The notes under the pieces are model-generated. The model saw nothing but the letters and a program-made list of their open reading frames with translations, ran no database searches and was not told the origin of the DNA. Positions 1-64,000 of a stretch of 64,000 bases of DNA are shown here, one piece after another. The stretch is taken from the NCBI GenBank assembly GCA_947259575.1, contig CAMYMU010000037.1, forward strand, positions 126,001-190,000, written 5' to 3'. The stretch is from an uncultured Ectothiorhodospiraceae bacterium. GTDB lineage: Bacteria > Pseudomonadota > Gammaproteobacteria > UBA6429 > Thiohalophilaceae. The stretch's first letter is position 1. Every line of letters starts with the position of its first letter. A program made the position numbers and the translations under genes.

Positions 1-354
1 ATCATGAATGACATCAATATGCAGTAGTTCGGCATCATGCACGGTGCCGTCATTACTCACATATTCAATGCGGTACTGTTTGGGTTCAAACACATGCTTT
101 GAAATGACGTGGTAGTTAGTTGCGATCGTGCCATTGTTATCGATAAAAAAGCCGCTACCGATAGTCGATTTTGAGTTGGTGGCTTTATCAACGATACGAA
201 TTTGTAACAGACGGTCCTGATACTGTTTAAAGACCCCTTCTGTTGAGGCTAGACTGGCTGAGGTGTTGGCAAATAGGCATAAGGCTAGCAACACAATATA
301 TCGGCTAGTTCTGCCGATGACGTTCTGACGCCGGTTGAATATGGAGTACAACAT
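1..354 (-). CDS. Secreted trypsin-like serine protease, N-terminal 118 residues (cut by window edge)
   Basis: The reading frame opens at the ATG at 352-354 and runs off the left edge of the window. Residues 1-37 look like a basic N-terminus, a hydrophobic helix (about 19-31) and an Ala/Ser-rich cleavage region, so export is likely. The block GSGFFIDNNGTIATNYHVI (about residues 66-84) is the usual segment around the catalytic His (H82) of trypsin-like S1C/DegP-type proteases. The Asp and Ser of the triad and any PDZ domain would lie outside the window. The gene starts 7 bases after the rdgB stop codon, so it is probably the last visible member of the minus-strand operon. The substrate cannot be told. 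Confidence 0.75.
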   Translation of the reverse strand, partial: MLYSIFNRRQNVIGRTSRYIVLLALCLFANTSASLASTEGVFKQYQDRLLQIRIVDKATNSKSTIGSGFFIDNNGTIATNYHVISKHVFEPKQYRIEYVSNDGTVHDAELLHIDVIHD

Positions 355-361
355 AACTTAA

Positions 362-973
362 TTAAATGAGCTCCTTGCCAGTTTGTCCAGCCAATTTATC
401 TATTAGGCATTGTAGCGCTTTTCCACGATGGCTTAATGCATTCTTTTTATCTGCTGGCAACTGCGCAGAGGTGCAGTTTTCGGAGGGGACATAAAAAATC
501 GGGTCGTAGCCAAACCCATTATCACCCTGAGGCGTCTCGATGATTTGACCTTCCCAGGTTCCTTGGCAGATCAATGGGGTAGGGTCAGTTTCATGCCGCA
601 TCATAACCATCAAACACTGAAAGCGTGCACTCATCGATGGGTTTTCGATTGCTTTGAGGTCATTGAGGAGTTTGTTTAAATTTTCACTATCAGAGGCTCC
701 AACTCCGGCATAACGCGCTGAGTAAATACCAGGAGCGCCTTTTAGTGCATCGACCTCGATACCCGAGTCATCGGCTAATGCGGGAAGTCCCGTGTGTTTG
801 GCCGCATTACGTGCTTTCAGTATTGAGTTTTCAACAAAAGTTAAACCAGTTTCCTCAACTTCTTCGACACCGAACTCAGACTGTGCGACGACTTCAATAT
901 CCAGCTCGGCGAACAGTTGATTGATTTCACGCACCTTGCCGGGGTTGTTACTGGCTAAGACAATCTTTTTCAT
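362..973 (-). CDS. rdgB: RdgB/HAM1 dITP/XTP pyrophosphatase
   Basis: The 203-residue protein is typical of the RdgB/Ham1 non-canonical purine NTP pyrophosphatases, which hydrolyse dITP, ITP and XTP to monophosphates and keep deaminated purines out of DNA and RNA. The N-terminal SNNPGKVREI is the family substrate-binding signature. LADDSGIEVDALKGAPGIYSAR without its ends (about residues 66-86) is the central motif, and DNGFGYDPIF and SHRGKA near the C-terminus are further conserved blocks. It lies 15 bases after rph in the same direction, a common arrangement. The cytosolic function is clear. Confidence 0.96.
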   Translation of the reverse strand: MKKIVLASNNPGKVREINQLFAELDIEVVAQSEFGVEEVEETGLTFVENSILKARNAAKHTGLPALADDSGIEVDALKGAPGIYSARYAGVGASDSENLNKLLNDLKAIENPSMSARFQCLMVMMRHETDPTPLICQGTWEGQIIETPQGDNGFGYDPIFYVPSENCTSAQLPADKKNALSHRGKALQCLIDKLAGQTGKELI

Positions 974-988
974 TTTGAGACCCTGAAA

Positions 989-1747
989 TCACCCGAGTGA
1001 CTCATCAACAACTGCAAGGCTGGCATTCTGTCTTTCTATTAAATGTGTAATGGCATCTTTACCTAGTGCCAACATGGCTTGCAATTCATCTTCTGAAAAA
1101 GCTGCACCTTCCGCTGTGCCCTGGATCTCAATAAAACCGCCTTTGTCATTCATGACGATATTCATATCAGTTTCACAGCTAGAGTCTTCCGGGTAATCAA
1201 GATCGGAAACCGGCATACCCTGGTAAACACCGACTGAGATAGAGGCGATCTGAGAAACAATCGGGTTCTCAGTGATTAAGTTGTTATCGAGCAGGTGTTG
1301 TACTGCATCAGCAAGGGCAACAAACCCCCCGGTGATGGAAGCGGTACGGGTACCACCATCGGCCTGGATAACGTCGCAGTCGATGGTGATCGTATGTTCA
1401 CCCAGTTTTTTCAGATCAACAGCGGCGCGCAGTGAGCGGCCGATGAGTCGCTGAATCTCCATAGTACGTCCACCCTGTTTACCACGCGCGGCTTCCCGGC
1501 CCATGCGACTACCGGTGGAACGAGGCAACATGCCATATTCCGCAGTCACCCAACCTTGTCCTGATCCGCGAAGAAATCCAGGTACGCGTTCTTCGACACT
1601 GGCGGTACATAGCACCTTGGTGTTGCCAAATTCGACAAGCACGGAGCCTTCAGCATGCATGGTGTAGCGACGAGTGAACTTTACTTCACGGATTTCATTC
1701 GGCGCGCGACCACTTGGACGGGCGACCTTGGTATCAGATGAGGACAT
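989..1747 (-). CDS. rph: Ribonuclease PH
   Basis: The 252-residue phosphorolytic 3'-to-5' exoribonuclease trims tRNA 3' ends, using phosphate and releasing nucleoside diphosphates. Typical RNase PH blocks are visible: [20 protein letters not shown] near the N-terminus, [14 protein letters not shown] (about 65-78), [30 protein letters not shown] (about 120-139) and the C-terminal GTAEGAAFS. Family members are about 238 residues; this one has a slightly longer N-terminus with several Arg residues. It is followed closely by rdgB. It may be co-transcribed with the upstream kinase/phosphatase pair, although about 100 bases separate it from the phosphatase stop. Confidence 0.97.
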
Positions 1748-1844
1748 AATTTGACCTTTATATATAGTATGGAGATTGGATGCGAAAGGATAACGAGAGT
1801 GTCGCTAAGATGCCAGTTTAGATTATCTGACTGGCGGGCGTTTA

Positions 1845-2711
1845 TTACATTTCGTCTTTGTAGAGTTTGAATGTTTGCTCAATGACATCGATGGCGTCCT
1901 CTACAGGGTCAGCCTTTGCTGCCTTGGCGACCTGATCGGTGATACCGTCATTGATGGCGCGCCCCATTAATTGCAGTGACATGATTTGTATTGCCACGGC
2001 ACTGGTGTTATCACTGCTGGGGTAACTCACCTTTTCAGCATTTTCAGCCAGCTTATCTAATGCATCTTTGAGTCGACCATCCATGATCATGGCGCCCATT
2101 TGCATATCATCAATCGGTTCCCACAGACCGTCAGAACAGAGCATGATGATATCTCCAGCATGCAGGCCAACTTCGTTACTCACCGTGACATCCGGGACAT
2201 TGTCACTTAGGCCAATACAGCGTGTCATATAATTACGTAGAGGGTGGGACGATCGTTTGTCGTGACTGATCTCGCCCTTTTGGTAGAGCTTCTCCACGTA
2301 AGAGTGATCCTTGGTACGATAAATAGGAACACTACCGCGGAATAAATAAAGCCGACTATCACCTACGTGTGCCCACCAGGCCTTGCCATTTTGAATTAGA
2401 CACAAAACAGCAGTGGTGCCAGGGTTTAACGGGGGATCCTGTAATTTACCTTCATCAATCACCGCAAAGTGCGCACGATGTAATGCCTGAGTCATAAATT
2501 CTTTTGGATTTTTGATCGGCAGTTTAATCGTTTTAAAGTCTTTGGCGATAGTGTCGACCATTACCTGTGCAGCTAACTCTCCACCGGTGCGGCCACCCAG
2601 TCCATCACCTAACACCAGCAAGACGGTGTTATCGCGCTCGAAGGAAGCTACCCGATCCTGATTGATGTTTCGGTTACCTAAACGACTTGTGCTGCCAATT
2701 ACATATTGCAT
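1845..2711 (-). CDS. PP2C-family Ser/Thr protein phosphatase
   Basis: The soluble 288-residue protein has the metal-binding motifs of PP2C/PPM phosphatases: NQDR (D19), the GDGLGG block (D36), AHVGDSRLYLFR, CSDGLWEPI and SSDNTSAVAIQI near residue 235. It should remove phosphate from Ser/Thr residues using Mn2+ or Mg2+. I chose the ATG at 2711, giving MQYVIGSTS. An alternative TTG at 2720 overlaps the kinase stop codon and would add three residues. The kinase gene ends 5 bases upstream, so the two are almost certainly translated as a kinase/phosphatase pair. The C-terminal 50 residues are not obviously part of the catalytic fold. The cellular target is unknown. Confidence 0.9.
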   Translation of the reverse strand: MQYVIGSTSRLGNRNINQDRVASFERDNTVLLVLGDGLGGRTGGELAAQVMVDTIAKDFKTIKLPIKNPKEFMTQALHRAHFAVIDEGKLQDPPLNPGTTAVLCLIQNGKAWWAHVGDSRLYLFRGSVPIYRTKDHSYVEKLYQKGEISHDKRSSHPLRNYMTRCIGLSDNVPDVTVSNEVGLHAGDIIMLCSDGLWEPIDDMQMGAMIMDGRLKDALDKLAENAEKVSYPSSDNTSAVAIQIMSLQLMGRAINDGITDQVAKAAKADPVEDAIDVIEQTFKLYKDEM

Positions 2712-2716
2712 AGTGA

Positions 2717-3622
2717 TCAAAATCTAAATAACGATTTTTTCTCCTGCAGCTTTTTACCATTCAGTGCTTCGATTAATTTGTCGACCGACTGAGGGCGTAA
2801 CATTGGATCCACTTCCATGGCCCAATCCACTGCCTCCAGTAGATGGGACGAATAATTTTTCTTAAAGGCATTTGCCGCTGGGCGTAAGTTATCTTTCTCA
2901 CGGCGTTCCGGTGATGAGGGTGGCGAGACACCTTCAAGGCAGGCACGCATGGTTGCGCCAATGGCATAAATATCGGTCCAGGGTCCGACATAACCACCCG
3001 GGTCTAATTGTTCTATTGGCGAAAAGCCAGGCGTGATCACCTGGTTTGGTTGAAACTGGCGTGTCTGCATCATTTCATGCACGGCACCGAAATCCAGAAG
3101 CAGTGGATTTGCACCAGTGCGAAGATGAATATTGCTTGGCTTGATATCGAGATGGAGCAGACCCTTACTGTGAATCATCTGCAGGCCATCGAGCAAAGGC
3201 AAGAACACGGCCTTTAAGAATGGCTCGCTAAGGTTGCCTTTATGTTTTTTGATATAGGCCTGCATGTTCACCCCTTCCTCATATTCCATCACCATGTAGA
3301 CGGTACCATTGTCACGGAAGAAGTTAATTACATTGACAATGTTGGGGTGTTTCAGTGTCGTGAGTGTGCTGGCTTCCTGAAAGAATAAACGCCGACCATG
3401 AGCAAAGCGGTCTTTATGTTGCTCGGCCGCAGGGATGACGGACATGTTCTCATTACGCGTCGCCATCGAGCTGGGCATGTATTCTTTGATAACTACCGCT
3501 TTAGGACCATCATCCGGTGTGGCGAGATAGACGATACTAAAACCACCACCACCGAGGACGCTCTCGATGGTAAATGTATCGAGTCGGGTGCCGGGAGGGA
3601 GGACGTCTGCTGGAATGGCCAT
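2717..3622 (-). CDS. Eukaryotic-type (Hanks) Ser/Thr protein kinase, cytosolic
   Basis: The 301-residue protein is essentially a bare kinase domain. It has a glycine loop (GGGGFS, about 24-29), an ATP-binding Lys in VIKEY (K46), a catalytic loop HLDIKPSN (157-164) and DFG (177-179). A C-lobe block with TDIYAIGAT follows. HRD is replaced by HLD: the Asp (D159) and Lys (K161) are kept but the RD arginine is lost, so control through activation-loop phosphorylation may be relaxed. There is no transmembrane helix and no PASTA sensor, unlike PknB. It precedes the PP2C gene with near-overlap, so reversible Ser/Thr phosphorylation of shared targets is inferred. No secretion-system genes lie nearby. 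Confidence 0.92.
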   Translation of the reverse strand: MAIPADVLPPGTRLDTFTIESVLGGGGFSIVYLATPDDGPKAVVIKEYMPSSMATRNENMSVIPAAEQHKDRFAHGRRLFFQEASTLTTLKHPNIVNVINFFRDNGTVYMVMEYEEGVNMQAYIKKHKGNLSEPFLKAVFLPLLDGLQMIHSKGLLHLDIKPSNIHLRTGANPLLLDFGAVHEMMQTRQFQPNQVITPGFSPIEQLDPGGYVGPWTDIYAIGATMRACLEGVSPPSSPERREKDNLRPAANAFKKNYSSHLLEAVDWAMEVDPMLRPQSVDKLIEALNGKKLQEKKSLFRF

Positions 3623-3664
3623 GCTTTAATTCAGGTAGCTAGATTATAAAATTCGTTTATGAAA

Positions 3665-3680
3665 TACCATTATAGTGGTA
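3665..3680. promoter_or_regulatory. Imperfect palindrome in the divergent kinase/yicC intergenic region
   Basis: TACCA at 3665-3669 and TGGTA at 3676-3680 form an inverted repeat with a 6-base centre that includes TATAGT. It lies between the divergent starts at 3622 and 3778, where an operator or overlapping promoter would be expected. There is only sequence symmetry to go on, and no regulator is suggested. Confidence 0.25.
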
Positions 3681-3777
3681 ATAGGCTTATATTTAAAAGT
3701 CCACATTGCTGGAGTTGTTACAGTTTATTAAGTCGGCTACAGTGTGTCCCCACTTGAGTAATATTTGTAGGTGTCGA

Positions 3778-4644
3778 ATGATTCGAAGTATGACTGCCTT
3801 TGCCAGGCAGGAAATTGCGGAGCCCTGGGGGGTCTTAACCCTTGAACTACGTTCAGTCAATCAACGTTATCTGGACGTTTCATTTCGCCTGCCTGAAGAA
3901 ATACGTGTGGTTGAAACAAAGCTTCGCGAGGGAATCCAAAAGGCTCTCAGCAGGGGCAAGGTAGATTGCACGGTTCGTTATCAACCACAGCAAGCAGGCG
4001 CCGAAGATATCCAGCTGGATGACAAACTTATTCAGCAACTCGCCAATGCTAGTGTCCAAGTCGAAAAACATTTTTCAGAAGTACGTCCGGTTAGCGCACT
4101 AGAAGTTATGCGCTGGCCCGGCGTGTTGCAAACACCAGAAGTCGAAGCCGAGGTATTACATGGCGCAGCGTTAAAACTTTTAGATGATGCATTAAAAGAT
4201 TTGATCAAGGCTCGTGAACGCGAAGGTGAAAAACTCAAACAAATTCTTGAGCAACGTTGCGATGGTATTAGTGAAATAGTGATTGAAGTTGGCAAACTGG
4301 TTCCTGAAATTAAAGCCAACTGGCGCGAACGTCTCATGACTCGCCTCAGCGAAATCAAAGGCGAGCTGGATGACACTCGTCTGGAACAAGAGCTTGCCTT
4401 TATGGCGCAGAAGGTTGATGTCGATGAAGAGATCGATCGTTTGAATACACACATCGACGAAGTCAAACGTGTCCTACAACAATCCAAACCCGTGGGGCGT
4501 CGGCTTGATTTTTTAATGCAGGAACTTAATCGTGAGGCGAATACACTGGGATCGAAGTCAACCGATGCCCGCACGGGTACGGCATCAGTTGATTTAAAAG
4601 TATTGATCGAACAAATGCGCGAGCAAGTTCAAAATATTGAGTAA
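3778..4644 (+). CDS. yicC: YicC family protein (endoribonuclease-type)
   Basis: The 288-residue protein matches the usual YicC length (287 in E. coli). The start is the ATG at 3778, giving MIRSMTAFAR, the conserved N-terminus; the longer open frame from 3706 adds an unconserved segment. Further family blocks are LELRSVNQRYLDVSFRLPEE (about 21-40), the coiled-coil C-terminal half, and DVDEEIDRLNTH plus GRRLDFLMQELNREANT near the end. YicC proteins have been reported to cut RNA; the physiological role is still being defined. yicC usually lies next to gmk, but here gmk is 3.3 kb downstream behind two inserted genes. Confidence 0.93.
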   Translation: MIRSMTAFARQEIAEPWGVLTLELRSVNQRYLDVSFRLPEEIRVVETKLREGIQKALSRGKVDCTVRYQPQQAGAEDIQLDDKLIQQLANASVQVEKHFSEVRPVSALEVMRWPGVLQTPEVEAEVLHGAALKLLDDALKDLIKAREREGEKLKQILEQRCDGISEIVIEVGKLVPEIKANWRERLMTRLSEIKGELDDTRLEQELAFMAQKVDVDEEIDRLNTHIDEVKRVLQQSKPVGRRLDFLMQELNREANTLGSKSTDARTGTASVDLKVLIEQMREQVQNIE

Positions 4645-4701
4645 CTTATTTCATTAAAAAATTATATTAACGGTCTTCAGGCGCTCGGGGGAGATAACTG
4701 A

Positions 4702-5748
4702 ATGAATGGGGAACAGACATTATTCCAACGATTGTGGAAATTTAAAGCGCATGCCTTTTCAACTGTATTTTTGATTATCTCATTTGTACTTTTCCTACCT
4801 GTTCTAATTATTGCCCTATCACTTTTAGATAATAAATCCGGTTTTGACTCTATTCCCTGGCTAATTTTCTGGGTTGGTTGCTCTGCGATAATAATGCTTT
4901 TCTCGTTGATAGCCATGATTTTGCTGATTGTTTCCTGGATAAAAAAGAAAGACAGGAAGATCTCAGAATATCTTTTTCTTGCACACCTTATCTTATTTTT
5001 AAGTCCATGGGGGTTAGGTTACGGTTATTTTTATTATCAAGATTATAAACGCCACGTCCAGGAAAGAGCGCATTACCAAAGTATGAGCCTGGATCAACAA
5101 CTGGCTTATCAGTTGCAATATTGGAATTATCATTACCCGGATCAACGATACGGTAAAGAAAAAGATATTGAGCGTTTGATTCGAGAGGGTGCAAATATTG
5201 ATGCACTAGATGCGACTGGTTTCAGCCCCTTATGCCATGCTGCCCGGCAGGGCTATAAGCCGAAAACGGTGAAGTATATTCTTGATATGGGTGCAAAACT
5301 TAATCAGCAGTGTGCTGAAGGCAAAACTGCGATTCACATTGCTGCCAGGTATTGTCACCAAGCAAATATGAAAGTTTTAGCCGAGTATGCAAATGATTTA
5401 GCGGTACGTTCAGAAAAAAATGACTCGCTATTTGATCTTGTGATGAAAGGTGTAAAACGAAACCCGAACAATTGTGTACTTACGGCGCTGGTTCTTCAAA
5501 AGCATGGTGTGGACATCAAACAACAAGATTCGAGCGGTAATACGCTTTTGCACAAGGTTACTCCGCGTGCATCATTAGATGCTGTTCGTTTGCTTGTGGA
5601 AGCAGGTTTTGATGTCAACGCCAAGAATAATGATGGACTCACTCCAAGAAACCTAGCTATTCAACACTACGAAAAAAATAAATACTCGACCAATCATCCT
5701 GTTCTAAATTTTCTCGAAGAGAAGGAAAAAATGAACACACCTAATTAA
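4702..5748 (+). CDS. Membrane-anchored ankyrin-repeat protein
   Basis: The 348-residue protein has three hydrophobic helices in the first 110 residues (about 15-38, 50-76 and 86-106), then a soluble region. Ankyrin-type repeats run from about 165 to the end, recognisable by blocks such as DATGFSPLCHAARQG, EGKTAIHIAARY, SGNTLLHKVT and NDGLTPRNLAIQHY. Ankyrin repeats bind proteins; the partner is unknown. The ATG at 4702 follows GGGGGAG with suitable spacing. Base composition is more A+T-rich than yicC, and the gene splits the usual yicC-gmk pair, so it may be an acquired insertion. A stem-loop terminator follows directly. Confidence 0.75.
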   Translation: MNGEQTLFQRLWKFKAHAFSTVFLIISFVLFLPVLIIALSLLDNKSGFDSIPWLIFWVGCSAIIMLFSLIAMILLIVSWIKKKDRKISEYLFLAHLILFLSPWGLGYGYFYYQDYKRHVQERAHYQSMSLDQQLAYQLQYWNYHYPDQRYGKEKDIERLIREGANIDALDATGFSPLCHAARQGYKPKTVKYILDMGAKLNQQCAEGKTAIHIAARYCHQANMKVLAEYANDLAVRSEKNDSLFDLVMKGVKRNPNNCVLTALVLQKHGVDIKQQDSSGNTLLHKVTPRASLDAVRLLVEAGFDVNAKNNDGLTPRNLAIQHYEKNKYSTNHPVLNFLEEKEKMNTPN

Positions 5749-5785
5749 ACACTGTTAGTTATTAATTAAACAGTGTTCGGTTTTT
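5748..5785 (+). terminator. Rho-independent terminator after the ankyrin gene
   Basis: AACACTGTT (5748-5756) and AACAGTGTT (5769-5777) are perfect inverted 9-base arms around a 12-base loop. CGG and a T run follow. The first arm overlaps the TAA stop codon of the ankyrin gene. Confidence 0.7.
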
Positions 5786-5912
5786 AAATTCAAAGTGATT
5801 TTGTAAACTCTTTGTAAAAAAGCAACGGAATCTCGATTCGACAATAGAAATAACCAAAAATATTCTCATAATTAAACCTGTCAGATTACATCATTGAAAA
5901 TGCATTTCATTG

Positions 5913-5927
5913 ACACATTTGATGTGT
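5913..5927. promoter_or_regulatory. Perfect inverted repeat upstream of the HExxH protein gene
   Basis: ACACAT-TTG-ATGTGT is a perfect 6-base inverted repeat. It overlaps a TTGACA hexamer (5910-5915) about 85 bases before the ATG at 6000. A TATAAA lies at 5929-5934, but the 13-base spacing is too short for a standard sigma-70 promoter. An operator is possible; nothing more can be said from sequence. Confidence 0.3.
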
Positions 5928-5999
5928 ATATAAACGTCAGCAAGAAGAATTAGGGTTAAAACCAATTTGCTGACACTAATGAATAATATGGAGGTTACA

Positions 6000-7718
6000 A
6001 TGTTAAATCGAATCAGTCTTTGCATTGCATGTTTCAGTGCAATGTGCTCAAGTCAGGCCTTGGCCAGCTCACATGAAAACACAGTAAGTTTTGAAGTCAC
6101 GCCAAACGTAGTACGCACGGATGGTAGCGACAGTGCCTATGTTGAAGTGAGTATGAATGGCCCCGTTAATCGTGTTTACCTGAAGAATATTTTTCCAGAA
6201 TTTATTGTCCCTGATGAACAACGTAATGAGTATGATTTACACGATGATGGTTTAAATGGTGATCGTGTCGCGGGTGATTATATCTTTACTGGTGGACCGT
6301 TTACTTATGATGTGACGAAAGGGAATCCAGCATTTTTCCACTATGGTTTGGATACGGTTGATAGTCCATACGGTGTTAGAGATTATGCGATAGCAAGTTT
6401 AATCGAATTTGTGGATAGTGATGGCATTCCAGGAAGGCTGTTGCATGGTCCGCGAATCATATTGCTCGATGCTAATCTTGCTGTACCTGACAGTAAACGA
6501 CTGTCGGCTGATATGCATGCAACTGCTAATGTAGTTAATTTAAAGACGACTACGAAAATTGCTCAGCACAATTTACGTAGTTTGAGTGGGTCGAGTATTA
6601 CGGATGCCTCTAAGTCGATCTATAAACGGTTACCAGATAACTTTGACTTTTTATATTTACTACCAACAAGTGTTATCGAACGGGTCCCATATAATACTGG
6701 GCAAAACTTCGTGAAGGGTACCTCGGTACCTGCGCAAGTAGATTTTACTGGCTCTGCAGTAGTACCTCGTGATGATACCGCTGCGTTTGGAAGCAATGGC
6801 CGTTTAAAATCATTTATTACGCTCGATACTCTGAGAAGAGGAATGGAGACTAACAATGCTCTGCATGAAATGATGCATTATTGGCTTGTAAGGTTTGATC
6901 AAAGCCTGGGTGTTAATGTTGGTAGTCATTACAATCCTTTTTCAAACGCAGGAGGGATATTAAGGGGAGGTACCTGGTCTGCAAATAGTGATGGAACGTA
7001 TACACGTGATTGTCCAATACCGCCTACTTTTACTGAAGCAACCAGTCTTGAAAAATATATGATGGGTTTTGAGGAAGCTGAGCAGGTAGAACCTGTTCTT
7101 ACGGTTGATAACTCGGTTGATACGGTTTACCAATGTGGGCAATCGATTGTAGGAAATATTCGAACCACGACTATTGAGGATATACAGGCTATACATGGAC
7201 CACGTTTACCTGGTGTTGCCGATTCGCAAAAGCAATTTAATATTGGATTTGTCATAGAAACAAACGATCGCTTCCTTACAGAGCCAGAGCTAGTCTTTTA
7301 TGACTTGATGGCGAGACACTTTACGAAAACGATCGCCGAAGGCGAACCTAATCCGGTTATACGACAGTACAACTGGGCCAGCATCAACCGCTTTTTTGGA
7401 CCAGGTGTGTCATTCACTAGTGATGTTCCTTATTTAGTTCCTCCCGCGGTAACTAACGTCAGTGCTCGCAGTAAACGCTATAAAGTCAACGTCGTTTGGG
7501 ATGCGCTTGAAGATGCAGACAGCTATCTCGTTTATAGCAAAGCTAACTATGAAGATGATTTTAAACTCGCTGGTGAAGTGGCCTATCCAGTCTTTGTGGA
7601 TCAAATCCCCAGAGATGCGACAAGCGTAACGTATTACATCACGGCTAAAAATACACATGGCGTAGGACCAGAGTCTGCGACGGTGGTGGCGGTGCCAACT
7701 ACACGTAGACGCCGTTAA
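6000..7718 (+). CDS. Secreted protein with HExxH metalloprotease-like motif and C-terminal fibronectin-III-like domain
   Basis: The 572-residue protein starts at the ATG at 6000, which is preceded by GGAGG; the frame also opens at 5967 without a ribosome-binding site. A signal peptide ends near SQALA (residue 22). Residues about 28-110 form a beta-rich domain with DDGLNGDRVAGDYIF, typical of calcium-dependent 'choice-of-anchor' modules. NALHEMMHYW (about 286-295) contains HExxH, a zinc-protease signature, followed by a Gly-rich region. Residues about 482-568 look like a fibronectin type III domain (VTNVSARSKRYKVNVVWDAL), and the protein ends in four basic residues. A secreted or surface metalloprotease or zinc-binding protein is plausible. 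The third metal ligand is not obvious, so activity is unproven. Confidence 0.6.
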   Translation: MLNRISLCIACFSAMCSSQALASSHENTVSFEVTPNVVRTDGSDSAYVEVSMNGPVNRVYLKNIFPEFIVPDEQRNEYDLHDDGLNGDRVAGDYIFTGGPFTYDVTKGNPAFFHYGLDTVDSPYGVRDYAIASLIEFVDSDGIPGRLLHGPRIILLDANLAVPDSKRLSADMHATANVVNLKTTTKIAQHNLRSLSGSSITDASKSIYKRLPDNFDFLYLLPTSVIERVPYNTGQNFVKGTSVPAQVDFTGSAVVPRDDTAAFGSNGRLKSFITLDTLRRGMETNNALHEMMHYWLVRFDQSLGVNVGSHYNPFSNAGGILRGGTWSANSDGTYTRDCPIPPTFTEATSLEKYMMGFEEAEQVEPVLTVDNSVDTVYQCGQSIVGNIRTTTIEDIQAIHGPRLPGVADSQKQFNIGFVIETNDRFLTEPELVFYDLMARHFTKTIAEGEPNPVIRQYNWASINRFFGPGVSFTSDVPYLVPPAVTNVSARSKRYKVNVVWDALEDADSYLVYSKANYEDDFKLAGEVAYPVFVDQIPRDATSVTYYITAKNTHGVGPESATVVAVPTTRRRR

Positions 7719-7728
7719 CTGAAGATTT

Positions 7729-7776
7729 CGATCATGGTGTGGTTAAAAAGAACATTCTTTAATCATGCCATGATCG
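7729..7776 (+). terminator. Inverted repeat after the HExxH protein gene
   Basis: CGATCATGG (7729-7737) pairs perfectly with CCATGATCG (7768-7776). The loop has some further internal pairing. No T run follows, so it may be a transcript-end structure rather than an efficient intrinsic terminator. Confidence 0.4.
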
Positions 7777-7895
7777 AGTCTTAACCGGACCTGGCAACAG
7801 CCAGCAATAATTTTAGTGATGCAATGAAAATCGGAAATGTACTGAAACTGTTAAGAACGAGCAGGATCTAATCACAAAATTCGCAAACTTTTATC

Positions 7896-7901
7896 TATAA
7901 T
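7896..7901 (+). promoter_or_regulatory. Putative -10 element of a gmk promoter
   Basis: A perfect TATAAT lies 34 bases before the gmk start codon in the 216-base gap after the inserted genes. No convincing -35 box is present at 16-18 bases upstream, so the promoter may be activator-dependent or not real. It would give gmk its own transcription start, separate from yicC. Confidence 0.4.
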
Positions 7902-7934
7902 GCTCTTATCTAGACACTTTGATTAGGGATAAGA

Positions 7935-8555
7935 ATGAGCGACCAACCCCGCGGTACACTATATATATTCTCTGCACCCTCCGGTGCCGGCAAGACTTCG
8001 CTGGTGACGGCCCTGTTAGAGAGTACAGATAACATCATGGTCTCAGTTTCGCATACCACGCGTGCGCCACGTGAAGGTGAGGTGAATGGCCAGCACTATC
8101 ATTTCATTGATGTGCCGACTTACGACAAAATGGTCGCGGCCGATGACTTTGTCGAGCATGCCCAGGTGTTTGATAATTTTTACGGCACCTCACAGGCAGC
8201 GATCGAGGCCAAATTGGCCGAAGGACAGGATGTGATCCTGGAGATAGATTGGCAAGGTGCTCGCCAGGTACGTGAGCGTATGCAGACAACAAGTGTATTT
8301 ATCCTGCCTCCCTCTCGTCCTGAACTGGAGAATCGACTGCGTGGACGGGGTACGGACAGTGATGAGATTATCCAGCGCCGTATGCGGGATGCAATCACCG
8401 AAATGGAGCACTATGGGGAATACGATTATCTGGTGGTGAATGACGATTTTGATACCGCTTTGTTAGAATTGAGAGCGATTGTAACCAGCCAGCGCCTGTG
8501 TTTATCTCGCCAGAAGGATGAATTGGAGCGACTTTTGAGCCAATTGCTGGCCTGA
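7935..8555 (+). CDS. gmk: Guanylate kinase
   Basis: The 206-residue enzyme phosphorylates GMP to GDP with ATP. The P-loop is SAPSGAGKTSL (residues 13-23). The GMP-binding region SHTTRAPREGEVNGQHYHF (about 39-57) and ILEIDWQGARQVR (about 100-112) follow. AGGGATAAGA before the ATG gives a good ribosome-binding site. It heads the gmk-rpoZ-spoT order found across gammaproteobacteria; GMP/GDP supply upstream of a ppGpp enzyme is a familiar pairing. Confidence 0.98.
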   Translation: MSDQPRGTLYIFSAPSGAGKTSLVTALLESTDNIMVSVSHTTRAPREGEVNGQHYHFIDVPTYDKMVAADDFVEHAQVFDNFYGTSQAAIEAKLAEGQDVILEIDWQGARQVRERMQTTSVFILPPSRPELENRLRGRGTDSDEIIQRRMRDAITEMEHYGEYDYLVVNDDFDTALLELRAIVTSQRLCLSRQKDELERLLSQLLA

Positions 8556-8567
8556 TCTAGCTTTGGC

Positions 8568-8596
8568 TGGATTGATTAGGGACTAGCCAGTATAAT
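8568..8596 (+). promoter_or_regulatory. Putative rpoZ-spoT promoter
   Basis: TATAAT at 8591-8596 has a weak -35 candidate (TGGATT, 8568-8573) 17 bases upstream. Transcription would start near 8603 and give a leader of about 90 bases containing the repeated motif at 8620-8667. The -10 is consensus; the -35 is poor. Confidence 0.5.
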
Positions 8597-8619
8597 CCCG
8601 CTTCTCTCGAATTCTATTC

Positions 8620-8667
8620 CCAGAGATTCTGGTTTAAATTCAGAGATTCTGGTCCATAATCAGAGTC
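8620..8667 (+). repeat. Tandem palindromic motif in the rpoZ leader (20-21-base period)
   Basis: CCAGAGATTCTGG (8620-8632) is a near-palindrome (CCAGA-GAT-TCTGG). It recurs as TCAGAGATTCTGG at 8640-8652, and a third partial copy, CAGAGTC, starts at 8661. The starts are 20-21 bases apart, two helical turns. The array ends 28 bases before the rpoZ ATG, downstream of the predicted promoter. Spacing and symmetry suggest operator sites or alternative RNA hairpins. Confidence 0.6.
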
Positions 8668-8695
8668 TAACTACCTTATTTAATTGGAGTATGTA

Positions 8696-9154
8696 ATGGC
8701 ACGTGTAACCGTGGAAGATTGTCTAGATAAAGTCGATAACCGTTTCGAGCTGGTGCTGGTCGCCACTAAACGGGCACGCCAGATAGCCAACGGCAAAGAG
8801 CCAATGGTGGATTGGGAAAATGACAAACCTACCGTTGTGGCATTACGCGAACTGGCTGAAGGCCTCTATGATCCTAAGGCGATGGATGAGCCTGAAGTCG
8901 TCGAAGAAGATATGCTCGGTGGTGTAGAGATAACCGCTGAAGACATGGAAATGGTACCAGGCATTGAACCACAAAAGCTTGATGACGCCGGCGAAGGCCA
9001 GCAGGTTGAAGCTATGCCAACGGATGATGCCTCTCTCGCCGATGCTATTACGGCTGCACTTCGTGCAGAAGCTGCGGCCAGTGCTGGTGCAGATGCTGGG
9101 AACGCTGAGGCATCTAGTACCGATAAAAGTTCTGACGAAGAGCCAGGAGCATAA
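8696..9154 (+). CDS. rpoZ: RNA polymerase omega subunit with long acidic C-terminal tail
   Basis: The start is the ATG at 8696 ([10 protein letters not shown]), with GGAG just upstream. Residues 1-70 are standard omega sequence ([30 protein letters not shown]), which clamps the beta-prime C-terminus during RNA polymerase assembly. Family members are usually 70-95 residues; this one is 152. The extra 80 residues are rich in Glu, Asp, Ala and Ser (from about 72, ending in SSDEEPGA) and look disordered. No catalytic motif is seen in the tail. spoT follows closely. Confidence 0.95.
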
Positions 9155-9231
9155 CAGGAGATTAGGCGATTGCCACTTCCGTTACAGATATTCACCTAGA
9201 AGGCGATCCTACCGCATTTCGAATTAGCCAT

Positions 9232-11340
9232 TTGTGCGAAATGCTGGAAGATTATCTCGAGCCCGATCAAATCTCTGAGGTTTATCGGGCTTATTTGTTT
9301 GGTGCCGAAGCACATGACGGTCAGTCACGTAAAACTGGCGAACCCTACATTTATCATCCCGTGGCAGTTGCGCGGATCCTTGCCGAAATGCGCATGGACC
9401 CCAAGAGTCTGATTGCCGCTTTACTGCATGATGTAATCGAAGACACCCCCACCGCGAAAGAACAACTCACCAAAAAGTTTGGCGCAGAAGTCGCTGAGCT
9501 GGTCGATGGCGTGAGTAAGCTTGACACTATCGAGTTTGAATCCAAAGTCGAACTACAGGCCGAAAATTTTCGTAAGATGATGATGGCGATGACGCGCGAC
9601 ATTCGCGTTATTTTGGTCAAGCTCGCCGACCGCCTGCATAACATGCGCACTTTAAAAATTATGCGTCCGGAAAAGCGGCGGCGCATTGCCCGTGAAACTC
9701 TCGACATCTATTCGCCAATCGCCAACCGCTTAGGCATGAACAAAATGCGACTGGAACTCGAAGAACTGGGTTTTGAAGCAGCATATCCTTTGCGTCATCG
9801 GGTTTTAGAAGCACGCATGCGAAGTGCACGGGGTAACCGAAAAGAGATCGTGACCAAGATCGAACGTTCGATTAAAGAACGCTTGAAGCTGGAAGGTTTA
9901 AAAGGCACAGTTGTCGGACGTGAAAAACATCTATACGGTATTTATAACAAGATGCGCATCAAGCATCTGCCTTTTAATGAAGTCATGGATGTCTATGCAT
10001 TCCGTATCATCGTTGACAGTGTCGATATGTGTTATCGCATTCTGGGTGCAGTGCACAATTTATATAAACCTGTGCCCGGAAAATTTAAGGATTATATTGC
10101 GATTCCAAAAGTAAATGGCTATCAGTCTTTGCACACAGTTTTGTTTAGTCCATTCGGCGTACCGATTGAGGTTCAAATTCGTACTGAAGATATGGATAAA
10201 GTTGCGGAAGCGGGTATTGCTGCACATTGGTTATATAAAAGTGGTGATGAGTCGGGCAACAATGCTCAGGTCCGTGCGCGGCAGTGGTTATTGGATGTGC
10301 TTGAGATCCAGCAACATGCGGGCAACTCCATGGAGTTTCTTGAAAACGTTAAGATCGATCTATTCCCCGATGAAGTCTATGTCTTTTCACCCAAGGGTGA
10401 CATCATGGAATTACCACGTGGTGCAACCGCAGTTGACTTCGCTTACTCGGTACATACGGACGTGGGTAATCAATGCGTGGCAGTTAAAATTGATCGCCGC
10501 CTGATGCCGTTACGGACCGAGCTACGCAATGGGCAAACCGTTGAGATTATTACCTCACCCACTGCACGGCCCAACCCGGTCTGGCTCAACTTCGTTCATA
10601 CGGCCAAAGCACGCACCAACATTCGTCACTTCCTGAAAAACTTACAGCAGGATGAGGCAACCCAATTAGGCGAGCGTCTGCTTAATCGTTGTCTTGAAGA
10701 GTTTGGCACTTCGATTAAAGAGCTACCTAAGAAAAATACACTACACGTTTTAAAATCATTTAAATATAAAAAGCTCGAGTATTTACTTGCAGATGTAGGT
10801 TTGGGTAACCGCATGCCGATAATTATGGCGCGATTACTGGCGCAGGGGCCAGACGAAGAATTAAAGGCGGGTGTAAGCAAAAAATCGGATGATAAAAGAC
10901 CCCTGGCGATTAAAGGTACTGAAGGGACAGTGGTCTCCTATGCAAAATGTTGTTACCCCATACCGGGGGATGAAATCCTTGGTCTGGTTACTGCGGGGCG
11001 GGGCGTGGTTATTCACCGTGAAAATTGTAATAACGTTGCGGAATATAAAAACAAACCAGAAAAATGGATCGATGTAAGCTGGGAGGATAATGTTGAGGGA
11101 GAATTCTCAGTTGTGGTGCGTGCAATTGTTTTAAATCAGCGCGGTGTACTGGCAACCATCGCAGCCACCATTTCTGATATGGACGCGAATATTGAAAATG
11201 TGGTTATGGATGAACGAGATGGCCAACACTCGACACTGACACTAACGATAACAGTTGAAGATAGAAAGCATTTGGCTCGGATCATGCGTCGGTTACGTCA
11301 CTCTGATATGGTGATTCGCCTAAGTCGGAGCCATAAATAA
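9232..11340 (+). CDS. spoT: Bifunctional (p)ppGpp synthetase/hydrolase SpoT
   Basis: The 702-residue RSH enzyme makes and degrades ppGpp. The N-terminal hydrolase (HD) domain shows HPVAVARILAEM and LLHDVIEDT. The synthetase domain shows GREKHLYGIYNKM, then KFKDYIAIPKVNGYQSLHT, an RXKD-type loop typical of bifunctional enzymes. TGS (about 380-450) and C-terminal ACT regulatory domains follow. The listed start is TTG at 9232 (an ATG lies at 9241), but neither has a ribosome-binding site. The frame stays open to an ATT at 9169, 8 bases after GGAG (9157-9160), and conserved-looking residues precede 9232 (FRISHLCEMLE). The true start may therefore be AUU at 9169, giving 723 residues. Confidence 0.97.
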   Translation: MCEMLEDYLEPDQISEVYRAYLFGAEAHDGQSRKTGEPYIYHPVAVARILAEMRMDPKSLIAALLHDVIEDTPTAKEQLTKKFGAEVAELVDGVSKLDTIEFESKVELQAENFRKMMMAMTRDIRVILVKLADRLHNMRTLKIMRPEKRRRIARETLDIYSPIANRLGMNKMRLELEELGFEAAYPLRHRVLEARMRSARGNRKEIVTKIERSIKERLKLEGLKGTVVGREKHLYGIYNKMRIKHLPFNEVMDVYAFRIIVDSVDMCYRILGAVHNLYKPVPGKFKDYIAIPKVNGYQSLHTVLFSPFGVPIEVQIRTEDMDKVAEAGIAAHWLYKSGDESGNNAQVRARQWLLDVLEIQQHAGNSMEFLENVKIDLFPDEVYVFSPKGDIMELPRGATAVDFAYSVHTDVGNQCVAVKIDRRLMPLRTELRNGQTVEIITSPTARPNPVWLNFVHTAKARTNIRHFLKNLQQDEATQLGERLLNRCLEEFGTSIKELPKKNTLHVLKSFKYKKLEYLLADVGLGNRMPIIMARLLAQGPDEELKAGVSKKSDDKRPLAIKGTEGTVVSYAKCCYPIPGDEILGLVTAGRGVVIHRENCNNVAEYKNKPEKWIDVSWEDNVEGEFSVVVRAIVLNQRGVLATIAATISDMDANIENVVMDERDGQHSTLTLTITVEDRKHLARIMRRLRHSDMVIRLSRSHK

Positions 11341-11344
11341 AGCA

Positions 11345-11366
11345 GGGGCTGGTTATCACCAACCCC
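11345..11366 (+). terminator. Stem-loop after spoT
   Basis: GGGGCTGGT (11345-11353) and ACCAACCCC (11358-11366) pair with one mismatch around a 4-base loop, 5 bases after the spoT stop. No T run follows on the plus strand. It may serve convergent transcripts, since a minus-strand gene ends at 11385. Confidence 0.5.
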
Positions 11367-11384
11367 CTAAATCAAGACTAACTT

Positions 11385-11771
11385 TTAAAAAGTTTTCCCG
11401 TCTTCAAATTTTGTCCACTTAACTTTCTTTTTTCCTTTTTTATTAACTCTTGTGTAGGTGCCATCACCATTATCAAGAATATTGGCGCAGCGGTTTTTTC
11501 CCTTCCAGTAAATACAGTGTTTGTTGTCATCGAATTTATAGGTGGTTTTAGTTGTTTCTCCACCCTGTGAGCGATATGCTGTTTCACCATCTGGGTCAAA
11601 ATACACTTTGAATTCAAAGTCTTTTTTCAAATGCATGGCATGAATCGTCTTGCCTGTCACTAAAGCTTTGACTGCACTTGCATCCAGGAATTCATCTGCA
11701 TTCGCCTGCGTAGAAAAGCCAAGTATTATTGCGAGGGATAAGGTTTTTAACAAAATCATTTTAAGCTTCAT
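11385..11771 (-). CDS. Small secreted protein of unknown function
   Basis: The start is the ATG at 11771, preceded by GGGAG; the longer frame to 11852 has no ribosome-binding site. The 128-residue product has a clear signal peptide (MKLKMILLKTLSLAIILGF, cleavage after ANA, about residue 25). The mature part has a pattern seen in small periplasmic proteins: ALVTGKTIHA, then YFDPDGETAYR, then two Cys (C85 and C93 region, KHCIYWKGKNRC) that could form a disulfide, then a Lys-rich end. I do not recognise a named family. It is a single gene against the direction of its neighbours. Confidence 0.7.
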   Translation of the reverse strand: MKLKMILLKTLSLAIILGFSTQANADEFLDASAVKALVTGKTIHAMHLKKDFEFKVYFDPDGETAYRSQGGETTKTTYKFDDNKHCIYWKGKNRCANILDNGDGTYTRVNKKGKKKVKWTKFEDGKTF

Positions 11772-11961
11772 TTTTTTGACTCCCTGTAAGTTAATAAAGC
11801 GCAATAAATTATACGCTTCTAATGGGTGTATGGAAGCCACTCCGGAAGTCACTGTTGTTTATAGACTTATAAATCACTTAAATTAACAGTGATTTTTGTG
11901 TAATCCTGGTGGTAAGATGAGCCAACTCTTTTTAAGGGTATTAACTGTAAGGGTAGAAGTT

Positions 11962-12255
11962 ATGTCTCAAAACACATCCATTTTAGTGCTGACCATTATC
12001 ATTATCGCCGCAGGTTTTTATATTATGTACGGTAAGCCTTTTTCACCAAAACAAGTTGATTTAACTTCATACCAATCACTCTGCGACCAGTATCGTGCTG
12101 CAGACAAAGGTACTTTTAAACAAGAAGAAATACAGATGCTGATAAGTGAAATTAATTATCTGATTACAGAGGATATAAAAGAAATAAAAGATCCTGCCTC
12201 CAGAGAACTGAAAAAATGTAGCCAGGATCTCGCCAATAAATTAAATAAAAAATAA
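11962..12255 (+). CDS. Small protein with one N-terminal membrane helix, unknown function
   Basis: The 97-residue product starts at the ATG at 11962; an upstream in-frame ATG at 11917 is possible. Residues about 6-25 (ILVLTIIIIAAGFYIMY) form a membrane anchor, and the rest is a charged helical region with two Cys. The function is unknown. It is followed 31 bases later by a small membrane-protein gene in the same direction and may form a mini-operon of envelope proteins up to 12747. Confidence 0.6.
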   Translation: MSQNTSILVLTIIIIAAGFYIMYGKPFSPKQVDLTSYQSLCDQYRAADKGTFKQEEIQMLISEINYLITEDIKEIKDPASRELKKCSQDLANKLNKK

Positions 12256-12286
12256 AACCAACTACTAATAATAGAGAGGTAAGACA

Positions 12287-12481
12287 ATGAATAAAAAACA
12301 AATCGGTATTATTGCATTAGTTGTGGGCATTGTTTTAATTGGGTGGGGTTATTCAATTTCAGATTCCGTTAGTGGCCAGATATCCTCAGCATTTACTGGC
12401 TCACCAGGTGACAAGGCTATGATCCTCTACATCGTCGGTGGTATTTGCGCGGCTTTTGGTATTTTCAAATTAGTAAAATAA
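12287..12481 (+). CDS. DUF3185-like small membrane protein
   Basis: The 64-residue protein has two hydrophobic helices (about 5-25 and 44-62). The pattern IALVVGIVLIGWGY...SDSVSGQISSAFTGSPGDK then ILYIVGGICAAFGIF resembles the DUF3185 family of small bacterial membrane proteins. AGAGAGG precedes the ATG. The function is unknown; the neighbouring GlsB-type gene suggests an envelope or stress role by context only. Confidence 0.7.
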   Translation: MNKKQIGIIALVVGIVLIGWGYSISDSVSGQISSAFTGSPGDKAMILYIVGGICAAFGIFKLVK

Positions 12482-12492
12482 GTGAGTGAAGG

Positions 12493-12747
12493 GTGAATAT
12501 TAATTTAGAACAGTTAGCTGTTTTGCTGGTTGTGGGTCTAGTCGCCGGCTGGCTTGCCGGGCTGATCATGAAAGGTCGTGGTCAGGGACTGGTTGTCAAC
12601 CTGATAGTGGGTGTGATTGGTGCTTTTCTCGGTAACTGGTTGTTTGGTGTGTTAGGTGTCAGTATTGGCGGCGGTATTATCGGTGCAATTATTGCAGCTG
12701 TGGTGGGTGCTATCGTGCTACTGGCCCTGATTAAGCTAATCAGGTGA
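12493..12747 (+). CDS. GlsB/YeaQ/YmgE-family stress-response membrane protein
   Basis: The 84-residue, Gly- and Ile-rich protein has three membrane helices. GLVAGWLAGLIMKGRGQGL and NLIVGVIGAFLGNWLFG are the family signature ('transglycosylase-associated' family). The start is GTG at 12493, 11 bases after the previous stop, with GAAGG upstream. Members are often stress-induced, but their molecular function is not established and the old transglycosylase name is not supported. Confidence 0.85.
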   Translation: MNINLEQLAVLLVVGLVAGWLAGLIMKGRGQGLVVNLIVGVIGAFLGNWLFGVLGVSIGGGIIGAIIAAVVGAIVLLALIKLIR

Positions 12748-12763
12748 CGGTCTCTGGTTATGC

Positions 12764-12800
12764 GGGCGGTAAGTATGGGCCTGCTTACTTACGACTGCCC
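12764..12800. terminator. Stem-loop between convergent small genes
   Basis: GTAAGTA (12769-12775) pairs perfectly with TACTTAC (12786-12792), extended by GGGC (12764-12767) with GCCC (12797-12800) across a bulge. It lies between convergent genes ending at 12747 (plus) and 12785 (minus), so it could stop transcription in both directions. No T run is present. Confidence 0.45.
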
Positions 12801-13066
12801 CAGATTTTTGCGATGGCGCGGTCGTTGCCAAGGAAGCCGACTACAAAACCTATAATGCCAATAATTGAAAATACAATAACGGGTAGGGCGTAATCAAGCC
12901 CGCTATCCTCCGGAGTTAGGTAAAATACGATTATGGCCAGACCGGAGAACATAAAACTTATAAACAGTAATATTTTACGGTTTAGGGGTTTATATTCGTA
13001 CTCTTCTGTACCACTTTCAAATGGTTTTAATATGAAGGAAAATATTTTGCGTAATTGTGCTTTCAT
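12785..13066 (-). CDS. Small membrane protein of unknown function
   Basis: The 93-residue product has a basic N-terminus, two membrane helices (about 32-49 and 59-79) and a basic C-terminus (NDRAIAKIWGSRK). No family is recognised. It runs against its neighbours and lies between the small envelope genes and ridA. Confidence 0.55.
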   Translation of the reverse strand: MKAQLRKIFSFILKPFESGTEEYEYKPLNRKILLFISFMFSGLAIIVFYLTPEDSGLDYALPVIVFSIIGIIGFVVGFLGNDRAIAKIWGSRK

Positions 13067-13217
13067 TGCAGGATAGTACCTGAATTATTTGTTGAGTGTA
13101 AATATTTAAGATATCTCGCCGGATAGATTCAAAATCCGTGTATGTTAGGATCCTTTACGGTACTTAGAAATAGAGCTGAATCTATCCGCACAGGGAAATT
13201 AAAGTTGGAGTAAATTA

Positions 13218-13601
13218 ATGAGCAAAGAAATCATCAAAACGGACAAGGCACCACAGGCGATTGGCACTTATTCACAGGCAGTCAAGGTGGATAATACGGT
13301 TTACCTGTCTGGGCAAATTGCATTAGTACCTGAGTCTATGGAGATTATTGAGGGTGGTATTAGTGCAGAAATTCACCAGGTATTTAATAATCTGCGCGCT
13401 GTTTGCCAGGCGGCTGGTGGTGATCTGAAAGATATTGTTAAGTTAAATGTATTCTTGACCGATCTCGGTAATTTCCCAACTGTCAACGAAATAATGGCTG
13501 AGTACTTCTCTGAACCTTATCCAGCAAGGGCTGCAATTGGTGTAGCCGCTTTGCCTAAGGCCGTCGGCGTTGAGATGGATGCAGTGTTAGTACTTGGTTG
13601 A
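13218..13601 (+). CDS. ridA: RidA family enamine/imine deaminase
   Basis: The 127-residue protein hydrolyses reactive 2-aminoacrylate-type enamines released by PLP enzymes to keto acids and ammonia. Family blocks are [23 protein letters not shown] (split here: IGTYSQAV, about 17-24, and VYLSGQI) and the C-terminal [24 protein letters not shown], with the substrate-binding Arg in PARAA. GGAG precedes the ATG with good spacing. ridA between spoT and recG is a frequent gammaproteobacterial order. Confidence 0.97.
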
Positions 13602-13671
13602 TTGGGTGAACTGCATTTTTACATTATTCCACTCATACTATATATATGTGAGCTACAGTTAAGCCAGCGGT

Positions 13672-15753
13672 ATGAGGACCTGCACAGATCTCACCAGACT
13701 CAAGGGCGTCGGACCGCGTGTGGCGGAGAAGCTGGCGCGTTTGAGAATCCACTGTGTCGAAGATATTCTTTTTCACTTCCCATTTCGGTATGAGGATCGC
13801 ACTCGTATCGTACCGATTGGAAATTTACGTGTCGGTGATCATGCCGTTATTCACGGTGAGGTGCAGTTAACGGAAATAAAATTCGGTCGTCGACGTATGC
13901 TAATTACTCACCTTAGTGATGGCACAGGCATGATCGTATTACGTTTCTTTCATTTCAATGCACAGCAAAAGGCAGCGTTAGCGCGCGGTGTACATATGCA
14001 ATGTTATGGCGAAGTACGCAAGGGGCAGCGGCAACTGGAGATGATCCATCCTGAGTATAAATACAGCGAACAGCAGGAAACACTTACCGATGTAGAACAG
14101 GCCTTAACACCTATTTATCCTACCACAGAAGGGCTGCATCAACTTACGATGCGTCAGTTGTCGGAGCAGGCATTAGCTTTATTAAAGCAAGGAAAATTAA
14201 AGTTAGCAGAGTTGTTACCTGAAGCCATACTAGAAGAAAATGATTTACCAGAACTGGTTGCTTCGATTGAATATATTCATCGTCCGCCACCCGATGCACC
14301 AGTGAATACATTGCAGGATCATGAACATGTTATGCAAGAACGTTTTGCGCTTGAAGAGTTGATTGCGCACACTTGTAGCTTGCGCCTGTTACGTCAAAAG
14401 AATCGTGAGCATTCGGCGCACAGTATTTCGCCTTCCACAAAATTAGAAAAAGAATTCATTGGTAATTTACCGTTCTCGCTAACCAATGCCCAACAAAGGG
14501 TTATTGAAGAAATAAAAAGTGATCTCGAAAAACCTGCTCCGATGCAGCGATTAGTTCAAGGCGATGTCGGATCCGGTAAAACTATGGTTGCGGTTTGCGC
14601 AGCACTACAAGCGGTCGAGGCAGGCTATCAGGTTGCCATCATGGCACCAACCGAAATTCTGGCCGAACAGCATTATCGCAATATGCAAAGCTGGTTCTCT
14701 ATCTTGGGAATTGAAATGGCCTGGTTAACGGGTAAACTAAAAACCAAACAACGAAGAGAGACGTTGGCCGCGATAGAATCGCATGAAGCACAAGTTATAG
14801 TCGGCACACATGCACTTTTTCAAGATGAAGTCACTTTTGCAAGGTTAGCGCTGGTTGTTATCGATGAGCAACACCGCTTTGGTGTACACCAGCGGTTAGC
14901 GCTGCGCGAGAAAGGTAAGGCACAAGACTTATATCCACACCAATTGATCATGACTGCAACACCTATTCCGCGCACCCTGGCGATGACCGTGTATGCTGAT
15001 TTGGATGTATCCATCATCAATGAATTACCGCCAGGTCGCAAACCAGTTGAAACCGTAGTGATACCTGATGTACGTCGCAATGAGATTGTGCAAAGGGTGG
15101 TAAAGGCCAGTGAACAAGGTCGCCAGATTTATTGGGTGTGCAGTTTGATTGAGGAATCTGAGGCGCTGCAGTGCCAGGCTGCAGAAGACACAGCAAATCT
15201 ATTAGCCGAAGCTTTACCTGATGTGCGTATTGGTCTGGTGCATGGAAGACTAAAGCCAGACCAAAAAGAGCTGGTTATGAATAAATTCAAACAACATGAA
15301 CTGGACTTACTCGTGGCGACGACAGTTATTGAAGTCGGAGTGGATGTGCCTAACGCTTCTCTGATGGTTATTGAAAATGCTGAACGTTTTGGTCTGGCAC
15401 AACTGCATCAGTTGCGTGGACGAGTCGGGCGTGGCTCACAAGACAGTGCCTGTGTGCTCATGTATCATGGCAGCCTGTCGCAAAACGCCAAGCAAAGATT
15501 AGCGGTTATGCGAGAAACTAATGATGGTTTTCTGATTGCACAAAAAGATCTTGAGATTCGAGGTCCCGGCGAAGTGTTAGGAACGCGCCAGACAGGCGAA
15601 ATGCAATTAATGATCGCTGACTTTTTTAAACACCAGCACCTGTTGCCGACCGTCAATCGCTGGAGTGATGAACTAGTTAGAAATTACCCTGAGCAAACCG
15701 AAAGATTAATCCAGCGTTGGGTCGGTGAGAACGAGCAGTTTGCATCGGTATAA
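13672..15753 (+). CDS. recG: ATP-dependent DNA helicase RecG
   Basis: The 693-residue branch-migrating helicase acts at stalled forks and recombination intermediates. The N-terminal wedge (OB fold) has LKGVGPRVAEKLARL (about 10-24) and PFRYEDRT. Helicase motifs are GDVGSGKTMVA (Walker A, about 302-312), MAPTEILAEQH, DEQHRFGVHQR (motif II with the RecG-specific QHRFG), TATPIPRTLAM and QLRGRVGRG (motif VI). The length matches the family. The start is ATG at 13672, 70 bases after ridA. Confidence 0.98.
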   Translation: MRTCTDLTRLKGVGPRVAEKLARLRIHCVEDILFHFPFRYEDRTRIVPIGNLRVGDHAVIHGEVQLTEIKFGRRRMLITHLSDGTGMIVLRFFHFNAQQKAALARGVHMQCYGEVRKGQRQLEMIHPEYKYSEQQETLTDVEQALTPIYPTTEGLHQLTMRQLSEQALALLKQGKLKLAELLPEAILEENDLPELVASIEYIHRPPPDAPVNTLQDHEHVMQERFALEELIAHTCSLRLLRQKNREHSAHSISPSTKLEKEFIGNLPFSLTNAQQRVIEEIKSDLEKPAPMQRLVQGDVGSGKTMVAVCAALQAVEAGYQVAIMAPTEILAEQHYRNMQSWFSILGIEMAWLTGKLKTKQRRETLAAIESHEAQVIVGTHALFQDEVTFARLALVVIDEQHRFGVHQRLALREKGKAQDLYPHQLIMTATPIPRTLAMTVYADLDVSIINELPPGRKPVETVVIPDVRRNEIVQRVVKASEQGRQIYWVCSLIEESEALQCQAAEDTANLLAEALPDVRIGLVHGRLKPDQKELVMNKFKQHELDLLVATTVIEVGVDVPNASLMVIENAERFGLAQLHQLRGRVGRGSQDSACVLMYHGSLSQNAKQRLAVMRETNDGFLIAQKDLEIRGPGEVLGTRQTGEMQLMIADFFKHQHLLPTVNRWSDELVRNYPEQTERLIQRWVGENEQFASV

Positions 15754-15764
15754 ATTTAAATATC

Positions 15765-16367
15765 ATGGATTCTATAAATAAATTTCAGCGCGAATCGGTT
15801 TGGCATTTTGAAGATCATGTCTTTAATTATATGCTGCCAACCAATATAGCTTGCTGGTTATTTGATCCTGCCTCGCTAACTGCACGTTTGCTGAATGCCA
15901 GTGATGGTAATTTTCGCGTTAGAGTAATGAGCCAATCATGGGGGACTCCCCTATGGAATGAATCGAAACGCCTAGGCATGCGCGAGCGGCAGGTGGCATT
16001 GATTCGCGAGGTATTTTTGTATTGTAATGATGAACCCTGGGTCTTTGCCCGTACTGTAATTCCACGCACGACCTTAACCGGTAAAGAGAATTACCTGGCC
16101 AATCTGGGTTCCAAGCCACTGGGTGCAGTATTATTTTCTGATCCAAACATGCACCGTGATCATTTTGAGATCACCTGTTTACGAGATGGTGATTTGTTGT
16201 ATTCCCATGCCAATCAGTTAGCCGATAACAAACCAACTGAGATATGGGGTCGGCGTTCAGCATTTTATCTAAGTGCTAAACCACTGTTGGTGAATGAGAT
16301 TTTTCTACCTGCGATTGCACAATGTCGAACCGCAAGACATCCCAGTCCCTTTGTTCGCTACCGATAA
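15765..16367 (+). CDS. ubiC: Chorismate lyase (chorismate--pyruvate lyase)
   Basis: The protein of 200 residues converts chorismate to 4-hydroxybenzoate and pyruvate, the first step of ubiquinone synthesis. Matches to the family include LTARLL, FRVRVMSQSWGTP, the product-site segment VALIREVFLYCNDEPWVFART split as REVFLYCNDEPWVFART (about 83-99), VIPRTTL (about 101-107) and LGSKPLGAVLF. It is longer than E. coli UbiC (165 residues). It lies 11 bases after recG and 37 bases before ubiA, which uses its product. Confidence 0.93.
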   Translation: MDSINKFQRESVWHFEDHVFNYMLPTNIACWLFDPASLTARLLNASDGNFRVRVMSQSWGTPLWNESKRLGMRERQVALIREVFLYCNDEPWVFARTVIPRTTLTGKENYLANLGSKPLGAVLFSDPNMHRDHFEITCLRDGDLLYSHANQLADNKPTEIWGRRSAFYLSAKPLLVNEIFLPAIAQCRTARHPSPFVRYR

Positions 16368-16404
16368 CACTGCCTAATAGCCGATTACACTATATAATAA
16401 TCGC

Positions 16405-17316
16405 ATGACTAAGTTCACCGCAAACCTGTCCTGGCCAGTGATTAAAGAACGCTTGCATCAGTATTATTTTCTGACCCGTTTGGATCGTCCGATTGGTATT
16501 TTTCTTTTGCTCTGGCCGATGTTATGGGGATTGTGGATTGCCAGTGAAGGTAAACCAGATCTACTAGTGCTGTTTGTTTTTGTCATGGGTGTGATTCTGA
16601 TGCGCTCAGCAGGATGCGTGATTAATGACTATGCCGATCGGAAAATAGACCCTCATGTGCAACGAACGGCACAACGGCCGATTGCTGCGGGCAAGGTAAA
16701 ACCCAAAGAGGCCCTGCTAGTCTTTGTCGTACTCTGCCTCACTGCATTTGGTTTGGTGTTGCTAATGAATCGCCTGACAATTTATCTATCAGTGGGCGGT
16801 GTGGTTCTTGCCGCGATCTACCCTTTCATGAAACGTTACACGCATTTGCCCCAGGTTGTGTTGGGTATGGCCTTTGCCTGGAGTATCCCCATGGCCTTTG
16901 CAGCACAAACGGGGGAGGTAGATCGGATTGCCTGGCTGGTCTATGTGATAACTGTGGTCTGGGCAGTCATCTACGACACCATGTACGCCATGGCCGACCG
17001 CGAGGAAGACCTAAAGATTGGGGTTAAGTCGACGGCCATTCTGTTTGGTGATTCAGATAAGGTAATATTACTCATCTTGCAGGTGTTGATGTTCATCGCT
17101 CTGGGCTTACTCGGTCAAAAGACCGAAATGGGTGCCATCTATTATGGTTTTATCGGGCTGGCGGCAGGTTTTGCACTTTACCAGCAGTTTTTAATTCGCC
17201 ACCGTGAGCCGGCTAAATGTTTTAAGGCCTTCTTGAATAACAACTGGTTAGGGGCCATGATATTTATAGGTATATTTGCAAACTATCTGGCTAAGTCTTA
17301 CCAGGCCCTGGTCTGA
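16405..17316 (+). CDS. ubiA: 4-hydroxybenzoate polyprenyltransferase
   Basis: The 303-residue integral membrane protein attaches the polyprenyl chain to 4-hydroxybenzoate. The two Asp-rich motifs of the UbiA superfamily are present: [15 protein letters not shown] (about 74-88) and [12 protein letters not shown] (about 193-204), which bind Mg2+-prenyl diphosphate. PTRLDRPIG-type N-terminal sequence ([17 protein letters not shown]) and about eight hydrophobic segments agree with the family. It follows ubiC in the same direction, giving consecutive pathway steps. Confidence 0.97.
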
Positions 17317-17424
17317 AAATTCTGGTCATTTTTTGTTAATTTTGTGATTTTGAGCCACTCTATGTAAGGCATATCGGCTAAAATAGTAAATATTACTGGC
17401 AGAATAATACCCGATATAAACACT

Positions 17425-18036
17425 ATGAATCGAACAGGTATCAGTTTGGTCGCACTTTTTATGTCCCTGGCTTTTCCGGTCTGGGCGGATGGTGTTAGTG
17501 GTGCGGATCTTTCTCAGACCCAGTTCAATTTCAAACATCAGACCTTCACGGTTGGCACTGGTAATCGATATGTTAGTGAGCAGAACTGGCGCGATAGTCA
17601 ATCGGTGTTCCTCAACAAAGGTAACAACCTTTCAGGACAACTCGAGCAATACGATGCAACGATCACCTACCCCTTTGCGCCTCGTGAAAGCATTAACTTT
17701 GATCTAGGCATCAACATTCGCTTTATTGATGGCGACCTGATGCAGAATGAACTTGATCAATCTACACATAACGTCAATGCAGCCTTACCCATGCTGTATG
17801 CCAATGCCATGTTCGGTCGGCCTTATGATGGACTATCTGCCAGCCTTGGCGCCAGCCACTTTGAGTACGAGCAATACTATGCGTTGGATTACAGGGCGAA
17901 GCTGAGTTATCAATGGCAAAACGGCTTTGGAATGGAAGGCGGTTGGCAGCATCAGGAACTCAGCATTGATAGCAATGACTTCCAGACCGATATCGAGAAA
18001 AATGGTCTATTCCTGGACTTCAAATATCGCTTTTAA
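17425..18036 (+). CDS. Small outer-membrane beta-barrel protein
   Basis: The 203-residue protein has a signal peptide (MNRTGISLVALFMSLAFPVWA). Alternating amphipathic strands, many aromatic residues and a terminal Phe (KYRF) are typical of outer-membrane barrels recognised by BamA. The pattern resembles the TIGR04219 outer-membrane protein family (about 8 strands). The function is unknown. Its 3' end overlaps the convergent comF gene by 4 bases. Confidence 0.7.
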   Translation: MNRTGISLVALFMSLAFPVWADGVSGADLSQTQFNFKHQTFTVGTGNRYVSEQNWRDSQSVFLNKGNNLSGQLEQYDATITYPFAPRESINFDLGINIRFIDGDLMQNELDQSTHNVNAALPMLYANAMFGRPYDGLSASLGASHFEYEQYYALDYRAKLSYQWQNGFGMEGGWQHQELSIDSNDFQTDIEKNGLFLDFKYRF

Positions 18037-18776
18037 GCAGACCCACCGTGCGCACGCGCGATACACCACACCTCGACATAATCGACCCCATTTAGCTTCA
18101 ACAAGACACTTAGCTCCTCAACAGTACTGCCCGTGGTCATGACATCATCGACGATGGCGATGGCCTTGTAGGGAATGGTTTGCCTGATAGTAAAGGCCTT
18201 TTTCAGGTTACGTCTGCGTTCTTTAGCCGAGAGGCTGGATTGCTCAATGGTATTTTTCTGCCGAATGATCGGGTCAAGCAGTAACGGTAATGAGAGTGAC
18301 TTAGCCAGGGGGCGGGCCAGCTCTAGCGCCTGATTGAAGCCTCTTTGCCTGAGTCGTGATGGGTGCAGGGGGACCGGTAAAATGGCCTCGACCCGAGTGG
18401 TTGTGGACAAGATGGTCTCGCTCAGGGTGTGTGCAAACAACTCGCCGATAGCAAGTTGGCGCTGGTATTTGAATTGGCCGATGAGCTGTTTTATTGGCTC
18501 GGCATAGGCAAAGCTGGCGATGACACGATCAAAGCTCGGTGGCTGGGTTAGGCAAGGACCACAGCGGATAACAGGGGCGGAAGAGGCTTCATGATGTTGA
18601 AAGGTAGATGGCACATGGGTACCGCACTGATTACAGGCAGGGCTTATCTTGGGTAAATCCAGACGGCATGCCTGGCAAAAACCGGTATCAGGCTGAGAAT
18701 GATTCCCTTCACCACAGAGATAGCAATGTTGCCTGGCCAGCCTGGAAAGACTATTTATTAACCAATTGTAAACCAT
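18033..18776 (-). CDS. comF: ComF family protein (phosphoribosyltransferase-like)
   Basis: The 247-residue protein has an N-terminal four-Cys zinc-binding module (CYLCG, CQAC, CNQCGT, with further Cys near residue 78) and a phosphoribosyltransferase domain. Its PRPP-binding loop is AIVDDVMTTGSTVEEL near residue 210. LPVPLHPSRLRQRGFNQALELARPLA, quoted here only as PVPLHPSRLRQRGFNQA, is the ComF/GntX hallmark. Related proteins act in DNA uptake or use of DNA as a nutrient. It is divergent from the bio cluster, a common arrangement. Confidence 0.92.
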   Translation of the reverse strand: MVYNWLINSLSRLARQHCYLCGEGNHSQPDTGFCQACRLDLPKISPACNQCGTHVPSTFQHHEASSAPVIRCGPCLTQPPSFDRVIASFAYAEPIKQLIGQFKYQRQLAIGELFAHTLSETILSTTTRVEAILPVPLHPSRLRQRGFNQALELARPLAKSLSLPLLLDPIIRQKNTIEQSSLSAKERRRNLKKAFTIRQTIPYKAIAIVDDVMTTGSTVEELSVLLKLNGVDYVEVWCIARAHGGSA

Positions 18777-18845
18777 CCTTGTCCCTTTTCGTTGACATGG
18801 TCCGTCATGTCGCTAACATCCTGTCAGCAAATAGATAGTAGCATA

Positions 18846-19274
18846 ATGACTGACTCTCCTGAGAACCATACAGTACCCGCGAGCCAAGGGACGCCCCGCA
18901 TTATCCCGGCAATTTCAGCACGCCGCAGCGCAGTCGTATTCAACTATGGCAACCTGCTTGCGATTTTGTTGCCCATGCCGATTGGTGTGCTCTGGTTCGC
19001 CGCCTCCATTGCGGTTTACATCATGTTCCGTCATCACCCGAATGAGCGAGTAGGTCACTATACCCAGTGGGCGGCCTATCGTTTTTACGGCCTGGTCGGC
19101 ATGGTAGTCGTGATCGCAACTTTTTATGGGACATCACTCCAGGCCTGGTTAATCACCTGGGGAGTGTTAGCAGCGATTATGATTCCTTGGACGATTTACG
19201 ATCTCGTACTTATCTATATGAAAGAAGACTGGCAAGACACCGTATTTAACGATACGACTGACCTGCCTGAATAA
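18846..19274 (+). CDS. Hypothetical membrane protein upstream of bioB
   Basis: The 142-residue product starts at the ATG at 18846; the frame is open upstream without support. After a polar N-terminus (about 35 residues), three membrane helices are visible: about 38-60 (LLAILLPMPIGVLWFAASIA region), about 77-95 and about 99-122. It ends 19 bases before bioB in the same direction, so it may share the bio transcript. I do not recognise a family or infer a biotin role from sequence. Confidence 0.65.
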   Translation: MTDSPENHTVPASQGTPRIIPAISARRSAVVFNYGNLLAILLPMPIGVLWFAASIAVYIMFRHHPNERVGHYTQWAAYRFYGLVGMVVVIATFYGTSLQAWLITWGVLAAIMIPWTIYDLVLIYMKEDWQDTVFNDTTDLPE

Positions 19275-19293
19275 TATTTGATAAGGAAAGACT

Positions 19294-20277
19294 ATGAACA
19301 CGACTACAGATACACAAACACAAACAACACGACCATCTGAGCTTCGTTTTGACTGGCAAGATTCAGAGATAGAAGCCTTGTTTACACAGCCATTTGCCGA
19401 ACTCATGTTTGCTGCACAAACAGTTCATCGTCAGTATTTCAATCCAAATGAAGTGCAAGTGAGTACCTTACTGAGTATTAAGACGGGTAAGTGTTCTGAA
19501 GATTGTTCCTACTGTCCGCAAAGTGTTCGCTATGACACACAGGTGGAGTCAGAGGCATTGCTTCCGCTTGACGAAGTTATTAGCGCCGCAAAGGCCGCCA
19601 AAGCAAGTGGTGCTTCACGATTTTGCATGGGCGCAGCCTGGCGTCGACCAAAAGACAAAGACCTGGATAAAGTCATCGACATGGTCATTGCCGTGAAAAA
19701 GGAAGGTATGGAATCATGTCTGACCCTCGGAATGTTAACTGAAGAACAAACAACACGACTAAAAGACGCCGGGCTTGATTACTACAATCACAACCTGGAT
19801 AGCTCGCCAGAATATTATAAAGAAATCATCACCACCCGTACTTACCAGGATCGTTTAGATACATTAGAGCATGTGCGCAAGGCAGGCATCAATGTCTGTT
19901 GTGGTGGCATTTTAGGAATGGGTGAATCCCGAGCCGATCGAATTGGCTTATTTAGAGAACTCGCTAACCAGAATCCACATCCCGAATCAGTACCCATAAA
20001 CATGTTAGTAAGAGTAGAGGGCACCCCCCTCGAAGCCGTCGACGACTTTGATCCATTTGAATTTATTCGCTCCATTGCTATTGCAAGGATCCTCATGCCG
20101 ACATCACATGTCCGCCTGTCAGCCGGGCGAGAGGAAATGAGTGATGAGATGCAGGCACTGTGTTTTCTAGCGGGTGCAAATTCGATTTTTTACGGAGAGA
20201 AGTTACTGACCACGCCTAATCCAGCGGCGAATCATGATATGGAGTTGTTTAGGAAATTAGGGGTGCAGACTGTTTGA
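19294..20277 (+). CDS. bioB: Biotin synthase
   Basis: The 327-residue radical SAM enzyme inserts sulfur into dethiobiotin. [15 protein letters not shown] (about 64-78) has the CxxxCxxC motif for the SAM-binding [4Fe-4S] cluster. Other family blocks are [33 protein letters not shown] and the C-terminal [22 protein letters not shown] precedes the ATG. It is the first gene of the bioB-F-H-C-D set but is separated from bioF by the 0.5 kb palindrome-rich element. Confidence 0.98.
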
Positions 20278-20286
20278 TGTGTGTTT

Positions 20287-20792
20287 CGTCCCACTGGGAC
20301 GAGATACTTTTCTTTGCCTGTCCAAAGAAAAGTATCCAAAAGAAAAGACACTCCGTCGCTGTCTACCACTCGAATAAATTGGCAGTACTCAGTAAGGCTG
20401 CGCGATTCGACCTCCTGTCTCAGCGCGCAGGCTCGCCTTCCCTGGCTCGCCCTTTCAGGCCTTACTTGCGTTGCAGCCAATTTGTTCTCGTAGCCAGCGC
20501 ATGGAGATCTATCCACTGAGTAGGTACAGAGAAATTATGAGAGGTCGGTATCTCTGTTCTTGGTGTGAGCGAATATCCCCTTGCGCTGCCGTGAGAGGCG
20601 TTTGGCTAAGCGCAAGTGAAACCCAACGGGGCGAGGTAGGAAGCCGAGCCTTTGTGATGAGCCAGGGAAGGCGAATCACAAAGTTTCACTGAGTAAGCCA
20701 ATAAGCCACGAACGCTTGGCAAGCGTAGGGAAGGAGTTTCTTTGCCTACTTTCTTGTCGATACAAGAAAGTAGGTCGCTCTCAGCGAGAGCG
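20287..20792. repeat. Palindrome-rich non-coding element between bioB and bioF
   Basis: This 542-base gap has no credible gene; short frames on both strands overlap and lack recognisable protein features. Perfect inverted repeats are dense: CGTCCC/GGGACG (20287-20301), 13-base arms at 20304-20316 and 20323-20335, 5-base arms at 20713-20725, 13-base arms at 20745-20757 and 20762-20774, and 7-base arms at 20776-20792. The 13-base hairpins at the two ends share TACTTTxCTT. CGCCTTCCCTGGCTC (20434-20448) has its exact reverse complement at 20659-20673. The whole looks like one large imperfect palindrome, more G+C-rich than its flanks, consistent with a dispersed repeat or a non-autonomous mobile element. 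No transposase or clear target duplication is seen. Confidence 0.7.
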
Positions 20793-20819
20793 AAAAAGAA
20801 ACTATAAAAAATTAAAATT

Positions 20820-21989
20820 ATGAAAAAAACAGAAATAAAAACCTACCTCAAACAACAAAAAGACGATCACCGCTATCGCCAGCGTCTCGTTGTGGATAGC
20901 CCCCAGGGTATTGAGCTATCTATTGAAGGTAAGAAGTATTTAAATTTCTGTAGTAACGACTATCTAGGGCTTGCGAGTCATCCTCGCGTGATCAAAGCAT
21001 TACAAGAGGGTGCCAAACAATATGGTGCGGGTAGCGGTGCGTCACATTTAATAAATGGTCACAGTCGTGCACACCATCAGCTCGAAGAGGAGTTGGCGTC
21101 ATTTGTCGGGCGTCCTCGTGCCTTGTTGTTTTCAACAGGTTATATGGCGAACCTAGGTGTAATTAGTGCGTTACTTGGTAGAGGGGATGCGGTGTTTGAA
21201 GATCGGCTTAACCATGCCTCGTTATTAGATGGCGGTTTGCTGTCGCAAGCACGTCTACAGCGTTTTCAACATAACGATATCGATGATCTTGAAAACAAGC
21301 TATCAAATAGTAAGTCCGAGACTAAGCTGGTTTGCACAGATGGTGTCTTCAGTATGGATGGCGATCTGGCGGAGATAAACAAACTTGTTGATATTTCCAG
21401 TCGTCATGATGCCTGGCTTATGGTCGATGATGCACATGGCATGGGTGTGACTGGCGCTACGGGTCGTGGGGTTTTGGAGAGTGCCGGCACATCGCTAGAA
21501 GATGTACCGATACTTGTTGGTACCTTGGGCAAGGCATTCGGGACGTTTGGTGCCTTTGTCGCTGGCGATGACGATCTTATCGAGTTACTGATTCAACGTG
21601 CACGTAGTTATATTTACACTACTGCTTTACCACCTGCTGTGGCCGAGGCAACCAGAGAAAGCATCAAGCTCATGGATGAGGAGTCAAGGCGACGCGATAC
21701 ACTGAAGGACAATATAAAGTATTTTAAAAAATTGGCTACAGACATTGGTTTGCCAGATACACAATCCGATACAGCGATTCAGCCGATAGTTATCGGCAAC
21801 GTTGAGAAGACCATGACACTCAGTGCCAAACTAAAACAACAGGGGATACTTGTTTCCGCCATTCGGCCGCCAACTGTTCCAGAAGGCACGGCACGTTTAC
21901 GTATCACTTTGTGTGCAGATCATAGTGTTGAACAAATAGAGAATCTCATTAATCTTCTAAGCCATAACATGGGTAAAGTATCACAATGA
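20820..21989 (+). CDS. bioF: 8-amino-7-oxononanoate synthase
   Basis: The 389-residue PLP enzyme condenses pimeloyl-ACP/CoA with L-alanine. NFCSNDYLGLASHPRV (about 41-56), GSGASHLINGHSRAHHQLE, LMVDDAHGMGV (about 200-210) and the PLP-lysine region VGTLGKAFGTFGAF (about 230-243) are typical of alpha-oxoamine synthases. The ATG at 20820 lies in an A-rich stretch without a strong ribosome-binding site. It overlaps bioH by 4 bases (ATGA), so bioF-H-C are translationally coupled. Confidence 0.97.
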   Translation: MKKTEIKTYLKQQKDDHRYRQRLVVDSPQGIELSIEGKKYLNFCSNDYLGLASHPRVIKALQEGAKQYGAGSGASHLINGHSRAHHQLEEELASFVGRPRALLFSTGYMANLGVISALLGRGDAVFEDRLNHASLLDGGLLSQARLQRFQHNDIDDLENKLSNSKSETKLVCTDGVFSMDGDLAEINKLVDISSRHDAWLMVDDAHGMGVTGATGRGVLESAGTSLEDVPILVGTLGKAFGTFGAFVAGDDDLIELLIQRARSYIYTTALPPAVAEATRESIKLMDEESRRRDTLKDNIKYFKKLATDIGLPDTQSDTAIQPIVIGNVEKTMTLSAKLKQQGILVSAIRPPTVPEGTARLRITLCADHSVEQIENLINLLSHNMGKVSQ

Positions 21990-22771
21990 GTAGTGAGCCT
22001 TTGTACATAGAATCGCATGGCGAGGGCCCACAGCTGGTACTTCTACATGGCTGGGGTATGCACAGTGGTGTTTTTAAACCTATCGTTGACGAGCTAAAAA
22101 ATAATTTCAATGTATTACTAGTTGATTTACCGGGACATGGGGACAGTCAAGCATTTGATGGTTTTAATAATATCGATAAGTGCACGGATTACTTACTTAC
22201 AAATCTTAAGCCTAGGCTAAAAGGAAAGCCGATCTTTTGTGGTTGGTCGACCGGTAGTTTGATGACTCAAAATATTGCGATTAAATATCCAGAGTTAGTC
22301 GAAAAAATCGTCCTGATTACCGGCACGCCAAGTTTCGAAACAAAACCAGATTGGTTGCATGGGGTTAAGTTTGATGTGCTTGAAAAATTCAAGACTGACT
22401 TGACCAGTAATTTTGAAAAAACTTTAAGTCGATTTCTTGCTTTACAATTTATGCATAGTGAAGGGCAGAAAGAAAATTTACGGCTAGCACGTGAACTGGT
22501 GTTTGCCAAACAAGCGCCGAATATGGAAATGTTACAGGCAGGCCTGGAGTTATTGAAGTCTACAGACTTGCGTGCACAATTAAATAAGATAAAGTGCGAT
22601 ACGCTTATTCTCAATGGCGAACGCGATTCTTTGGTTCCGACTACGGCGGCGAGATACCTGGCAGAAAAAATTGAGCAAGCTAAGTCGGTCATATTTAGGT
22701 CGTCTGGCCATGCGCCGTTTCTTTCCAGCACAAAACAGTTTAACGATAATTTAAAGCAGTTTTTATTATGA
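21986..22771 (+). CDS. bioH: Pimeloyl-ACP methyl ester carboxylesterase
   Basis: The 261-residue alpha/beta hydrolase should remove the methyl group from pimeloyl-ACP methyl ester, ending the BioC-initiated pimelate pathway. HGWGMHSGVF (about 21-30) is the oxyanion-hole segment. GWSTGSL holds the nucleophile Ser (about 84). NGERDSLVP (Asp) and SGHAPFLS (His) complete the triad. It overlaps bioF and bioC by 4 bases each. Confidence 0.95.
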   Translation: MSSEPLYIESHGEGPQLVLLHGWGMHSGVFKPIVDELKNNFNVLLVDLPGHGDSQAFDGFNNIDKCTDYLLTNLKPRLKGKPIFCGWSTGSLMTQNIAIKYPELVEKIVLITGTPSFETKPDWLHGVKFDVLEKFKTDLTSNFEKTLSRFLALQFMHSEGQKENLRLARELVFAKQAPNMEMLQAGLELLKSTDLRAQLNKIKCDTLILNGERDSLVPTTAARYLAEKIEQAKSVIFRSSGHAPFLSSTKQFNDNLKQFLL

Positions 22772-23640
22772 GTTCTGACGTTATAAAAATAGATAAAAAA
22801 CTGGCACAACTTGCATTTGAACGTGCCGCTAAAACCTATGACGAGGCGGCAGTATTACAGCGCGAAGTGAATCATCACTTGCTTGAACGACTGGAATACA
22901 TCAATCATCAACCCAAAACGATTCTTGATGTTGGTGCGGGCACTGGTTATGCAACACATGCATTACAAAAGATTTACTCAGGATCAAATATTATTGCCTT
23001 AGATATTGCTTACCCTATGTTAAGTGTGGCGCGCTCACGAACACAGCTGCTGCAACGTCTAAAGAAAAAGATTAAATTTATTAATGCAGAGGCAGAAAAA
23101 CTACCGCTGTCTGATAATAGTGTTGATATGGTCTATTCAAACCTGACCGTACAGTGGGTCAACGACCTGGATCTTGCGCTGAGAGAATTTACACGTGTTT
23201 TAAAACCAGGTGGCATGTTGTTATTTTCGACTTTTGGACCAGATACCTTAAAAGAGTTACGTGCTAGCTGGTCTGCTGTTGATCAATATTCACATGTCAA
23301 TCCATTCATAGACATGCACGATGTGGGTGATGCGATGATGCGTGCACGCCTGGCAGAACCTGTTATGGACGTAGAAAATTTTACCTTAACCTATAAAACA
23401 GTATTTAGTTTAATGCGTGAGCTAAAGGCCATAGGTGCGCACAATGTTACTTCGGCGCGACCTAAAGGGTTGATGGGTAAGTCACATATAAAAGCAGTTG
23501 AGCAACGTTACGAGCAGTATCGCCAGGACGGTGTGCTACCTGTGAGTTATGAAGTTGTCTATGGTCATGCGTGGAAGCCTGTAGTTAGCGCGCAGCAAAC
23601 GGGTGAAATCAATATACCTATTGATAGCCTGAAAAAATAA
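22768..23640 (+). CDS. bioC: Malonyl-ACP O-methyltransferase
   Basis: The 290-residue SAM-dependent methyltransferase caps malonyl-ACP to start pimelate synthesis. FERAAKTYDEAAVLQREV (about 13-30) is the BioC N-terminus. ILDVGAGTGYAT is motif I for SAM, and VDMVYSNLTVQWVNDL and LKPGGMLLFSTFGPDTLKEL (20 residues, about 150-169) are family blocks. It lies 28 bases before bioD, and with bioH gives a complete BioC-BioH route. Confidence 0.96.
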   Translation: MSSDVIKIDKKLAQLAFERAAKTYDEAAVLQREVNHHLLERLEYINHQPKTILDVGAGTGYATHALQKIYSGSNIIALDIAYPMLSVARSRTQLLQRLKKKIKFINAEAEKLPLSDNSVDMVYSNLTVQWVNDLDLALREFTRVLKPGGMLLFSTFGPDTLKELRASWSAVDQYSHVNPFIDMHDVGDAMMRARLAEPVMDVENFTLTYKTVFSLMRELKAIGAHNVTSARPKGLMGKSHIKAVEQRYEQYRQDGVLPVSYEVVYGHAWKPVVSAQQTGEINIPIDSLKK

Positions 23641-23668
23641 TATCTATTCAAGGATCTTAAATCTGATT

Positions 23669-24364
23669 ATGTTCGTAAATGAAGCTCAGGGAATTTTTGT
23701 TACTGGGACCGATACGGAGATTGGCAAAACTGTAGTGAGTTGCCAGTTAATGGATGCATTAGCTCGAGAAGGCAATAAAGTGATCGGCATGAAACCGATT
23801 GCAAGTGGTGCAGAAAAACAAAATGGGATATTTAAGAATGAAGATGCCTTGCAACTTATTGAACATGCCAATGTTGATGTTCCCTATGAGTTGATTAACC
23901 CTTTTTGTTTTGAGCCTGCAATAGCGCCACATATAGCCGCAAAGCAAGCTGGTGAGCAGATCGATTTTATGGTCATCGAAAAGGCATACCATGAATTAAC
24001 AAAACAGGCAGATTGGGTGGTTGTCGAAGGGGTAGGTGGGTGGTCTGTACCGCTAAGTAACAAACACAAAGTAGCCGATATTCCCACCCGTTTAAATTTA
24101 CCTGTTGTGTTAGTTGTCGGAATGCGGCTTGGCTGTATTAACCATGCCTTATTAACCGCGGAGAGTATAAGAAACAATGGCAATAGTTTAGTTGGGTGGA
24201 TTGCCAACAAAATAGATCAAAACATGCGTGTTTATGAAGAAAACCTACAGACACTCAAGGACATGCTCAGCTGTCCAATAATTGGGCAGGTACCCTATAT
24301 GCAAGCGGGACAAACTGGTTTAGATCAACTTACTAATATTGAGACTAAGTTTTTAAAAACTTGA
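23669..24364 (+). CDS. bioD: Dethiobiotin synthetase
   Basis: The 231-residue ATP-dependent carboxylase closes the ureido ring of dethiobiotin. The P-loop is GTDTEIGKTVVS (about 12-23), followed by MKPIASGA (about 40-47), EGVGGWSVPL (about 116-125) and a substrate region near NPFCFEPAIAPHIAA. It is the last gene of the cluster. No bioA (DAPA aminotransferase) is in the window, so it must lie elsewhere. Confidence 0.96.
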   Translation: MFVNEAQGIFVTGTDTEIGKTVVSCQLMDALAREGNKVIGMKPIASGAEKQNGIFKNEDALQLIEHANVDVPYELINPFCFEPAIAPHIAAKQAGEQIDFMVIEKAYHELTKQADWVVVEGVGGWSVPLSNKHKVADIPTRLNLPVVLVVGMRLGCINHALLTAESIRNNGNSLVGWIANKIDQNMRVYEENLQTLKDMLSCPIIGQVPYMQAGQTGLDQLTNIETKFLKT

Positions 24365-24751
24365 CTTACACACTCAGTTTTATTTTGAAATACAAAAACT
24401 TGGCAAAAGTTTTCAAAGTCGTTATGTTTGCGCACATAAGGGCAGAGATGATCTACATAAGCATATAATAATAAAATAATATATCGCAATATTATATGCC
24501 TATTCTTACTTTTTTATAGCGACACTTTGTCGCATGCTATAGAATCTCGCCCCGTAACAATTTGACACAGCACGTACATAAAGCTGTGCGAAAGTTAGAC
24601 AAGCCCAAATAAAGACTATATTAACGGGCAACTTTGGAGAGAGAGGATTTATAAACTATTCACTGTCGTTGGGACGTAGTGAGTGGGCAAGATCAAAAAA
24701 GTTTCATTATTAATTTTAACTATATAAGTATCCCAACCAAGAGGTAGAGGT
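24365..24751 (+). other. 387-base gap between bioD and coxB
   Basis: No gene is seen. A short A/T stem (AAACTT/AAGTTT, about 24396-24412) follows bioD. A stronger hairpin lies at 24515-24541, with overlapping arms TATAGC/GCTATA and GCGACA/TGTCGC. TTGACA (24562-24567) starts an inverted repeat CACAGC/GCTGTG, but no good -10 lies 16-18 bases downstream. GGAGAGAGAGG near 24632 and AAGAGGTAGAGG before the coxB ATG are purine-rich; the second is the likely ribosome-binding site. The long leader suggests regulated expression of the oxidase genes. Confidence 0.5.
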
Positions 24752-25936
24752 ATGTCAGCAAGTAAAACAATCAAAATGCTAAGTCGCTTGCTGTGCACTG
24801 CGTTGTTATTCGGTCCTGCTGTTGCGTTTGCAAATGAAGGTTATGACCTGAACTTACAACCTGGTGTTACAGAAGTTAGTCAAATGCAGTTCGATCTGCA
24901 TATGCTGGTGTTATGGATTTGTACAATCGCCGGAATCGGTGTATTCGCCGTAATGATTTATTCCATCATTGCTCACCGTAAATCCAAAGGCGCTGTCGCC
25001 GCACAATTTCACGAGAGCACAACTGTTGAAGTTATCTGGACAGTGATTCCTTTCGCGATTTTGGTTGCTATCGCAGTACCTGCTACTAAAGGTTTGTTGT
25101 TGCTAGAAAGTAATGACAAGGCAGACGTCAACATCAAGGTCACTGGAATTCAATGGAAATGGGAATACGATTACATTGATGAAGATGGCGTGAAATTTAT
25201 CAGTCAATTACCTCAGGCGCAGGAAGAAGCGCGTAAACTTGGTTCCGGTACCGACGTAACTACGGTAAAAAACTACCTACTTGAAGTAGATAACCCTGCG
25301 ACATCAGATGATACTACTGATGGCTACATTGTCGTTCCTGAGAAAAAACGTATTCGCTTACTCATCACTGCAAAAGACGTACTACATGCCTGGTGGGTTC
25401 CTGCATTAGGTGTTAAGCGTGATGCGATACCAGGTTATATAAATGAAAGCTGGTTTTATGCAGAGTACAGAGAGGGCGAGGACAACATCTATCGCGGTCA
25501 GTGTGCTGAGTTGTGCGGTAAAGATCATGGCTTCATGCCAGTTGTTGTGAAGGTTGTTAAGCAAGCTGACTACGATGCCTGGATAGCCAAGCAGAAAAGT
25601 GCAGCCTCAGCATCTGCCGCAGCTGACACTCAAACCTTTACTATGGATGAGCTCATGAAACGTGGTGAACAGGTCTACAACAGTTCATGTGCTGCTTGTC
25701 ACCAACCAAATGGTGAAGGTATCACTGGCGCATTCCCAGCTATCAAAGGTGGCAAAATCTCTACTGGAGACATGGCCGGACACATCAATATCGTTGTGAA
25801 CGGTAAGCCTGGAACAGCTATGGCTGCCTATGGTGATCAGCTTTCTAAAGCTGATATTGCCGCTGTAATCACGTTTGAACGTAACGCTTTTGGAAATGAC
25901 AAAGGCGATATGGTTCAACCATCAGACATTAAATAA
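24752..25936 (+). CDS. coxB: Cytochrome c oxidase subunit II with fused cytochrome c domain
   Basis: The 394-residue protein has a signal peptide (to about residue 28), two membrane helices (about 48-70 and 90-112) and a periplasmic cupredoxin domain. The CuA site is CAELCGKDHGFM (C251, C255, H259, M262). From about residue 295 a cytochrome c domain follows, with haem-binding CAACH (C313, C316) and a downstream Met ligand candidate (PGTAMAAY). The fusion defines a caa3-like (or cao3-like) oxidase that takes electrons through its own haem c. It is the first gene of the coxBA-ctaG-coxC cluster. Confidence 0.97.
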   Translation: MSASKTIKMLSRLLCTALLFGPAVAFANEGYDLNLQPGVTEVSQMQFDLHMLVLWICTIAGIGVFAVMIYSIIAHRKSKGAVAAQFHESTTVEVIWTVIPFAILVAIAVPATKGLLLLESNDKADVNIKVTGIQWKWEYDYIDEDGVKFISQLPQAQEEARKLGSGTDVTTVKNYLLEVDNPATSDDTTDGYIVVPEKKRIRLLITAKDVLHAWWVPALGVKRDAIPGYINESWFYAEYREGEDNIYRGQCAELCGKDHGFMPVVVKVVKQADYDAWIAKQKSAASASAAADTQTFTMDELMKRGEQVYNSSCAACHQPNGEGITGAFPAIKGGKISTGDMAGHINIVVNGKPGTAMAAYGDQLSKADIAAVITFERNAFGNDKGDMVQPSDIK

Positions 25937-25957
25937 TCGGATCGGAGGCAGAATAAA

Positions 25958-27517
25958 ATGAGTGATCATCATCCGACAGGTATAAAGCGTTGGTTGTTTA
26001 CAACTAACCATAAAGACATCGGTACCCTGTACCTCTGGTTCTCGTTCACCATGTTATTGGTTGGCGGTGCCATGGCTATGGTAATCCGTGCTGAATTGTA
26101 CGAGCCAGGCATGCAACTGGTAGAGCCGAACTTCTTTAACATGATGACAACCATGCATGGTTTAATCATGGTATTCGGCGCCATTATGCCGGCCATGGTT
26201 GGTTTTGCTAACTGGCAGGTACCAATGATGATTGGTGCACCAGATATGGCGCTACCACGTATGAACAACTGGAGCTTCTGGATTCTTCCTTTTGCTGCAC
26301 TTATGTTGGTTATGCCAATGTTCATGGGTGGCGATTTCATGCAAGGTCAGGGGCCAGCATTCGGTTGGACTTTCTATGAGCCACTTTCTGGACAATATAA
26401 CAAGCTCGCATTCTTTATCTTTGCGGTTCACTTGTTAGGTTTCTCGTCAATCATGGGTTCTATTAATATCATTGCGACCATCTTTAACATGCGTGCGCCT
26501 GGTATGACACTGATGAAGATGCCATTGTTCGTTTGGACCTGGCTAATCACAGCCTTCCTGCTTATCGCTGTAATGCCTGTACTGGCTGGCGCGGTAACCA
26601 TGATGCTGACTGATAAATACTTCGGCACATCATTCTTTGATGCTGCTGGTGGTGGTGACCCAGTACTGTTCCAGCACGTGTTCTGGTTCTTCGGTCATCC
26701 AGAGGTATACATCATGATCCTGCCAGCGTTCGGTATTGTTTCGCAGATCATTCCAACCTTTGCGCGCAAACCTCTGTTTGGTTATGCCTCAATGGTATAT
26801 GCGACTGCAGCGATTGCGTTCCTTTCATTCATCGTTTGGGCGCACCACATGTTCACCGTGGGTATGCCAGTAGCGGGTGAGTTGTACTTCATGTATGCAA
26901 CCGTAATGATTGCGGTACCAACCGCGGTTAAAGTCTTTAACTGGACAGCGACCATGTGGAAAGGCTCAATGACATTCGAAACACCCATGTTATGGGCAAT
27001 CGGTTTCGTATTTATGTTCACCATCGGTGGTTTCACCGGTTTGATGTTGGGTGTTGCTCCAACTGACTTCCAGTATCACGATACTTATTTCGTAGTTGCT
27101 CACTTCCACTATGTACTAGTAACGGGTGCACTGTATGGCATTATCGCAGGCGTGTACTACTGGCTGCCTAAGTGGACAGGTAACATGTACAGCGAAGGGT
27201 TAGGTAAATTGCACTTCTGGTTATCGACCATTTCTGTAAACGTATTGTTCTTCCCTCAGCATTTCGTTGGTCTGGAAGGTATGCCTCGTCGTATCCCTGA
27301 CTACAACCCAATGTTTGCGGACTGGAATGCAATCTCGTCTCTAGGTGGATTTGTGTTCGGTGCAAGTCAGATTCTGTTCCTGGTTATCATCATCATGACA
27401 ATCCGTGGTGGTAAGAAAGCAACAGACCAGGTTTGGGAAGGTGCAGAAGGTCTGGAATGGACGATTCCATCACCAGCGCCTTACCACACTTTTGAAACAG
27501 CACCAGAAGTTAAGTAA
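25958..27517 (+). CDS. coxA: Cytochrome c oxidase subunit I
   Basis: The 519-residue, 12-helix protein is the catalytic core with low-spin haem, high-spin haem and CuB. TTNHKDIGTLYLWFS at the N-terminus, MTTMHGLIMVFG (haem ligand), FWFFGHPEVYIMILPAFG (CuB His and the D-channel Glu in HPEVY, a type A1 feature), WAHHMFTVGM (CuB His pair) and YFVVAHFHYVLVTG (haem ligands) are all present. GGATCGGAGG precedes the ATG, 21 bases after coxB. Confidence 0.98.
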   Translation: MSDHHPTGIKRWLFTTNHKDIGTLYLWFSFTMLLVGGAMAMVIRAELYEPGMQLVEPNFFNMMTTMHGLIMVFGAIMPAMVGFANWQVPMMIGAPDMALPRMNNWSFWILPFAALMLVMPMFMGGDFMQGQGPAFGWTFYEPLSGQYNKLAFFIFAVHLLGFSSIMGSINIIATIFNMRAPGMTLMKMPLFVWTWLITAFLLIAVMPVLAGAVTMMLTDKYFGTSFFDAAGGGDPVLFQHVFWFFGHPEVYIMILPAFGIVSQIIPTFARKPLFGYASMVYATAAIAFLSFIVWAHHMFTVGMPVAGELYFMYATVMIAVPTAVKVFNWTATMWKGSMTFETPMLWAIGFVFMFTIGGFTGLMLGVAPTDFQYHDTYFVVAHFHYVLVTGALYGIIAGVYYWLPKWTGNMYSEGLGKLHFWLSTISVNVLFFPQHFVGLEGMPRRIPDYNPMFADWNAISSLGGFVFGASQILFLVIIIMTIRGGKKATDQVWEGAEGLEWTIPSPAPYHTFETAPEVK

Positions 27518-27526
27518 ATAGAGGAT

Positions 27527-27558
27527 CCCGCCTGTCTGAGGTAACTAAGACAGGCGGG
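27527..27558 (+). terminator. Strong stem-loop after coxA
   Basis: CCCGCCTGTCT (27527-27537) and AGACAGGCGGG (27548-27558) are perfect 11-base arms around a 10-base loop, 10 bases after coxA. The next bases are not T-rich. It may slow transcription or protect the 3' end of a coxBA transcript, lowering expression of the assembly genes relative to subunits I and II. Confidence 0.6.
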
Positions 27559-27571
27559 GCATTTAAACTGT

Positions 27572-27688
27572 ATGACTGGACAGGATTCAAAACAAAAGCG
27601 CGGAATAATCATTACCGTTGCAATTCTCGGTGGCTTAGCCATCGGGTTTTATTTCCTGTTGCTTATTTTGACGACGATACGTGGGTAA
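27572..27688 (+). CDS. Very small membrane protein in the cox cluster
   Basis: A 38-residue frame (MTGQDSKQKRGIIITVAILG...TTIRG) starts at the ATG at 27572 and ends 6 bases before ctaG. It has a basic N-terminus and one hydrophobic helix (about residues 12-34). Short single-helix proteins between coxA and ctaG are common in proteobacteria and are annotated as small assembly proteins of cytochrome oxidase. Position and topology support this; the function is inferred. No strong ribosome-binding site is visible. Confidence 0.65.
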   Translation: MTGQDSKQKRGIIITVAILGGLAIGFYFLLLILTTIRG

Positions 27689-27694
27689 GGCGAA

Positions 27695-28351
27695 ATGCCT
27701 GATAAGATGCAAGAAACAAAGCAAGATAAGACTGAGACTAATAATAAACGTGTAGTTGGCGTTTCTAGTTTGGTTGTAATTGCGATGTTCGGTTTTGGCT
27801 TCGCACTGATACCCCTTTACGATGTGTTTTGTGATGTTTTAGGCATAAACGGTAGCTACCAGACAATTGAGGATGGTACCTATGATGCTAAAGCAGAAAC
27901 AGAACGAGCGTTAAAGAATGGTGTAGATGAGTCACGTACCATCACCATGCAGTTCCTGGTTACGGATAACGATGCTCTTGATTTGGAATTCAAGTCACGG
28001 ACCAAGAGTTTGACCATGAATCCAGGTCAGATAAAAGAGGTGAGTTATTACGTAAAAAATCGTTCTAACAAACCGATGGTACTGCAGGCTATACCAGATA
28101 TTACGCCGAACATGGCTAAGAAGTACCTGGCGAAGATCGAGTGCTTTTGTTTTAAAAAGCAGACTTTACAACCAGGCGAAGAAAAAGAAATGCCTTTACG
28201 TTTTGTAGTTAACTCGGCATTGCCGGAAAAGTTTCCGGTTCTGACTATGACGTATCGATTTATCGATCTGAACTACAAGGCCGGAGTTGATACGAAATCA
28301 GGTTATCTACAGACTGTACAAGTAGATAGCACGTTAAACGATATTAATTAA
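27695..28351 (+). CDS. ctaG: Cytochrome c oxidase assembly protein CtaG/Cox11
   Basis: The 218-residue protein has one N-terminal membrane helix (about 23-42) and a periplasmic immunoglobulin-like domain that delivers copper to the CuB site of subunit I. ALIPLYDVFCDVLGINGS is the family's membrane-exit motif. IECFCFKKQTLQPGE (about 148-162) holds the copper-binding Cys pair. An internal ATG at 27707 is an alternative start. It lies between coxA and coxC, the standard position. Confidence 0.96.
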   Translation: MPDKMQETKQDKTETNNKRVVGVSSLVVIAMFGFGFALIPLYDVFCDVLGINGSYQTIEDGTYDAKAETERALKNGVDESRTITMQFLVTDNDALDLEFKSRTKSLTMNPGQIKEVSYYVKNRSNKPMVLQAIPDITPNMAKKYLAKIECFCFKKQTLQPGEEKEMPLRFVVNSALPEKFPVLTMTYRFIDLNYKAGVDTKSGYLQTVQVDSTLNDIN

Positions 28352-28377
28352 ATATAAGTGAGAGAAGAGGGGTAAAC

Positions 28378-29289
28378 ATGTCAGACTCTAAATATTATTT
28401 GCCCGAGCCGAGTCACTGGCCTTTGGTCGGTTCAATAGGCTTGTTTGTCACCACATTCGGGTTTGCATTTGCACTATTAAATTACAATGCACCTGTTGAA
28501 GAGGGTGGCGGTACTATTGGCAACCTTATGGTGATGTACATTGGTATGGCTATCATTGCCTTTATGATGTTCGGTTGGTTTGGAACCGTCATTCGTGAGA
28601 GCGAAGCAGGCAAATACAACGCACAGGTAGATACTTCATTCCGCATGGGCATGATGTGGTTCATCTTCTCTGAAGTTATGTTCTTCGCAGCATTCTTTGG
28701 TGCACTGTTTTATATCCGTCAGTTATCTATTCCCTGGCTAGCTGGTGAAGGTAACAATGCCATGACGAATGAGTTGCTTTGGCCTAGCTTTGATGGCGGT
28801 TGGGCATCAGATGGTAAGGCGATGGTTAGCCCTAATCCGGAGGCCTATCCAACACCAAAAGCTGTTGTCGGCGCCTGGGGTATTCCTCTGGTGAATACTA
28901 TTCTTCTGATTGCATCAAGTTTCACATGCACGTTTGCTCACCACGCCCTTAAAAAGGATGCGCGTAGCAAAATGATCACCTGGATGATTGTTACACTGGC
29001 GCTTGGTTTTATCTTCCTTGGTTTCCAGATTTACGAATATAGCCATGCAATTAATGATCTTGGTCTAACGTTGTCCAGTGGTACATATGGTTCAACCTTC
29101 TACATGCTGACTGGTTTCCACGGTGCGCACGTAACCATTGGTGCAATTATGCTAACAATCATGACACTGCGTATGATTAAAGGTCACTTTACACCGAAGA
29201 ATCACTTCGCATTTGAAGCTGCCGCCTGGTACTGGCACTTTGTTGATGTGGTTTGGGTAGGACTATTTATCTTTGTTTATGTTCTCTAA
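28378..29289 (+). CDS. coxC: Cytochrome c oxidase subunit III
   Basis: The 303-residue, seven-helix core subunit stabilises subunit I and binds lipid. YYLPEPSHWPLVGSIGLF at the N-terminus, MWFIFSEVMFFAAFFGALFY (20 residues, about 92-111), TFYMLTGFHGAHVTIG and YWHFVDVVWVGLF at the C-terminus are the standard blocks. AGAGAAGAGGGG gives a ribosome-binding site. It is followed by a strong terminator that closes the coxBA-ctaG-coxC unit. Confidence 0.98.
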   Translation: MSDSKYYLPEPSHWPLVGSIGLFVTTFGFAFALLNYNAPVEEGGGTIGNLMVMYIGMAIIAFMMFGWFGTVIRESEAGKYNAQVDTSFRMGMMWFIFSEVMFFAAFFGALFYIRQLSIPWLAGEGNNAMTNELLWPSFDGGWASDGKAMVSPNPEAYPTPKAVVGAWGIPLVNTILLIASSFTCTFAHHALKKDARSKMITWMIVTLALGFIFLGFQIYEYSHAINDLGLTLSSGTYGSTFYMLTGFHGAHVTIGAIMLTIMTLRMIKGHFTPKNHFAFEAAAWYWHFVDVVWVGLFIFVYVL

Positions 29290-29309
29290 GCAAAGAAGAT
29301 AAGTTGAAT

Positions 29310-29340
29310 AAAAAGGCGCCGTTTTGCGGCGCCTTTTTTA
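29310..29340. terminator. Bidirectional rho-independent terminator after coxC
   Basis: The stem is GGCGCCG/CGGCGCC with a TTTTG-type loop, flanked by an A run on the left and a T run on the right. It can therefore end coxC transcripts and also those of the convergent minus-strand gene that ends at 29345. Confidence 0.9.
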
Positions 29341-29344
29341 ATGG

Positions 29345-29596
29345 CTATTTCTGTTTTTGTTCAGACTTAATTTGGTCACTGATTTGATCAACAATAGCAG
29401 GGTGAGGATTGGTTTTCAGATAGCCCATTTTGGTGCTGATAACGATGACGATGATTAACGCCAGTGATAGCACAACACGTATGGTCAGGGCATTTACGGT
29501 ACGCTTAGTTTCACCCTTGTCCTTAACTAGTGTAAAAAGTGCTGAAAACAGACTAATGACGATTAGCCCCAACAAAACGAGTATAACGATTTTCAT
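29345..29596 (-). CDS. Twin-transmembrane protein (DUF2909-like)
   Basis: The 83-residue product has two membrane helices (about 3-24 and 38-57) separated by a Lys/Asp-rich loop. ALFTLVKDKGETKRTVNALTIRV without its ends (LVKDKGETKRTVNALTIR) fits the DUF2909 twin-helix family that is regularly found beside cox genes in gammaproteobacteria. Its function is unknown; an oxidase link is inferred from position. AGGGGA precedes the ATG on the minus strand. Confidence 0.8.
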   Translation of the reverse strand: MKIVILVLLGLIVISLFSALFTLVKDKGETKRTVNALTIRVVLSLALIIVIVISTKMGYLKTNPHPAIVDQISDQIKSEQKQK

Positions 29597-29646
29597 GATA
29601 ATTCCCCTGAATACACTCCTCCTATTATAAACGATCTATTAATCTC

Positions 29647-30372
29647 ATGCGTATCGGTCCCTTTCAGTTTCGTCCCAAAATAGTCCCAACGCTTATCACG
29701 TTGATTCTTTTGCCGATACTTATCTCCTTAGGCCTCTGGCAGTTAAGCCGCACCGAAGAAAAGCGGGTTATATTGCAAGAACAAGCGCTTAAGCTAGAAA
29801 TGCCGCCACAGACCATTACGGGTAAAGCTGATTCACTAGAGGATATCGAGTATCGTAAGCTCATGGTGACCGGAAAATTCCTACCCGATTACCATATTCT
29901 GGTTGATAACAAAGTGCACCAGGGACAGGTAGGATTTTATGTGGTAACACCACTACAAATTGATGGAACTGAGGTTTGTGTATTGGTCAACCGTGGTTGG
30001 GTAAAGGCGACTGATAGCCGCGATGTTTTGCCTGCCATTAATACGCCTGATAAAAATGTTACCGTGACCGGTATCGCCAAGATTAACACCAAGGATGTTG
30101 TTAGTTTCAATGAGCAGAACCGCTTAGGTAATGATTGGCCTGCATTGGTCCGTTGGTTAGATATTGAGGAACTTGATAAGGATATTCCGTATAATCTCAA
30201 ACCATTTTTGTTGTTACAGGCTCCAGAGCCAAGGCAAGACTATGTGCGTGACTGGAAGCAGATCAACTCTCCGCCTGAAAAAAATATGAGTTATGCGGTC
30301 CAGTGGTTTAGCCTGGCAACAGCATTATTATTAATTTTTATTTTTGTGAACACGAAGCGCCTTAAAAAATAG
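29647..30372 (+). CDS. SURF1 family cytochrome oxidase biogenesis protein
   Basis: The 241-residue protein has two membrane helices near the ends (about 15-33 and 215-235) flanking a periplasmic domain, the SURF1/Shy1 topology. LGLWQLSRTEEKR (about 27-39), YRKLMVTGKFLPDYHILVDN in part, VLVNRGWV (about 111-118) and the C-terminal MSYAVQWFSLATALL are family motifs. SURF1 proteins help insert haem a into subunit I. It begins the assembly group 29647-31966. Confidence 0.93.
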   Translation: MRIGPFQFRPKIVPTLITLILLPILISLGLWQLSRTEEKRVILQEQALKLEMPPQTITGKADSLEDIEYRKLMVTGKFLPDYHILVDNKVHQGQVGFYVVTPLQIDGTEVCVLVNRGWVKATDSRDVLPAINTPDKNVTVTGIAKINTKDVVSFNEQNRLGNDWPALVRWLDIEELDKDIPYNLKPFLLLQAPEPRQDYVRDWKQINSPPEKNMSYAVQWFSLATALLLIFIFVNTKRLKK

Positions 30373-30403
30373 GCATAAATTGAGATAAAGAGTAGGTCTG
30401 ATT

Positions 30404-31021
30404 ATGAGTGAACCACAACCTGTAAAAAAACGATCGCGTATTACCCTCGTGCTTTTAATTGGTGTTTTTGTCGCACCTATTTTATTGGCTTATATAGTTC
30501 ACAAGAATAAGTCTTTACAGCCTGAATCAAAAAGTACCGGTACGGTAATATCTCCTGCCAGACCATTACCGGAGTTTAGCCTCAACACACAAAGTGGCAG
30601 TGAATTTCAAACTAAAGATATCCGTGGTAAGTGGTCGTTTGTTTATGTTCTTAACGGCGTATGTGATGAAAATTGTAAACTGAATTTATTGAAGACTAGA
30701 AATGCAAAATTAGCCCAGGGCGCAGAAGGTACCCGAGTTAACTATTATCTGCTTAGCTCTCAAAAAATTAAAGATCAGACGCTGTTAGAGCAGTTTACAA
30801 AAGAACACCCGAAGATGATTATTCTATTCGGTGGTGAATCAGAACTAGAAAAAATCATTAATACATTTAAAGATGATAAGGTTAAATCTGTAATAGATGC
30901 ACAGCGAGTCTATCTACTTGATCCTGCGGCCAATTATATGATGTTTTTTGAAACAGGTTTTAATCCGCTTGGGATCATGGAAGATTTGAAACTTTTGCTT
31001 AAGGCATCACAGATTGGGTAA
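30404..31021 (+). CDS. SCO-like membrane-anchored thioredoxin-fold protein
   Basis: The 205-residue protein has one N-terminal membrane helix (about 13-32) and a periplasmic domain. GKWSFVYVLNGVCDENC contains a CxxxC pair (C87, C91) at the position of the SCO1 copper motif. The SCO copper-ligand His further on is not obvious, so a redox role rather than copper delivery is possible. It lies between SURF1 and ctaB, where similar proteins are found in many gammaproteobacteria. Function in CuA-site maturation is inferred from fold and place. Confidence 0.65.
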   Translation: MSEPQPVKKRSRITLVLLIGVFVAPILLAYIVHKNKSLQPESKSTGTVISPARPLPEFSLNTQSGSEFQTKDIRGKWSFVYVLNGVCDENCKLNLLKTRNAKLAQGAEGTRVNYYLLSSQKIKDQTLLEQFTKEHPKMIILFGGESELEKIINTFKDDKVKSVIDAQRVYLLDPAANYMMFFETGFNPLGIMEDLKLLLKASQIG

Positions 31022-31051
31022 AACCAACAAAAGTGGTAAACTATGTAGCCT

Positions 31052-31966
31052 ATGACTGAGCAAGTAGACAGCAATGTAGAATTAGGCTGGTCACGTAATT
31101 GGCGTGACTATTATGATCTATGTAAGCCCAAGGTTGTTTTCCTGATCGTGTTTACTGCGATCGTCGGTATGGTCCTGGCCGTTCCAACCTTCTCTGGTCT
31201 GCTTGATCACCTGAATGGTTTGATCTTTGGCACCCTTGGCATTGGTCTCGCGGCAGCCTCCGCTGCAGCTATTAATCAGGTTGTCGATCAAAAGGTCGAT
31301 GCCGATATGCAACGTACCAATAAGCGCCCCATCCCGACTGGCCACTTGTCCAATCGTCATGCACTCATCTTTGCCTTTATCATCGGTACTATTGCGATGG
31401 CGATACTGGTTGCGTTGGTAAATGTTCTGACTGCGGTGTTAACCTTTTTGTCGTTAATCGGTTATGCCGTGATCTACACCATGTACCTGAAACGTGCGAC
31501 ACCACAGAATATTGTTATTGGCGGTGCCGCCGGTGCGGCACCACCGGTGTTAGGCTGGACTGCGATCACCGGTACTATTGATCCCAACAGCCTATGGTTG
31601 TTCTTGATCATTTTTGCCTGGACGCCACCTCATTTCTGGGCGTTGGCGATCCATCGTCGCGATGAATATGCCAAGGTCGATATTCCAATGTTGCCGGTGA
31701 CCCATGGTATTGAATTTACCCGCCTGCATGTTCTGCTCTATACGATCGTGCTCATTATCGTTACCATATTTCCCTACCTGGTGAAGATGACGGGTGCCTT
31801 CTATTTGGTCTCGACCCTGATCTTAGATGGTATTTTTCTGTTTTATGTGATTAAGCTGCAGAAAAGCCTAAAAGATGGGATTGCGATGAAAACCTTTGGT
31901 TTTTCAATCATTTACCTGATTCTGTTATTTGCCGTTCTACTTATCGACCACTATATCCCGTACTAA
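31052..31966 (+). CDS. ctaB: Protohaem IX farnesyltransferase (haem O synthase)
   Basis: The 304-residue integral membrane prenyltransferase makes haem O from haem B. Family motifs are DLCKPKVVFLIVFTAIVGM in part, AAINQVVDQKVDADMQRTNKRP (here NQVVDQKVDADMQRTNKRP, Asp-rich motif 1), GYAVIYTMYLKRATPQNIVIGG in part, and WTPPHFWALAIHRRDEY (motif 2). No haem A synthase (ctaA) gene is next to it, although ctaA normally accompanies ctaB in this cluster type. Confidence 0.96.
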   Translation: MTEQVDSNVELGWSRNWRDYYDLCKPKVVFLIVFTAIVGMVLAVPTFSGLLDHLNGLIFGTLGIGLAAASAAAINQVVDQKVDADMQRTNKRPIPTGHLSNRHALIFAFIIGTIAMAILVALVNVLTAVLTFLSLIGYAVIYTMYLKRATPQNIVIGGAAGAAPPVLGWTAITGTIDPNSLWLFLIIFAWTPPHFWALAIHRRDEYAKVDIPMLPVTHGIEFTRLHVLLYTIVLIIVTIFPYLVKMTGAFYLVSTLILDGIFLFYVIKLQKSLKDGIAMKTFGFSIIYLILLFAVLLIDHYIPY

Positions 31967-32150
31967 ACTAAGAAAAATTTATTTCATTGTAACTCTTTGT
32001 TTTACTAGATTTATTTCAGGTAATGTCTGGATATTCACAAATTTCTGTTGATCCCGAAATCCCCTATAAATTATCATATAAGGATATTCTAATTAACAGT
32101 CAACTGGCGCTTTTTCAGGCCGATACTATGCTATTTGGGGCAATCTAGGT

Positions 32151-33605
32151 ATGTCAGCTATGAGCGAGACTAACGTGCAACCCTACAACTATGGAATTAT
32201 CCGTCTTTTCACGATAATGGCCATCGTCTGGGGTGTTCTTGGAATGTTTGCCGGTGTGTACATCGCACTGGAATTAACATGGCCAATTTTTAATTTAGAT
32301 ACACCAGCCATTACATTTGGACGTCTGCGTCCAGTACATACAACGTTGGTTATCTTTGGCTTTGGCGGTAGTGCGTTATTCGCTACTTCTTACTATGTCG
32401 TGCAACGGACCTGTCAGGTTCGTTTGTCATCTGACGTAATGGCCAATATCACTTTCTGGGGCTGGCAGACCTCGATCGCCTTAGCCGTGATTAGTTACAT
32501 GGCAGGTTTCACTCAGGCCCGTGAATATGCGGAAATGGTTTGGCCGATTGATATTTTGATTGCCGTGACCTGGGTGACTTATTTTATTGTCTTTGTGCAT
32601 ACATTGGCCCGTAGGACTCAGCCCCATATTTATGTAGCTAACTGGTTCTTTGTTGCCTTTATCCTGGCAACAGCAATCTTGCATATCTTTAATAATATGG
32701 AAGTGCCTATCAGTTTGTTTAGCTTAAAGTCATATAGCTTGCATGCTGGTGTACAGGATGCGATGACACAGTGGTGGTATGGACACAACGCTGTAGGCTT
32801 CTTCCTGACTGCCGCCTTCCTCGGCATGATGTACTATTTTGTACCGAAGCAGGCAGGCCGCCCTGTTTACTCTTATCGTTTGTCGATCATCCATTTCTGG
32901 GCCTTAGTGTTCTTATATATGTGGGTAGGTGCACATCACTTACACTGGACAGCATTGCCGGATTGGACTTCGACACTGGCGGCTACATTTTCAATCCTGC
33001 TGTTACTACCTTCATGGGGCGGTATGATCAACGGCATCATGACCTTGTCCGGCGCCTGGGATAAATTGAGAAGCGATCCAGTTATTCGTTTCTTGATCGT
33101 CGCGCTTTCTTTTTATGGTATGTCGACCTTTGAAGGTCCTCTGATGTCGCTCAAGAGTGTCAATGCCTTATCGCATTACACTGACTGGACAATTGGCCAC
33201 GTACACTCAGGTGCACTGGGCTGGGTGGCGATGGTTACCTTTGGTTCCTTCTATCACCTTATCCCAAGACTTTGGGAGACGAAGATGTATAGTGATCGTT
33301 TGATCTTCTTGCACTTCTGGTTAGCCACGATTGGTATTGTTCTATATATCAGTGCGATGTGGGTCGCTGGTGTTGGTCAGGGTCTCATGCTGCGTGCATT
33401 CGACGAATACGGCAACCTTGCTTATACCTTCATTGAGACCGTAGAGTTTCTGAAGAATCCATATGCAATTAGAGCATTAGGTGGTGCCTTCTTTCTAATC
33501 GGCATCGTCATCATGGCTTACAACGTATTTATGACTATACGCCAGAGCCGTATTGAACGGGTTGCCCTGGAAGCAAAAATTGCTGCCAAGTTGGCAAAAG
33601 CTTAA
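32151..33605 (+). CDS. ccoN: Cytochrome cbb3 oxidase subunit I
   Basis: The 484-residue, 12-helix catalytic subunit of the high-affinity C-type oxidase has low-spin haem b, haem b3 and Cu[41 protein letters not shown] (20 residues, about 208-227), [13 protein letters not shown] and [17 protein letters not shown] are characteristic. A second ATG 9 bases downstream (32160) is an alternative start. It opens ccoNOQP-GHIS; the 184-base region before it holds only a TTGAT half-site (32048-32052), not a full FNR box. Confidence 0.98.
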
Positions 33606-33623
33606 GACTGGAGTGAATTTAGA

Positions 33624-34373
33624 ATGAAACATGAAAAGATTGAAACTCATGCCGGTCTGCTAATCGTTCTGACTCTGATTGTGATCAGTGTTGGTGGTCT
33701 GGTTGAAATTTTACCGCTATATTTTATCGACGAAACGATTGAAGAAGTAAAAGTTTCGGGCAAAGAGACAGTGCGTCCGTATACGCCATTAGAATTGCTT
33801 GGTCGTGATTTATATCAACGTGAAGGCTGTTATACATGCCACTCACAAATGATTCGACCGTTCCGTGATGAAAAACTGCGCTATGGGCATTACTCACTGG
33901 CTGCAGAATCGAAATATGACCACCCCTTCCAATGGGGCTCGAAAAGGACAGGTCCTGATCTGGCGCGTGTCGGTAAAAAATATTCGAACGAATGGCATGT
34001 TCAGCATTTGATCGCACCTCGCTCAGTTGTTAAAGAATCGATCATGCCTAACTACGGTTGGTTGATTGAGACACCATTAGAGTTCAAAGACATAAGCGAT
34101 CGCTTACGGGCTTTGAAATTAGTTGGAGTGCCATATTCTGAAACTGAAGCAGAATATGAGGCTAACGTAGAACGTTTTGGTGAAGAGGTTGCTAAGCAAC
34201 TTGAGATTATCAATGCTGAAGACAACCTGATCGAACAGGCTGTTACTAACAACTATGATGGCATTACTGCAGAGATCACTGAAATGGAAGCGATGGTTGC
34301 TTATCTTCAAGTGCTAGGCACCATGGTTGACTTCAAGCAGTTTGACGATGGCTATTTCGCAACATTCAGGTAA
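33624..34373 (+). CDS. ccoO: Cytochrome cbb3 oxidase subunit II (monohaem)
   Basis: The 249-residue protein has one N-terminal membrane anchor (about 10-33) and a periplasmic monohaem cytochrome c domain. GCYTCHSQMIRPF (C69, C72, H73) is the haem site; a distal Met is near SIMPNYGWL. Most CcoO proteins are about 203 residues; the extra length is an acidic, helical insertion at about 170-220 before MEAMVAYLQVLGT. It passes electrons from CcoP to CcoN. Confidence 0.97.
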   Translation: MKHEKIETHAGLLIVLTLIVISVGGLVEILPLYFIDETIEEVKVSGKETVRPYTPLELLGRDLYQREGCYTCHSQMIRPFRDEKLRYGHYSLAAESKYDHPFQWGSKRTGPDLARVGKKYSNEWHVQHLIAPRSVVKESIMPNYGWLIETPLEFKDISDRLRALKLVGVPYSETEAEYEANVERFGEEVAKQLEIINAEDNLIEQAVTNNYDGITAEITEMEAMVAYLQVLGTMVDFKQFDDGYFATFR

Positions 34374-34379
34374 TTGATT

Positions 34380-34565
34380 ATGTTTGAGTGGTTAAACTGG
34401 TTTACAGATATGCAGAACACCAAGCCACTTGCACTGGTGCTATTTTTCACCTGTTTCGTTGGAATTATTGCTTATGTATATCTAGGAAAAAAACGTAGCA
34501 AACGATTTGAAGAGTATCGCTTTATCCCTCTAGAAGATGAAGCGGATCGGAATCAAGAGAATTAA
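34380..34565 (+). CDS. ccoQ: Cytochrome cbb3 oxidase small subunit CcoQ
   Basis: The 61-residue protein starts at the ATG at 34380, 6 bases after ccoO. It has one membrane helix (about 16-36: LALVLFFTCFVGIIAYVYL) followed by KKRSKRFEEYRFIPLEDE, the CcoQ/FixQ signature. The subunit stabilises the assembled cbb3 complex. It lies in its standard place, 3 bases before ccoP. Confidence 0.93.
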   Translation: MFEWLNWFTDMQNTKPLALVLFFTCFVGIIAYVYLGKKRSKRFEEYRFIPLEDEADRNQEN

Positions 34566-34568
34566 AAT

Positions 34569-35483
34569 ATGAGTAAAGAGAAGCAAAGTCGTACAGTACA
34601 AACCACAGGACATGCCTGGGATGGTGACATTCAGGAATTTAATAACCCACTACCGACCTGGTGGTTGTGGGGATTTTATGCAACTGTTGTTTTTGCGATA
34701 GTCTACTGGATCTTTTATCCGGCCTGGCCGATAGGTGATGACTATACCAAGGGTATTGGTAATGAGATCGAATATACGACTAAAGATGGCAAGACCGTAA
34801 CTACACACTGGAATACGCGTGCCTTATACGAGCGTGATTTGCAGGAAGCGCGTGCAGTAAGCGATAAGTTTGCAGCCTCACTTAAGGACGTTGGTTATGC
34901 TGATATTCTGAAGGATGCGGATAAAAGTAACTATGCCACCTCTGCAGCAAATGTTCTATTTGCAGACAACTGTGCTGGCTGTCATCAACCTGGTGGCGCT
35001 GGTTTGCCAGGGCATTATCCAAGCCTTGTCGATGATGACTGGATCTGGGGTAGTAGTTATGAAAAAGTTGAAGAGACAATTCGTAAAGGTAGACAAGGCA
35101 TCATGCCTGGATTTTCTGCCAGCCTAAAGGATGCCCAAGTAAGTGATGTCGCAGAATATGTGCTAAGTCTTTCTGGTGAGAGCGTTGATGACGAGATGGT
35201 CAAACGTGGTCAAAAGATATTCCATGGCGATGCAGGTTGTGTCGTATGCCATACCAAGACCGGTCAGGGAAATATTGACATGGGTTCTGCAAATCTGACA
35301 GATCAGATTTGGACAGTTGCGAATATCAATACCAAATCAGATCATGACAAAAAGCTTGTTGCAGTCAAGAAAATTATTAACAACGGAATTAATCGTAGTA
35401 TGCCTGCATGGGAAAAACGATTTACAGATACGGAGATCAAGATGTTGACACTTTATGTTCATCAGTTAGGTAGCAGTAACTAA
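34569..35483 (+). CDS. ccoP: Cytochrome cbb3 oxidase subunit III (dihaem)
   Basis: The 304-residue protein has an N-terminal membrane helix (about 33-54) after TGHAWDGDIQEFNNPLPTWW, the CcoP N-terminal motif. Two cytochrome c domains follow, with CAGCH (C135) and CVVCH (C224). Met ligands are likely in GIMPGF and SMPAWE. It receives electrons from soluble cytochromes. A perfect stem-loop follows the stop. Confidence 0.97.
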   Translation: MSKEKQSRTVQTTGHAWDGDIQEFNNPLPTWWLWGFYATVVFAIVYWIFYPAWPIGDDYTKGIGNEIEYTTKDGKTVTTHWNTRALYERDLQEARAVSDKFAASLKDVGYADILKDADKSNYATSAANVLFADNCAGCHQPGGAGLPGHYPSLVDDDWIWGSSYEKVEETIRKGRQGIMPGFSASLKDAQVSDVAEYVLSLSGESVDDEMVKRGQKIFHGDAGCVVCHTKTGQGNIDMGSANLTDQIWTVANINTKSDHDKKLVAVKKIINNGINRSMPAWEKRFTDTEIKMLTLYVHQLGSSN

Positions 35484-35500
35484 TTTACTACATTTTTGGG

Positions 35501-35532
35501 CAACTCCAGCTAAATTATTCAAGCTGGAGTTG
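35501..35532 (+). terminator. Stem-loop between ccoP and ccoG
   Basis: CAACTCCAGCT (35501-35511) and AGCTGGAGTTG (35522-35532) are perfect 11-base arms around a 10-base loop, 17 bases after ccoP. No T run follows. It probably separates abundant structural-gene mRNA (ccoNOQP) from the maturation genes by protecting a 3' end or by partial termination. Confidence 0.65.
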
Positions 35533-35558
35533 TCCTGTCTTAAATCGGAATATGTTAA

Positions 35559-36959
35559 ATGTCAGAGCAGACTGCCTATGTGGATAAACGTATTCCGGTC
35601 TATCCAAGATCGGTTAAGGGTGTATTCCGTAATTTAAAAACCGCGATATTGATTTTTGCATATGGTGTGTACTTCATTCTGCCGTGGCTTCCCTGGAACC
35701 GTGAAACTGGTCCTAGTCAGACTGTATTATTTGACATTGAAGACAGACGATTCTACATCTTTGATCTAGTTGTATATGCGCAAGATATATTTTGGCTGGC
35801 TGGTTTTCTAATCATTGGTGCATTTTTATTATTTTTTGTTACCGGTATTCTAGGTCGTGTTTTCTGTGGGTATTTTTGTTTCCAGACATTATGGACCGAT
35901 GTGTTCATATTTATTGAACGCCTCATACAAGGTGAGCGTAATGCACGCATTAAGCTTGCCAAGTCAGAATGGAGTGCGCGTAAGTATTTTTTAAAAATTT
36001 CGACATGGCTGGCGTGGCTACTTGTTTCGTTTTGGACCGGCTTATCGTTTACCCTGTATTGGGGCGAGGCGGGTCAGCTTGTTATCGATATTTTCACAGG
36101 ACAAGCACCATTTCCTGCGTACGCAACGACTTTATTTCTGACTTTAACTACGCTGGTGATGGCGGGACTTGCCCGTGAACAGGTATGCACTTATATGTGC
36201 CCCTATGCTCGATTTCAGGGTGCCATGTTTGATCAGGATACGTTGGTTGTTGCCTATGATGACATTCGTGGTGAACGTAGTCAGGCCAGGACAAAACCGA
36301 CTAAAGAAAATCTACCACATGATTTTCGTGTAAAGAATGAAATAGGCGACTGTATTGATTGTGGTTATTGTGTTCAGGTCTGCCCGGTTGGTATTGATAT
36401 AAGAAATGGCTTGCAATATCAATGCATATCTTGTGCGCTGTGTATTGATGCTTGTAATACCATGATGGACACGATCAAATATCCACGCGGCTTGATAAAA
36501 TATACCTCGGAAGTACAACAGACCAATAAGAAGCATAATTGGTTCAAATTAAAAAACATCGGTTATGCCCTGGCCTTAATTATCGTTAGTAGTGTATTGG
36601 TTTCTGCTATTTTGAATCGACAGGGATCCGAGTTACATGTGCAGCAAATACGCCAGCCACTTTATATCACACTGTCTGATGGTTATATACAGAATCGCTT
36701 TAGTATCAAGATTTTCAATAAACAGAATAAACCACAGGATTATGCATTGATAACTAGTGGATTGGAGCATGCTAGAATTGAAGTTAAACCCTCCGGTCAT
36801 TTTACGGTTGAAAGTGGTGAAAGCGTCACGCTCAATGCACGTGTTTCGGTTGATCCGGAGCTAGTGAAAGATGAACAGGAAATTTTCCAATTTGTATTAG
36901 TGAATCGTAACAGCAAGAATCGAATCGCTGTTGATGCACAGATATTTCTTCCAGAGTAA
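35559..36959 (+). CDS. ccoG: CcoG/RdxA/FixG cytochrome oxidase accessory ferredoxin
   Basis: The 466-residue membrane protein has about five helices, two [4Fe-4S] sites (CIDCGYCVQVCPVGID and CISCALCIDAC, about 266-300) and a C-terminal immunoglobulin-like periplasmic domain. NpuP-type motif CGYFCFQTLWTD (about 107-118) and CTYMCPYARFQ are typical. CcoG is linked to copper handling and reduction during cbb3 maturation. It is the first gene of the GHIS group. Confidence 0.96.
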   Translation: MSEQTAYVDKRIPVYPRSVKGVFRNLKTAILIFAYGVYFILPWLPWNRETGPSQTVLFDIEDRRFYIFDLVVYAQDIFWLAGFLIIGAFLLFFVTGILGRVFCGYFCFQTLWTDVFIFIERLIQGERNARIKLAKSEWSARKYFLKISTWLAWLLVSFWTGLSFTLYWGEAGQLVIDIFTGQAPFPAYATTLFLTLTTLVMAGLAREQVCTYMCPYARFQGAMFDQDTLVVAYDDIRGERSQARTKPTKENLPHDFRVKNEIGDCIDCGYCVQVCPVGIDIRNGLQYQCISCALCIDACNTMMDTIKYPRGLIKYTSEVQQTNKKHNWFKLKNIGYALALIIVSSVLVSAILNRQGSELHVQQIRQPLYITLSDGYIQNRFSIKIFNKQNKPQDYALITSGLEHARIEVKPSGHFTVESGESVTLNARVSVDPELVKDEQEIFQFVLVNRNSKNRIAVDAQIFLPE

Positions 36960-36984
36960 CGTTTTTTATGGATAGCCAAACACG

Positions 36985-37812
36985 ATGAATTTATTAATCA
37001 GTCTTCCAGCCGGTATTCTTTTGATAATGACAATTTGTTTGTTATTAGCTCGGTATACTAAAAGTTCGGCTTATGCGATAGGTGGTCTAATCGCTTTGAT
37101 GGTAATAATGGTCTACGGCATGCTGGCAGCGATAAGCTGGCCAGGGGCGGATGTCTTTGCCATTCATATTGCACTATATCTATTAACTGTCTATGGCATG
37201 ACAATTGTTGCGGCTCAGCGCCAAAAAAAATCAATACAAAGCAATGCCTCTGGCAATAAATCAAAATTGCATTGGGCGCCGGTGACTCTATTCGTATTCT
37301 TCGGCATTATTCTGGTGACGGACTCTGTATTAATTCTATTGGCACAAAGTGGCATGAACCCAGAATGGGCGAGACTGATATTGCCAGAACCACGGGGTAA
37401 GGGAAAAGTTCGTTCAGTCTTTCCTGGTACTGTTAGCCATGACTTTCGAGAGAAAAGCAGCCAATTTAATCAGTATAAAGAACAGCGCGAACAACAGGTC
37501 GAGTTAGGTTGGATAGTGAACGTTGGCTGGAAAAATGATGCCTATAGTAATGTCGTTAATACATTATTCGTTGAGATTAAACAAAGTGATGGAAGCTATT
37601 TAAGCAATGCTGAGGTGACGGCACTTTTTTTCTATCCAGCAGATACAAAATTTGATCAGGTACATACCTTATCGAGCGATGAATCAGGTCTCTATCGTTC
37701 TGATGTAACCTTGGCTAATCCTGGTGACTGGGATATGGTACTAAATATACGACACAAGAACGGCGAGTATGAGATGCGTACCAGAACAACCATTCAGCAG
37801 GCTAATGAGTAA
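36985..37812 (+). CDS. ccoH: FixH/CcoH-family protein with extended membrane N-terminus
   Basis: The 275-residue protein ends in a FixH-type periplasmic beta domain (about 160-270), with ELGWIVNVGWKNDA..., VTALFFYPADTKFDQ and SGLYRSDVTLANPGDWDM as recognisable blocks. Typical FixH proteins have one helix and about 160 residues. Here four hydrophobic segments precede the domain (about 2-22, 29-50, 56-77 and 92-113), three of them extra. It lies between ccoG and ccoI and overlaps ccoI by 8 bases, so the assignment by context is strong. Confidence 0.8.
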   Translation: MNLLISLPAGILLIMTICLLLARYTKSSAYAIGGLIALMVIMVYGMLAAISWPGADVFAIHIALYLLTVYGMTIVAAQRQKKSIQSNASGNKSKLHWAPVTLFVFFGIILVTDSVLILLAQSGMNPEWARLILPEPRGKGKVRSVFPGTVSHDFREKSSQFNQYKEQREQQVELGWIVNVGWKNDAYSNVVNTLFVEIKQSDGSYLSNAEVTALFFYPADTKFDQVHTLSSDESGLYRSDVTLANPGDWDMVLNIRHKNGEYEMRTRTTIQQANE

Positions 37813-40333
37813 AGACAAGCAACGCTGCTTTCACTGTGATCTACCTGTGCCAAAAGGGGCAGAATATTCTGTGACTATCGATGGCGTAGATCGCCCGATG
37901 TGCTGTCCAGGCTGTGAGGCTGTGGCACAAGCAATTGTCGATAATGGTCTCACTAGTTTCTACCAATATAGAACTGATAGCAGTAACTTATCTCGTGAGC
38001 TGGTCCCTGATGAGCTGGCCAACCTGGATTTATATGATAATCCTGCAATTCAAAAAAACTTTGTACGTGAATCAGACAACTCAGATTCAAATCACCATGT
38101 TAAACAGGCAGCATTAATTTTAGAAGGTATTGTTTGTGCTGCCTGTGTCTGGTTGAGTGAACATCATGTCATGCAGTTGCCGGGTGTAAAAAGTTTTCAG
38201 GTAAATTACTCAACCCATCGGGCTCAGGTCGAGTGGGATGACGAGCAAATCAAACTGAGTCAGATACTCAAGGCGATATCAGAAATTGGATACCGTGCCC
38301 ATCCGCTGGATCCTAATCGCCAGGAACAACTCTATAAAAAAGAGCGCTCACAGGCTATTCGACGTATGGCAGTTGCCGGATTTGGTGCTATGCAAGTGAT
38401 GATGCTAGCAGTTGCCCTTTATGCGGGTGACTACAAAGGCATGGAGATCAATCTTGAGCGTTTTCTTCGCTGGGTCAGTTTGTTTATTACTACGCCGGTT
38501 CTTTTGTATTCGACCAAGCCATTCTTTGTTGCTGCCTGGCGAGATTTAAAGCTACGAACATTGGGCATGGATGTACCTGTTGCCCTCGCAATCGGCGGTG
38601 CCTATGCAGCGAGTTTGTGGGGGACAGTTACAAACACAGGTGAAGTCTATTTTGACTCAGTCACTATGTTCACATTTTTCCTGCTTACAGGACGTTACCT
38701 GGAAATGACTGCACGACAGCGTGCCGGGCGCTCTGCTGAAGAGCTTGTGAAATTAATTCCTGCGATGGCGACACGGGTCGAAGGAAGCAATCAGTCAGTT
38801 ATTGCAGTGAGTGAATTATCAGAGGGCGATATTATCCTGGTTAAGCCCGGCGAAAGTATTCCTGCTGATGCCATTGTTATAGAAGGAACCTCAAGTGTAG
38901 ACGAATCCTTGTTAACAGGTGAAAGCATGCCAATACGATATAGCGCTGGTGACAAGGTGGTGGGCGGCAGTGTCAATATCGAAAGTGTTTTAAAGTTAGA
39001 GGTGAAAGCAATTGGACAGGATACAGTTTTGGCATCTGTGCAGCGCCTGTTGGAACGTTCACAGAGTGAAAAGCCGCGTCTGGCGCAAATGGCAGATAAG
39101 GTCGCAAGTTATTTTGTCTTTGCTATTTTGCTAATCGCCCTGTCCGTCGGTCTTTTCTGGTGGTCGATGGATTCGGCAGATACATTCTGGATCGTCATTT
39201 CCGTACTGGTGGTTACCTGTCCCTGTGCTCTCTCGCTGGCAACCCCGACTGCATTAACTGTTGCGACCGGTCAGTTAACACGACTCGGTATGTTAACTAC
39301 GCGTGGTCATGCGCTTGAGACTCTTTCACAAGTTAGCCATGTTGTGTTTGATAAAACCGGCACCCTGACCCAGGGAAAATTGAAGTTAGTCGAGATTAAA
39401 ACATACAACACAGGTAAATATAATCGAGATGAATGTTTAAAAATCGCCAGCTCGCTTGAACACTTCTCGGAACACCCAATTGCTAAAAGTATCATCCATG
39501 CACAGCATGATGAAGGACTAACAGAGGTTTATCCTGTAACAGGTTCTGAAAACTCACCAGGTAGAGGTCTAAAGGGAAAGATTAACGATCAATACTTTTA
39601 TATTGGTAATGTTGAATATATAAAAGAACAGACTCAAGTTGCTGCTAAGTTTACTGATGATGAGCAAGTGCAAGTAGTGTTAGCTTCAAGCGAACATGTG
39701 CTCGGAGTATTTCAATTTGAAGACAGTTTACGCGAAAGCGCGAAGCAAACAATTGATAGTTTGGTTGAGCTCGGGATCAAAACGCTTATCCTCAGTGGTG
39801 ATCGCCAGGCAAATGTTGATAAGCTGGCACATGAACTCAACATAACTCAAGCCATCGGTGGGCTTTCGCCTCAACAAAAACTTGATTATCTGGATGAGCT
39901 TCAGGAATCTGGTGCAATAGTTGCCATGGTGGGGGATGGGATTAATGATGCGCCGGTTCTATCCAAGGCTCAAGTCTCGGTTGCGATGGGGCAGGGTACC
40001 CAGATCGCACAGGCCAGTGCCGATATGATTTTGTTATCCAATGATTTGGAACATCTGGTTGACGGTATTCATATGTCGCGACGTATGCAGAGCATTATTC
40101 GACAAAACCTCACATGGGCACTGGTCTATAATGTAATTGCGCTGCCATTGGCAGCGGCAGGTTGGGTCGCACCCTGGATGGCGGCGATAGGTATGTCGAT
40201 GAGTTCGTTAATCGTAGTGATCAATGCACTCCGCCTAAACCGAGCGGGGCCGAATCAGCCAGGTGCTCATGCGCCAAGCAGTGATGGCGATCAACCCAAA
40301 TCAAACAGTCTCGACCATCAGGTGGCTCAGTGA
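37805..40333 (+). CDS. ccoI: Copper-translocating P-type ATPase CcoI/FixI
   Basis: The start is the ATG at 37805, inside the end of ccoH. The 842-residue pump exports Cu for cbb3 assembly. A Cys-rich N-terminus (C8, C11, C33, C34, C37) is followed by a heavy-metal domain with CAACVW. Other motifs are LLTGESMP, CPCALSLATP (C472, C474, metal path), DKTGTLTQG (phosphorylated D516), SEHPIAKS (HP motif) and GDGINDAPVL. A polar tail of about 30 residues follows the last helix. It overlaps ccoS by 4 bases. Confidence 0.97.
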   Translation: MSKDKQRCFHCDLPVPKGAEYSVTIDGVDRPMCCPGCEAVAQAIVDNGLTSFYQYRTDSSNLSRELVPDELANLDLYDNPAIQKNFVRESDNSDSNHHVKQAALILEGIVCAACVWLSEHHVMQLPGVKSFQVNYSTHRAQVEWDDEQIKLSQILKAISEIGYRAHPLDPNRQEQLYKKERSQAIRRMAVAGFGAMQVMMLAVALYAGDYKGMEINLERFLRWVSLFITTPVLLYSTKPFFVAAWRDLKLRTLGMDVPVALAIGGAYAASLWGTVTNTGEVYFDSVTMFTFFLLTGRYLEMTARQRAGRSAEELVKLIPAMATRVEGSNQSVIAVSELSEGDIILVKPGESIPADAIVIEGTSSVDESLLTGESMPIRYSAGDKVVGGSVNIESVLKLEVKAIGQDTVLASVQRLLERSQSEKPRLAQMADKVASYFVFAILLIALSVGLFWWSMDSADTFWIVISVLVVTCPCALSLATPTALTVATGQLTRLGMLTTRGHALETLSQVSHVVFDKTGTLTQGKLKLVEIKTYNTGKYNRDECLKIASSLEHFSEHPIAKSIIHAQHDEGLTEVYPVTGSENSPGRGLKGKINDQYFYIGNVEYIKEQTQVAAKFTDDEQVQVVLASSEHVLGVFQFEDSLRESAKQTIDSLVELGIKTLILSGDRQANVDKLAHELNITQAIGGLSPQQKLDYLDELQESGAIVAMVGDGINDAPVLSKAQVSVAMGQGTQIAQASADMILLSNDLEHLVDGIHMSRRMQSIIRQNLTWALVYNVIALPLAAAGWVAPWMAAIGMSMSSLIVVINALRLNRAGPNQPGAHAPSSDGDQPKSNSLDHQVAQ

Positions 40334-40593
40334 ATATTCTTTATTTATTAATACCGCTCGGCCTGGTGTTGTTGGGGATAGCCGTTTGGGCATTCATGTG
40401 GGCAGTGCGTAGTGGCCAGTTCGAGGACCTGGAAGGCCCGGCCCATCGAATTCTCATGGATGACGATGAGATTGCCCAGCACCGAGCGACTGTACAGGAT
40501 ATCCAGGACCCAGATTTAGAGCCCGATAAAGACAGATCGGGTACGTCTGACGCCGGCAAGGCGGATACCCCCTTGCAAGATAAGGGCAAGTAA
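40330..40593 (+). CDS. ccoS: Cytochrome cbb3 oxidase maturation protein CcoS
   Basis: The 87-residue protein starts at GTG 40330, overlapping the ccoI stop. One membrane helix (about 3-24) is followed by WAVRSGQFEDLEGPAHRILMD in part, the CcoS hallmark (SGQFEDLEGPA). CcoS is needed for cofactor insertion into CcoN. The acidic tail after residue 50 is longer than in many homologues. Confidence 0.95.
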   Translation: MNILYLLIPLGLVLLGIAVWAFMWAVRSGQFEDLEGPAHRILMDDDEIAQHRATVQDIQDPDLEPDKDRSGTSDAGKADTPLQDKGK

Positions 40594-40648
40594 ATTAGTA
40601 TTTCCTAATACATGATTCACACTGATCACTAAGAGTACAGGTAACGAT

Positions 40649-40747
40649 ATGAAAGAGATGTTCACATTCCAGAACTTTCCAATGGCCATTATTGTAGGCT
40701 TGATTGCATTTTCATGGTTTATACTGCTGACTGTTCTATTTGCATAA
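40649..40747 (+). CDS. 32-residue single-helix ORF after ccoS
   Basis: The frame reads MKEMFTFQNFPMAIIVGLIA...LLTVLFA and ends at TAA 40745-40747. It has one hydrophobic helix (about residues 12-32) and almost nothing else. It lies 55 bases after ccoS in the same direction. Some cbb3 oxidases contain a short single-helix subunit (CcoM in Pseudomonas), so this is a candidate for such a subunit by topology and place only. AGGTAACG upstream is a weak ribosome-binding site. It is too short to be certain that it is translated. Confidence 0.45.
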   Translation: MKEMFTFQNFPMAIIVGLIAFSWFILLTVLFA

Positions 40748-40893
40748 GAAAACCGGTTCTCACTCCCTCCAATAATCTTCACAGAGTTAGCGATAAAACC
40801 TCATTTATAATCTAGAAATTGAGGCTAAGCTAATGCTTTTCCGACTTTTTCCGCTAATATTATTATGATTTTGCGAAAAGAAAGAGTCACTTA

Positions 40894-42747
40894 GTGCTAT
40901 ATGGATATTCGCCCATTGCTGCGGCGCGTCTGCTCGGCCTGCGCCCGAGGTTTTGGCTTGCTTGTCTGATTTTGATTAGTCCTCTGATCGTCAGGGCAGA
41001 GGCCGTAACGGATGTACGCGTATTAATCGATGTGTCGGGCAGCATGAAGAAGAATGATCCCAGGAATTTACGCACGCCGGCTCTAGAAATGCTAGTTGGG
41101 CTCCTGCCAGAAAATACAAAAAGCGGAATTTGGACCTTTGGGCGCTATGTCAATATGCAAGTCAAGCTGGGTAAAGTGAACAAGGATTGGAAAAGACTGG
41201 CAATGGCAGAGGCGAAGAAGATTCATTCACGGGGTCTTTACACCAATATCGAAGAAGCGGTTAAACGTTCAACGACTGATTGGACCAAACCTGATCCTGG
41301 CTATGAGCGGCATCTGATCTTACTAACTGATGGTATGGTCGACATTGGCAAAGACGCGCGACTCAACGAACAATCACGACGCCGACTGCTTAATGATATT
41401 CTTCCGCGCCTTGAGGGCGCTGACGTCACGATTCACTCCATCGCCTTGTCTCAACATGCCGATGCAGAACTACTGAATACGCTGTCAGGTGCAACCAAAG
41501 GCTCATTTGAGCAGGTCGACAATGCAGAACAGTTGCAGCGAATTTTTTTAAAGCTGTTTGAAAAATCCGTCAAGCCTGACACGCTACCGATTGAAGATAA
41601 CAAATTTACTGTTGATAAACATGTCAGCGACATCACCGTCTTAATTTTTCGCGCGAAAGATTCTCCGGCGACACAATTAACCACACCGGCAGGCAAGAAC
41701 TGGTCAGCTAAGAAGCATCCCGATGCTGTGAATTGGCATCATGATGAAGGTTATGATCTGGTCACAGTTAAGGGACCGGCTGCTGGTGAATGGAATTTAC
41801 AGGCGAAAGTCGATCCAGATAACAGAGTAATGGTGGTAAGTAACCTAAGTTTGAAGGTCGATAAATTGCCAAATACGATCATGTTGGGTGATGAGTTTGA
41901 TGTGCGTACGCGTTTACTTGAAGAAGGTAAAACAGTTACGCATAAGAATCTGCTAGAGAAGACAAACTTTATAGTTAAACTCGTAAGTAAGGCTGGTGAG
42001 ATTGAAAAGACAGCGCTCGAAGATAATGGTGAAGTTCCTGATGTTATTAAGGGCGATGGTATTTATAGTAAATCAATCGATAACATTGGGGTTGCAGGGG
42101 AGTACGAATTATCAGTGCAAGCAAGAAGTTTGACTTTCGAACGTGCTATCCAGCACAGCTTACAGGTGCATGATAGTCCTGCCAACATCGCGATAACTCA
42201 GGCGGCTGACAACAAGCCGTTTACTCTCAGCATAAAACCGCATGCGGGTCTGATTAGACCTGAGTCAGTATCCATGCAGGTGACATTACCTGGTGGTGAA
42301 ACACAAATCGTGAAACAGGGAGACGACCACACCTGGACCATCGATGTTCCTGAAAAATATGCGAATAAGAAATTTACACTGACATTAGCCGGTACGCGTT
42401 ATACAGATGAACCTATCAAGATGGATTTTGAAAATGTGTTAGCTGTGACCGATAAGGCACAGTCTCTGGCATTAAAAGTTGCGCCTAAGAAAGCAGATGA
42501 AAAGCCTGAAGTAAAAAAAGATGAAAATGTAAGTGATGATGAGAAAGCCGATGACGAAGTGGCTGATGCAGAGTCAGCCGGCGAAGATGCTACAGAAGAA
42601 GAAGGCTTTAATTGGCTTTTGGTCATCGCAATGATTATCGGTGTTAACGTAATTGTGATTGGCGGTGGATGGTTTGCCTTTAAGACCTGGAAAAAACGTC
42701 AACTAACACAAGAGGGCGCCGTTGAGGCGGCATTAACCAATGAGTGA
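40894..42747 (+). CDS. vWA-domain membrane protein (TIGR03503-like)
   Basis: The 617-residue protein starts at GTG 40894. A signal sequence (FWLACLILISPLIVRAEA) is followed by a von Willebrand A domain with the MIDAS motif VLIDVSGSMKKNDP (about 46-59) and LLTDGMVDIG (about 148-157). Beta-rich domains fill the middle. An acidic linker (about 540-568) precedes a C-terminal membrane helix (about 574-597) and a basic cytosolic tail. The layout matches the uncharacterised gammaproteobacterial TIGR03503 family. Metal-dependent protein binding in the periplasm is inferred. It overlaps the next gene by 8 bases. Confidence 0.75.
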   Translation: MLYGYSPIAAARLLGLRPRFWLACLILISPLIVRAEAVTDVRVLIDVSGSMKKNDPRNLRTPALEMLVGLLPENTKSGIWTFGRYVNMQVKLGKVNKDWKRLAMAEAKKIHSRGLYTNIEEAVKRSTTDWTKPDPGYERHLILLTDGMVDIGKDARLNEQSRRRLLNDILPRLEGADVTIHSIALSQHADAELLNTLSGATKGSFEQVDNAEQLQRIFLKLFEKSVKPDTLPIEDNKFTVDKHVSDITVLIFRAKDSPATQLTTPAGKNWSAKKHPDAVNWHHDEGYDLVTVKGPAAGEWNLQAKVDPDNRVMVVSNLSLKVDKLPNTIMLGDEFDVRTRLLEEGKTVTHKNLLEKTNFIVKLVSKAGEIEKTALEDNGEVPDVIKGDGIYSKSIDNIGVAGEYELSVQARSLTFERAIQHSLQVHDSPANIAITQAADNKPFTLSIKPHAGLIRPESVSMQVTLPGGETQIVKQGDDHTWTIDVPEKYANKKFTLTLAGTRYTDEPIKMDFENVLAVTDKAQSLALKVAPKKADEKPEVKKDENVSDDEKADDEVADAESAGEDATEEEGFNWLLVIAMIIGVNVIVIGGGWFAFKTWKKRQLTQEGAVEAALTNE

Positions 42748-43435
42748 ATTCTTAACAGGTTTAATGGTTGTCCTTTCTCAAATAGGCGTAGTCTTAGCCC
42801 TGGCTGCTGTGGTTACTATCTTTCTATTTATCAGGCGTAAACAGAAAGATAACTCTTTGTGTAAGCGCTTTATAGAATTGCTCAAACAAAAAGAGGGTGG
42901 CAGAAAGGATAAGTTAATCGAGGCGCTACAGAAAGTTCATAATATGAATGATGAGCTTGCAGATCAAACTGCTAAGTCCATGTTAAGCAGTGAAAAGAGA
43001 ATATATAATCATGTGTTAAAGCTCTTTATGGGACATGATCGCGATGCCCTGGCAGAGGTGCAGAAAGATGTGGAAAGTATGGCCAGTGCATACCGAAAGT
43101 TAATCGCTACTGTTGAGAGTGACTCTCCCGTTGAGCATGGAGAAAGCCCAAAACATAATGCTCAAATGCGAGCTGCGATGAAACAACTCACCGCAGAACG
43201 CGATAAGCTTCAGCAAGACCTTGATGAAGCGATGCTATCGATGGAAAATATGCTGAAGGAATACACTCAGATGTATTCAGGCGGCGGTGCTAAAAAAGAA
43301 GGTCTGAAACATATTGAAAATGAACTTGGGCAGCTCAAACAAAAGATCGAAGAGAACCTGGTAGAAGTTAGTGATGATGACGAAGAAGATATTCCAGATT
43401 TAACACCCCCGGAAAAAAATAAAGAAGCAGAATAA
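42740..43435 (+). CDS. Membrane-anchored coiled-coil protein, partner of the vWA protein
   Basis: The 231-residue product has one N-terminal helix (about 7-31) and a cytosolic part rich in Lys, Glu and Gln. Heptad-like stretches occur at about 143-175 (MKQLTAERDKLQQDLDEAM) and about 190-210, and the C-terminus is acidic (DDDEEDIPDL). No enzymatic motif is seen. The 8-base overlap with the vWA gene implies coupled translation and a shared complex. Function is unknown. Confidence 0.7.
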   Translation: MSEFLTGLMVVLSQIGVVLALAAVVTIFLFIRRKQKDNSLCKRFIELLKQKEGGRKDKLIEALQKVHNMNDELADQTAKSMLSSEKRIYNHVLKLFMGHDRDALAEVQKDVESMASAYRKLIATVESDSPVEHGESPKHNAQMRAAMKQLTAERDKLQQDLDEAMLSMENMLKEYTQMYSGGGAKKEGLKHIENELGQLKQKIEENLVEVSDDDEEDIPDLTPPEKNKEAE

Positions 43436-43462
43436 AAAACGCCGTCAAAAGACGGCGTTTTT
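43435..43462. terminator. Bidirectional rho-independent terminator
   Basis: ACGCCGTC (43439-43446) and GACGGCGT (43451-43458) form a perfect 8-base stem with an AAAA loop. It is flanked by an A run and a T run, so it works for both the coiled-coil gene (plus) and the convergent rpoH (minus, ending at 43490). Confidence 0.92.
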
Positions 43463-43489
43463 GTGCATGGACGTGCTTATTTAAAAAGT

Positions 43490-44335
43490 CTAACTTAAAG
43501 CATTCCTAAGCTTCTTCATCGCATTGTTCTCAATTTGACGAATACGTTCAGCTGATACGCTGTACTCATCTGCGAGTTCCTGCAATGTGGTTTTACTTTC
43601 TTCTAACCAGCGACGCTTCACAATGTCCTGACTACGATCATCAAGAGAGGAGAGTGCGTTAATCAAGCGTGTCTTGTTATGCGACTCCCATTCTGTGTTT
43701 TCAAATTGCTCAGCAGGTCCTTCAGAGTTGTCCTGTAAATAGGCTGCAGGTGCAGTAGGACTGTCTTCATCATCGTCATCGCGTAAGTCAAAACCGATAT
43801 CTTGACCGCTCATGCGTGATTCCATTTCCAGGACTTCTTTGGTTGATACACCAAGGTCTTTGGCTACCTGCTGAACTTCAGCGTGGTTAAACCAGCCAAG
43901 TCGTTTCTTAGAGCTACGCAGGTTAAAGAACAATTTACGTTGCGCTTTAGTTGTTGCAACTTTAACGATTTTCCAGTTGCGTAAAATAAACTCATGAATT
44001 TCTGCACGAATCCAGTAAACCGCAAACGATACCAGTCGAACGCCGACATTGGGGTCGAAACGCTTAACTGCTTTCATTAAACCGATGTTACCTTCCTGAA
44101 TCAGGTCCTGCTGTGCAAGTCCATACCCAGAGTAACCTCGGGCAATGTGCGCGACAAATCGAAGATGCGCCATAATTAGCTGACGCGCTGCATCAAGATC
44201 ATTTTCCTCAGTGAGTCGGAAAGCCAGGGCCTTCTCTTCTTCAGCACTTAAGACATCAATACCCGATATGGCCTGCATATAGGCATCGAGACTACCGGCT
44301 GGAACTGGCAAATGCATGTCTAGTGTTTTACTCAT
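43490..44335 (-). CDS. rpoH: RNA polymerase heat-shock sigma factor (sigma-32)
   Basis: The 281-residue sigma factor directs transcription of chaperone and protease genes. Region 1.2 ([19 protein letters not shown]) is followed by region 2 ([59 protein letters not shown]). The RpoH-specific block [20 protein letters not shown] (20 residues, about 128-147) comes next, and region 4.2 ends with [20 protein letters not shown] in part. An acidic stretch ([10 protein letters not shown]) lies between. A CIRCE-like operator and promoter lie 38-64 bases upstream. Confidence 0.97.
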
Positions 44336-44369
44336 GGATTCTGTAACCCCCGTACATTAGGATGGATTA

Positions 44370-44399
44370 ATACTAGCACTCCCAATCATAGAGTGCCAA
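44370..44399 (-). promoter_or_regulatory. Putative rpoH promoter overlapping the CIRCE element
   Basis: Reading the minus strand, TTGGCA (44399-44394) is a -35 box one base from TTGACA. TAGTAT (44375-44370) is a -10 box, with TGC directly before it giving an extended -10. The spacing is 18 bases. Both boxes sit in or beside the arms of the inverted repeat, so a bound repressor would exclude RNA polymerase. The start would be about 27 bases before the rpoH ATG. Confidence 0.65.
44373..44399. promoter_or_regulatory. CIRCE-like HrcA operator upstream of rpoH
   Basis: CTAGCACTC (44373-44381), 9 bases, then GAGTGCCAA (44391-44399). The CIRCE consensus is TTAGCACTC-N9-GAGTGCTAA: each half has one mismatch and the 9-base spacer is exact. 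CIRCE is the binding site of HrcA, the heat-shock repressor usually found at groE and dnaK. hrcA itself is not in the window. Confidence 0.75.
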
Positions 44400-44454
44400 A
44401 CTTTCTAGAAGTTCACAGGAAAATAGAGAAATTTCAGCTGCTTACCCACAATTT

Positions 44455-45843
44455 TTAGTGGGTAAAGGTTGGCACAGCCTCAGAAAGGCCAGCATCATCA
44501 TTCCAGGGTGAGGCAGTGGGGCCGTCGGCGGTATATATATAGATACGATTACGGCCGTTTTCCTTGGCCATATACAGGGCTTTATCAGCGATGGAGATAA
44601 ACTTGGTTAAATTTTCATCAGGATGGTCGGCCGTGCAAGCCAGTCCAATACTCACGGTGATCTCCACACCCGCGGGTTTCATGCTGGCTAAATCGCTACG
44701 CAGCATTTCTGCACGTTCCAACATCTGATCGGCGTTGAGATTAGGCAATAACAAGCAAAATTCCTCGCCGCCAAAGCGCACCACCATGCCGTCCTTGAAT
44801 GAGGCATTGAGTTTTTCTCCAAGCTCGGCCAGGACGTGGTCACCGGTAATATGGCCCAGGGTATCGTTTATCTGTTTGAAATGGTCGATATCAATCAGCA
44901 TCGCCCAGACAGGCTGATTGTCAGTGTTATTGATGTATTCTTCGCCATTGTCCACCAGGTAGCGTTTTGAGCGAACCCCGGTCAGGCTATCTGTCACCGC
45001 TATCCAGCGCATGGCCTCGGCCTGCTCCTTGAGTGCATCATATTGGTGTTTGATGAGCAATAAGGCCCTGACTCGGGCAATCAGGACTTCCTCAACGATA
45101 GGCTTGTTAACGAAGTCATTGGCCCCGGCATGAAATACTTCGACCTGGGTTTGAGGCTCTTCGGAACTGGTGAGTACTAGCACAGGCATTTCTTGCTGTG
45201 ACATGTGCATTTTGGCTCGGATGGCATGTAGCAAATCACCCCCGGTCATATCACCTTCCAGGATGAAGTCGGTGATGACCATGTCGTAGTCATCCAGGCT
45301 GTGTTCGTTCCCATGTTTTTCTTGCAGCATGCCCAGGGCCTCTTCGCCTGCTGAAAAGCGGCTGACTTTGAGTCCATGTTTTTCGAGTATTTTCTGGATT
45401 ACTGCAGCGGCGGTGGCACTGTCTTCAACAAACAGGATATGGCCAATCAAGCCAGAGTGGCGCTGTACGAAGGAACGGATAAAACCACCGAAGGCCTTGT
45501 AGCCCTGGGATTTATCAAAATAATCGGTTACCCCGGCCTCAAATCCCTCTCGCAGTAATCGGGAATCGGCATCGCCAGAGACGACAATAATGGGGATATA
45601 GCTATGGCTCTTGGAGGCCCGTATTTGGCGGCTCAGCTCCAGGCCGTCCATATCGGGAAGCATCAACGCGGTGGAGACCAGGTCATATTTGCTGTGATCC
45701 AGTAGAGTAAGCACTTCCTCACCGGTAGCACAGGGGTATACCTCGGCATTAGTGACCTCTTCTTGCAAAATTCGGGTCAATATGGCGCGGGTCACTGAGG
45801 AGCCGTCCACTACAATAATGCGTGTTTTATGTTCGTTCATCAT
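44455..45843 (-). CDS. Response regulator with two receiver domains and a GGDEF domain (PleD-like)
   Basis: The 462-residue protein has REC1 (about 7-128), REC2 (about 134-260) and a diguanylate cyclase domain (about 285-450) with VRFGGEEF (358-362), competent for c-di-GMP synthesis. REC2 keeps its acidic pair (E140, D141) and phospho-acceptor D192. REC1 is degenerate: the expected acceptor Asp is A59 (DLVSTALMLPD) and the DD pair is DG, so it likely serves dimerisation. The canonical RxxD product-inhibition site before GGEEF is not visible. No histidine kinase lies nearby. It sits between ftsX and rpoH. Confidence 0.93.
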   Translation of the reverse strand: MMNEHKTRIIVVDGSSVTRAILTRILQEEVTNAEVYPCATGEEVLTLLDHSKYDLVSTALMLPDMDGLELSRQIRASKSHSYIPIIVVSGDADSRLLREGFEAGVTDYFDKSQGYKAFGGFIRSFVQRHSGLIGHILFVEDSATAAAVIQKILEKHGLKVSRFSAGEEALGMLQEKHGNEHSLDDYDMVITDFILEGDMTGGDLLHAIRAKMHMSQQEMPVLVLTSSEEPQTQVEVFHAGANDFVNKPIVEEVLIARVRALLLIKHQYDALKEQAEAMRWIAVTDSLTGVRSKRYLVDNGEEYINNTDNQPVWAMLIDIDHFKQINDTLGHITGDHVLAELGEKLNASFKDGMVVRFGGEEFCLLLPNLNADQMLERAEMLRSDLASMKPAGVEITVSIGLACTADHPDENLTKFISIADKALYMAKENGRNRIYIYTADGPTASPWNDDAGLSEAVPTFTH

Positions 45844-45939
45844 GATGCTATTACTCTATCCATATAATTCATTATAGCCGTGTCGCTGGCCTGAGGGCCT
45901 GTGTGGCCAGGAAATATATATAAAACTAAATCATTATAG

Positions 45940-46923
45940 TTAGCGGGGTTCGATTTCGCGCAAGTGACGACCCACGGCAATCCAGGAGCCACTCAAGCCA
46001 AGGCCAATACTCAAAACCAGTATGGTTATTATCGTACCAAAATCCATTTTATGAAGGGCGAATTGACTTTGATAGAGGCCGGCCAGGTCCTCCACTGGCC
46101 CGCTCATCAGATACAGGCTCAGGAAGACCAGCACGATGGCAATGAAACCACCGATAAAACCATACCAGAAGCCTGTGTAGAGGAAGGGACGGCGGATAAA
46201 GGCATCGGTTCCGCCAATCAGCTTGACGATAACAATTTCGTCACGTCGGTTCTGGATAGCGAGCCGAATCGTGTTGCCGACCACTAGCAAGACGCCGATG
46301 GAGAGCATGATACCCAGGATCACAATGCCCTGGCTGACGATATCCATGATGGCGAACAAGCGTTGTACCCACTCACTATCGAGTTGTACCAGATCGACCT
46401 GTTTATATTTACCCAGTTGCTTGGCCAGGGCCTCTAATTGCTCAGCGTTATTAAAGCGTAGGTCCGGGGTGACCACTAAGGTAGCGGGGATGGGATTGTC
46501 ATCCAGTGCCTTGAGTGCCGTATCGTAGCCGGTACGTTGCTTGAATTCCTCGAGTCCTTTTTCACTGGAGATGTACTCGACCTCAGCGACCTCATCCAGT
46601 TTGTGGATCTTATTTGCCAGTTTTTTAGCCTGCGCCTCGGTTGTCTTCTGTTTTAGATAGAGTGAGATCTTGGCAGCCCCCTCCCAGCCACCACTGAGCT
46701 GTTGAGCGTTGCTGAGTAGTACGTGCATGCCTGTAGGCAGTGCTAAGGCGATGCCGATCACGGCTGCGGTCATCAACATAGCAAAAGGGGTCCGCCAAAG
46801 CTGGCCCAGGCTATAGAAAAAGACCTGGGCGTGGCGCAGGAAATAGGTACGGATGCTGGTTGCGATGCCCGGTTTATCCCGGCTGGTGACATCTTCGAAT
46901 AGTTGATCAGCGGATGGTTTCAT
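45940..46923 (-). CDS. ftsX: Cell-division protein FtsX
   Basis: The 327-residue permease-like protein has four membrane helices (about 45-66, 200-223, 245-270 and 297-318) and a large periplasmic loop between the first two. GGWEGAAKISLYLKQKT, then LVQLDSEWVQRLFAIMDI, and later NRRDEIVIVKLIGGTDAFIR (20 residues) are FtsX blocks. With FtsE it activates peptidoglycan hydrolases through EnvC at the septum. It follows ftsE with 8 bases between. Confidence 0.96.
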   Translation of the reverse strand: MKPSADQLFEDVTSRDKPGIATSIRTYFLRHAQVFFYSLGQLWRTPFAMLMTAAVIGIALALPTGMHVLLSNAQQLSGGWEGAAKISLYLKQKTTEAQAKKLANKIHKLDEVAEVEYISSEKGLEEFKQRTGYDTALKALDDNPIPATLVVTPDLRFNNAEQLEALAKQLGKYKQVDLVQLDSEWVQRLFAIMDIVSQGIVILGIMLSIGVLLVVGNTIRLAIQNRRDEIVIVKLIGGTDAFIRRPFLYTGFWYGFIGGFIAIVLVFLSLYLMSGPVEDLAGLYQSQFALHKMDFGTIITILVLSIGLGLSGSWIAVGRHLREIEPR

Positions 46924-46931
46924 TGTGTCTG

Positions 46932-47609
46932 TTATCCCTGATCGGCCTGAGCGGTGTCACCGATGAGTTGGCCGTCTTTCAAGACCAAGATTCGATGCCC
47001 GAGTTTTTTGATCATGTCCAGGTCGTGACTGGCAACCATGACGGTGACACCGACCTGTCGAAATTGCTCAAAGACCTGCATGATTTCCCAGGACAACTCA
47101 GGGTCGAGGTTACCTGTGGGTTCGTCGGCGAGTAGTAGAGAGGGTTTGTTGACTACCGCGCGGGCGATACCGACCCGTTGTTGTTCTCCACCCGACAAGG
47201 TAATCGGGTAGCTCTTTTCCCGTTTCAACAAGCCTACCTTATCCAGGGCTGCACGTGTGCGGCGTGCAATTTCACGCGGTGGCTGGCCTGAAATTATCAG
47301 CGGCAGGGCCACGTTGTCATAAACGGTGCGATCAAATAGCAACTGGTGGTCCTGAAAGATAATGCCAATGTTACGTCTAAAGTAGGGGATTCGGCGGGCT
47401 TTGACCTTACTGGTATTTTCGCCATTGATAATAACCTGACCACGGGAAGTGCGCTCGATCAAGGCAATAAGTTTGAGCAAGGTGCTCTTACCTGCGCCTG
47501 AGTGACCGGTGAGAAAGGCCATTTCACCTTGCTGCATTTCAAAATTTACATTCAGCAAGGCATCATGACCACTCGGGTAGCGTTTCGATGCCTGGAGAAA
47601 CTGTATCAT
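46932..47609 (-). CDS. ftsE: Cell-division ATP-binding protein FtsE
   Basis: The 225-residue ABC ATPase has Walker [10 protein letters not shown] (about 35-43), signature [14 protein letters not shown] (about 137-150), Walker [15 protein letters not shown] and the switch His in [23 protein letters not shown] at the N-terminus is typical of FtsE. It drives FtsX at the divisome from the cytosolic face. Confidence 0.97.
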
Positions 47610-47751
47610 TAGCTAAGTCGCAGAATGCCGTAATTATTCGAGCCGAAATAATTCGATCAGGTGCGAGGCTCCCCTTTATTCAAAGTATTCTATTTTTCCG
47701 TCCTGTTCTGGTGTGGTCAATACTCACACAAAAGAATCCAGCAGGGCGTGT

Positions 47752-48723
47752 TTAATTGTCTCTTTCTAATAATGCATCAACAAATGTTTCTGCATCAAAC
47801 ACTTGCAGGTCATCCAGGCCTTCACCGACGCCGATAAAACGAATCGGTATTTGTAATTGCTTGGCGATAGCAAACACAATACCACCTTTTGCGGTGCCAT
47901 CAAGTTTGGTGAGGGTGATTCCGGTCACACCGACGGCCTCATGGAACTGTTTGGCCTGTACCAGTGCGTTTTGTCCGGTACTGGCATCCAGCACCAACAT
48001 GACTTCCTGGGGGGCTTTCGAATCGTGTTTGCCCATGACCCGTTTGACCTTTTTCAATTCTTCCATCAGATGGGACTGGGTCTGCAGGCGACCCGCGGTA
48101 TCGGCAATGATGACATCGACTTTGCGGGCACTGGCGGCCTGCATGGCGTCGAAGACTACCGCGGCACAGTCACTGCCCTGTTGTTGGGCGATGACAGTGA
48201 CGTCGTTACGCTCACCCCAGGTTTGTAGTTGCTCAACCGCGGCGGCGCGAAAGGTATCACCGGCAGCTAAGAGAACTTTTTCGCCTGCATTCTGTAAATG
48301 TTTGGCCAATTTGCCAATCGTGGTGGTTTTACCGGCACCGTTTACACCGACGACCAGAATACTATAGGGATCATCCTGTTCCGGAATCGTCCAGGCCTCA
48401 GCAGAGGTTTGAAGCAAGTCGATGAGCTGGCGGCGCAGTGCTTGATAAAGCGCCTCGCTATCGGCTAGTTGCTTGCGCGCGACTTGCTCAGTCAGGGACT
48501 GGATAATCGCCTGAGTGGCCTCGATACCCACATCAGCAGTAAGTAGGCTGGTCTCAATCTCTTCGAGCAGATCATCATCGATAGCGCGATCGCCCAGGAA
48601 CAGGTCGCCCAGGCCACTGGCAAGTTGTTGATGTGTCCGCGCCAGGCCACTTTTCAGTCGACCTAACCAGTTTTTTTCTTCTGAGCTATTGTCTTTGGGT
48701 TTTTTGAAACTAAATAAGGCCAT
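47752..48723 (-). CDS. ftsY: Signal recognition particle receptor FtsY
   Basis: The 323-residue GTPase docks SRP-ribosome complexes at the inner membrane. After a short charged N-terminus (much shorter than the acidic A domain of E. coli FtsY) come the N domain and G domain: GVNGAGKTTTIGKLAKHL (about 125-142, G1), DTFRAAAVEQL, DTAGRLQTQ (G3) and TKLDGTAKGG (G4). It leads the ftsY-ftsE-ftsX order, with a 142-base gap before ftsE in which I see no gene. Confidence 0.97.
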   Translation of the reverse strand: MALFSFKKPKDNSSEEKNWLGRLKSGLARTHQQLASGLGDLFLGDRAIDDDLLEEIETSLLTADVGIEATQAIIQSLTEQVARKQLADSEALYQALRRQLIDLLQTSAEAWTIPEQDDPYSILVVGVNGAGKTTTIGKLAKHLQNAGEKVLLAAGDTFRAAAVEQLQTWGERNDVTVIAQQQGSDCAAVVFDAMQAASARKVDVIIADTAGRLQTQSHLMEELKKVKRVMGKHDSKAPQEVMLVLDASTGQNALVQAKQFHEAVGVTGITLTKLDGTAKGGIVFAIAKQLQIPIRFIGVGEGLDDLQVFDAETFVDALLERDN

Positions 48724-48871
48724 GATAGTCTAGATGTTTGGAATTGAGTGCGTGCCACATTGCTCGCAAGTGCGCTATCCTAGCATTTGCCTGACGTTTT
48801 CGGTACCTGCGCGTCTCGAAACAGATACAGACAAGGCAATTAACCTCTATCGATTGGAACATGGAATTAAT

Positions 48872-50251
48872 ATGCGAAAGAATTTTTTAGTGCTCTTCAT
48901 GGGACTCTCTGTCCTGCTAACTGTTAACACGGCTTCTGCAAAAAACACCAAAGTTCATGAATATAATTTTGATAACGGTTTGAAACTGCTTGTCAAACAA
49001 GATCATCGTGCGCCCGTTGTCGTATCGCAAGTTTGGTACAAGGTCGGTGCTAGCTCTGAATATAATGGTATTACCGGTGTCTCTCATGTGCTTGAACATA
49101 TGATGTTTAAAGGTACGGATAAGATTAAACCGGGTGACTTTTCCAAAATCATTAAAGAAAACGGTGGTCGTGATAATGCCTTCACTGGGCGCGACTATAC
49201 GGCTTACTTCCAGTTACTGGAAAAGAGTCGGCTTGAGGTCAGTTTTGAAATGGAAGCGGATCGCATGCGTAACCTGACGTTGCCGGCGGAAGAATTTAAA
49301 AAAGAGATCGAAGTCGTCAAAGAAGAACGTCGGATGCGTACTGATGATAAACCTCGTTCTTTGACCTACGAGCAGTTTAACTCCATAGCTTATGACAACA
49401 ATCCCTATAAAAACCCGATCATCGGCTGGATGGACGATCTGGATAACATGAATGTGGATGACCTGCGTTACTGGTATCAGAAATGGTATGCACCCAACAA
49501 TGCAACAATAGTCGTGGTGGGTGACGTTGACCCTGATGAAGTTTATGCCTTGGCCACCAAACATTTTGGTCCATTGAAAAAAGAAGACGTCGCTATACTT
49601 AAACCACGTAAAGAACGTAAGCAACTCGGCCCGCGTCGTGTCACGGTACGTGCCCCGGCACAGGTTCCCTATATGTTGATGGGTTACAAAGTACCTGTGC
49701 TGCGAACAGTCGAACACAAGTGGGAGCCCTATGCACTTGAAGTGTTGGCCGGGGTGTTAAGTGGTAGTGGTAGTTCGCGTTTTCCCAAGATTTTAGTTCG
49801 TGATAAGCAAGTCGCGGTTAGTGCTGATGTTGGTTACAACATGCATGCAAAATACGATGAGATGTTTTTGTTTGATGCCGTTCCTGCGCAAGGCCAAACA
49901 ATGGAATCGGTCGAACAAGCGATCATGCAACAAATCGAAATAATAAAGAAAGAGAAAGTCAGTGACGCTGAACTCAATCGGGTGAAGGCGCAAGTCATTG
50001 CCGGTGACGTATATGAAAAAGATTCAGTATTTTATCAGGCAATGGTGCTCGGCACGCTGGAGACTGTTGGTCTTAAATGGCAAATGGCTGACGATTATTT
50101 GACTATGATTAAATCCATAACACCTGAACAAATTCAGCAAGTCGCAAAAAAATATTTTGTAGATGACCACCTAACGGTTGCCGTTCTGGAGCCGCAAAGC
50201 ATGGATGGCAAGCAGCGACGTTCACCTAACCCAGTTTCAACACGGCATTAA
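48872..50251 (+). CDS. M16 zinc peptidase, periplasmic (active-site subunit)
   Basis: The start is the ATG at 48872 (MRKNFLVLFM), giving a 459-residue product with a signal peptide ending near ASA (23). The inverted zinc motif HVLEH (H72, E75, H76) and a third ligand candidate in EVVKEERRMR identify an active M16B (pitrilysin/processing peptidase) domain. The usual second domain follows, and the C-terminus is basic and Ser-rich. It is followed after 6 bases by an M16 gene without the zinc motif, so the two likely form a heterodimer. The frame open to 48734 has no support as coding. Confidence 0.92.
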   Translation: MRKNFLVLFMGLSVLLTVNTASAKNTKVHEYNFDNGLKLLVKQDHRAPVVVSQVWYKVGASSEYNGITGVSHVLEHMMFKGTDKIKPGDFSKIIKENGGRDNAFTGRDYTAYFQLLEKSRLEVSFEMEADRMRNLTLPAEEFKKEIEVVKEERRMRTDDKPRSLTYEQFNSIAYDNNPYKNPIIGWMDDLDNMNVDDLRYWYQKWYAPNNATIVVVGDVDPDEVYALATKHFGPLKKEDVAILKPRKERKQLGPRRVTVRAPAQVPYMLMGYKVPVLRTVEHKWEPYALEVLAGVLSGSGSSRFPKILVRDKQVAVSADVGYNMHAKYDEMFLFDAVPAQGQTMESVEQAIMQQIEIIKKEKVSDAELNRVKAQVIAGDVYEKDSVFYQAMVLGTLETVGLKWQMADDYLTMIKSITPEQIQQVAKKYFVDDHLTVAVLEPQSMDGKQRRSPNPVSTRH

Positions 50252-50257
50252 TTCATT

Positions 50258-51637
50258 ATGTTTAATCAAAAAAACTTTTTTATATTATTTATTGCTATCG
50301 TCATTCTCGCGGTAGGTTACGCTTTGATCGGTGGTCAGGATGACGACTCTCTGCCGCCTATTCAGCAAGGTGAAGGACTGAACATACACACCTGGGAAAG
50401 CGATAATGGCGCAAAGGTCCTGTATGTACATGCACCACAGCTACCTATGGTTGATGTGCGCATTGTGTTTGATGCTGGTAGTGCACGTGATAACGGCAAA
50501 CCAGGTCTGGCAAAGTTGACAAACATGTTACTGGACAACGGTGCCGGTGACTGGGATACCAATCAAATCGTCGAGCGTTTTGATAATGTCGGTGCCCAGT
50601 TTGGTGGCAGCGCTCACCGTGATATGGCAGTGATCAATCTTCGCAGTCTCACCGAAGAGGAATGGTTGGCGACTGCGTTAGAGACGACGACGGCGATCCT
50701 GCAAAAACCGAGTTTTGCCTACACTGAGTTCGAGCGTGAACGTAAACGCGTGATGGTTGGCTTGCAGAATCAGAAAGAGTCACCCAGCACCCAGGCCAAT
50801 ATCGCATTTTATAAAGCGATCTATGACAAACATCCTTATGCCACACCGAGTAGTGGTACAGAGGAATCCATCAGTGCGATTAAGCGTGATGACCTGGTTG
50901 CCTTTTATCAGAAATATTATGTTGCTAAAAATGCCACTGTAGTGATTGTCGGTGCGGTCGATAAAAAACAGGCGAAAGCCATTGTTGAACAATTGATTGG
51001 TGATCTCCCAGAAGGCGAAAAGGCCGCTGACTTGCCGAAAGTGGAACCTGTAAAAGAAACCAATAAGATCAAAAAAACACATCCATCAAAACAAACTCAT
51101 ATCCTAGTCGGACAAGAGGGTAACATCCGCGGTGATGAAGATTACTTTGCTCTGTATGTCGGCAATCATATTCTTGGTGGTGGTGGTTTTGGTTCGCGCA
51201 TCGTCGAAGAGATTCGTGAGTCGCGCGGCCTTGCTTATAGCAGTTACAGCTATTTTTCACCGATGCGAGATAAGGGTCCCTTCATCATGGGGCTGCAAAC
51301 CAAGAATGAGCAAGCCGAACAAGCACTAGACGTTCTGATGGCGACGGTTAAGAAGTTCATCGACGAAGGTCCTAGTGAAGAAGAACTGATCAGTTCCAAG
51401 AAAAACATCACCGGAGGTTTTGCTTTACGTCTTGATTCAAATAAGGACATTACCGAATACGTAGCCATGATCGGTTTTTATGAATTACCTCTGGACTATT
51501 TATCCACCTTTAATGACAAGGTCGAGAGCGTAACGGTTGCTGATATTAAGGACGCCTTCAAGCGCCGCGTGCATCCAGATGAAATGGTGATCGTCATGGT
51601 GGGTGGCGAGCCTGAAAAAGAGAAGGCGAAGAAGTAA
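50258..51637 (+). CDS. M16 peptidase-family protein lacking the zinc motif (partner subunit)
   Basis: The 459-residue protein has an N-terminal membrane anchor or signal (about 7-25). It has M16 architecture, but the position of HxxEH reads LTNMLLDNG, so it cannot bind zinc there. ESRGLAYSSYSYF near residue 325-337 is the R/Y region that holds substrate in the non-catalytic domain of M16 enzymes. A Gly-rich GGGGFGSR precedes it. Pairing with the upstream active gene mirrors the two-subunit M16B peptidases. Confidence 0.88.
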   Translation: MFNQKNFFILFIAIVILAVGYALIGGQDDDSLPPIQQGEGLNIHTWESDNGAKVLYVHAPQLPMVDVRIVFDAGSARDNGKPGLAKLTNMLLDNGAGDWDTNQIVERFDNVGAQFGGSAHRDMAVINLRSLTEEEWLATALETTTAILQKPSFAYTEFERERKRVMVGLQNQKESPSTQANIAFYKAIYDKHPYATPSSGTEESISAIKRDDLVAFYQKYYVAKNATVVIVGAVDKKQAKAIVEQLIGDLPEGEKAADLPKVEPVKETNKIKKTHPSKQTHILVGQEGNIRGDEDYFALYVGNHILGGGGFGSRIVEEIRESRGLAYSSYSYFSPMRDKGPFIMGLQTKNEQAEQALDVLMATVKKFIDEGPSEEELISSKKNITGGFALRLDSNKDITEYVAMIGFYELPLDYLSTFNDKVESVTVADIKDAFKRRVHPDEMVIVMVGGEPEKEKAKK

Positions 51638-51645
51638 GTTTTCAC

Positions 51646-52209
51646 ATGGGTCGCGGTCAACAAACACTGCGCATTATTGGTGGGCAGTGGCGGGGACGTA
51701 AGTTCCAGTTTCCGCCTGTCGAAAACCTTCGGCCGACACCCGATAGAGTTCGCGAGACACTATTTAACTGGTTGATGCCCTATATTGAGGGGGCACGTTG
51801 CCTGGATCTGTTTTGTGGCAGCGGTGCCTTAGGTCTGGAGGCCTTGTCGCGCGGGGCCAGTGAAGTCAGTTTTGTCGACACCAGTAACCAGGTTGTCCGG
51901 TTTTTAAAGGAGACCACGGCAAAGCTTGAGTGTGAACAGGCCAGTTTTTTTCACGGCAGTGCTAAAGACTTTTTGAAAAAAACGCTGAGTCCCTATGACA
52001 TCATTTTTCTCGATCCCCCGTACGATCTCAACCTGATCCCTGATACCGCTGAGCAACTCCAAGTAGCGGGTGGGCTTAAATCCGGATGCTGGATCTATCT
52101 GGAACACGACGGTCGGCTCGATCTGAACAGCCTGCCAAATACCTGGCAGTTGCACCGCGAAAAAGTAGCGGGGCAGGTGCATTACGCCCTTTATCAGCAA
52201 GCCAACTGA
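51646..52209 (+). CDS. rsmD: 16S rRNA (guanine966-N2)-methyltransferase
   Basis: The 187-residue SAM methyltransferase modifies G966 of 16S rRNA in the small subunit. RIIGGQWRGRKFQFP and RPTPDRVRETLFNWL (about 28-42) are RsmD signatures. CLDLFCGSGALGLEALSRGA (20 residues) is motif I, and FLDPPYDL is the catalytic NPPY-type motif. It lies 8 bases after the M16 gene and just before coaD, a common neighbour. Confidence 0.96.
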   Translation: MGRGQQTLRIIGGQWRGRKFQFPPVENLRPTPDRVRETLFNWLMPYIEGARCLDLFCGSGALGLEALSRGASEVSFVDTSNQVVRFLKETTAKLECEQASFFHGSAKDFLKKTLSPYDIIFLDPPYDLNLIPDTAEQLQVAGGLKSGCWIYLEHDGRLDLNSLPNTWQLHREKVAGQVHYALYQQAN

Positions 52210-52242
52210 CTTGTAAGCTATATAACTGTTGCGTATCTTTAA

Positions 52243-52728
<486 letters not shown>

Positions 52729-52794
52729 AATCCCTTTTCCAGATTTAATTGAGTATTGTTGTCAACTATTTCCACCGGATGTTTCCATAGGTAG

Positions 52795-53058
<264 letters not shown>

Positions 53059-53141
53059 GTGTTGTATAAACCCTAACGGGTGTATAAACAGGCCATAAAG
53101 CGATAAGCTTTATCCCTCCTGCTCTTAATATAGAGATGCTG

Positions 53142-54800
53142 ATGAAAAAATTTATCGTAATACTGTTCACATTGTCGTTAGTTGCCTGTCAGCAAAATTC
53201 AGGCCCTCAACACGCGGTAGCCACCGCCCATCCCATCGCAACCCAAGCCGGTATTGAAATTTTAAACCAGGGCGGCAATGCCTTTGATGCCGCTGTCGCG
53301 GTGAGCGCAACCCTGGCCGTTGTCGAGCCTTATAGCTCTGGAATGGGTGGAGGTGGCTTTTGGTTATTGCACCGCGTAGTGGATAATAAGACAACCATGA
53401 TCGATGGTCGTGAAGTTGCCCCTAATGCAGCTAGTCGTGATATGTATCTGGACGAGAACGGTGATGTCATTCCGAAGTTGTCGATAGATGGGGCACTATC
53501 AGCGGGCATACCCGGTCAACCAGCAGCACTGATTCATATCAATCAACGCTACGGCACATTGTCGCTGAGAAAAGTTTTAGCACCCGCGATCAAAGCGGCC
53601 AATGAAGGTTTTCCAGTTACCGAGCACTATCGTCGCATGGCAAAATTCAGACTTGAGGCATTACGTGCTTCACCTGATGCGGCAAAGATATTTTTACAAA
53701 ACAACGAAGTCCCTGAAATCGGTTATCTGATCAAGCAACCCGACCTGGCGGAAACATTGCAAAAGATGACGCGCCAGGGTGCAAACGGTTTTTATAAAGG
53801 TGATCTCGCCTGGGCCCTGGTAGAAGGTGTACGCGAAGCAGGTGGTATTTGGAACATTACCGACCTGCAACGTTATCGTGTGGTTGAACGTGAACCATTA
53901 GTTGGCCAGTTCGGTGAGTATAAAGTGACTTCCGTTCCACCTTCCTCTTCGGGGGGTGTCGCCATTATGGCAATGCTGAATATGTTGGAACAGCATAAAT
54001 GGTCGAGTCTGAATGAAGTGGATCAAAAACATTTGTTAGTTGAAGTGATGCGTCGCGCTTACCGTGACCGTGCGGTATATCTGGGCGATACCGATTACGT
54101 CAGGGTACCGTTAGATAAATTGACGAGTAAAGAATACGCAAAAGAGTTAGGCAACGACATTAAATTGAATTCCGCAACAGCGAGTGCGAGCTTGCCTGGG
54201 CTTGATGATCAACCAAAGGGAAACCACACTACCCACTTTTCGATCTTGGATAAACAGGGTAATCGTGTTGCCGCGACCTTAAGTATCAACTACCCATTTG
54301 GTTCCTGCTTTGTACCCCCGGGCACTGGAATTTTACTTAACGATGAAATGGATGACTTTTCTTCCAAGCCAGGTGAGCCAAACGCCTATGGTCTTGTCGG
54401 TGCAGAGGCTAATGCGATTGCGCCGGGTAAACGCATGTTATCCAGCATGTCCCCTACTTTTGTTGAAAGCAATGACAGACTCGCGATTCTTGGTACGCCG
54501 GGTGGTAGTCGTATTATCACCATGGTCCTACATAGTATCTTAGGGGTAACTCAAGGTGATTCCGCTAAAGACATCGTTGCTGCACCACGCTTTCACCACC
54601 AGTATCTGCCCGATGAAATCCAGCATGAAAGCGACGCCTTTTCAGGGAGCGAGATCGATAACCTTACTGCACGTGGACATACTTTGCGTGAACTTAACGG
54701 CGGCTACGGTAACATGCAGGTAGTGATAGTCGATAAAGCAGATAATGAAGTGAGTGCGGCGAGTGATCCGCGTGGTGAAGGTGAGGCGATAGTTCAATAA
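53142..54800 (+). CDS. ggt: Gamma-glutamyltransferase, lipoprotein signal
   Basis: The start is the ATG at 53142; one at 53136 is also possible. The 552-residue protein has a lipobox (LSLVAC, C16), so it is probably a lipidated periplasmic protein. AVATAHPIATQAGIEILNQG and GMGGGGFWLLH are N-terminal family blocks. The autoprocessing nucleophile is T363 in NHTTHFSILD, which becomes the N-terminus of the small subunit. GTGILLNDEMDDFS and GTPGGSRIIT follow. It cleaves glutathione and gamma-glutamyl bonds. Confidence 0.95.
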   Translation: MKKFIVILFTLSLVACQQNSGPQHAVATAHPIATQAGIEILNQGGNAFDAAVAVSATLAVVEPYSSGMGGGGFWLLHRVVDNKTTMIDGREVAPNAASRDMYLDENGDVIPKLSIDGALSAGIPGQPAALIHINQRYGTLSLRKVLAPAIKAANEGFPVTEHYRRMAKFRLEALRASPDAAKIFLQNNEVPEIGYLIKQPDLAETLQKMTRQGANGFYKGDLAWALVEGVREAGGIWNITDLQRYRVVEREPLVGQFGEYKVTSVPPSSSGGVAIMAMLNMLEQHKWSSLNEVDQKHLLVEVMRRAYRDRAVYLGDTDYVRVPLDKLTSKEYAKELGNDIKLNSATASASLPGLDDQPKGNHTTHFSILDKQGNRVAATLSINYPFGSCFVPPGTGILLNDEMDDFSSKPGEPNAYGLVGAEANAIAPGKRMLSSMSPTFVESNDRLAILGTPGGSRIITMVLHSILGVTQGDSAKDIVAAPRFHHQYLPDEIQHESDAFSGSEIDNLTARGHTLRELNGGYGNMQVVIVDKADNEVSAASDPRGEGEAIVQ

Positions 54801-54872
54801 GACGATAGGGAGTAGTGCTGCAACGAAGCAGTAATTTATGAAGTACTCGCGTGGTACAAATAACACACCTTC

Positions 54873-55184
54873 TTAGCTGCCCCATTTACCTAAATAGGGA
54901 TCCGCACTAAATAAAATTAGTGCTGATATAAGCAAAACCAGAATTAACAAAATTACTCCATAAAAGATACGAGCAGGACGACTCATTTTCGAAACGTATT
55001 TATTTCCAAGTAACTTACTTCCAAGCATCTCCAGGCTAATAACAATAGGAAACGATACCAGGATTAACACGATCCAGGACCATATTGAGTTAGGTCGATA
55101 TGGGTAAATAGCAAGTAATATTACGCCAGTGCAGAACAAAGCTGCAAATGGTAGGAGAATAATATTTGTCTTAACATTTTCCAT
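54873..55184 (-). CDS. Small membrane protein of unknown function
   Basis: The 103-residue product has three hydrophobic segments (about 8-27, 34-53 and 72-93) and a short basic loop (KLLGNKYVSKMSRPAR). No family is recognised. It is convergent with ggt and lies upstream, on the same strand, of no obvious partner; tag lies behind it in the same direction. Confidence 0.55.
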   Translation of the reverse strand: MENVKTNIILLPFAALFCTGVILLAIYPYRPNSIWSWIVLILVSFPIVISLEMLGSKLLGNKYVSKMSRPARIFYGVILLILVLLISALILFSADPYLGKWGS

Positions 55185-55239
55185 GCGAATTTAGATTATA
55201 CGGTTGAGCTCAGTAGTAAACTGGTGAATAAATTTATCA

Positions 55240-55848
55240 TTAACTTGGTCGCTTGAAGGTCTTGCGCGCTCGCGCAACTTTAGTTCTGATCACACAGCCT
55301 TCAACATGATCATTGATCAACCCCATTGCCTGCATGAAGGCATACACCGTTGTTGGTCCAAGGAATTTCCAGCCAAGTTTTTTCAGGTCCTTCGACAGGG
55401 CAAGCGACTCTGCGGAGGTCGACACGGTCTGTGGTTTAGCCAACTTTTGCTTACCAGGTTCGTAACGCCAGATATAAGCAGCCAACGAACCTTCAAGTTT
55501 AACGAGTTCCTGTGCCCGTTTAGCATTGTTGATGGCCGCTTCGATCTTGCCACGATGGCGGACAATGCCTTCATCCTTGAGTAGACGATTGATGTCGCGT
55601 TTGGTAAAGCGTGCTATTTTGTCGAAATCGAAATTATGGAAGGCTTTGCGAAAATTCTCCCTTTTAGCCAGAATGGTACGCCAGCTTAGTCCGGACTGAA
55701 AACTCTCGAGACACAATTTCTCGAACAATCGATAATCGTCACTGACCGGGAACCCCCACTCAGTATCGTGATAATCGAAAAACTCCGGTGCGGCACCGCA
55801 CCACTCGCAACGTGGTTTGCTGTCGGGTCCCTTTATGGTTTTGCTCAT
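55240..55848 (-). CDS. tag: DNA-3-methyladenine glycosylase I
   Basis: The 202-residue repair enzyme removes 3-methyladenine from DNA. RCEWCGAAPEFFDYHDTEWG (20 residues, about 13-32) holds Cys and His zinc ligands. ESFQSGLSWRTILAKRENFR (20 residues) is the substrate-pocket block, and LGPTTVYAFMQAMGLINDH followed by CVI completes the zinc site. The family length is about 190. It is a single gene. Confidence 0.96.
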   Translation of the reverse strand: MSKTIKGPDSKPRCEWCGAAPEFFDYHDTEWGFPVSDDYRLFEKLCLESFQSGLSWRTILAKRENFRKAFHNFDFDKIARFTKRDINRLLKDEGIVRHRGKIEAAINNAKRAQELVKLEGSLAAYIWRYEPGKQKLAKPQTVSTSAESLALSKDLKKLGWKFLGPTTVYAFMQAMGLINDHVEGCVIRTKVARARKTFKRPS

Positions 55849-56094
55849 GTATGATCCTAATAGAAAAAAGAAAAGAAAATTATTTAACCGACTAGAAACT
55901 GTAGCCGTTCATCTACATTTGCGGGTGTAATCTCATGAATTGCCGCACTTACAACTTATCTTGCACAATATGTCTAGTCTTCTGGAAATTCCACTCATTG
56001 CCTATATCCTGAAAGAATAGTAGAATTTTCTTTAATCCTGCAATAGTTTTCCTGTTTAACATATGAGCAGCTAACCAGAATAGGAATTTCAAAT

Positions 56095-56310
56095 ATGGCT
56101 TTAGATCAACTCGAGGCATTTTTAAAGAAAATGCAGTCTGAACCTGCACTTAAAAATGAGGTGATTGCTGCGTCAACTGCAGATGATGTTGCACGAATAG
56201 CACTAAAGCTTGGTTTTGAGTTTTCAGGTGATGAATTATTGAGAATGTCAGGTAAGAAAATTGGCAAGGTTACGGTTAAAAAAAACGATCTTCCTGGAGA
56301 GTACAATTAA
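56095..56310 (+). CDS. Nif11-like (leader-peptide-type) small protein
   Basis: The 71-residue product starts at the ATG at 56095, preceded by AGGAA. The pattern ALDQLEAFLKKMQSEPALKNE, then ADDVARIALKLGFEFSGDELL, agrees with the Nif11 domain, used as leader of some ribosomally made peptide products and also found as stand-alone proteins. After the domain only about 20 residues remain (KIGKVTVKKNDLPGEYN), with no Cys and no double-Gly cleavage site. A convergent methyltransferase gene follows. Role as a precursor is uncertain. Confidence 0.6.
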   Translation: MALDQLEAFLKKMQSEPALKNEVIAASTADDVARIALKLGFEFSGDELLRMSGKKIGKVTVKKNDLPGEYN

Positions 56311-56438
56311 TTGCTTTTTAAATATCTGATTGTACAAGTATAGAAAATAACACTCTCTTTAGTAGCTCTCATAACTCTTCATAAACATAACGTTCAAGCC
56401 CAGCCGCGCCGTTTTTTGGCGTCGGCTGGTGTGCTTTG

Positions 56439-57227
56439 CTATGCCTTGAGACCTTTTGATTCAAGAAATTCTGCAGGGACGTCTGCATTCTTCCTGCCAG
56501 CAATGGCAAAGTAATAAAGTGGCTCACCCTCTATGGACAACCTGTGCCTATAACGCTCGATATGATAAACATCAAGATATTTTGAGAAGAGCAACTCTCG
56601 AATCATTCTTGAAAAACCAGATTCATCGCTCATATCAAAGAAGGTTTCTTTTATGTTAAAAGCAACCCATCCTTGTTTCTGAATAATGTTGAAAGCTTCA
56701 ATAAATGCCTTTGTGGGAATATCACCAAAACCGAGGGCAGCTACTGTAACCATACAATCACATTGCCATGATGCGATATCGTCTTTTTTCTCTTCACTTA
56801 ATTGAGTGAAATCCTCTATATAATATGCGTCATATAAACCGGGTCTATCACGTACAGTGGCTTCATAGGCTTCTGGAATAATATCTACGCCTACTAAACG
56901 AGATACACCATGTTTTTTTAACTCTTCACCCATCATGCCATTACCAGCACCAAAATCTAAAACCCGCAATTCAGATAAATTATCTTCAGACTGTTTCAAT
57001 GATGATTCTAGAATGGTCGCTACTTTTGCAGGAGATGTACATTTCAAGCGATCATAGAAAATCTGCTCGTATAATCCCTGAACCTGGTAAATTTCATCAT
57101 AGTCGTGAAATCTAATTTTACGCTGCCCCCCTGATCCCTGGAGATAAAAGTAAGCTTCATCCTGATTAAGATTGGAAGATTCTGATTTTGGAAATTGTAT
57201 CCTATGTCTTTTTAACATGATTCTCAT
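56439..57227 (-). CDS. SAM-dependent methyltransferase, class I
   Basis: The 262-residue protein has an N-terminal region rich in aromatic residues (GGQRKIRFHDYDEIYQVQG). A Rossmann methyltransferase core follows, with motif I LRVLDFGAGNGMMGEELKK (about 88-106), an acidic residue in GVDIIPEAY, and a hydrophobic strand CDCMVTVAALGFGD. The substrate is not evident. Base composition is A+T-rich, like the Nif11-like gene, and the two converge. No radical SAM, cyclase or peptidase gene lies beside them. Confidence 0.75.
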   Translation of the reverse strand: MRIMLKRHRIQFPKSESSNLNQDEAYFYLQGSGGQRKIRFHDYDEIYQVQGLYEQIFYDRLKCTSPAKVATILESSLKQSEDNLSELRVLDFGAGNGMMGEELKKHGVSRLVGVDIIPEAYEATVRDRPGLYDAYYIEDFTQLSEEKKDDIASWQCDCMVTVAALGFGDIPTKAFIEAFNIIQKQGWVAFNIKETFFDMSDESGFSRMIRELLFSKYLDVYHIERYRHRLSIEGEPLYYFAIAGRKNADVPAEFLESKGLKA

Positions 57228-57471
57228 ATTCTAGTTTGAAGTGAATGGCCTAACTATATTTTTGTTATAAAAATATATCGATTTAGATTATCTTCCTTTA
57301 TTCTAACACTTTAGATTGATCCACATTGTAATATTAAGTGTTTGTTTTACAGCATTAGTGCCATATAACTAAATATTTCAAAACTATCAATACATTACAG
57401 TATTAATGTGTTATTAGAAGCACCAGACGAGTACTTTTTATTGCAGTGTAGTCTTCAGTCGAAGCGTAACG

Positions 57472-58287
57472 CTACTTTTGACAGTGTGTGCAGTAATAGG
57501 TCGCGCGTTGTCCGATAACACTATGGGTGATTGCTTTGCCACAGTGGGAGCAGGGCAGACCTTTGCGGCCATAGACATTGAGTTTTTGTTTAAAGTAACC
57601 GGGTTTGCCGTCGCTTTTAGTAAAATCTCTCAAGGTGGTGCCGCCGGATTTAATCGCCGTCTTTAGAACAGTCTTGATCGCTTTTACCAATAAGCTATAT
57701 TTTTCTTTTGAGACTTTGCCGGCGGCTTTCTTTGGGTGGATACCTGCTCTGAATAATGATTCGCTAGCGTAGATATTGCCGACTCCTACCACGATCTTAC
57801 TGTCCATGATAAAAGATTTCACAGTAATGCTTCGCTTACGTGATTTTGCAAACAGGTAGTCTGCATTAAAGTCGGACTCTAATGGCTCTGGGCCTAAATC
57901 TTTAAGCAGTTTATGTTGTATCGGGTCATCGGTGGTAAACAACACCGCACCAAAACGGCGTGGGTCTCTTAATCGTAAGCACTGTCCATTTTCAAGTACC
58001 AGATCAACATGATCATGTTTCTCAGCAGCAAGCTTACAGTTTATGACGCGTAGGCTACCCGACATGCCAAGGTGAATGATCATGGTGCCTGTATCGGTGT
58101 TGAGTAATAAATATTTTCCACGTCGAGTAACGTCTCGAATCACCTCGCCTTTAACTTTTTGATTAATATTTTTAGGAACAGGCCAGCGTAGTTTGGGTTG
58201 ACGCACAATGACTTTTTCTATGCGTTGGCCTTTAATGCGTGGTGCAATACCACGACGGGTGGTTTCGACTTCAGGTAATTCAGGCAT
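57472..58287 (-). CDS. mutM: Formamidopyrimidine-DNA glycosylase
   Basis: The 271-residue enzyme removes 8-oxoguanine and Fapy lesions. After Met removal, PELPEVETTRRGI gives the catalytic Pro and Glu. DPRRFGAVLF (about 109-118), VVGVGNIYASESLFRAGIHP (20 residues) and the C-terminal zinc finger (CSHCG ... CTHC) follow. It is the last gene of the minus-strand group from 62311, 11 bases after the DUF4340 gene. The 244-base A+T-rich gap downstream to 57228 shows no gene. Confidence 0.98.
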   Translation of the reverse strand: MPELPEVETTRRGIAPRIKGQRIEKVIVRQPKLRWPVPKNINQKVKGEVIRDVTRRGKYLLLNTDTGTMIIHLGMSGSLRVINCKLAAEKHDHVDLVLENGQCLRLRDPRRFGAVLFTTDDPIQHKLLKDLGPEPLESDFNADYLFAKSRKRSITVKSFIMDSKIVVGVGNIYASESLFRAGIHPKKAAGKVSKEKYSLLVKAIKTVLKTAIKSGGTTLRDFTKSDGKPGYFKQKLNVYGRKGLPCSHCGKAITHSVIGQRATYYCTHCQK

Positions 58288-58298
58288 GTTATGTGCGT

Positions 58299-59198
58299 TT
58301 ACTTGGCGGGTGTGTCGACAGACGGGGTATCTATTGCGGGTGGGAGCTGTAATAAATAACGGCGCTGTTCGTTTGCCAGCTTGTAAGCGATATTCAGGTC
58401 TTTGCGGCCCAGATAAAATTCATCGTTCAAGCTGAAAATATCAAAGCGAACGGGTTCTTTATTGTTGTCCAGATATATGCGCACCTGGCCGGTGCCTTTG
58501 GCCGGTGGATAAGCAAGCATTTCGATTGCATGACTAAGTTTCCAATGTTCGATAAGCTCATTGGCCTGATCATTACTATACTTCTCTGGTTTAGGGTTCG
58601 CTTCCCACATCGCATCTTTCAGGCTTAGGGTCAGACCCGGCAGTTCAATTTTTGTAATCTTTTGTTTTTCATCTAGCAGTGCATGATCCAGAAACGTTGT
58701 GGCTGCGCCAAGGATGCGGTAATAGTAAAAATCATCTGCTAGGTACAGCGTATTCTGATATCGAATATAACGATGTTTCTTCAGTGGCTCCGTAGTACCA
58801 AACTCAAATTTATGTTCTTTGTTAAACGTTATTGTTGTGCGTGGAATATCCAGACCATATTGCTTGGCATCTAACTCGGCCATGTCATAGCGGGCATGGT
58901 AATTATAAGCGAGTAGATCGAGCAGGCTCTCGACCTTAATTTTGTTGGCCTTCATTGCATAGGGTGTTTGCATCTGCCACTGATTGTCGATCAGGCTGAG
59001 ATTAATCGAGGGATTACCTATTCGTTCAATACTGATCTCAGTGACTTTTGCTATATCCAGAGTAGAGATCAGCCGGCTGGATTCATCTTCTTTGCCAGGC
59101 TCATATACAACGACGAGTACCAGTGCCACAACAATACCAACTAATACCAGATTGAGCAGATTTCTGGAAGACAGATTGAACTTGTTTTTCAAAGACAT
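58299..59198 (-). CDS. DUF4340 domain protein, single-pass membrane
   Basis: The start is the ATG at 59198 (MSLKNKFNLS); the frame continues to 59243 inside the preceding gene. The 299-residue product has one membrane helix (about 14-33) and a periplasmic, repeat-like alpha/beta region with the DUF4340 look (KVTEISIERIG, LDIPRTTITFN, LPPAID). DUF4340 proteins regularly accompany GldG-type ABC transporter genes. Function is unknown. The spacing to its neighbours is 1 and 11 bases. Confidence 0.8.
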   Translation of the reverse strand: MSLKNKFNLSSRNLLNLVLVGIVVALVLVVVYEPGKEDESSRLISTLDIAKVTEISIERIGNPSINLSLIDNQWQMQTPYAMKANKIKVESLLDLLAYNYHARYDMAELDAKQYGLDIPRTTITFNKEHKFEFGTTEPLKKHRYIRYQNTLYLADDFYYYRILGAATTFLDHALLDEKQKITKIELPGLTLSLKDAMWEANPKPEKYSNDQANELIEHWKLSHAIEMLAYPPAKGTGQVRIYLDNNKEPVRFDIFSLNDEFYLGRKDLNIAYKLANEQRRYLLQLPPAIDTPSVDTPAK

Positions 59199-59199
59199 C

Positions 59200-60603
59200 T
59201 TATTTCTTCCGACGTCGGAGCCAGATGAAAAAGCCACTACCAATAAACAGTAGTGGCAGCACGAGAATAAAGATGACCCCCAGTGTTATGAAGTTTGCTG
59301 GCGTTACAACAATATTGCTTCCGTCTGTACCTGTCGGTGGAATATCAATGAATTCGTCGTCATGTGATAACCAGTTGAGAATGCTTTCGCCCATTGCCAG
59401 GTTACCTTGCATTCCCAGGAAGCTGTTTGATAAAAAGTCGCCATCGCCCAATACGATCACACGTTGTTCATGCTCTTTAGCTGTTGCTTCTTTGTTATCT
59501 TTTTCGCCATTCTTACCTTGCATATCGGGTTCGGCAGCCAGAACTCTTGTCATTGCAAAGGCAAACGTTATGGGTCCTTCTTTTTCATTATCATCGCGCT
59601 TGATTGAACCTTCAATCTTGCCTGTTTCAATCCAGCTTCTTGGCATGCTCTGTACAAATGGCGCTACCGACCATCCTTCTTTTTGATCAGCTTCGATACC
59701 GGCAACTTGTGGGAATATAGTTTGGGTACTGGTGAACTTTTCCGTTATCGCGTGTGGAAAGTATTGGCCAAGCACCAAGGTAGGATCATTGCCTAATAGG
59801 CCTATGTCGAGATCGATAACAAGCCCCGGACTTGGTTTTACCTGTAGATATTCAGCGAGCCCTTTAAGGAAATGGATCTTATTAGGTTCAACTAACCAGA
59901 GTAAGTTACCACCGCCATCAACATAGTCCTTGATAATTTTTTCTTCACCCGGTAGATAATCTACCTGGGGACTGGCAATCACTAATACGGAAGTGTTGGT
60001 GGGCACTGAAAGTGTTTTAGCCAAATCCAGTGGCGCAACTTTGAATCCTTTATTACTCAGGTTATCTACAAATATACCCACATCATGATTGGCCTGTCCT
60101 AAAGGATTACGCTCACCATGGCCCGTGACAAAGAGTATTTGCCGATCCGTATTACGTAGTAGTCGATAAATTAAATTGGTAATGCTCTTTTCAGATAGGT
60201 CTTTAAGGTGTTCGCTACGGCCCTGATATTTCACAATCATTTCACCATCGACGGTGATACCGAGTTCTGTTGTTTTTTGTGGGTGCAGACGAGGGTCAAC
60301 AAACTCAAGAATGATTTTATCGCTTACCTTCTGATAACGTTTAATAATGCCATCGATCTCATGGCGAACATTCGATAATTCACCACTGGTTGCATACGAG
60401 GTAATCTTAACTTCGCTTTTCAGTTTTTCTAAAATTTTTGAACTGGCTTCGCTGATAGTATGGCGGCCACTCGAGGTCCAGTCGAATTCTGCATTGTAGG
60501 TGCGAGAAACCTGAAAAATGAGTCCGGCGATAACTATCACGAGTACGATGAAGCTTATACCCTGCAGGCGTAACTGATTACGTGTTTTTTTATTGATTTC
60601 CAT
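59200..60603 (-). CDS. GldG-like auxiliary protein of an ABC transporter
   Basis: The 467-residue protein has a membrane helix at each end (about 13-30 and 440-462) enclosing a periplasmic domain. FDWTSSGRHTISEASSKIL (about 39-57), VTGHGERNP and LLWLVEPNK fit the GldG/ABC-auxiliary family ('transpeptidase-like' fold). It overlaps the permease stop by one base. In Bacteroidetes, GldA-GldF-GldG support gliding; here no other gliding genes are seen. Confidence 0.85.
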   Translation of the reverse strand: MEINKKTRNQLRLQGISFIVLVIVIAGLIFQVSRTYNAEFDWTSSGRHTISEASSKILEKLKSEVKITSYATSGELSNVRHEIDGIIKRYQKVSDKIILEFVDPRLHPQKTTELGITVDGEMIVKYQGRSEHLKDLSEKSITNLIYRLLRNTDRQILFVTGHGERNPLGQANHDVGIFVDNLSNKGFKVAPLDLAKTLSVPTNTSVLVIASPQVDYLPGEEKIIKDYVDGGGNLLWLVEPNKIHFLKGLAEYLQVKPSPGLVIDLDIGLLGNDPTLVLGQYFPHAITEKFTSTQTIFPQVAGIEADQKEGWSVAPFVQSMPRSWIETGKIEGSIKRDDNEKEGPITFAFAMTRVLAAEPDMQGKNGEKDNKEATAKEHEQRVIVLGDGDFLSNSFLGMQGNLAMGESILNWLSHDDEFIDIPPTGTDGSNIVVTPANFITLGVIFILVLPLLFIGSGFFIWLRRRKK

Positions 60604-61355
60604 CAGTGCTGCAACCTGTCGCTATCGAGTCTGCGAATAGCGAGAATCAAAAATGCGTTAATTATAATTAAGTAATAAATCAGGTCATGAGTGCTGAATA
60701 AGCCACTAACAAATGCCATTAGGTGTTGAAACAGCGAGATATCGGCAAGGCTAAATACATCAGGTGATTCACTCGTCACGAATATTAAAATGGACATAAG
60801 CAGAATCAGGAAAAAACTGAGCATTGCTGAGATAAGTGGGTTGGCAGTAAGACTCGAGAAGAATAAACCAATCGCCATGCATGCCGCCATCAACAAAAAC
60901 ACACCGAGGATGGAGCTGAATAGCAGACCAAAATCGAGCTCACCAAAGAATAACAGGGTGAGTGGTAGAATCGTGTAGGTGACGAGCATAATACCGGCAA
61001 TGGCGAGTAAGCCAAGATACTTACCGACGACAATTTCCGTCATAGAAATCGGTGCAGACACTAATAAAGCCAGGGTTTTATTTTTGCGCTCATCACTGAA
61101 TACGCGCATGGTAAGTAGTGGGCTGATAACGATCATGATGATTGCCAACCACATGTATTGTGGTACCACAATTTGTTCAGTGATGTTCGGCGGTGTGAGG
61201 TACATGTGCAAGTTTGGCTGGATACTGCGCACATAATTTTCAATACCGCTACCAGTTATAAAGGTCAGGATGATTTGCGTGACCCCGATCAGCGTCCAGG
61301 CGATCGGTGATAAAAATGTGGAGCGTAGTTCTCTGGCGGCAATCGTAAAAATCAT
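60603..61355 (-). CDS. ABC-2-type permease (GldF-like)
   Basis: The 250-residue protein has six membrane helices and the ABC-2 pattern, starting ELRSTFLSPIAWTLIG, with LTMRVFSDERKNKTLALLVS (20 residues, about 81-100) as the conserved cytosolic block. It overlaps the upstream ATPase gene by 4 bases. The substrate is unknown. Confidence 0.88.
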   Translation of the reverse strand: MIFTIAARELRSTFLSPIAWTLIGVTQIILTFITGSGIENYVRSIQPNLHMYLTPPNITEQIVVPQYMWLAIIMIVISPLLTMRVFSDERKNKTLALLVSAPISMTEIVVGKYLGLLAIAGIMLVTYTILPLTLLFFGELDFGLLFSSILGVFLLMAACMAIGLFFSSLTANPLISAMLSFFLILLMSILIFVTSESPDVFSLADISLFQHLMAFVSGLFSTHDLIYYLIIINAFLILAIRRLDSDRLQH

Positions 61356-62311
61356 GCTGCGTCATCCTCCGCCGGGCTGTGTTCTTCTTCTGAGGTGGTG
61401 ATATCGAGAAAGATATCTTCCAGCGATTTTTGTTCAGGTACCAACTCGGTAAGCCCCCAGCCGTTGTCAACGATCTGCTTGGCAACTTGCTGGACAGGGT
61501 CAGTATTATCTTCGAATAATAAACGCCAGCGTTTCGGTGCCAGCCTTTCTACAGATGCGACGGCAGGAAGTGCACTGATTTTATCCTCGGCGATTTCTTC
61601 ACCCAGGCCGATCACGGCACAGCTTCCATGGAATTGTTGTGTCAGATTTTCCATACTGTCCTGATAAACCAGTTCACCACTACGGATGATTTGCACACGA
61701 TCACAGGTCATTTGCACTTCTGGCAGAATGTGTGTTGATAAAATGACCCCGTGTTCTTCGCCGAGCTCTCTGATCAGGCTGCGTATCTCACGAATCTGTA
61801 TTGGGTCCAGGCCGACGGTTGGTTCATCAAGTACAATGATGGCAGGCGAGTGAATAATCGCCTGGGCAATACCCACGCGTTGTTGATAGCCTTTCGATAA
61901 ATTGCCGATCAAGCGTTGACCCACTTTCGTCAGGCCGCAGCGCTGCTTGGCGTTATCGACCGCGGCGCTAACATTGATTTTGTCCATGCGATTAATGCGT
62001 GCACAAAATTTCAAATACTCATTAACGGTTAATTCTTTATAGACAGGAGGTTGTTCCGGCAGGTAACCAATATGGGCCTTGGCCTGTTTTGGTTTATCCA
62101 GCAAGTCGATGCCGCATACTTGGACCGAACCGGTAGTGGGCGCCAGGTTGCCGGTAATCATTTGCATGCTGGTGGATTTACCCGCACCGTTTGGGCCAAG
62201 AAAACCAACTATCTCGCCGCGATGTAATTCAAACTCAATATTGTTTACCGCGACGGTTGGGCCGAAGTGACGGCTTAGGTGTTGGGCTTTTATTAATGTT
62301 TCCTGACTCAT
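61352..62311 (-). CDS. ABC transporter ATP-binding protein (GldA-like)
   Basis: The start is the ATG at 62311 (MSQETLIKAQ); the open frame to 62353 is unsupported. The 319-residue ATPase has Walker A GFLGPNGAGKST, signature LSKGYQQRVGIAQA, Walker B IIVLDEPTVGLDP and a switch region ILSTHIL. A C-terminal extension of about 90 residues is usual for ABC-2 exporters. It is the first gene of a tightly packed minus-strand operon and is divergent from the hydantoinase gene. Confidence 0.92.
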   Translation of the reverse strand: MSQETLIKAQHLSRHFGPTVAVNNIEFELHRGEIVGFLGPNGAGKSTSMQMITGNLAPTTGSVQVCGIDLLDKPKQAKAHIGYLPEQPPVYKELTVNEYLKFCARINRMDKINVSAAVDNAKQRCGLTKVGQRLIGNLSKGYQQRVGIAQAIIHSPAIIVLDEPTVGLDPIQIREIRSLIRELGEEHGVILSTHILPEVQMTCDRVQIIRSGELVYQDSMENLTQQFHGSCAVIGLGEEIAEDKISALPAVASVERLAPKRWRLLFEDNTDPVQQVAKQIVDNGWGLTELVPEQKSLEDIFLDITTSEEEHSPAEDDAA

Positions 62312-62435
62312 ATATTTTGCTTTCTTTTTGTGTCGCTTGTTTGCGCATAGCATGTGTTAGCATACTGGTCGAAAATTATATGCATTCGATCAGCTTAGGC
62401 AAGTACATTATTCAAGTAATGAGCAACAATTACAA

Positions 62436-64000
62436 ATGAGCGAGCGATATATCCTGGGTGTGGATACCGGCGGTACATTTACTGATTTTGTACTGTGGCA
62501 CAACCATACCATCAAAATCCATAAATGCCTGTCGACACCCAGTGCGCCCGAGCAATCGATCTTGCAGGGCATACAGGATCTCAAGCTTGATCAACTCGTC
62601 ACTGGTGATGAATTTTTTATTGTTCACGGTTCAACCGTTGCCACCAATGCGATCCTGGAAGGCAAGGGGGTGCGCACTGTTTTTATTACCAATCGTGGTT
62701 TCGCCGACATGCTCAGCATTGGCCGACAGGTGCGCAGTGAGCTCTATAATTTACAACCTCAACCTGTTGCTCCACCGGTACCGGCCGATCACTGTCTCGA
62801 AACAGGCGGTCGAATTGATGCCCATGGTAAAAGCCTGGAGCCTTTAATCGCGGCTGATATTAAAACAATCATCACGCAACTAGAAACCTTGTTACCCGAA
62901 TCGGTGGCTATTAACTTTTTATTTTCCTATGTCAATGATGACGCTGAAAAACAGATCGAAAAGGCGATTCGTGACTGGAACGATGACATCTTTGTTTCAC
63001 GCTCGTCGGCTATCCTGCCTGAATATAAAGAATACGAGCGCGGTATGACAACCTGGTTAAACGCCTATGTCGGCCCACTTGTTGAGCGTTACTTAAGCCG
63101 TTTATGCAAAGGCGCCGATCAGGCAACCGTATCCGTCATGCAAAGTTCGGGGGGCACGATTGCGGCGGAGCAGGCGGGACAACAGGCAGTGCATATGGTC
63201 TTATCCGGTCCCGCGGGTGGGTTGGCCGCGGCAAAATACTTAGGTCAATTAACCGATCAAACCCGATTGCTGACCTTTGATATGGGTGGCACCTCCACCG
63301 ATGTTGCGATGATCGATGGTGAGCTTCAACTCACCAGTGAAGGCAGTATTGGCTACTACCCAGTGGCGATCCCAATGGTCGACATGCATACCATTGGTGC
63401 TGGTGGAGGGTCGATAGCTAGTGTGGACGAAGGGGGGCTGTTAATAGTTGGTCCTGAGTCAGCCGGTGCGTCACCTGGCCCGGTCTGTTATGGCAAGGGT
63501 GGCACTCAGCCAACCGTCACAGATGCCAATTTGGTCTTAGGTCGTTTACGTGCCGATGCCTTTCTCGGCGGCGCGATGAGATTGGATATGGATGCCGCGC
63601 AGCAGGCGATGCGCAAGCTTGCCGAGGCGCTTGACTTATCAATAGAAGATGCGGCCCTCGGCATTATTCAACTTGCCAACGAGCATATGGCTCAGGCGTT
63701 ACGCGTTATGTCGATTCAACGCGGTATTGATCCGAGGGAGCTGACCTTAATGTCGTTTGGCGGTGCAGGTGGTTTACATGTCTGCGCATTGGCCGAGGCG
63801 CTCGATATGAAGCAGGCGATCGTACCCGTGCATGCGGGTGTTTTGTCCGCGCTGGGGATGTTGGTGGCACCGCGCACTCGTCAATTGTCGCAAACCATTG
63901 GTAGGGCATTTTCAAACTGTGATGAGAATGAGTTGGCAACATTTTTTAACCCGTTAGTAGAACAGGGAAAGCAGGCACTGATTGCTGAAGGTGTTACTAA
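62436..64000 (+). CDS. Hydantoinase/oxoprolinase family protein, N-terminal part (cut by window edge)
   Basis: The ATG at 62436 begins a frame of about 521 residues that runs off the right edge. The actin-like ATPase motif GVDTGGTFTDFVL (about 8-20), HGSTVATNAIL (about 64-74), SGPAGGLAAAKYL, FDMGGTSTDVAMI (about 281-293) and GAGGGSIA are those of HyuA and 5-oxoprolinase. Substrate could be 5-oxoproline or hydantoins. It is divergent from the ABC operon, with about 125 bases between starts. Confidence 0.92.
   Translation, partial: MSERYILGVDTGGTFTDFVLWHNHTIKIHKCLSTPSAPEQSILQGIQDLKLDQLVTGDEFFIVHGSTVATNAILEGKGVRTVFITNRGFADMLSIGRQVRSELYNLQPQPVAPPVPADHCLETGGRIDAHGKSLEPLIAADIKTIITQLETLLPESVAINFLFSYVNDDAEKQIEKAIRDWNDDIFVSRSSAILPEYKEYERGMTTWLNAYVGPLVERYLSRLCKGADQATVSVMQSSGGTIAAEQAGQQAVHMVLSGPAGGLAAAKYLGQLTDQTRLLTFDMGGTSTDVAMIDGELQLTSEGSIGYYPVAIPMVDMHTIGAGGGSIASVDEGGLLIVGPESAGASPGPVCYGKGGTQPTVTDANLVLGRLRADAFLGGAMRLDMDAAQQAMRKLAEALDLSIEDAALGIIQLANEHMAQALRVMSIQRGIDPRELTLMSFGGAGGLHVCALAEALDMKQAIVPVHAGVLSALGMLVAPRTRQLSQTIGRAFSNCDENELATFFNPLVEQGKQALIAEGVT

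Follow-up and report, generated by a model that had tools for sequence, protein, structure and literature searches.

In the window, by which we mean the whole 64-kb stretch of DNA that was analysed, the heat-shock sigma factor gene rpoH is preceded by an inverted repeat that is very likely a true CIRCE operator, lying over the predicted sigma-70 promoter of the gene, where bound HrcA would occlude polymerase and so stand above sigma-32. Most related families that have retained hrcA show this arrangement too, and for this reason the rpoH operator looks real and a normal part of heat-shock control. A preliminary description of this DNA had predicted an HrcA operator over the rpoH promoter, and the prediction is supported by the presence of hrcA in the genome, conservation of the putative operator in relatives, its co-occurrence with hrcA and a conserved promoter register. 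The features of the locus are as follows.

44373 to 44399, minus strand: CIRCE operator, reading TTGGCACTC-N9-GAGTGCTAG on the rpoH strand (pattern search, and the same place in relatives)
44394 to 44399, minus strand: -35-like hexamer TTGGCA, from the left arm of the operator (consensus match, and conservation of its G in the family)
44370 to 44378, minus strand: predicted extended -10 element TGC-TAGTAT, in which the right arm ends with TGCTAG and the last T (44370) lies three bases past the arm
43490 to 44335, minus strand: rpoH, heat-shock sigma factor sigma-32, 281 aa (open reading frame and NCBIfam rpoH_proteo, TIGR02392)
43435 to 43462, minus strand: intrinsic terminator-like hairpin 3' of rpoH (consensus match only)
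44455 to 45843, minus strand: upstream gene for a PleD-like response regulator with a GGDEF domain, which stops 55 bp short of the operator
45940 to 46923, minus strand: ftsX, farther upstream (open reading frame and profile match)

The identity of rpoH is secure (TIGR02392 gives 416 bits, its cut-off being 323.1), and the PleD-like GGDEF gene sits between ftsX and rpoH with all three on the same strand. Read directly from the sequence, the plus strand at 44373-44399 is CTAGCACTC-N9-GAGTGCCAA. Compared with the CIRCE consensus used here, TTAGCACTC-N9-GAGTGCTAA, it has two mismatches, one per half, and a spacer of exactly 9, so that the pattern search confirmed the repeat as it had been described from the letters alone. 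It is the sole CIRCE match in the window at up to 3 mismatches, and 100 dinucleotide shuffles of the window yielded none at the same threshold. The operator ends 37 bp before the rpoH ATG and is weaker than that of most relatives. A second, 12-base inverted repeat (92%) pairs 44393-44404 with 44464-44475, where the end of the GGDEF gene contributes a further TTGGCAC as the second arm; this pairing is probably due to chance.

The preliminary description had proposed looking through the complete genome for hrcA and for further CIRCE sites, and both are there. The assembly (3.45 Mb in 70 contigs) has one hrcA (PF01628), with HrcA matches to TIGR00331 (343 bits), PF01628 and PF03444. A whole-genome search at up to 3 mismatches returned three CIRCE places, with 0, 2 and 2 mismatches, and all three precede heat-shock genes: a perfect site lies upstream of groESL (L001), a site with 2 mismatches upstream of hrcA-grpE-dnaK-dnaJ (L002), and the third upstream of rpoH. 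With the reversed pattern, the threshold of 3 mismatches gives 1 place per strand across the genome, so three places by themselves exceed chance only modestly; if the threshold is set at 2 mismatches and base composition is taken as even, about 0.07 sites are expected per genome.

The comparison of rpoH upstream regions among relatives, also proposed earlier, shows that the repeat is kept. All 30 rpoH loci fetched from the window's family carry an upstream site at up to 3 mismatches (25 with one, 3 with two and 2 with three). These loci come from a sample of 40 genomes, 38 with an rpoH match and 2 without a true match; the loci omitted are 3 partial genes at the ends of contigs and 5 complete genes outside the 30, and three of those five (G026, G058 and G060) have a listed CIRCE site adjoining rpoH. 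Among 80 rpoH loci drawn from the genome collection by protein similarity, 55 carry a site within 3 mismatches of the consensus (48 are perfect matches) and 25 carry none, two of the latter (L084 and L089) with less than 150 bp of upstream sequence. Thiothrix, Cocleimonas flava, Thiofilum and Thiolinea are site-positive, while Methylophaga, Marithrix and a SAR86 genome are site-negative. In 16 hand-picked genomes of this set, hrcA is present in 9/9 with the site and in 0/7 without it. Two loci, L134 and L036, have a tandem CIRCE pair upstream of rpoH, one perfect and one with a single mismatch.

Co-occurrence with hrcA extends across the class, taken to be Gammaproteobacteria. Our class panel holds 140 genomes, one per family except for two from the window's own family; 105 have hrcA (PF01628), and the 35 scored as hrcA-negative comprise 20 named directly and the remainder not among the 105 positives. 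The 130 genomes with rpoH give 131 regions (one genome has two rpoH genes), each scanned up to 500 bp upstream. CIRCE at up to 3 mismatches precedes rpoH in 90/99 hrcA-positive regions versus 5/32 hrcA-negative regions (Fisher, 1.6e-15), and at up to 1 mismatch in 77/99 versus 4/32 (4.5e-11); of the 95 sites, 47 are perfect. The reversed pattern was found in 0/131 of these regions, and mononucleotide shuffles gave 1/655 at up to 3 mismatches. Regions with and without a site are well apart, since the best match in the latter has at least 6 mismatches. In 22 extra genomes of the class, taken from a phylum draw with several from one family, the site is present in 3/3 with hrcA and 0/19 lacking it.

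The exceptions fall on both sides. Eight hrcA-positive genomes, plus one rpoH paralogue of a ninth, have no site. G071 has two rpoH genes (L207 and L199), with the operator at one only. Five genomes without PF01628 keep a CIRCE-like site, namely G052 (L139), G106, G122, G151 and G158, which may reflect an assembly gap, recent loss of hrcA or retention of the site as a promoter only.

Because these genomes share ancestry, the class counts are not independent. We therefore compared pairs on a tree of 106 rpoH proteins, which covers 50 of 51 hrcA-negative genomes and 56 of the hrcA-positive ones. Supported branches leave only 4 independent pairs, of which 3.7/4 agree (p 0.125). When branch support is ignored and the best tree is used, pairing with our own script yields 17 pairs, 12 of them informative; in the median, 11 agree, 1 disagrees and 5 are tied (p 0.006, rising to 0.02 for the worst pairing). 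The pattern did not extend to the sampled genomes from other classes of the phylum, where the site is rare at up to 3 mismatches (1/30 hrcA-positive and 0/12 hrcA-negative genomes). This sample consists of the best rpoH match of each of 42 genomes among 89 with an rpoH-like match; 10 of the 42 matches fall below the family's curated cut-off, and one upstream region is shortened by a contig end.

We then turned to the promoter. On the rpoH strand, the -35 hexamer TTGGCA at 44399-44394 is followed by an 18-bp spacer, TGC and the -10 hexamer TAGTAT at 44375-44370. The spacing falls within the 16-18 bp taken here as typical of a sigma-70 promoter. The left operator arm would thus serve as the -35 box, and the right arm as most of the extended -10 box. 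The earlier claim of a -35 box and an extended -10 with 18-base spacing overlapping the arms therefore stands, and the register is conserved in relatives. Such a match alone is at chance level (2 found in 43380-46000 against a shuffle mean of 3.9), and the window's match gains its weight from this conservation.

If the operator arms double as promoter boxes, then the outside base that completes the -10 hexamer, the T three past the right arm, should be kept too. It is kept in 84/95 rpoH sites of the class versus 3/24 groES sites (p 1.6e-12), in 30/30 rpoH sites of the window's family versus 3/28 groES sites (p 1.9e-13) and in 49/55 further rpoH sites. The groES comparison used 30 class and 30 family loci, with L276 in both, and sites were found in 24 and 28, respectively; of the loci with no counted site, 3 were scanned without finding one and 5, in which the GroES motif was not found, were not scanned. 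As the completing T marks rpoH sites and not groES sites, the rpoH operator is probably itself the promoter, as judged from base conservation. The base at operator position 3 is G, giving a TTGGCA closer to TTGACA, in 29/30 rpoH versus 3/28 groES sites of the family; across the class, this G does not separate the two (29/95 versus 5/24, p 0.45). Since the family's rpoH sites share it, the window's deviations from the CIRCE consensus are in part characteristic of rpoH copies in this family.

The groES loci among L261-L319 look different. There, a conserved CTAT precedes CIRCE, and about 30 bp upstream there is often a CTTGACA-like box, which suggests that the groES operator, unlike that of rpoH, lies downstream of its promoter. 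We also searched the 60 bp before each operator for sigma-32-like boxes (CTTGAAA-N11-16-CCCCAT-like, scoring at least 11/14, with one shuffle per region). Such boxes are enriched before the groES operator (14/51 versus 0/51 shuffled), the window genome's own groES scoring 9 of 14. Ahead of the rpoH operators of the class panel they show no enrichment (3/95 versus 1/95 shuffled), a result that rules against autoregulation of rpoH by sigma-32 at the operator.

These observations suggest a mechanism in which HrcA on the operator would exclude sigma-70 polymerase from rpoH and keep sigma-32 synthesis low. In Bacillus subtilis, heat inactivates HrcA, as does the loss of free GroEL. A similar response here would derepress rpoH, groESL and hrcA-grpE-dnaK-dnaJ together, and the new sigma-32 would in turn drive its own regulon, which would make a coherent feed-forward circuit with HrcA above sigma-32.

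One alternative is that HrcA does bind but contributes little, with rpoH expression set mainly by other promoters, by read-through from ftsX and the GGDEF gene, by translation or by protein stability. It is compatible with the mechanism above, as it concerns the size of the effect, and we consider it rather unlikely. Read-through into rpoH from the upstream GGDEF gene is possible, no terminator-like site being predicted between that gene and the operator on the minus strand, and E. coli offers a precedent in that its sigma-32 is controlled after transcription. Against a minor role, the site is conserved and tends to be missing where hrcA is missing, which suggests an operator of some importance. 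Two weak tests of the leader point the same way: the 181 nt that begin at the predicted start, taking in the predicted leader and the beginning of the coding region, show no more stable folding than shuffled sequence (z +1.45; 191/200 shuffles fold at least as well), and a search of 43400-44600 with 4,227 Rfam families gave 7 weak matches, none at the gathering score. Both also speak against an RNA thermometer in the rpoH leader, while leaving its absence unproven.

Another possibility is that these bases are kept for sigma-70 alone. CIRCE arms resemble -35 and extended -10 boxes, so the likeness to CIRCE would be incidental, and both the coincidence of the operator arms with the promoter boxes and the CIRCE-like site kept in the five hrcA-negative genomes are consistent with this. 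We regard it as improbable all the same, because the 47 perfect class sites include the symmetric CACTC...GAG, inner bases that fall within the promoter spacer, and because the site is missing from 27/32 hrcA-negative regions, where rpoH must still be transcribed. Per column, the inner bases are 89-100% conserved among the class sites, a figure to which selecting the sites with a limit of 3 mismatches itself contributes. The stronger arguments are therefore how many of the sites are perfect and their absence from most hrcA-negative genomes. That the repeat arose by chance, to which its two mismatches and the genome-wide reversed-pattern matches might point, is refuted by the empty window shuffles and by its recurrence upstream of rpoH in relatives, and the low expected number of sites per genome at up to 2 mismatches also counts against it. 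A CIRCE operator laid over the rpoH promoter remains the best explanation.

The window genome shares the operator sequence and repressor family with the HrcA/CIRCE system of Bacillus subtilis, which acts at groE and dnaK. Bacillus has no sigma-32, and its CIRCE lies at or after the transcription start. As in E. coli, rpoH is the heat-shock sigma gene, and E. coli sigma-32 rises on heat. In E. coli, mRNA structure and protein stability are the main controls on rpoH; the species lacks HrcA and is not among the matching control genomes in the hrcA search.

The closest precedent is Geobacter sulfurreducens, a deltaproteobacterium and one of the genomes studied by Rodionov et al. (2004, PMC545781), for which the portions of that paper covered here predict a perfect CIRCE upstream of rpoH, at position -51. 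Predicted CIRCE sites also precede groESL and hrcA-grpE-dnaK-dnaJ in that organism, so that the three predicted targets are those of the window genome (same portions of PMC545781). The window site differs in having 2 mismatches and, unlike the site in the covered part of that report, is of a type that recurs across a class and in register with the promoter (PMC545781). The preliminary description had called HrcA control of rpoH far less usual than that of groE and dnaK; this does not hold, given a predicted site at 90 of the 99 hrcA-positive rpoH regions in the class and, in those portions, the 2004 Geobacter sulfurreducens prediction (PMC545781).

In the parts of the literature searched, CIRCE at rpoH was found only for Geobacter sulfurreducens (PMC545781). 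The covered portions of PMC10696704, PMC3989490, PMC3224663, PMC10490939, PMC11764788 and PMC1978210 do not report it, and that of PMC5343134 contains none of the CIRCE/rpoH terms searched. We do not claim that the class-wide pattern is unpublished, because Permina and Gelfand 2003 and RegPrecise lie outside this scope. The window site is a putative new member of the already known HrcA/CIRCE regulon, and rpoH as a predicted target of it is already known. What may surprise a specialist is the class-wide rule, together with the promoter register. If CIRCE at rpoH was reported earlier in beta- and gammaproteobacteria, this was most likely in the survey by Permina and Gelfand, which reportedly took in beta-, gamma- and epsilonproteobacteria.

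Textbook accounts usually treat repression through HrcA/CIRCE and activation by sigma-32 as alternatives or as inputs acting in parallel. Were HrcA to control rpoH in most hrcA-positive families of the class, the two circuits would form one hierarchy, to which the well-studied E. coli scheme would be the exception. We lean slightly toward the view that HrcA repression through an operator-promoter may be the ancestral gammaproteobacterial design and the E. coli scheme a derived one, reached by repeated joint loss of hrcA and the operator. The joint presence or absence of operator and hrcA would offer natural pairs for asking how control of rpoH was rebuilt after HrcA.
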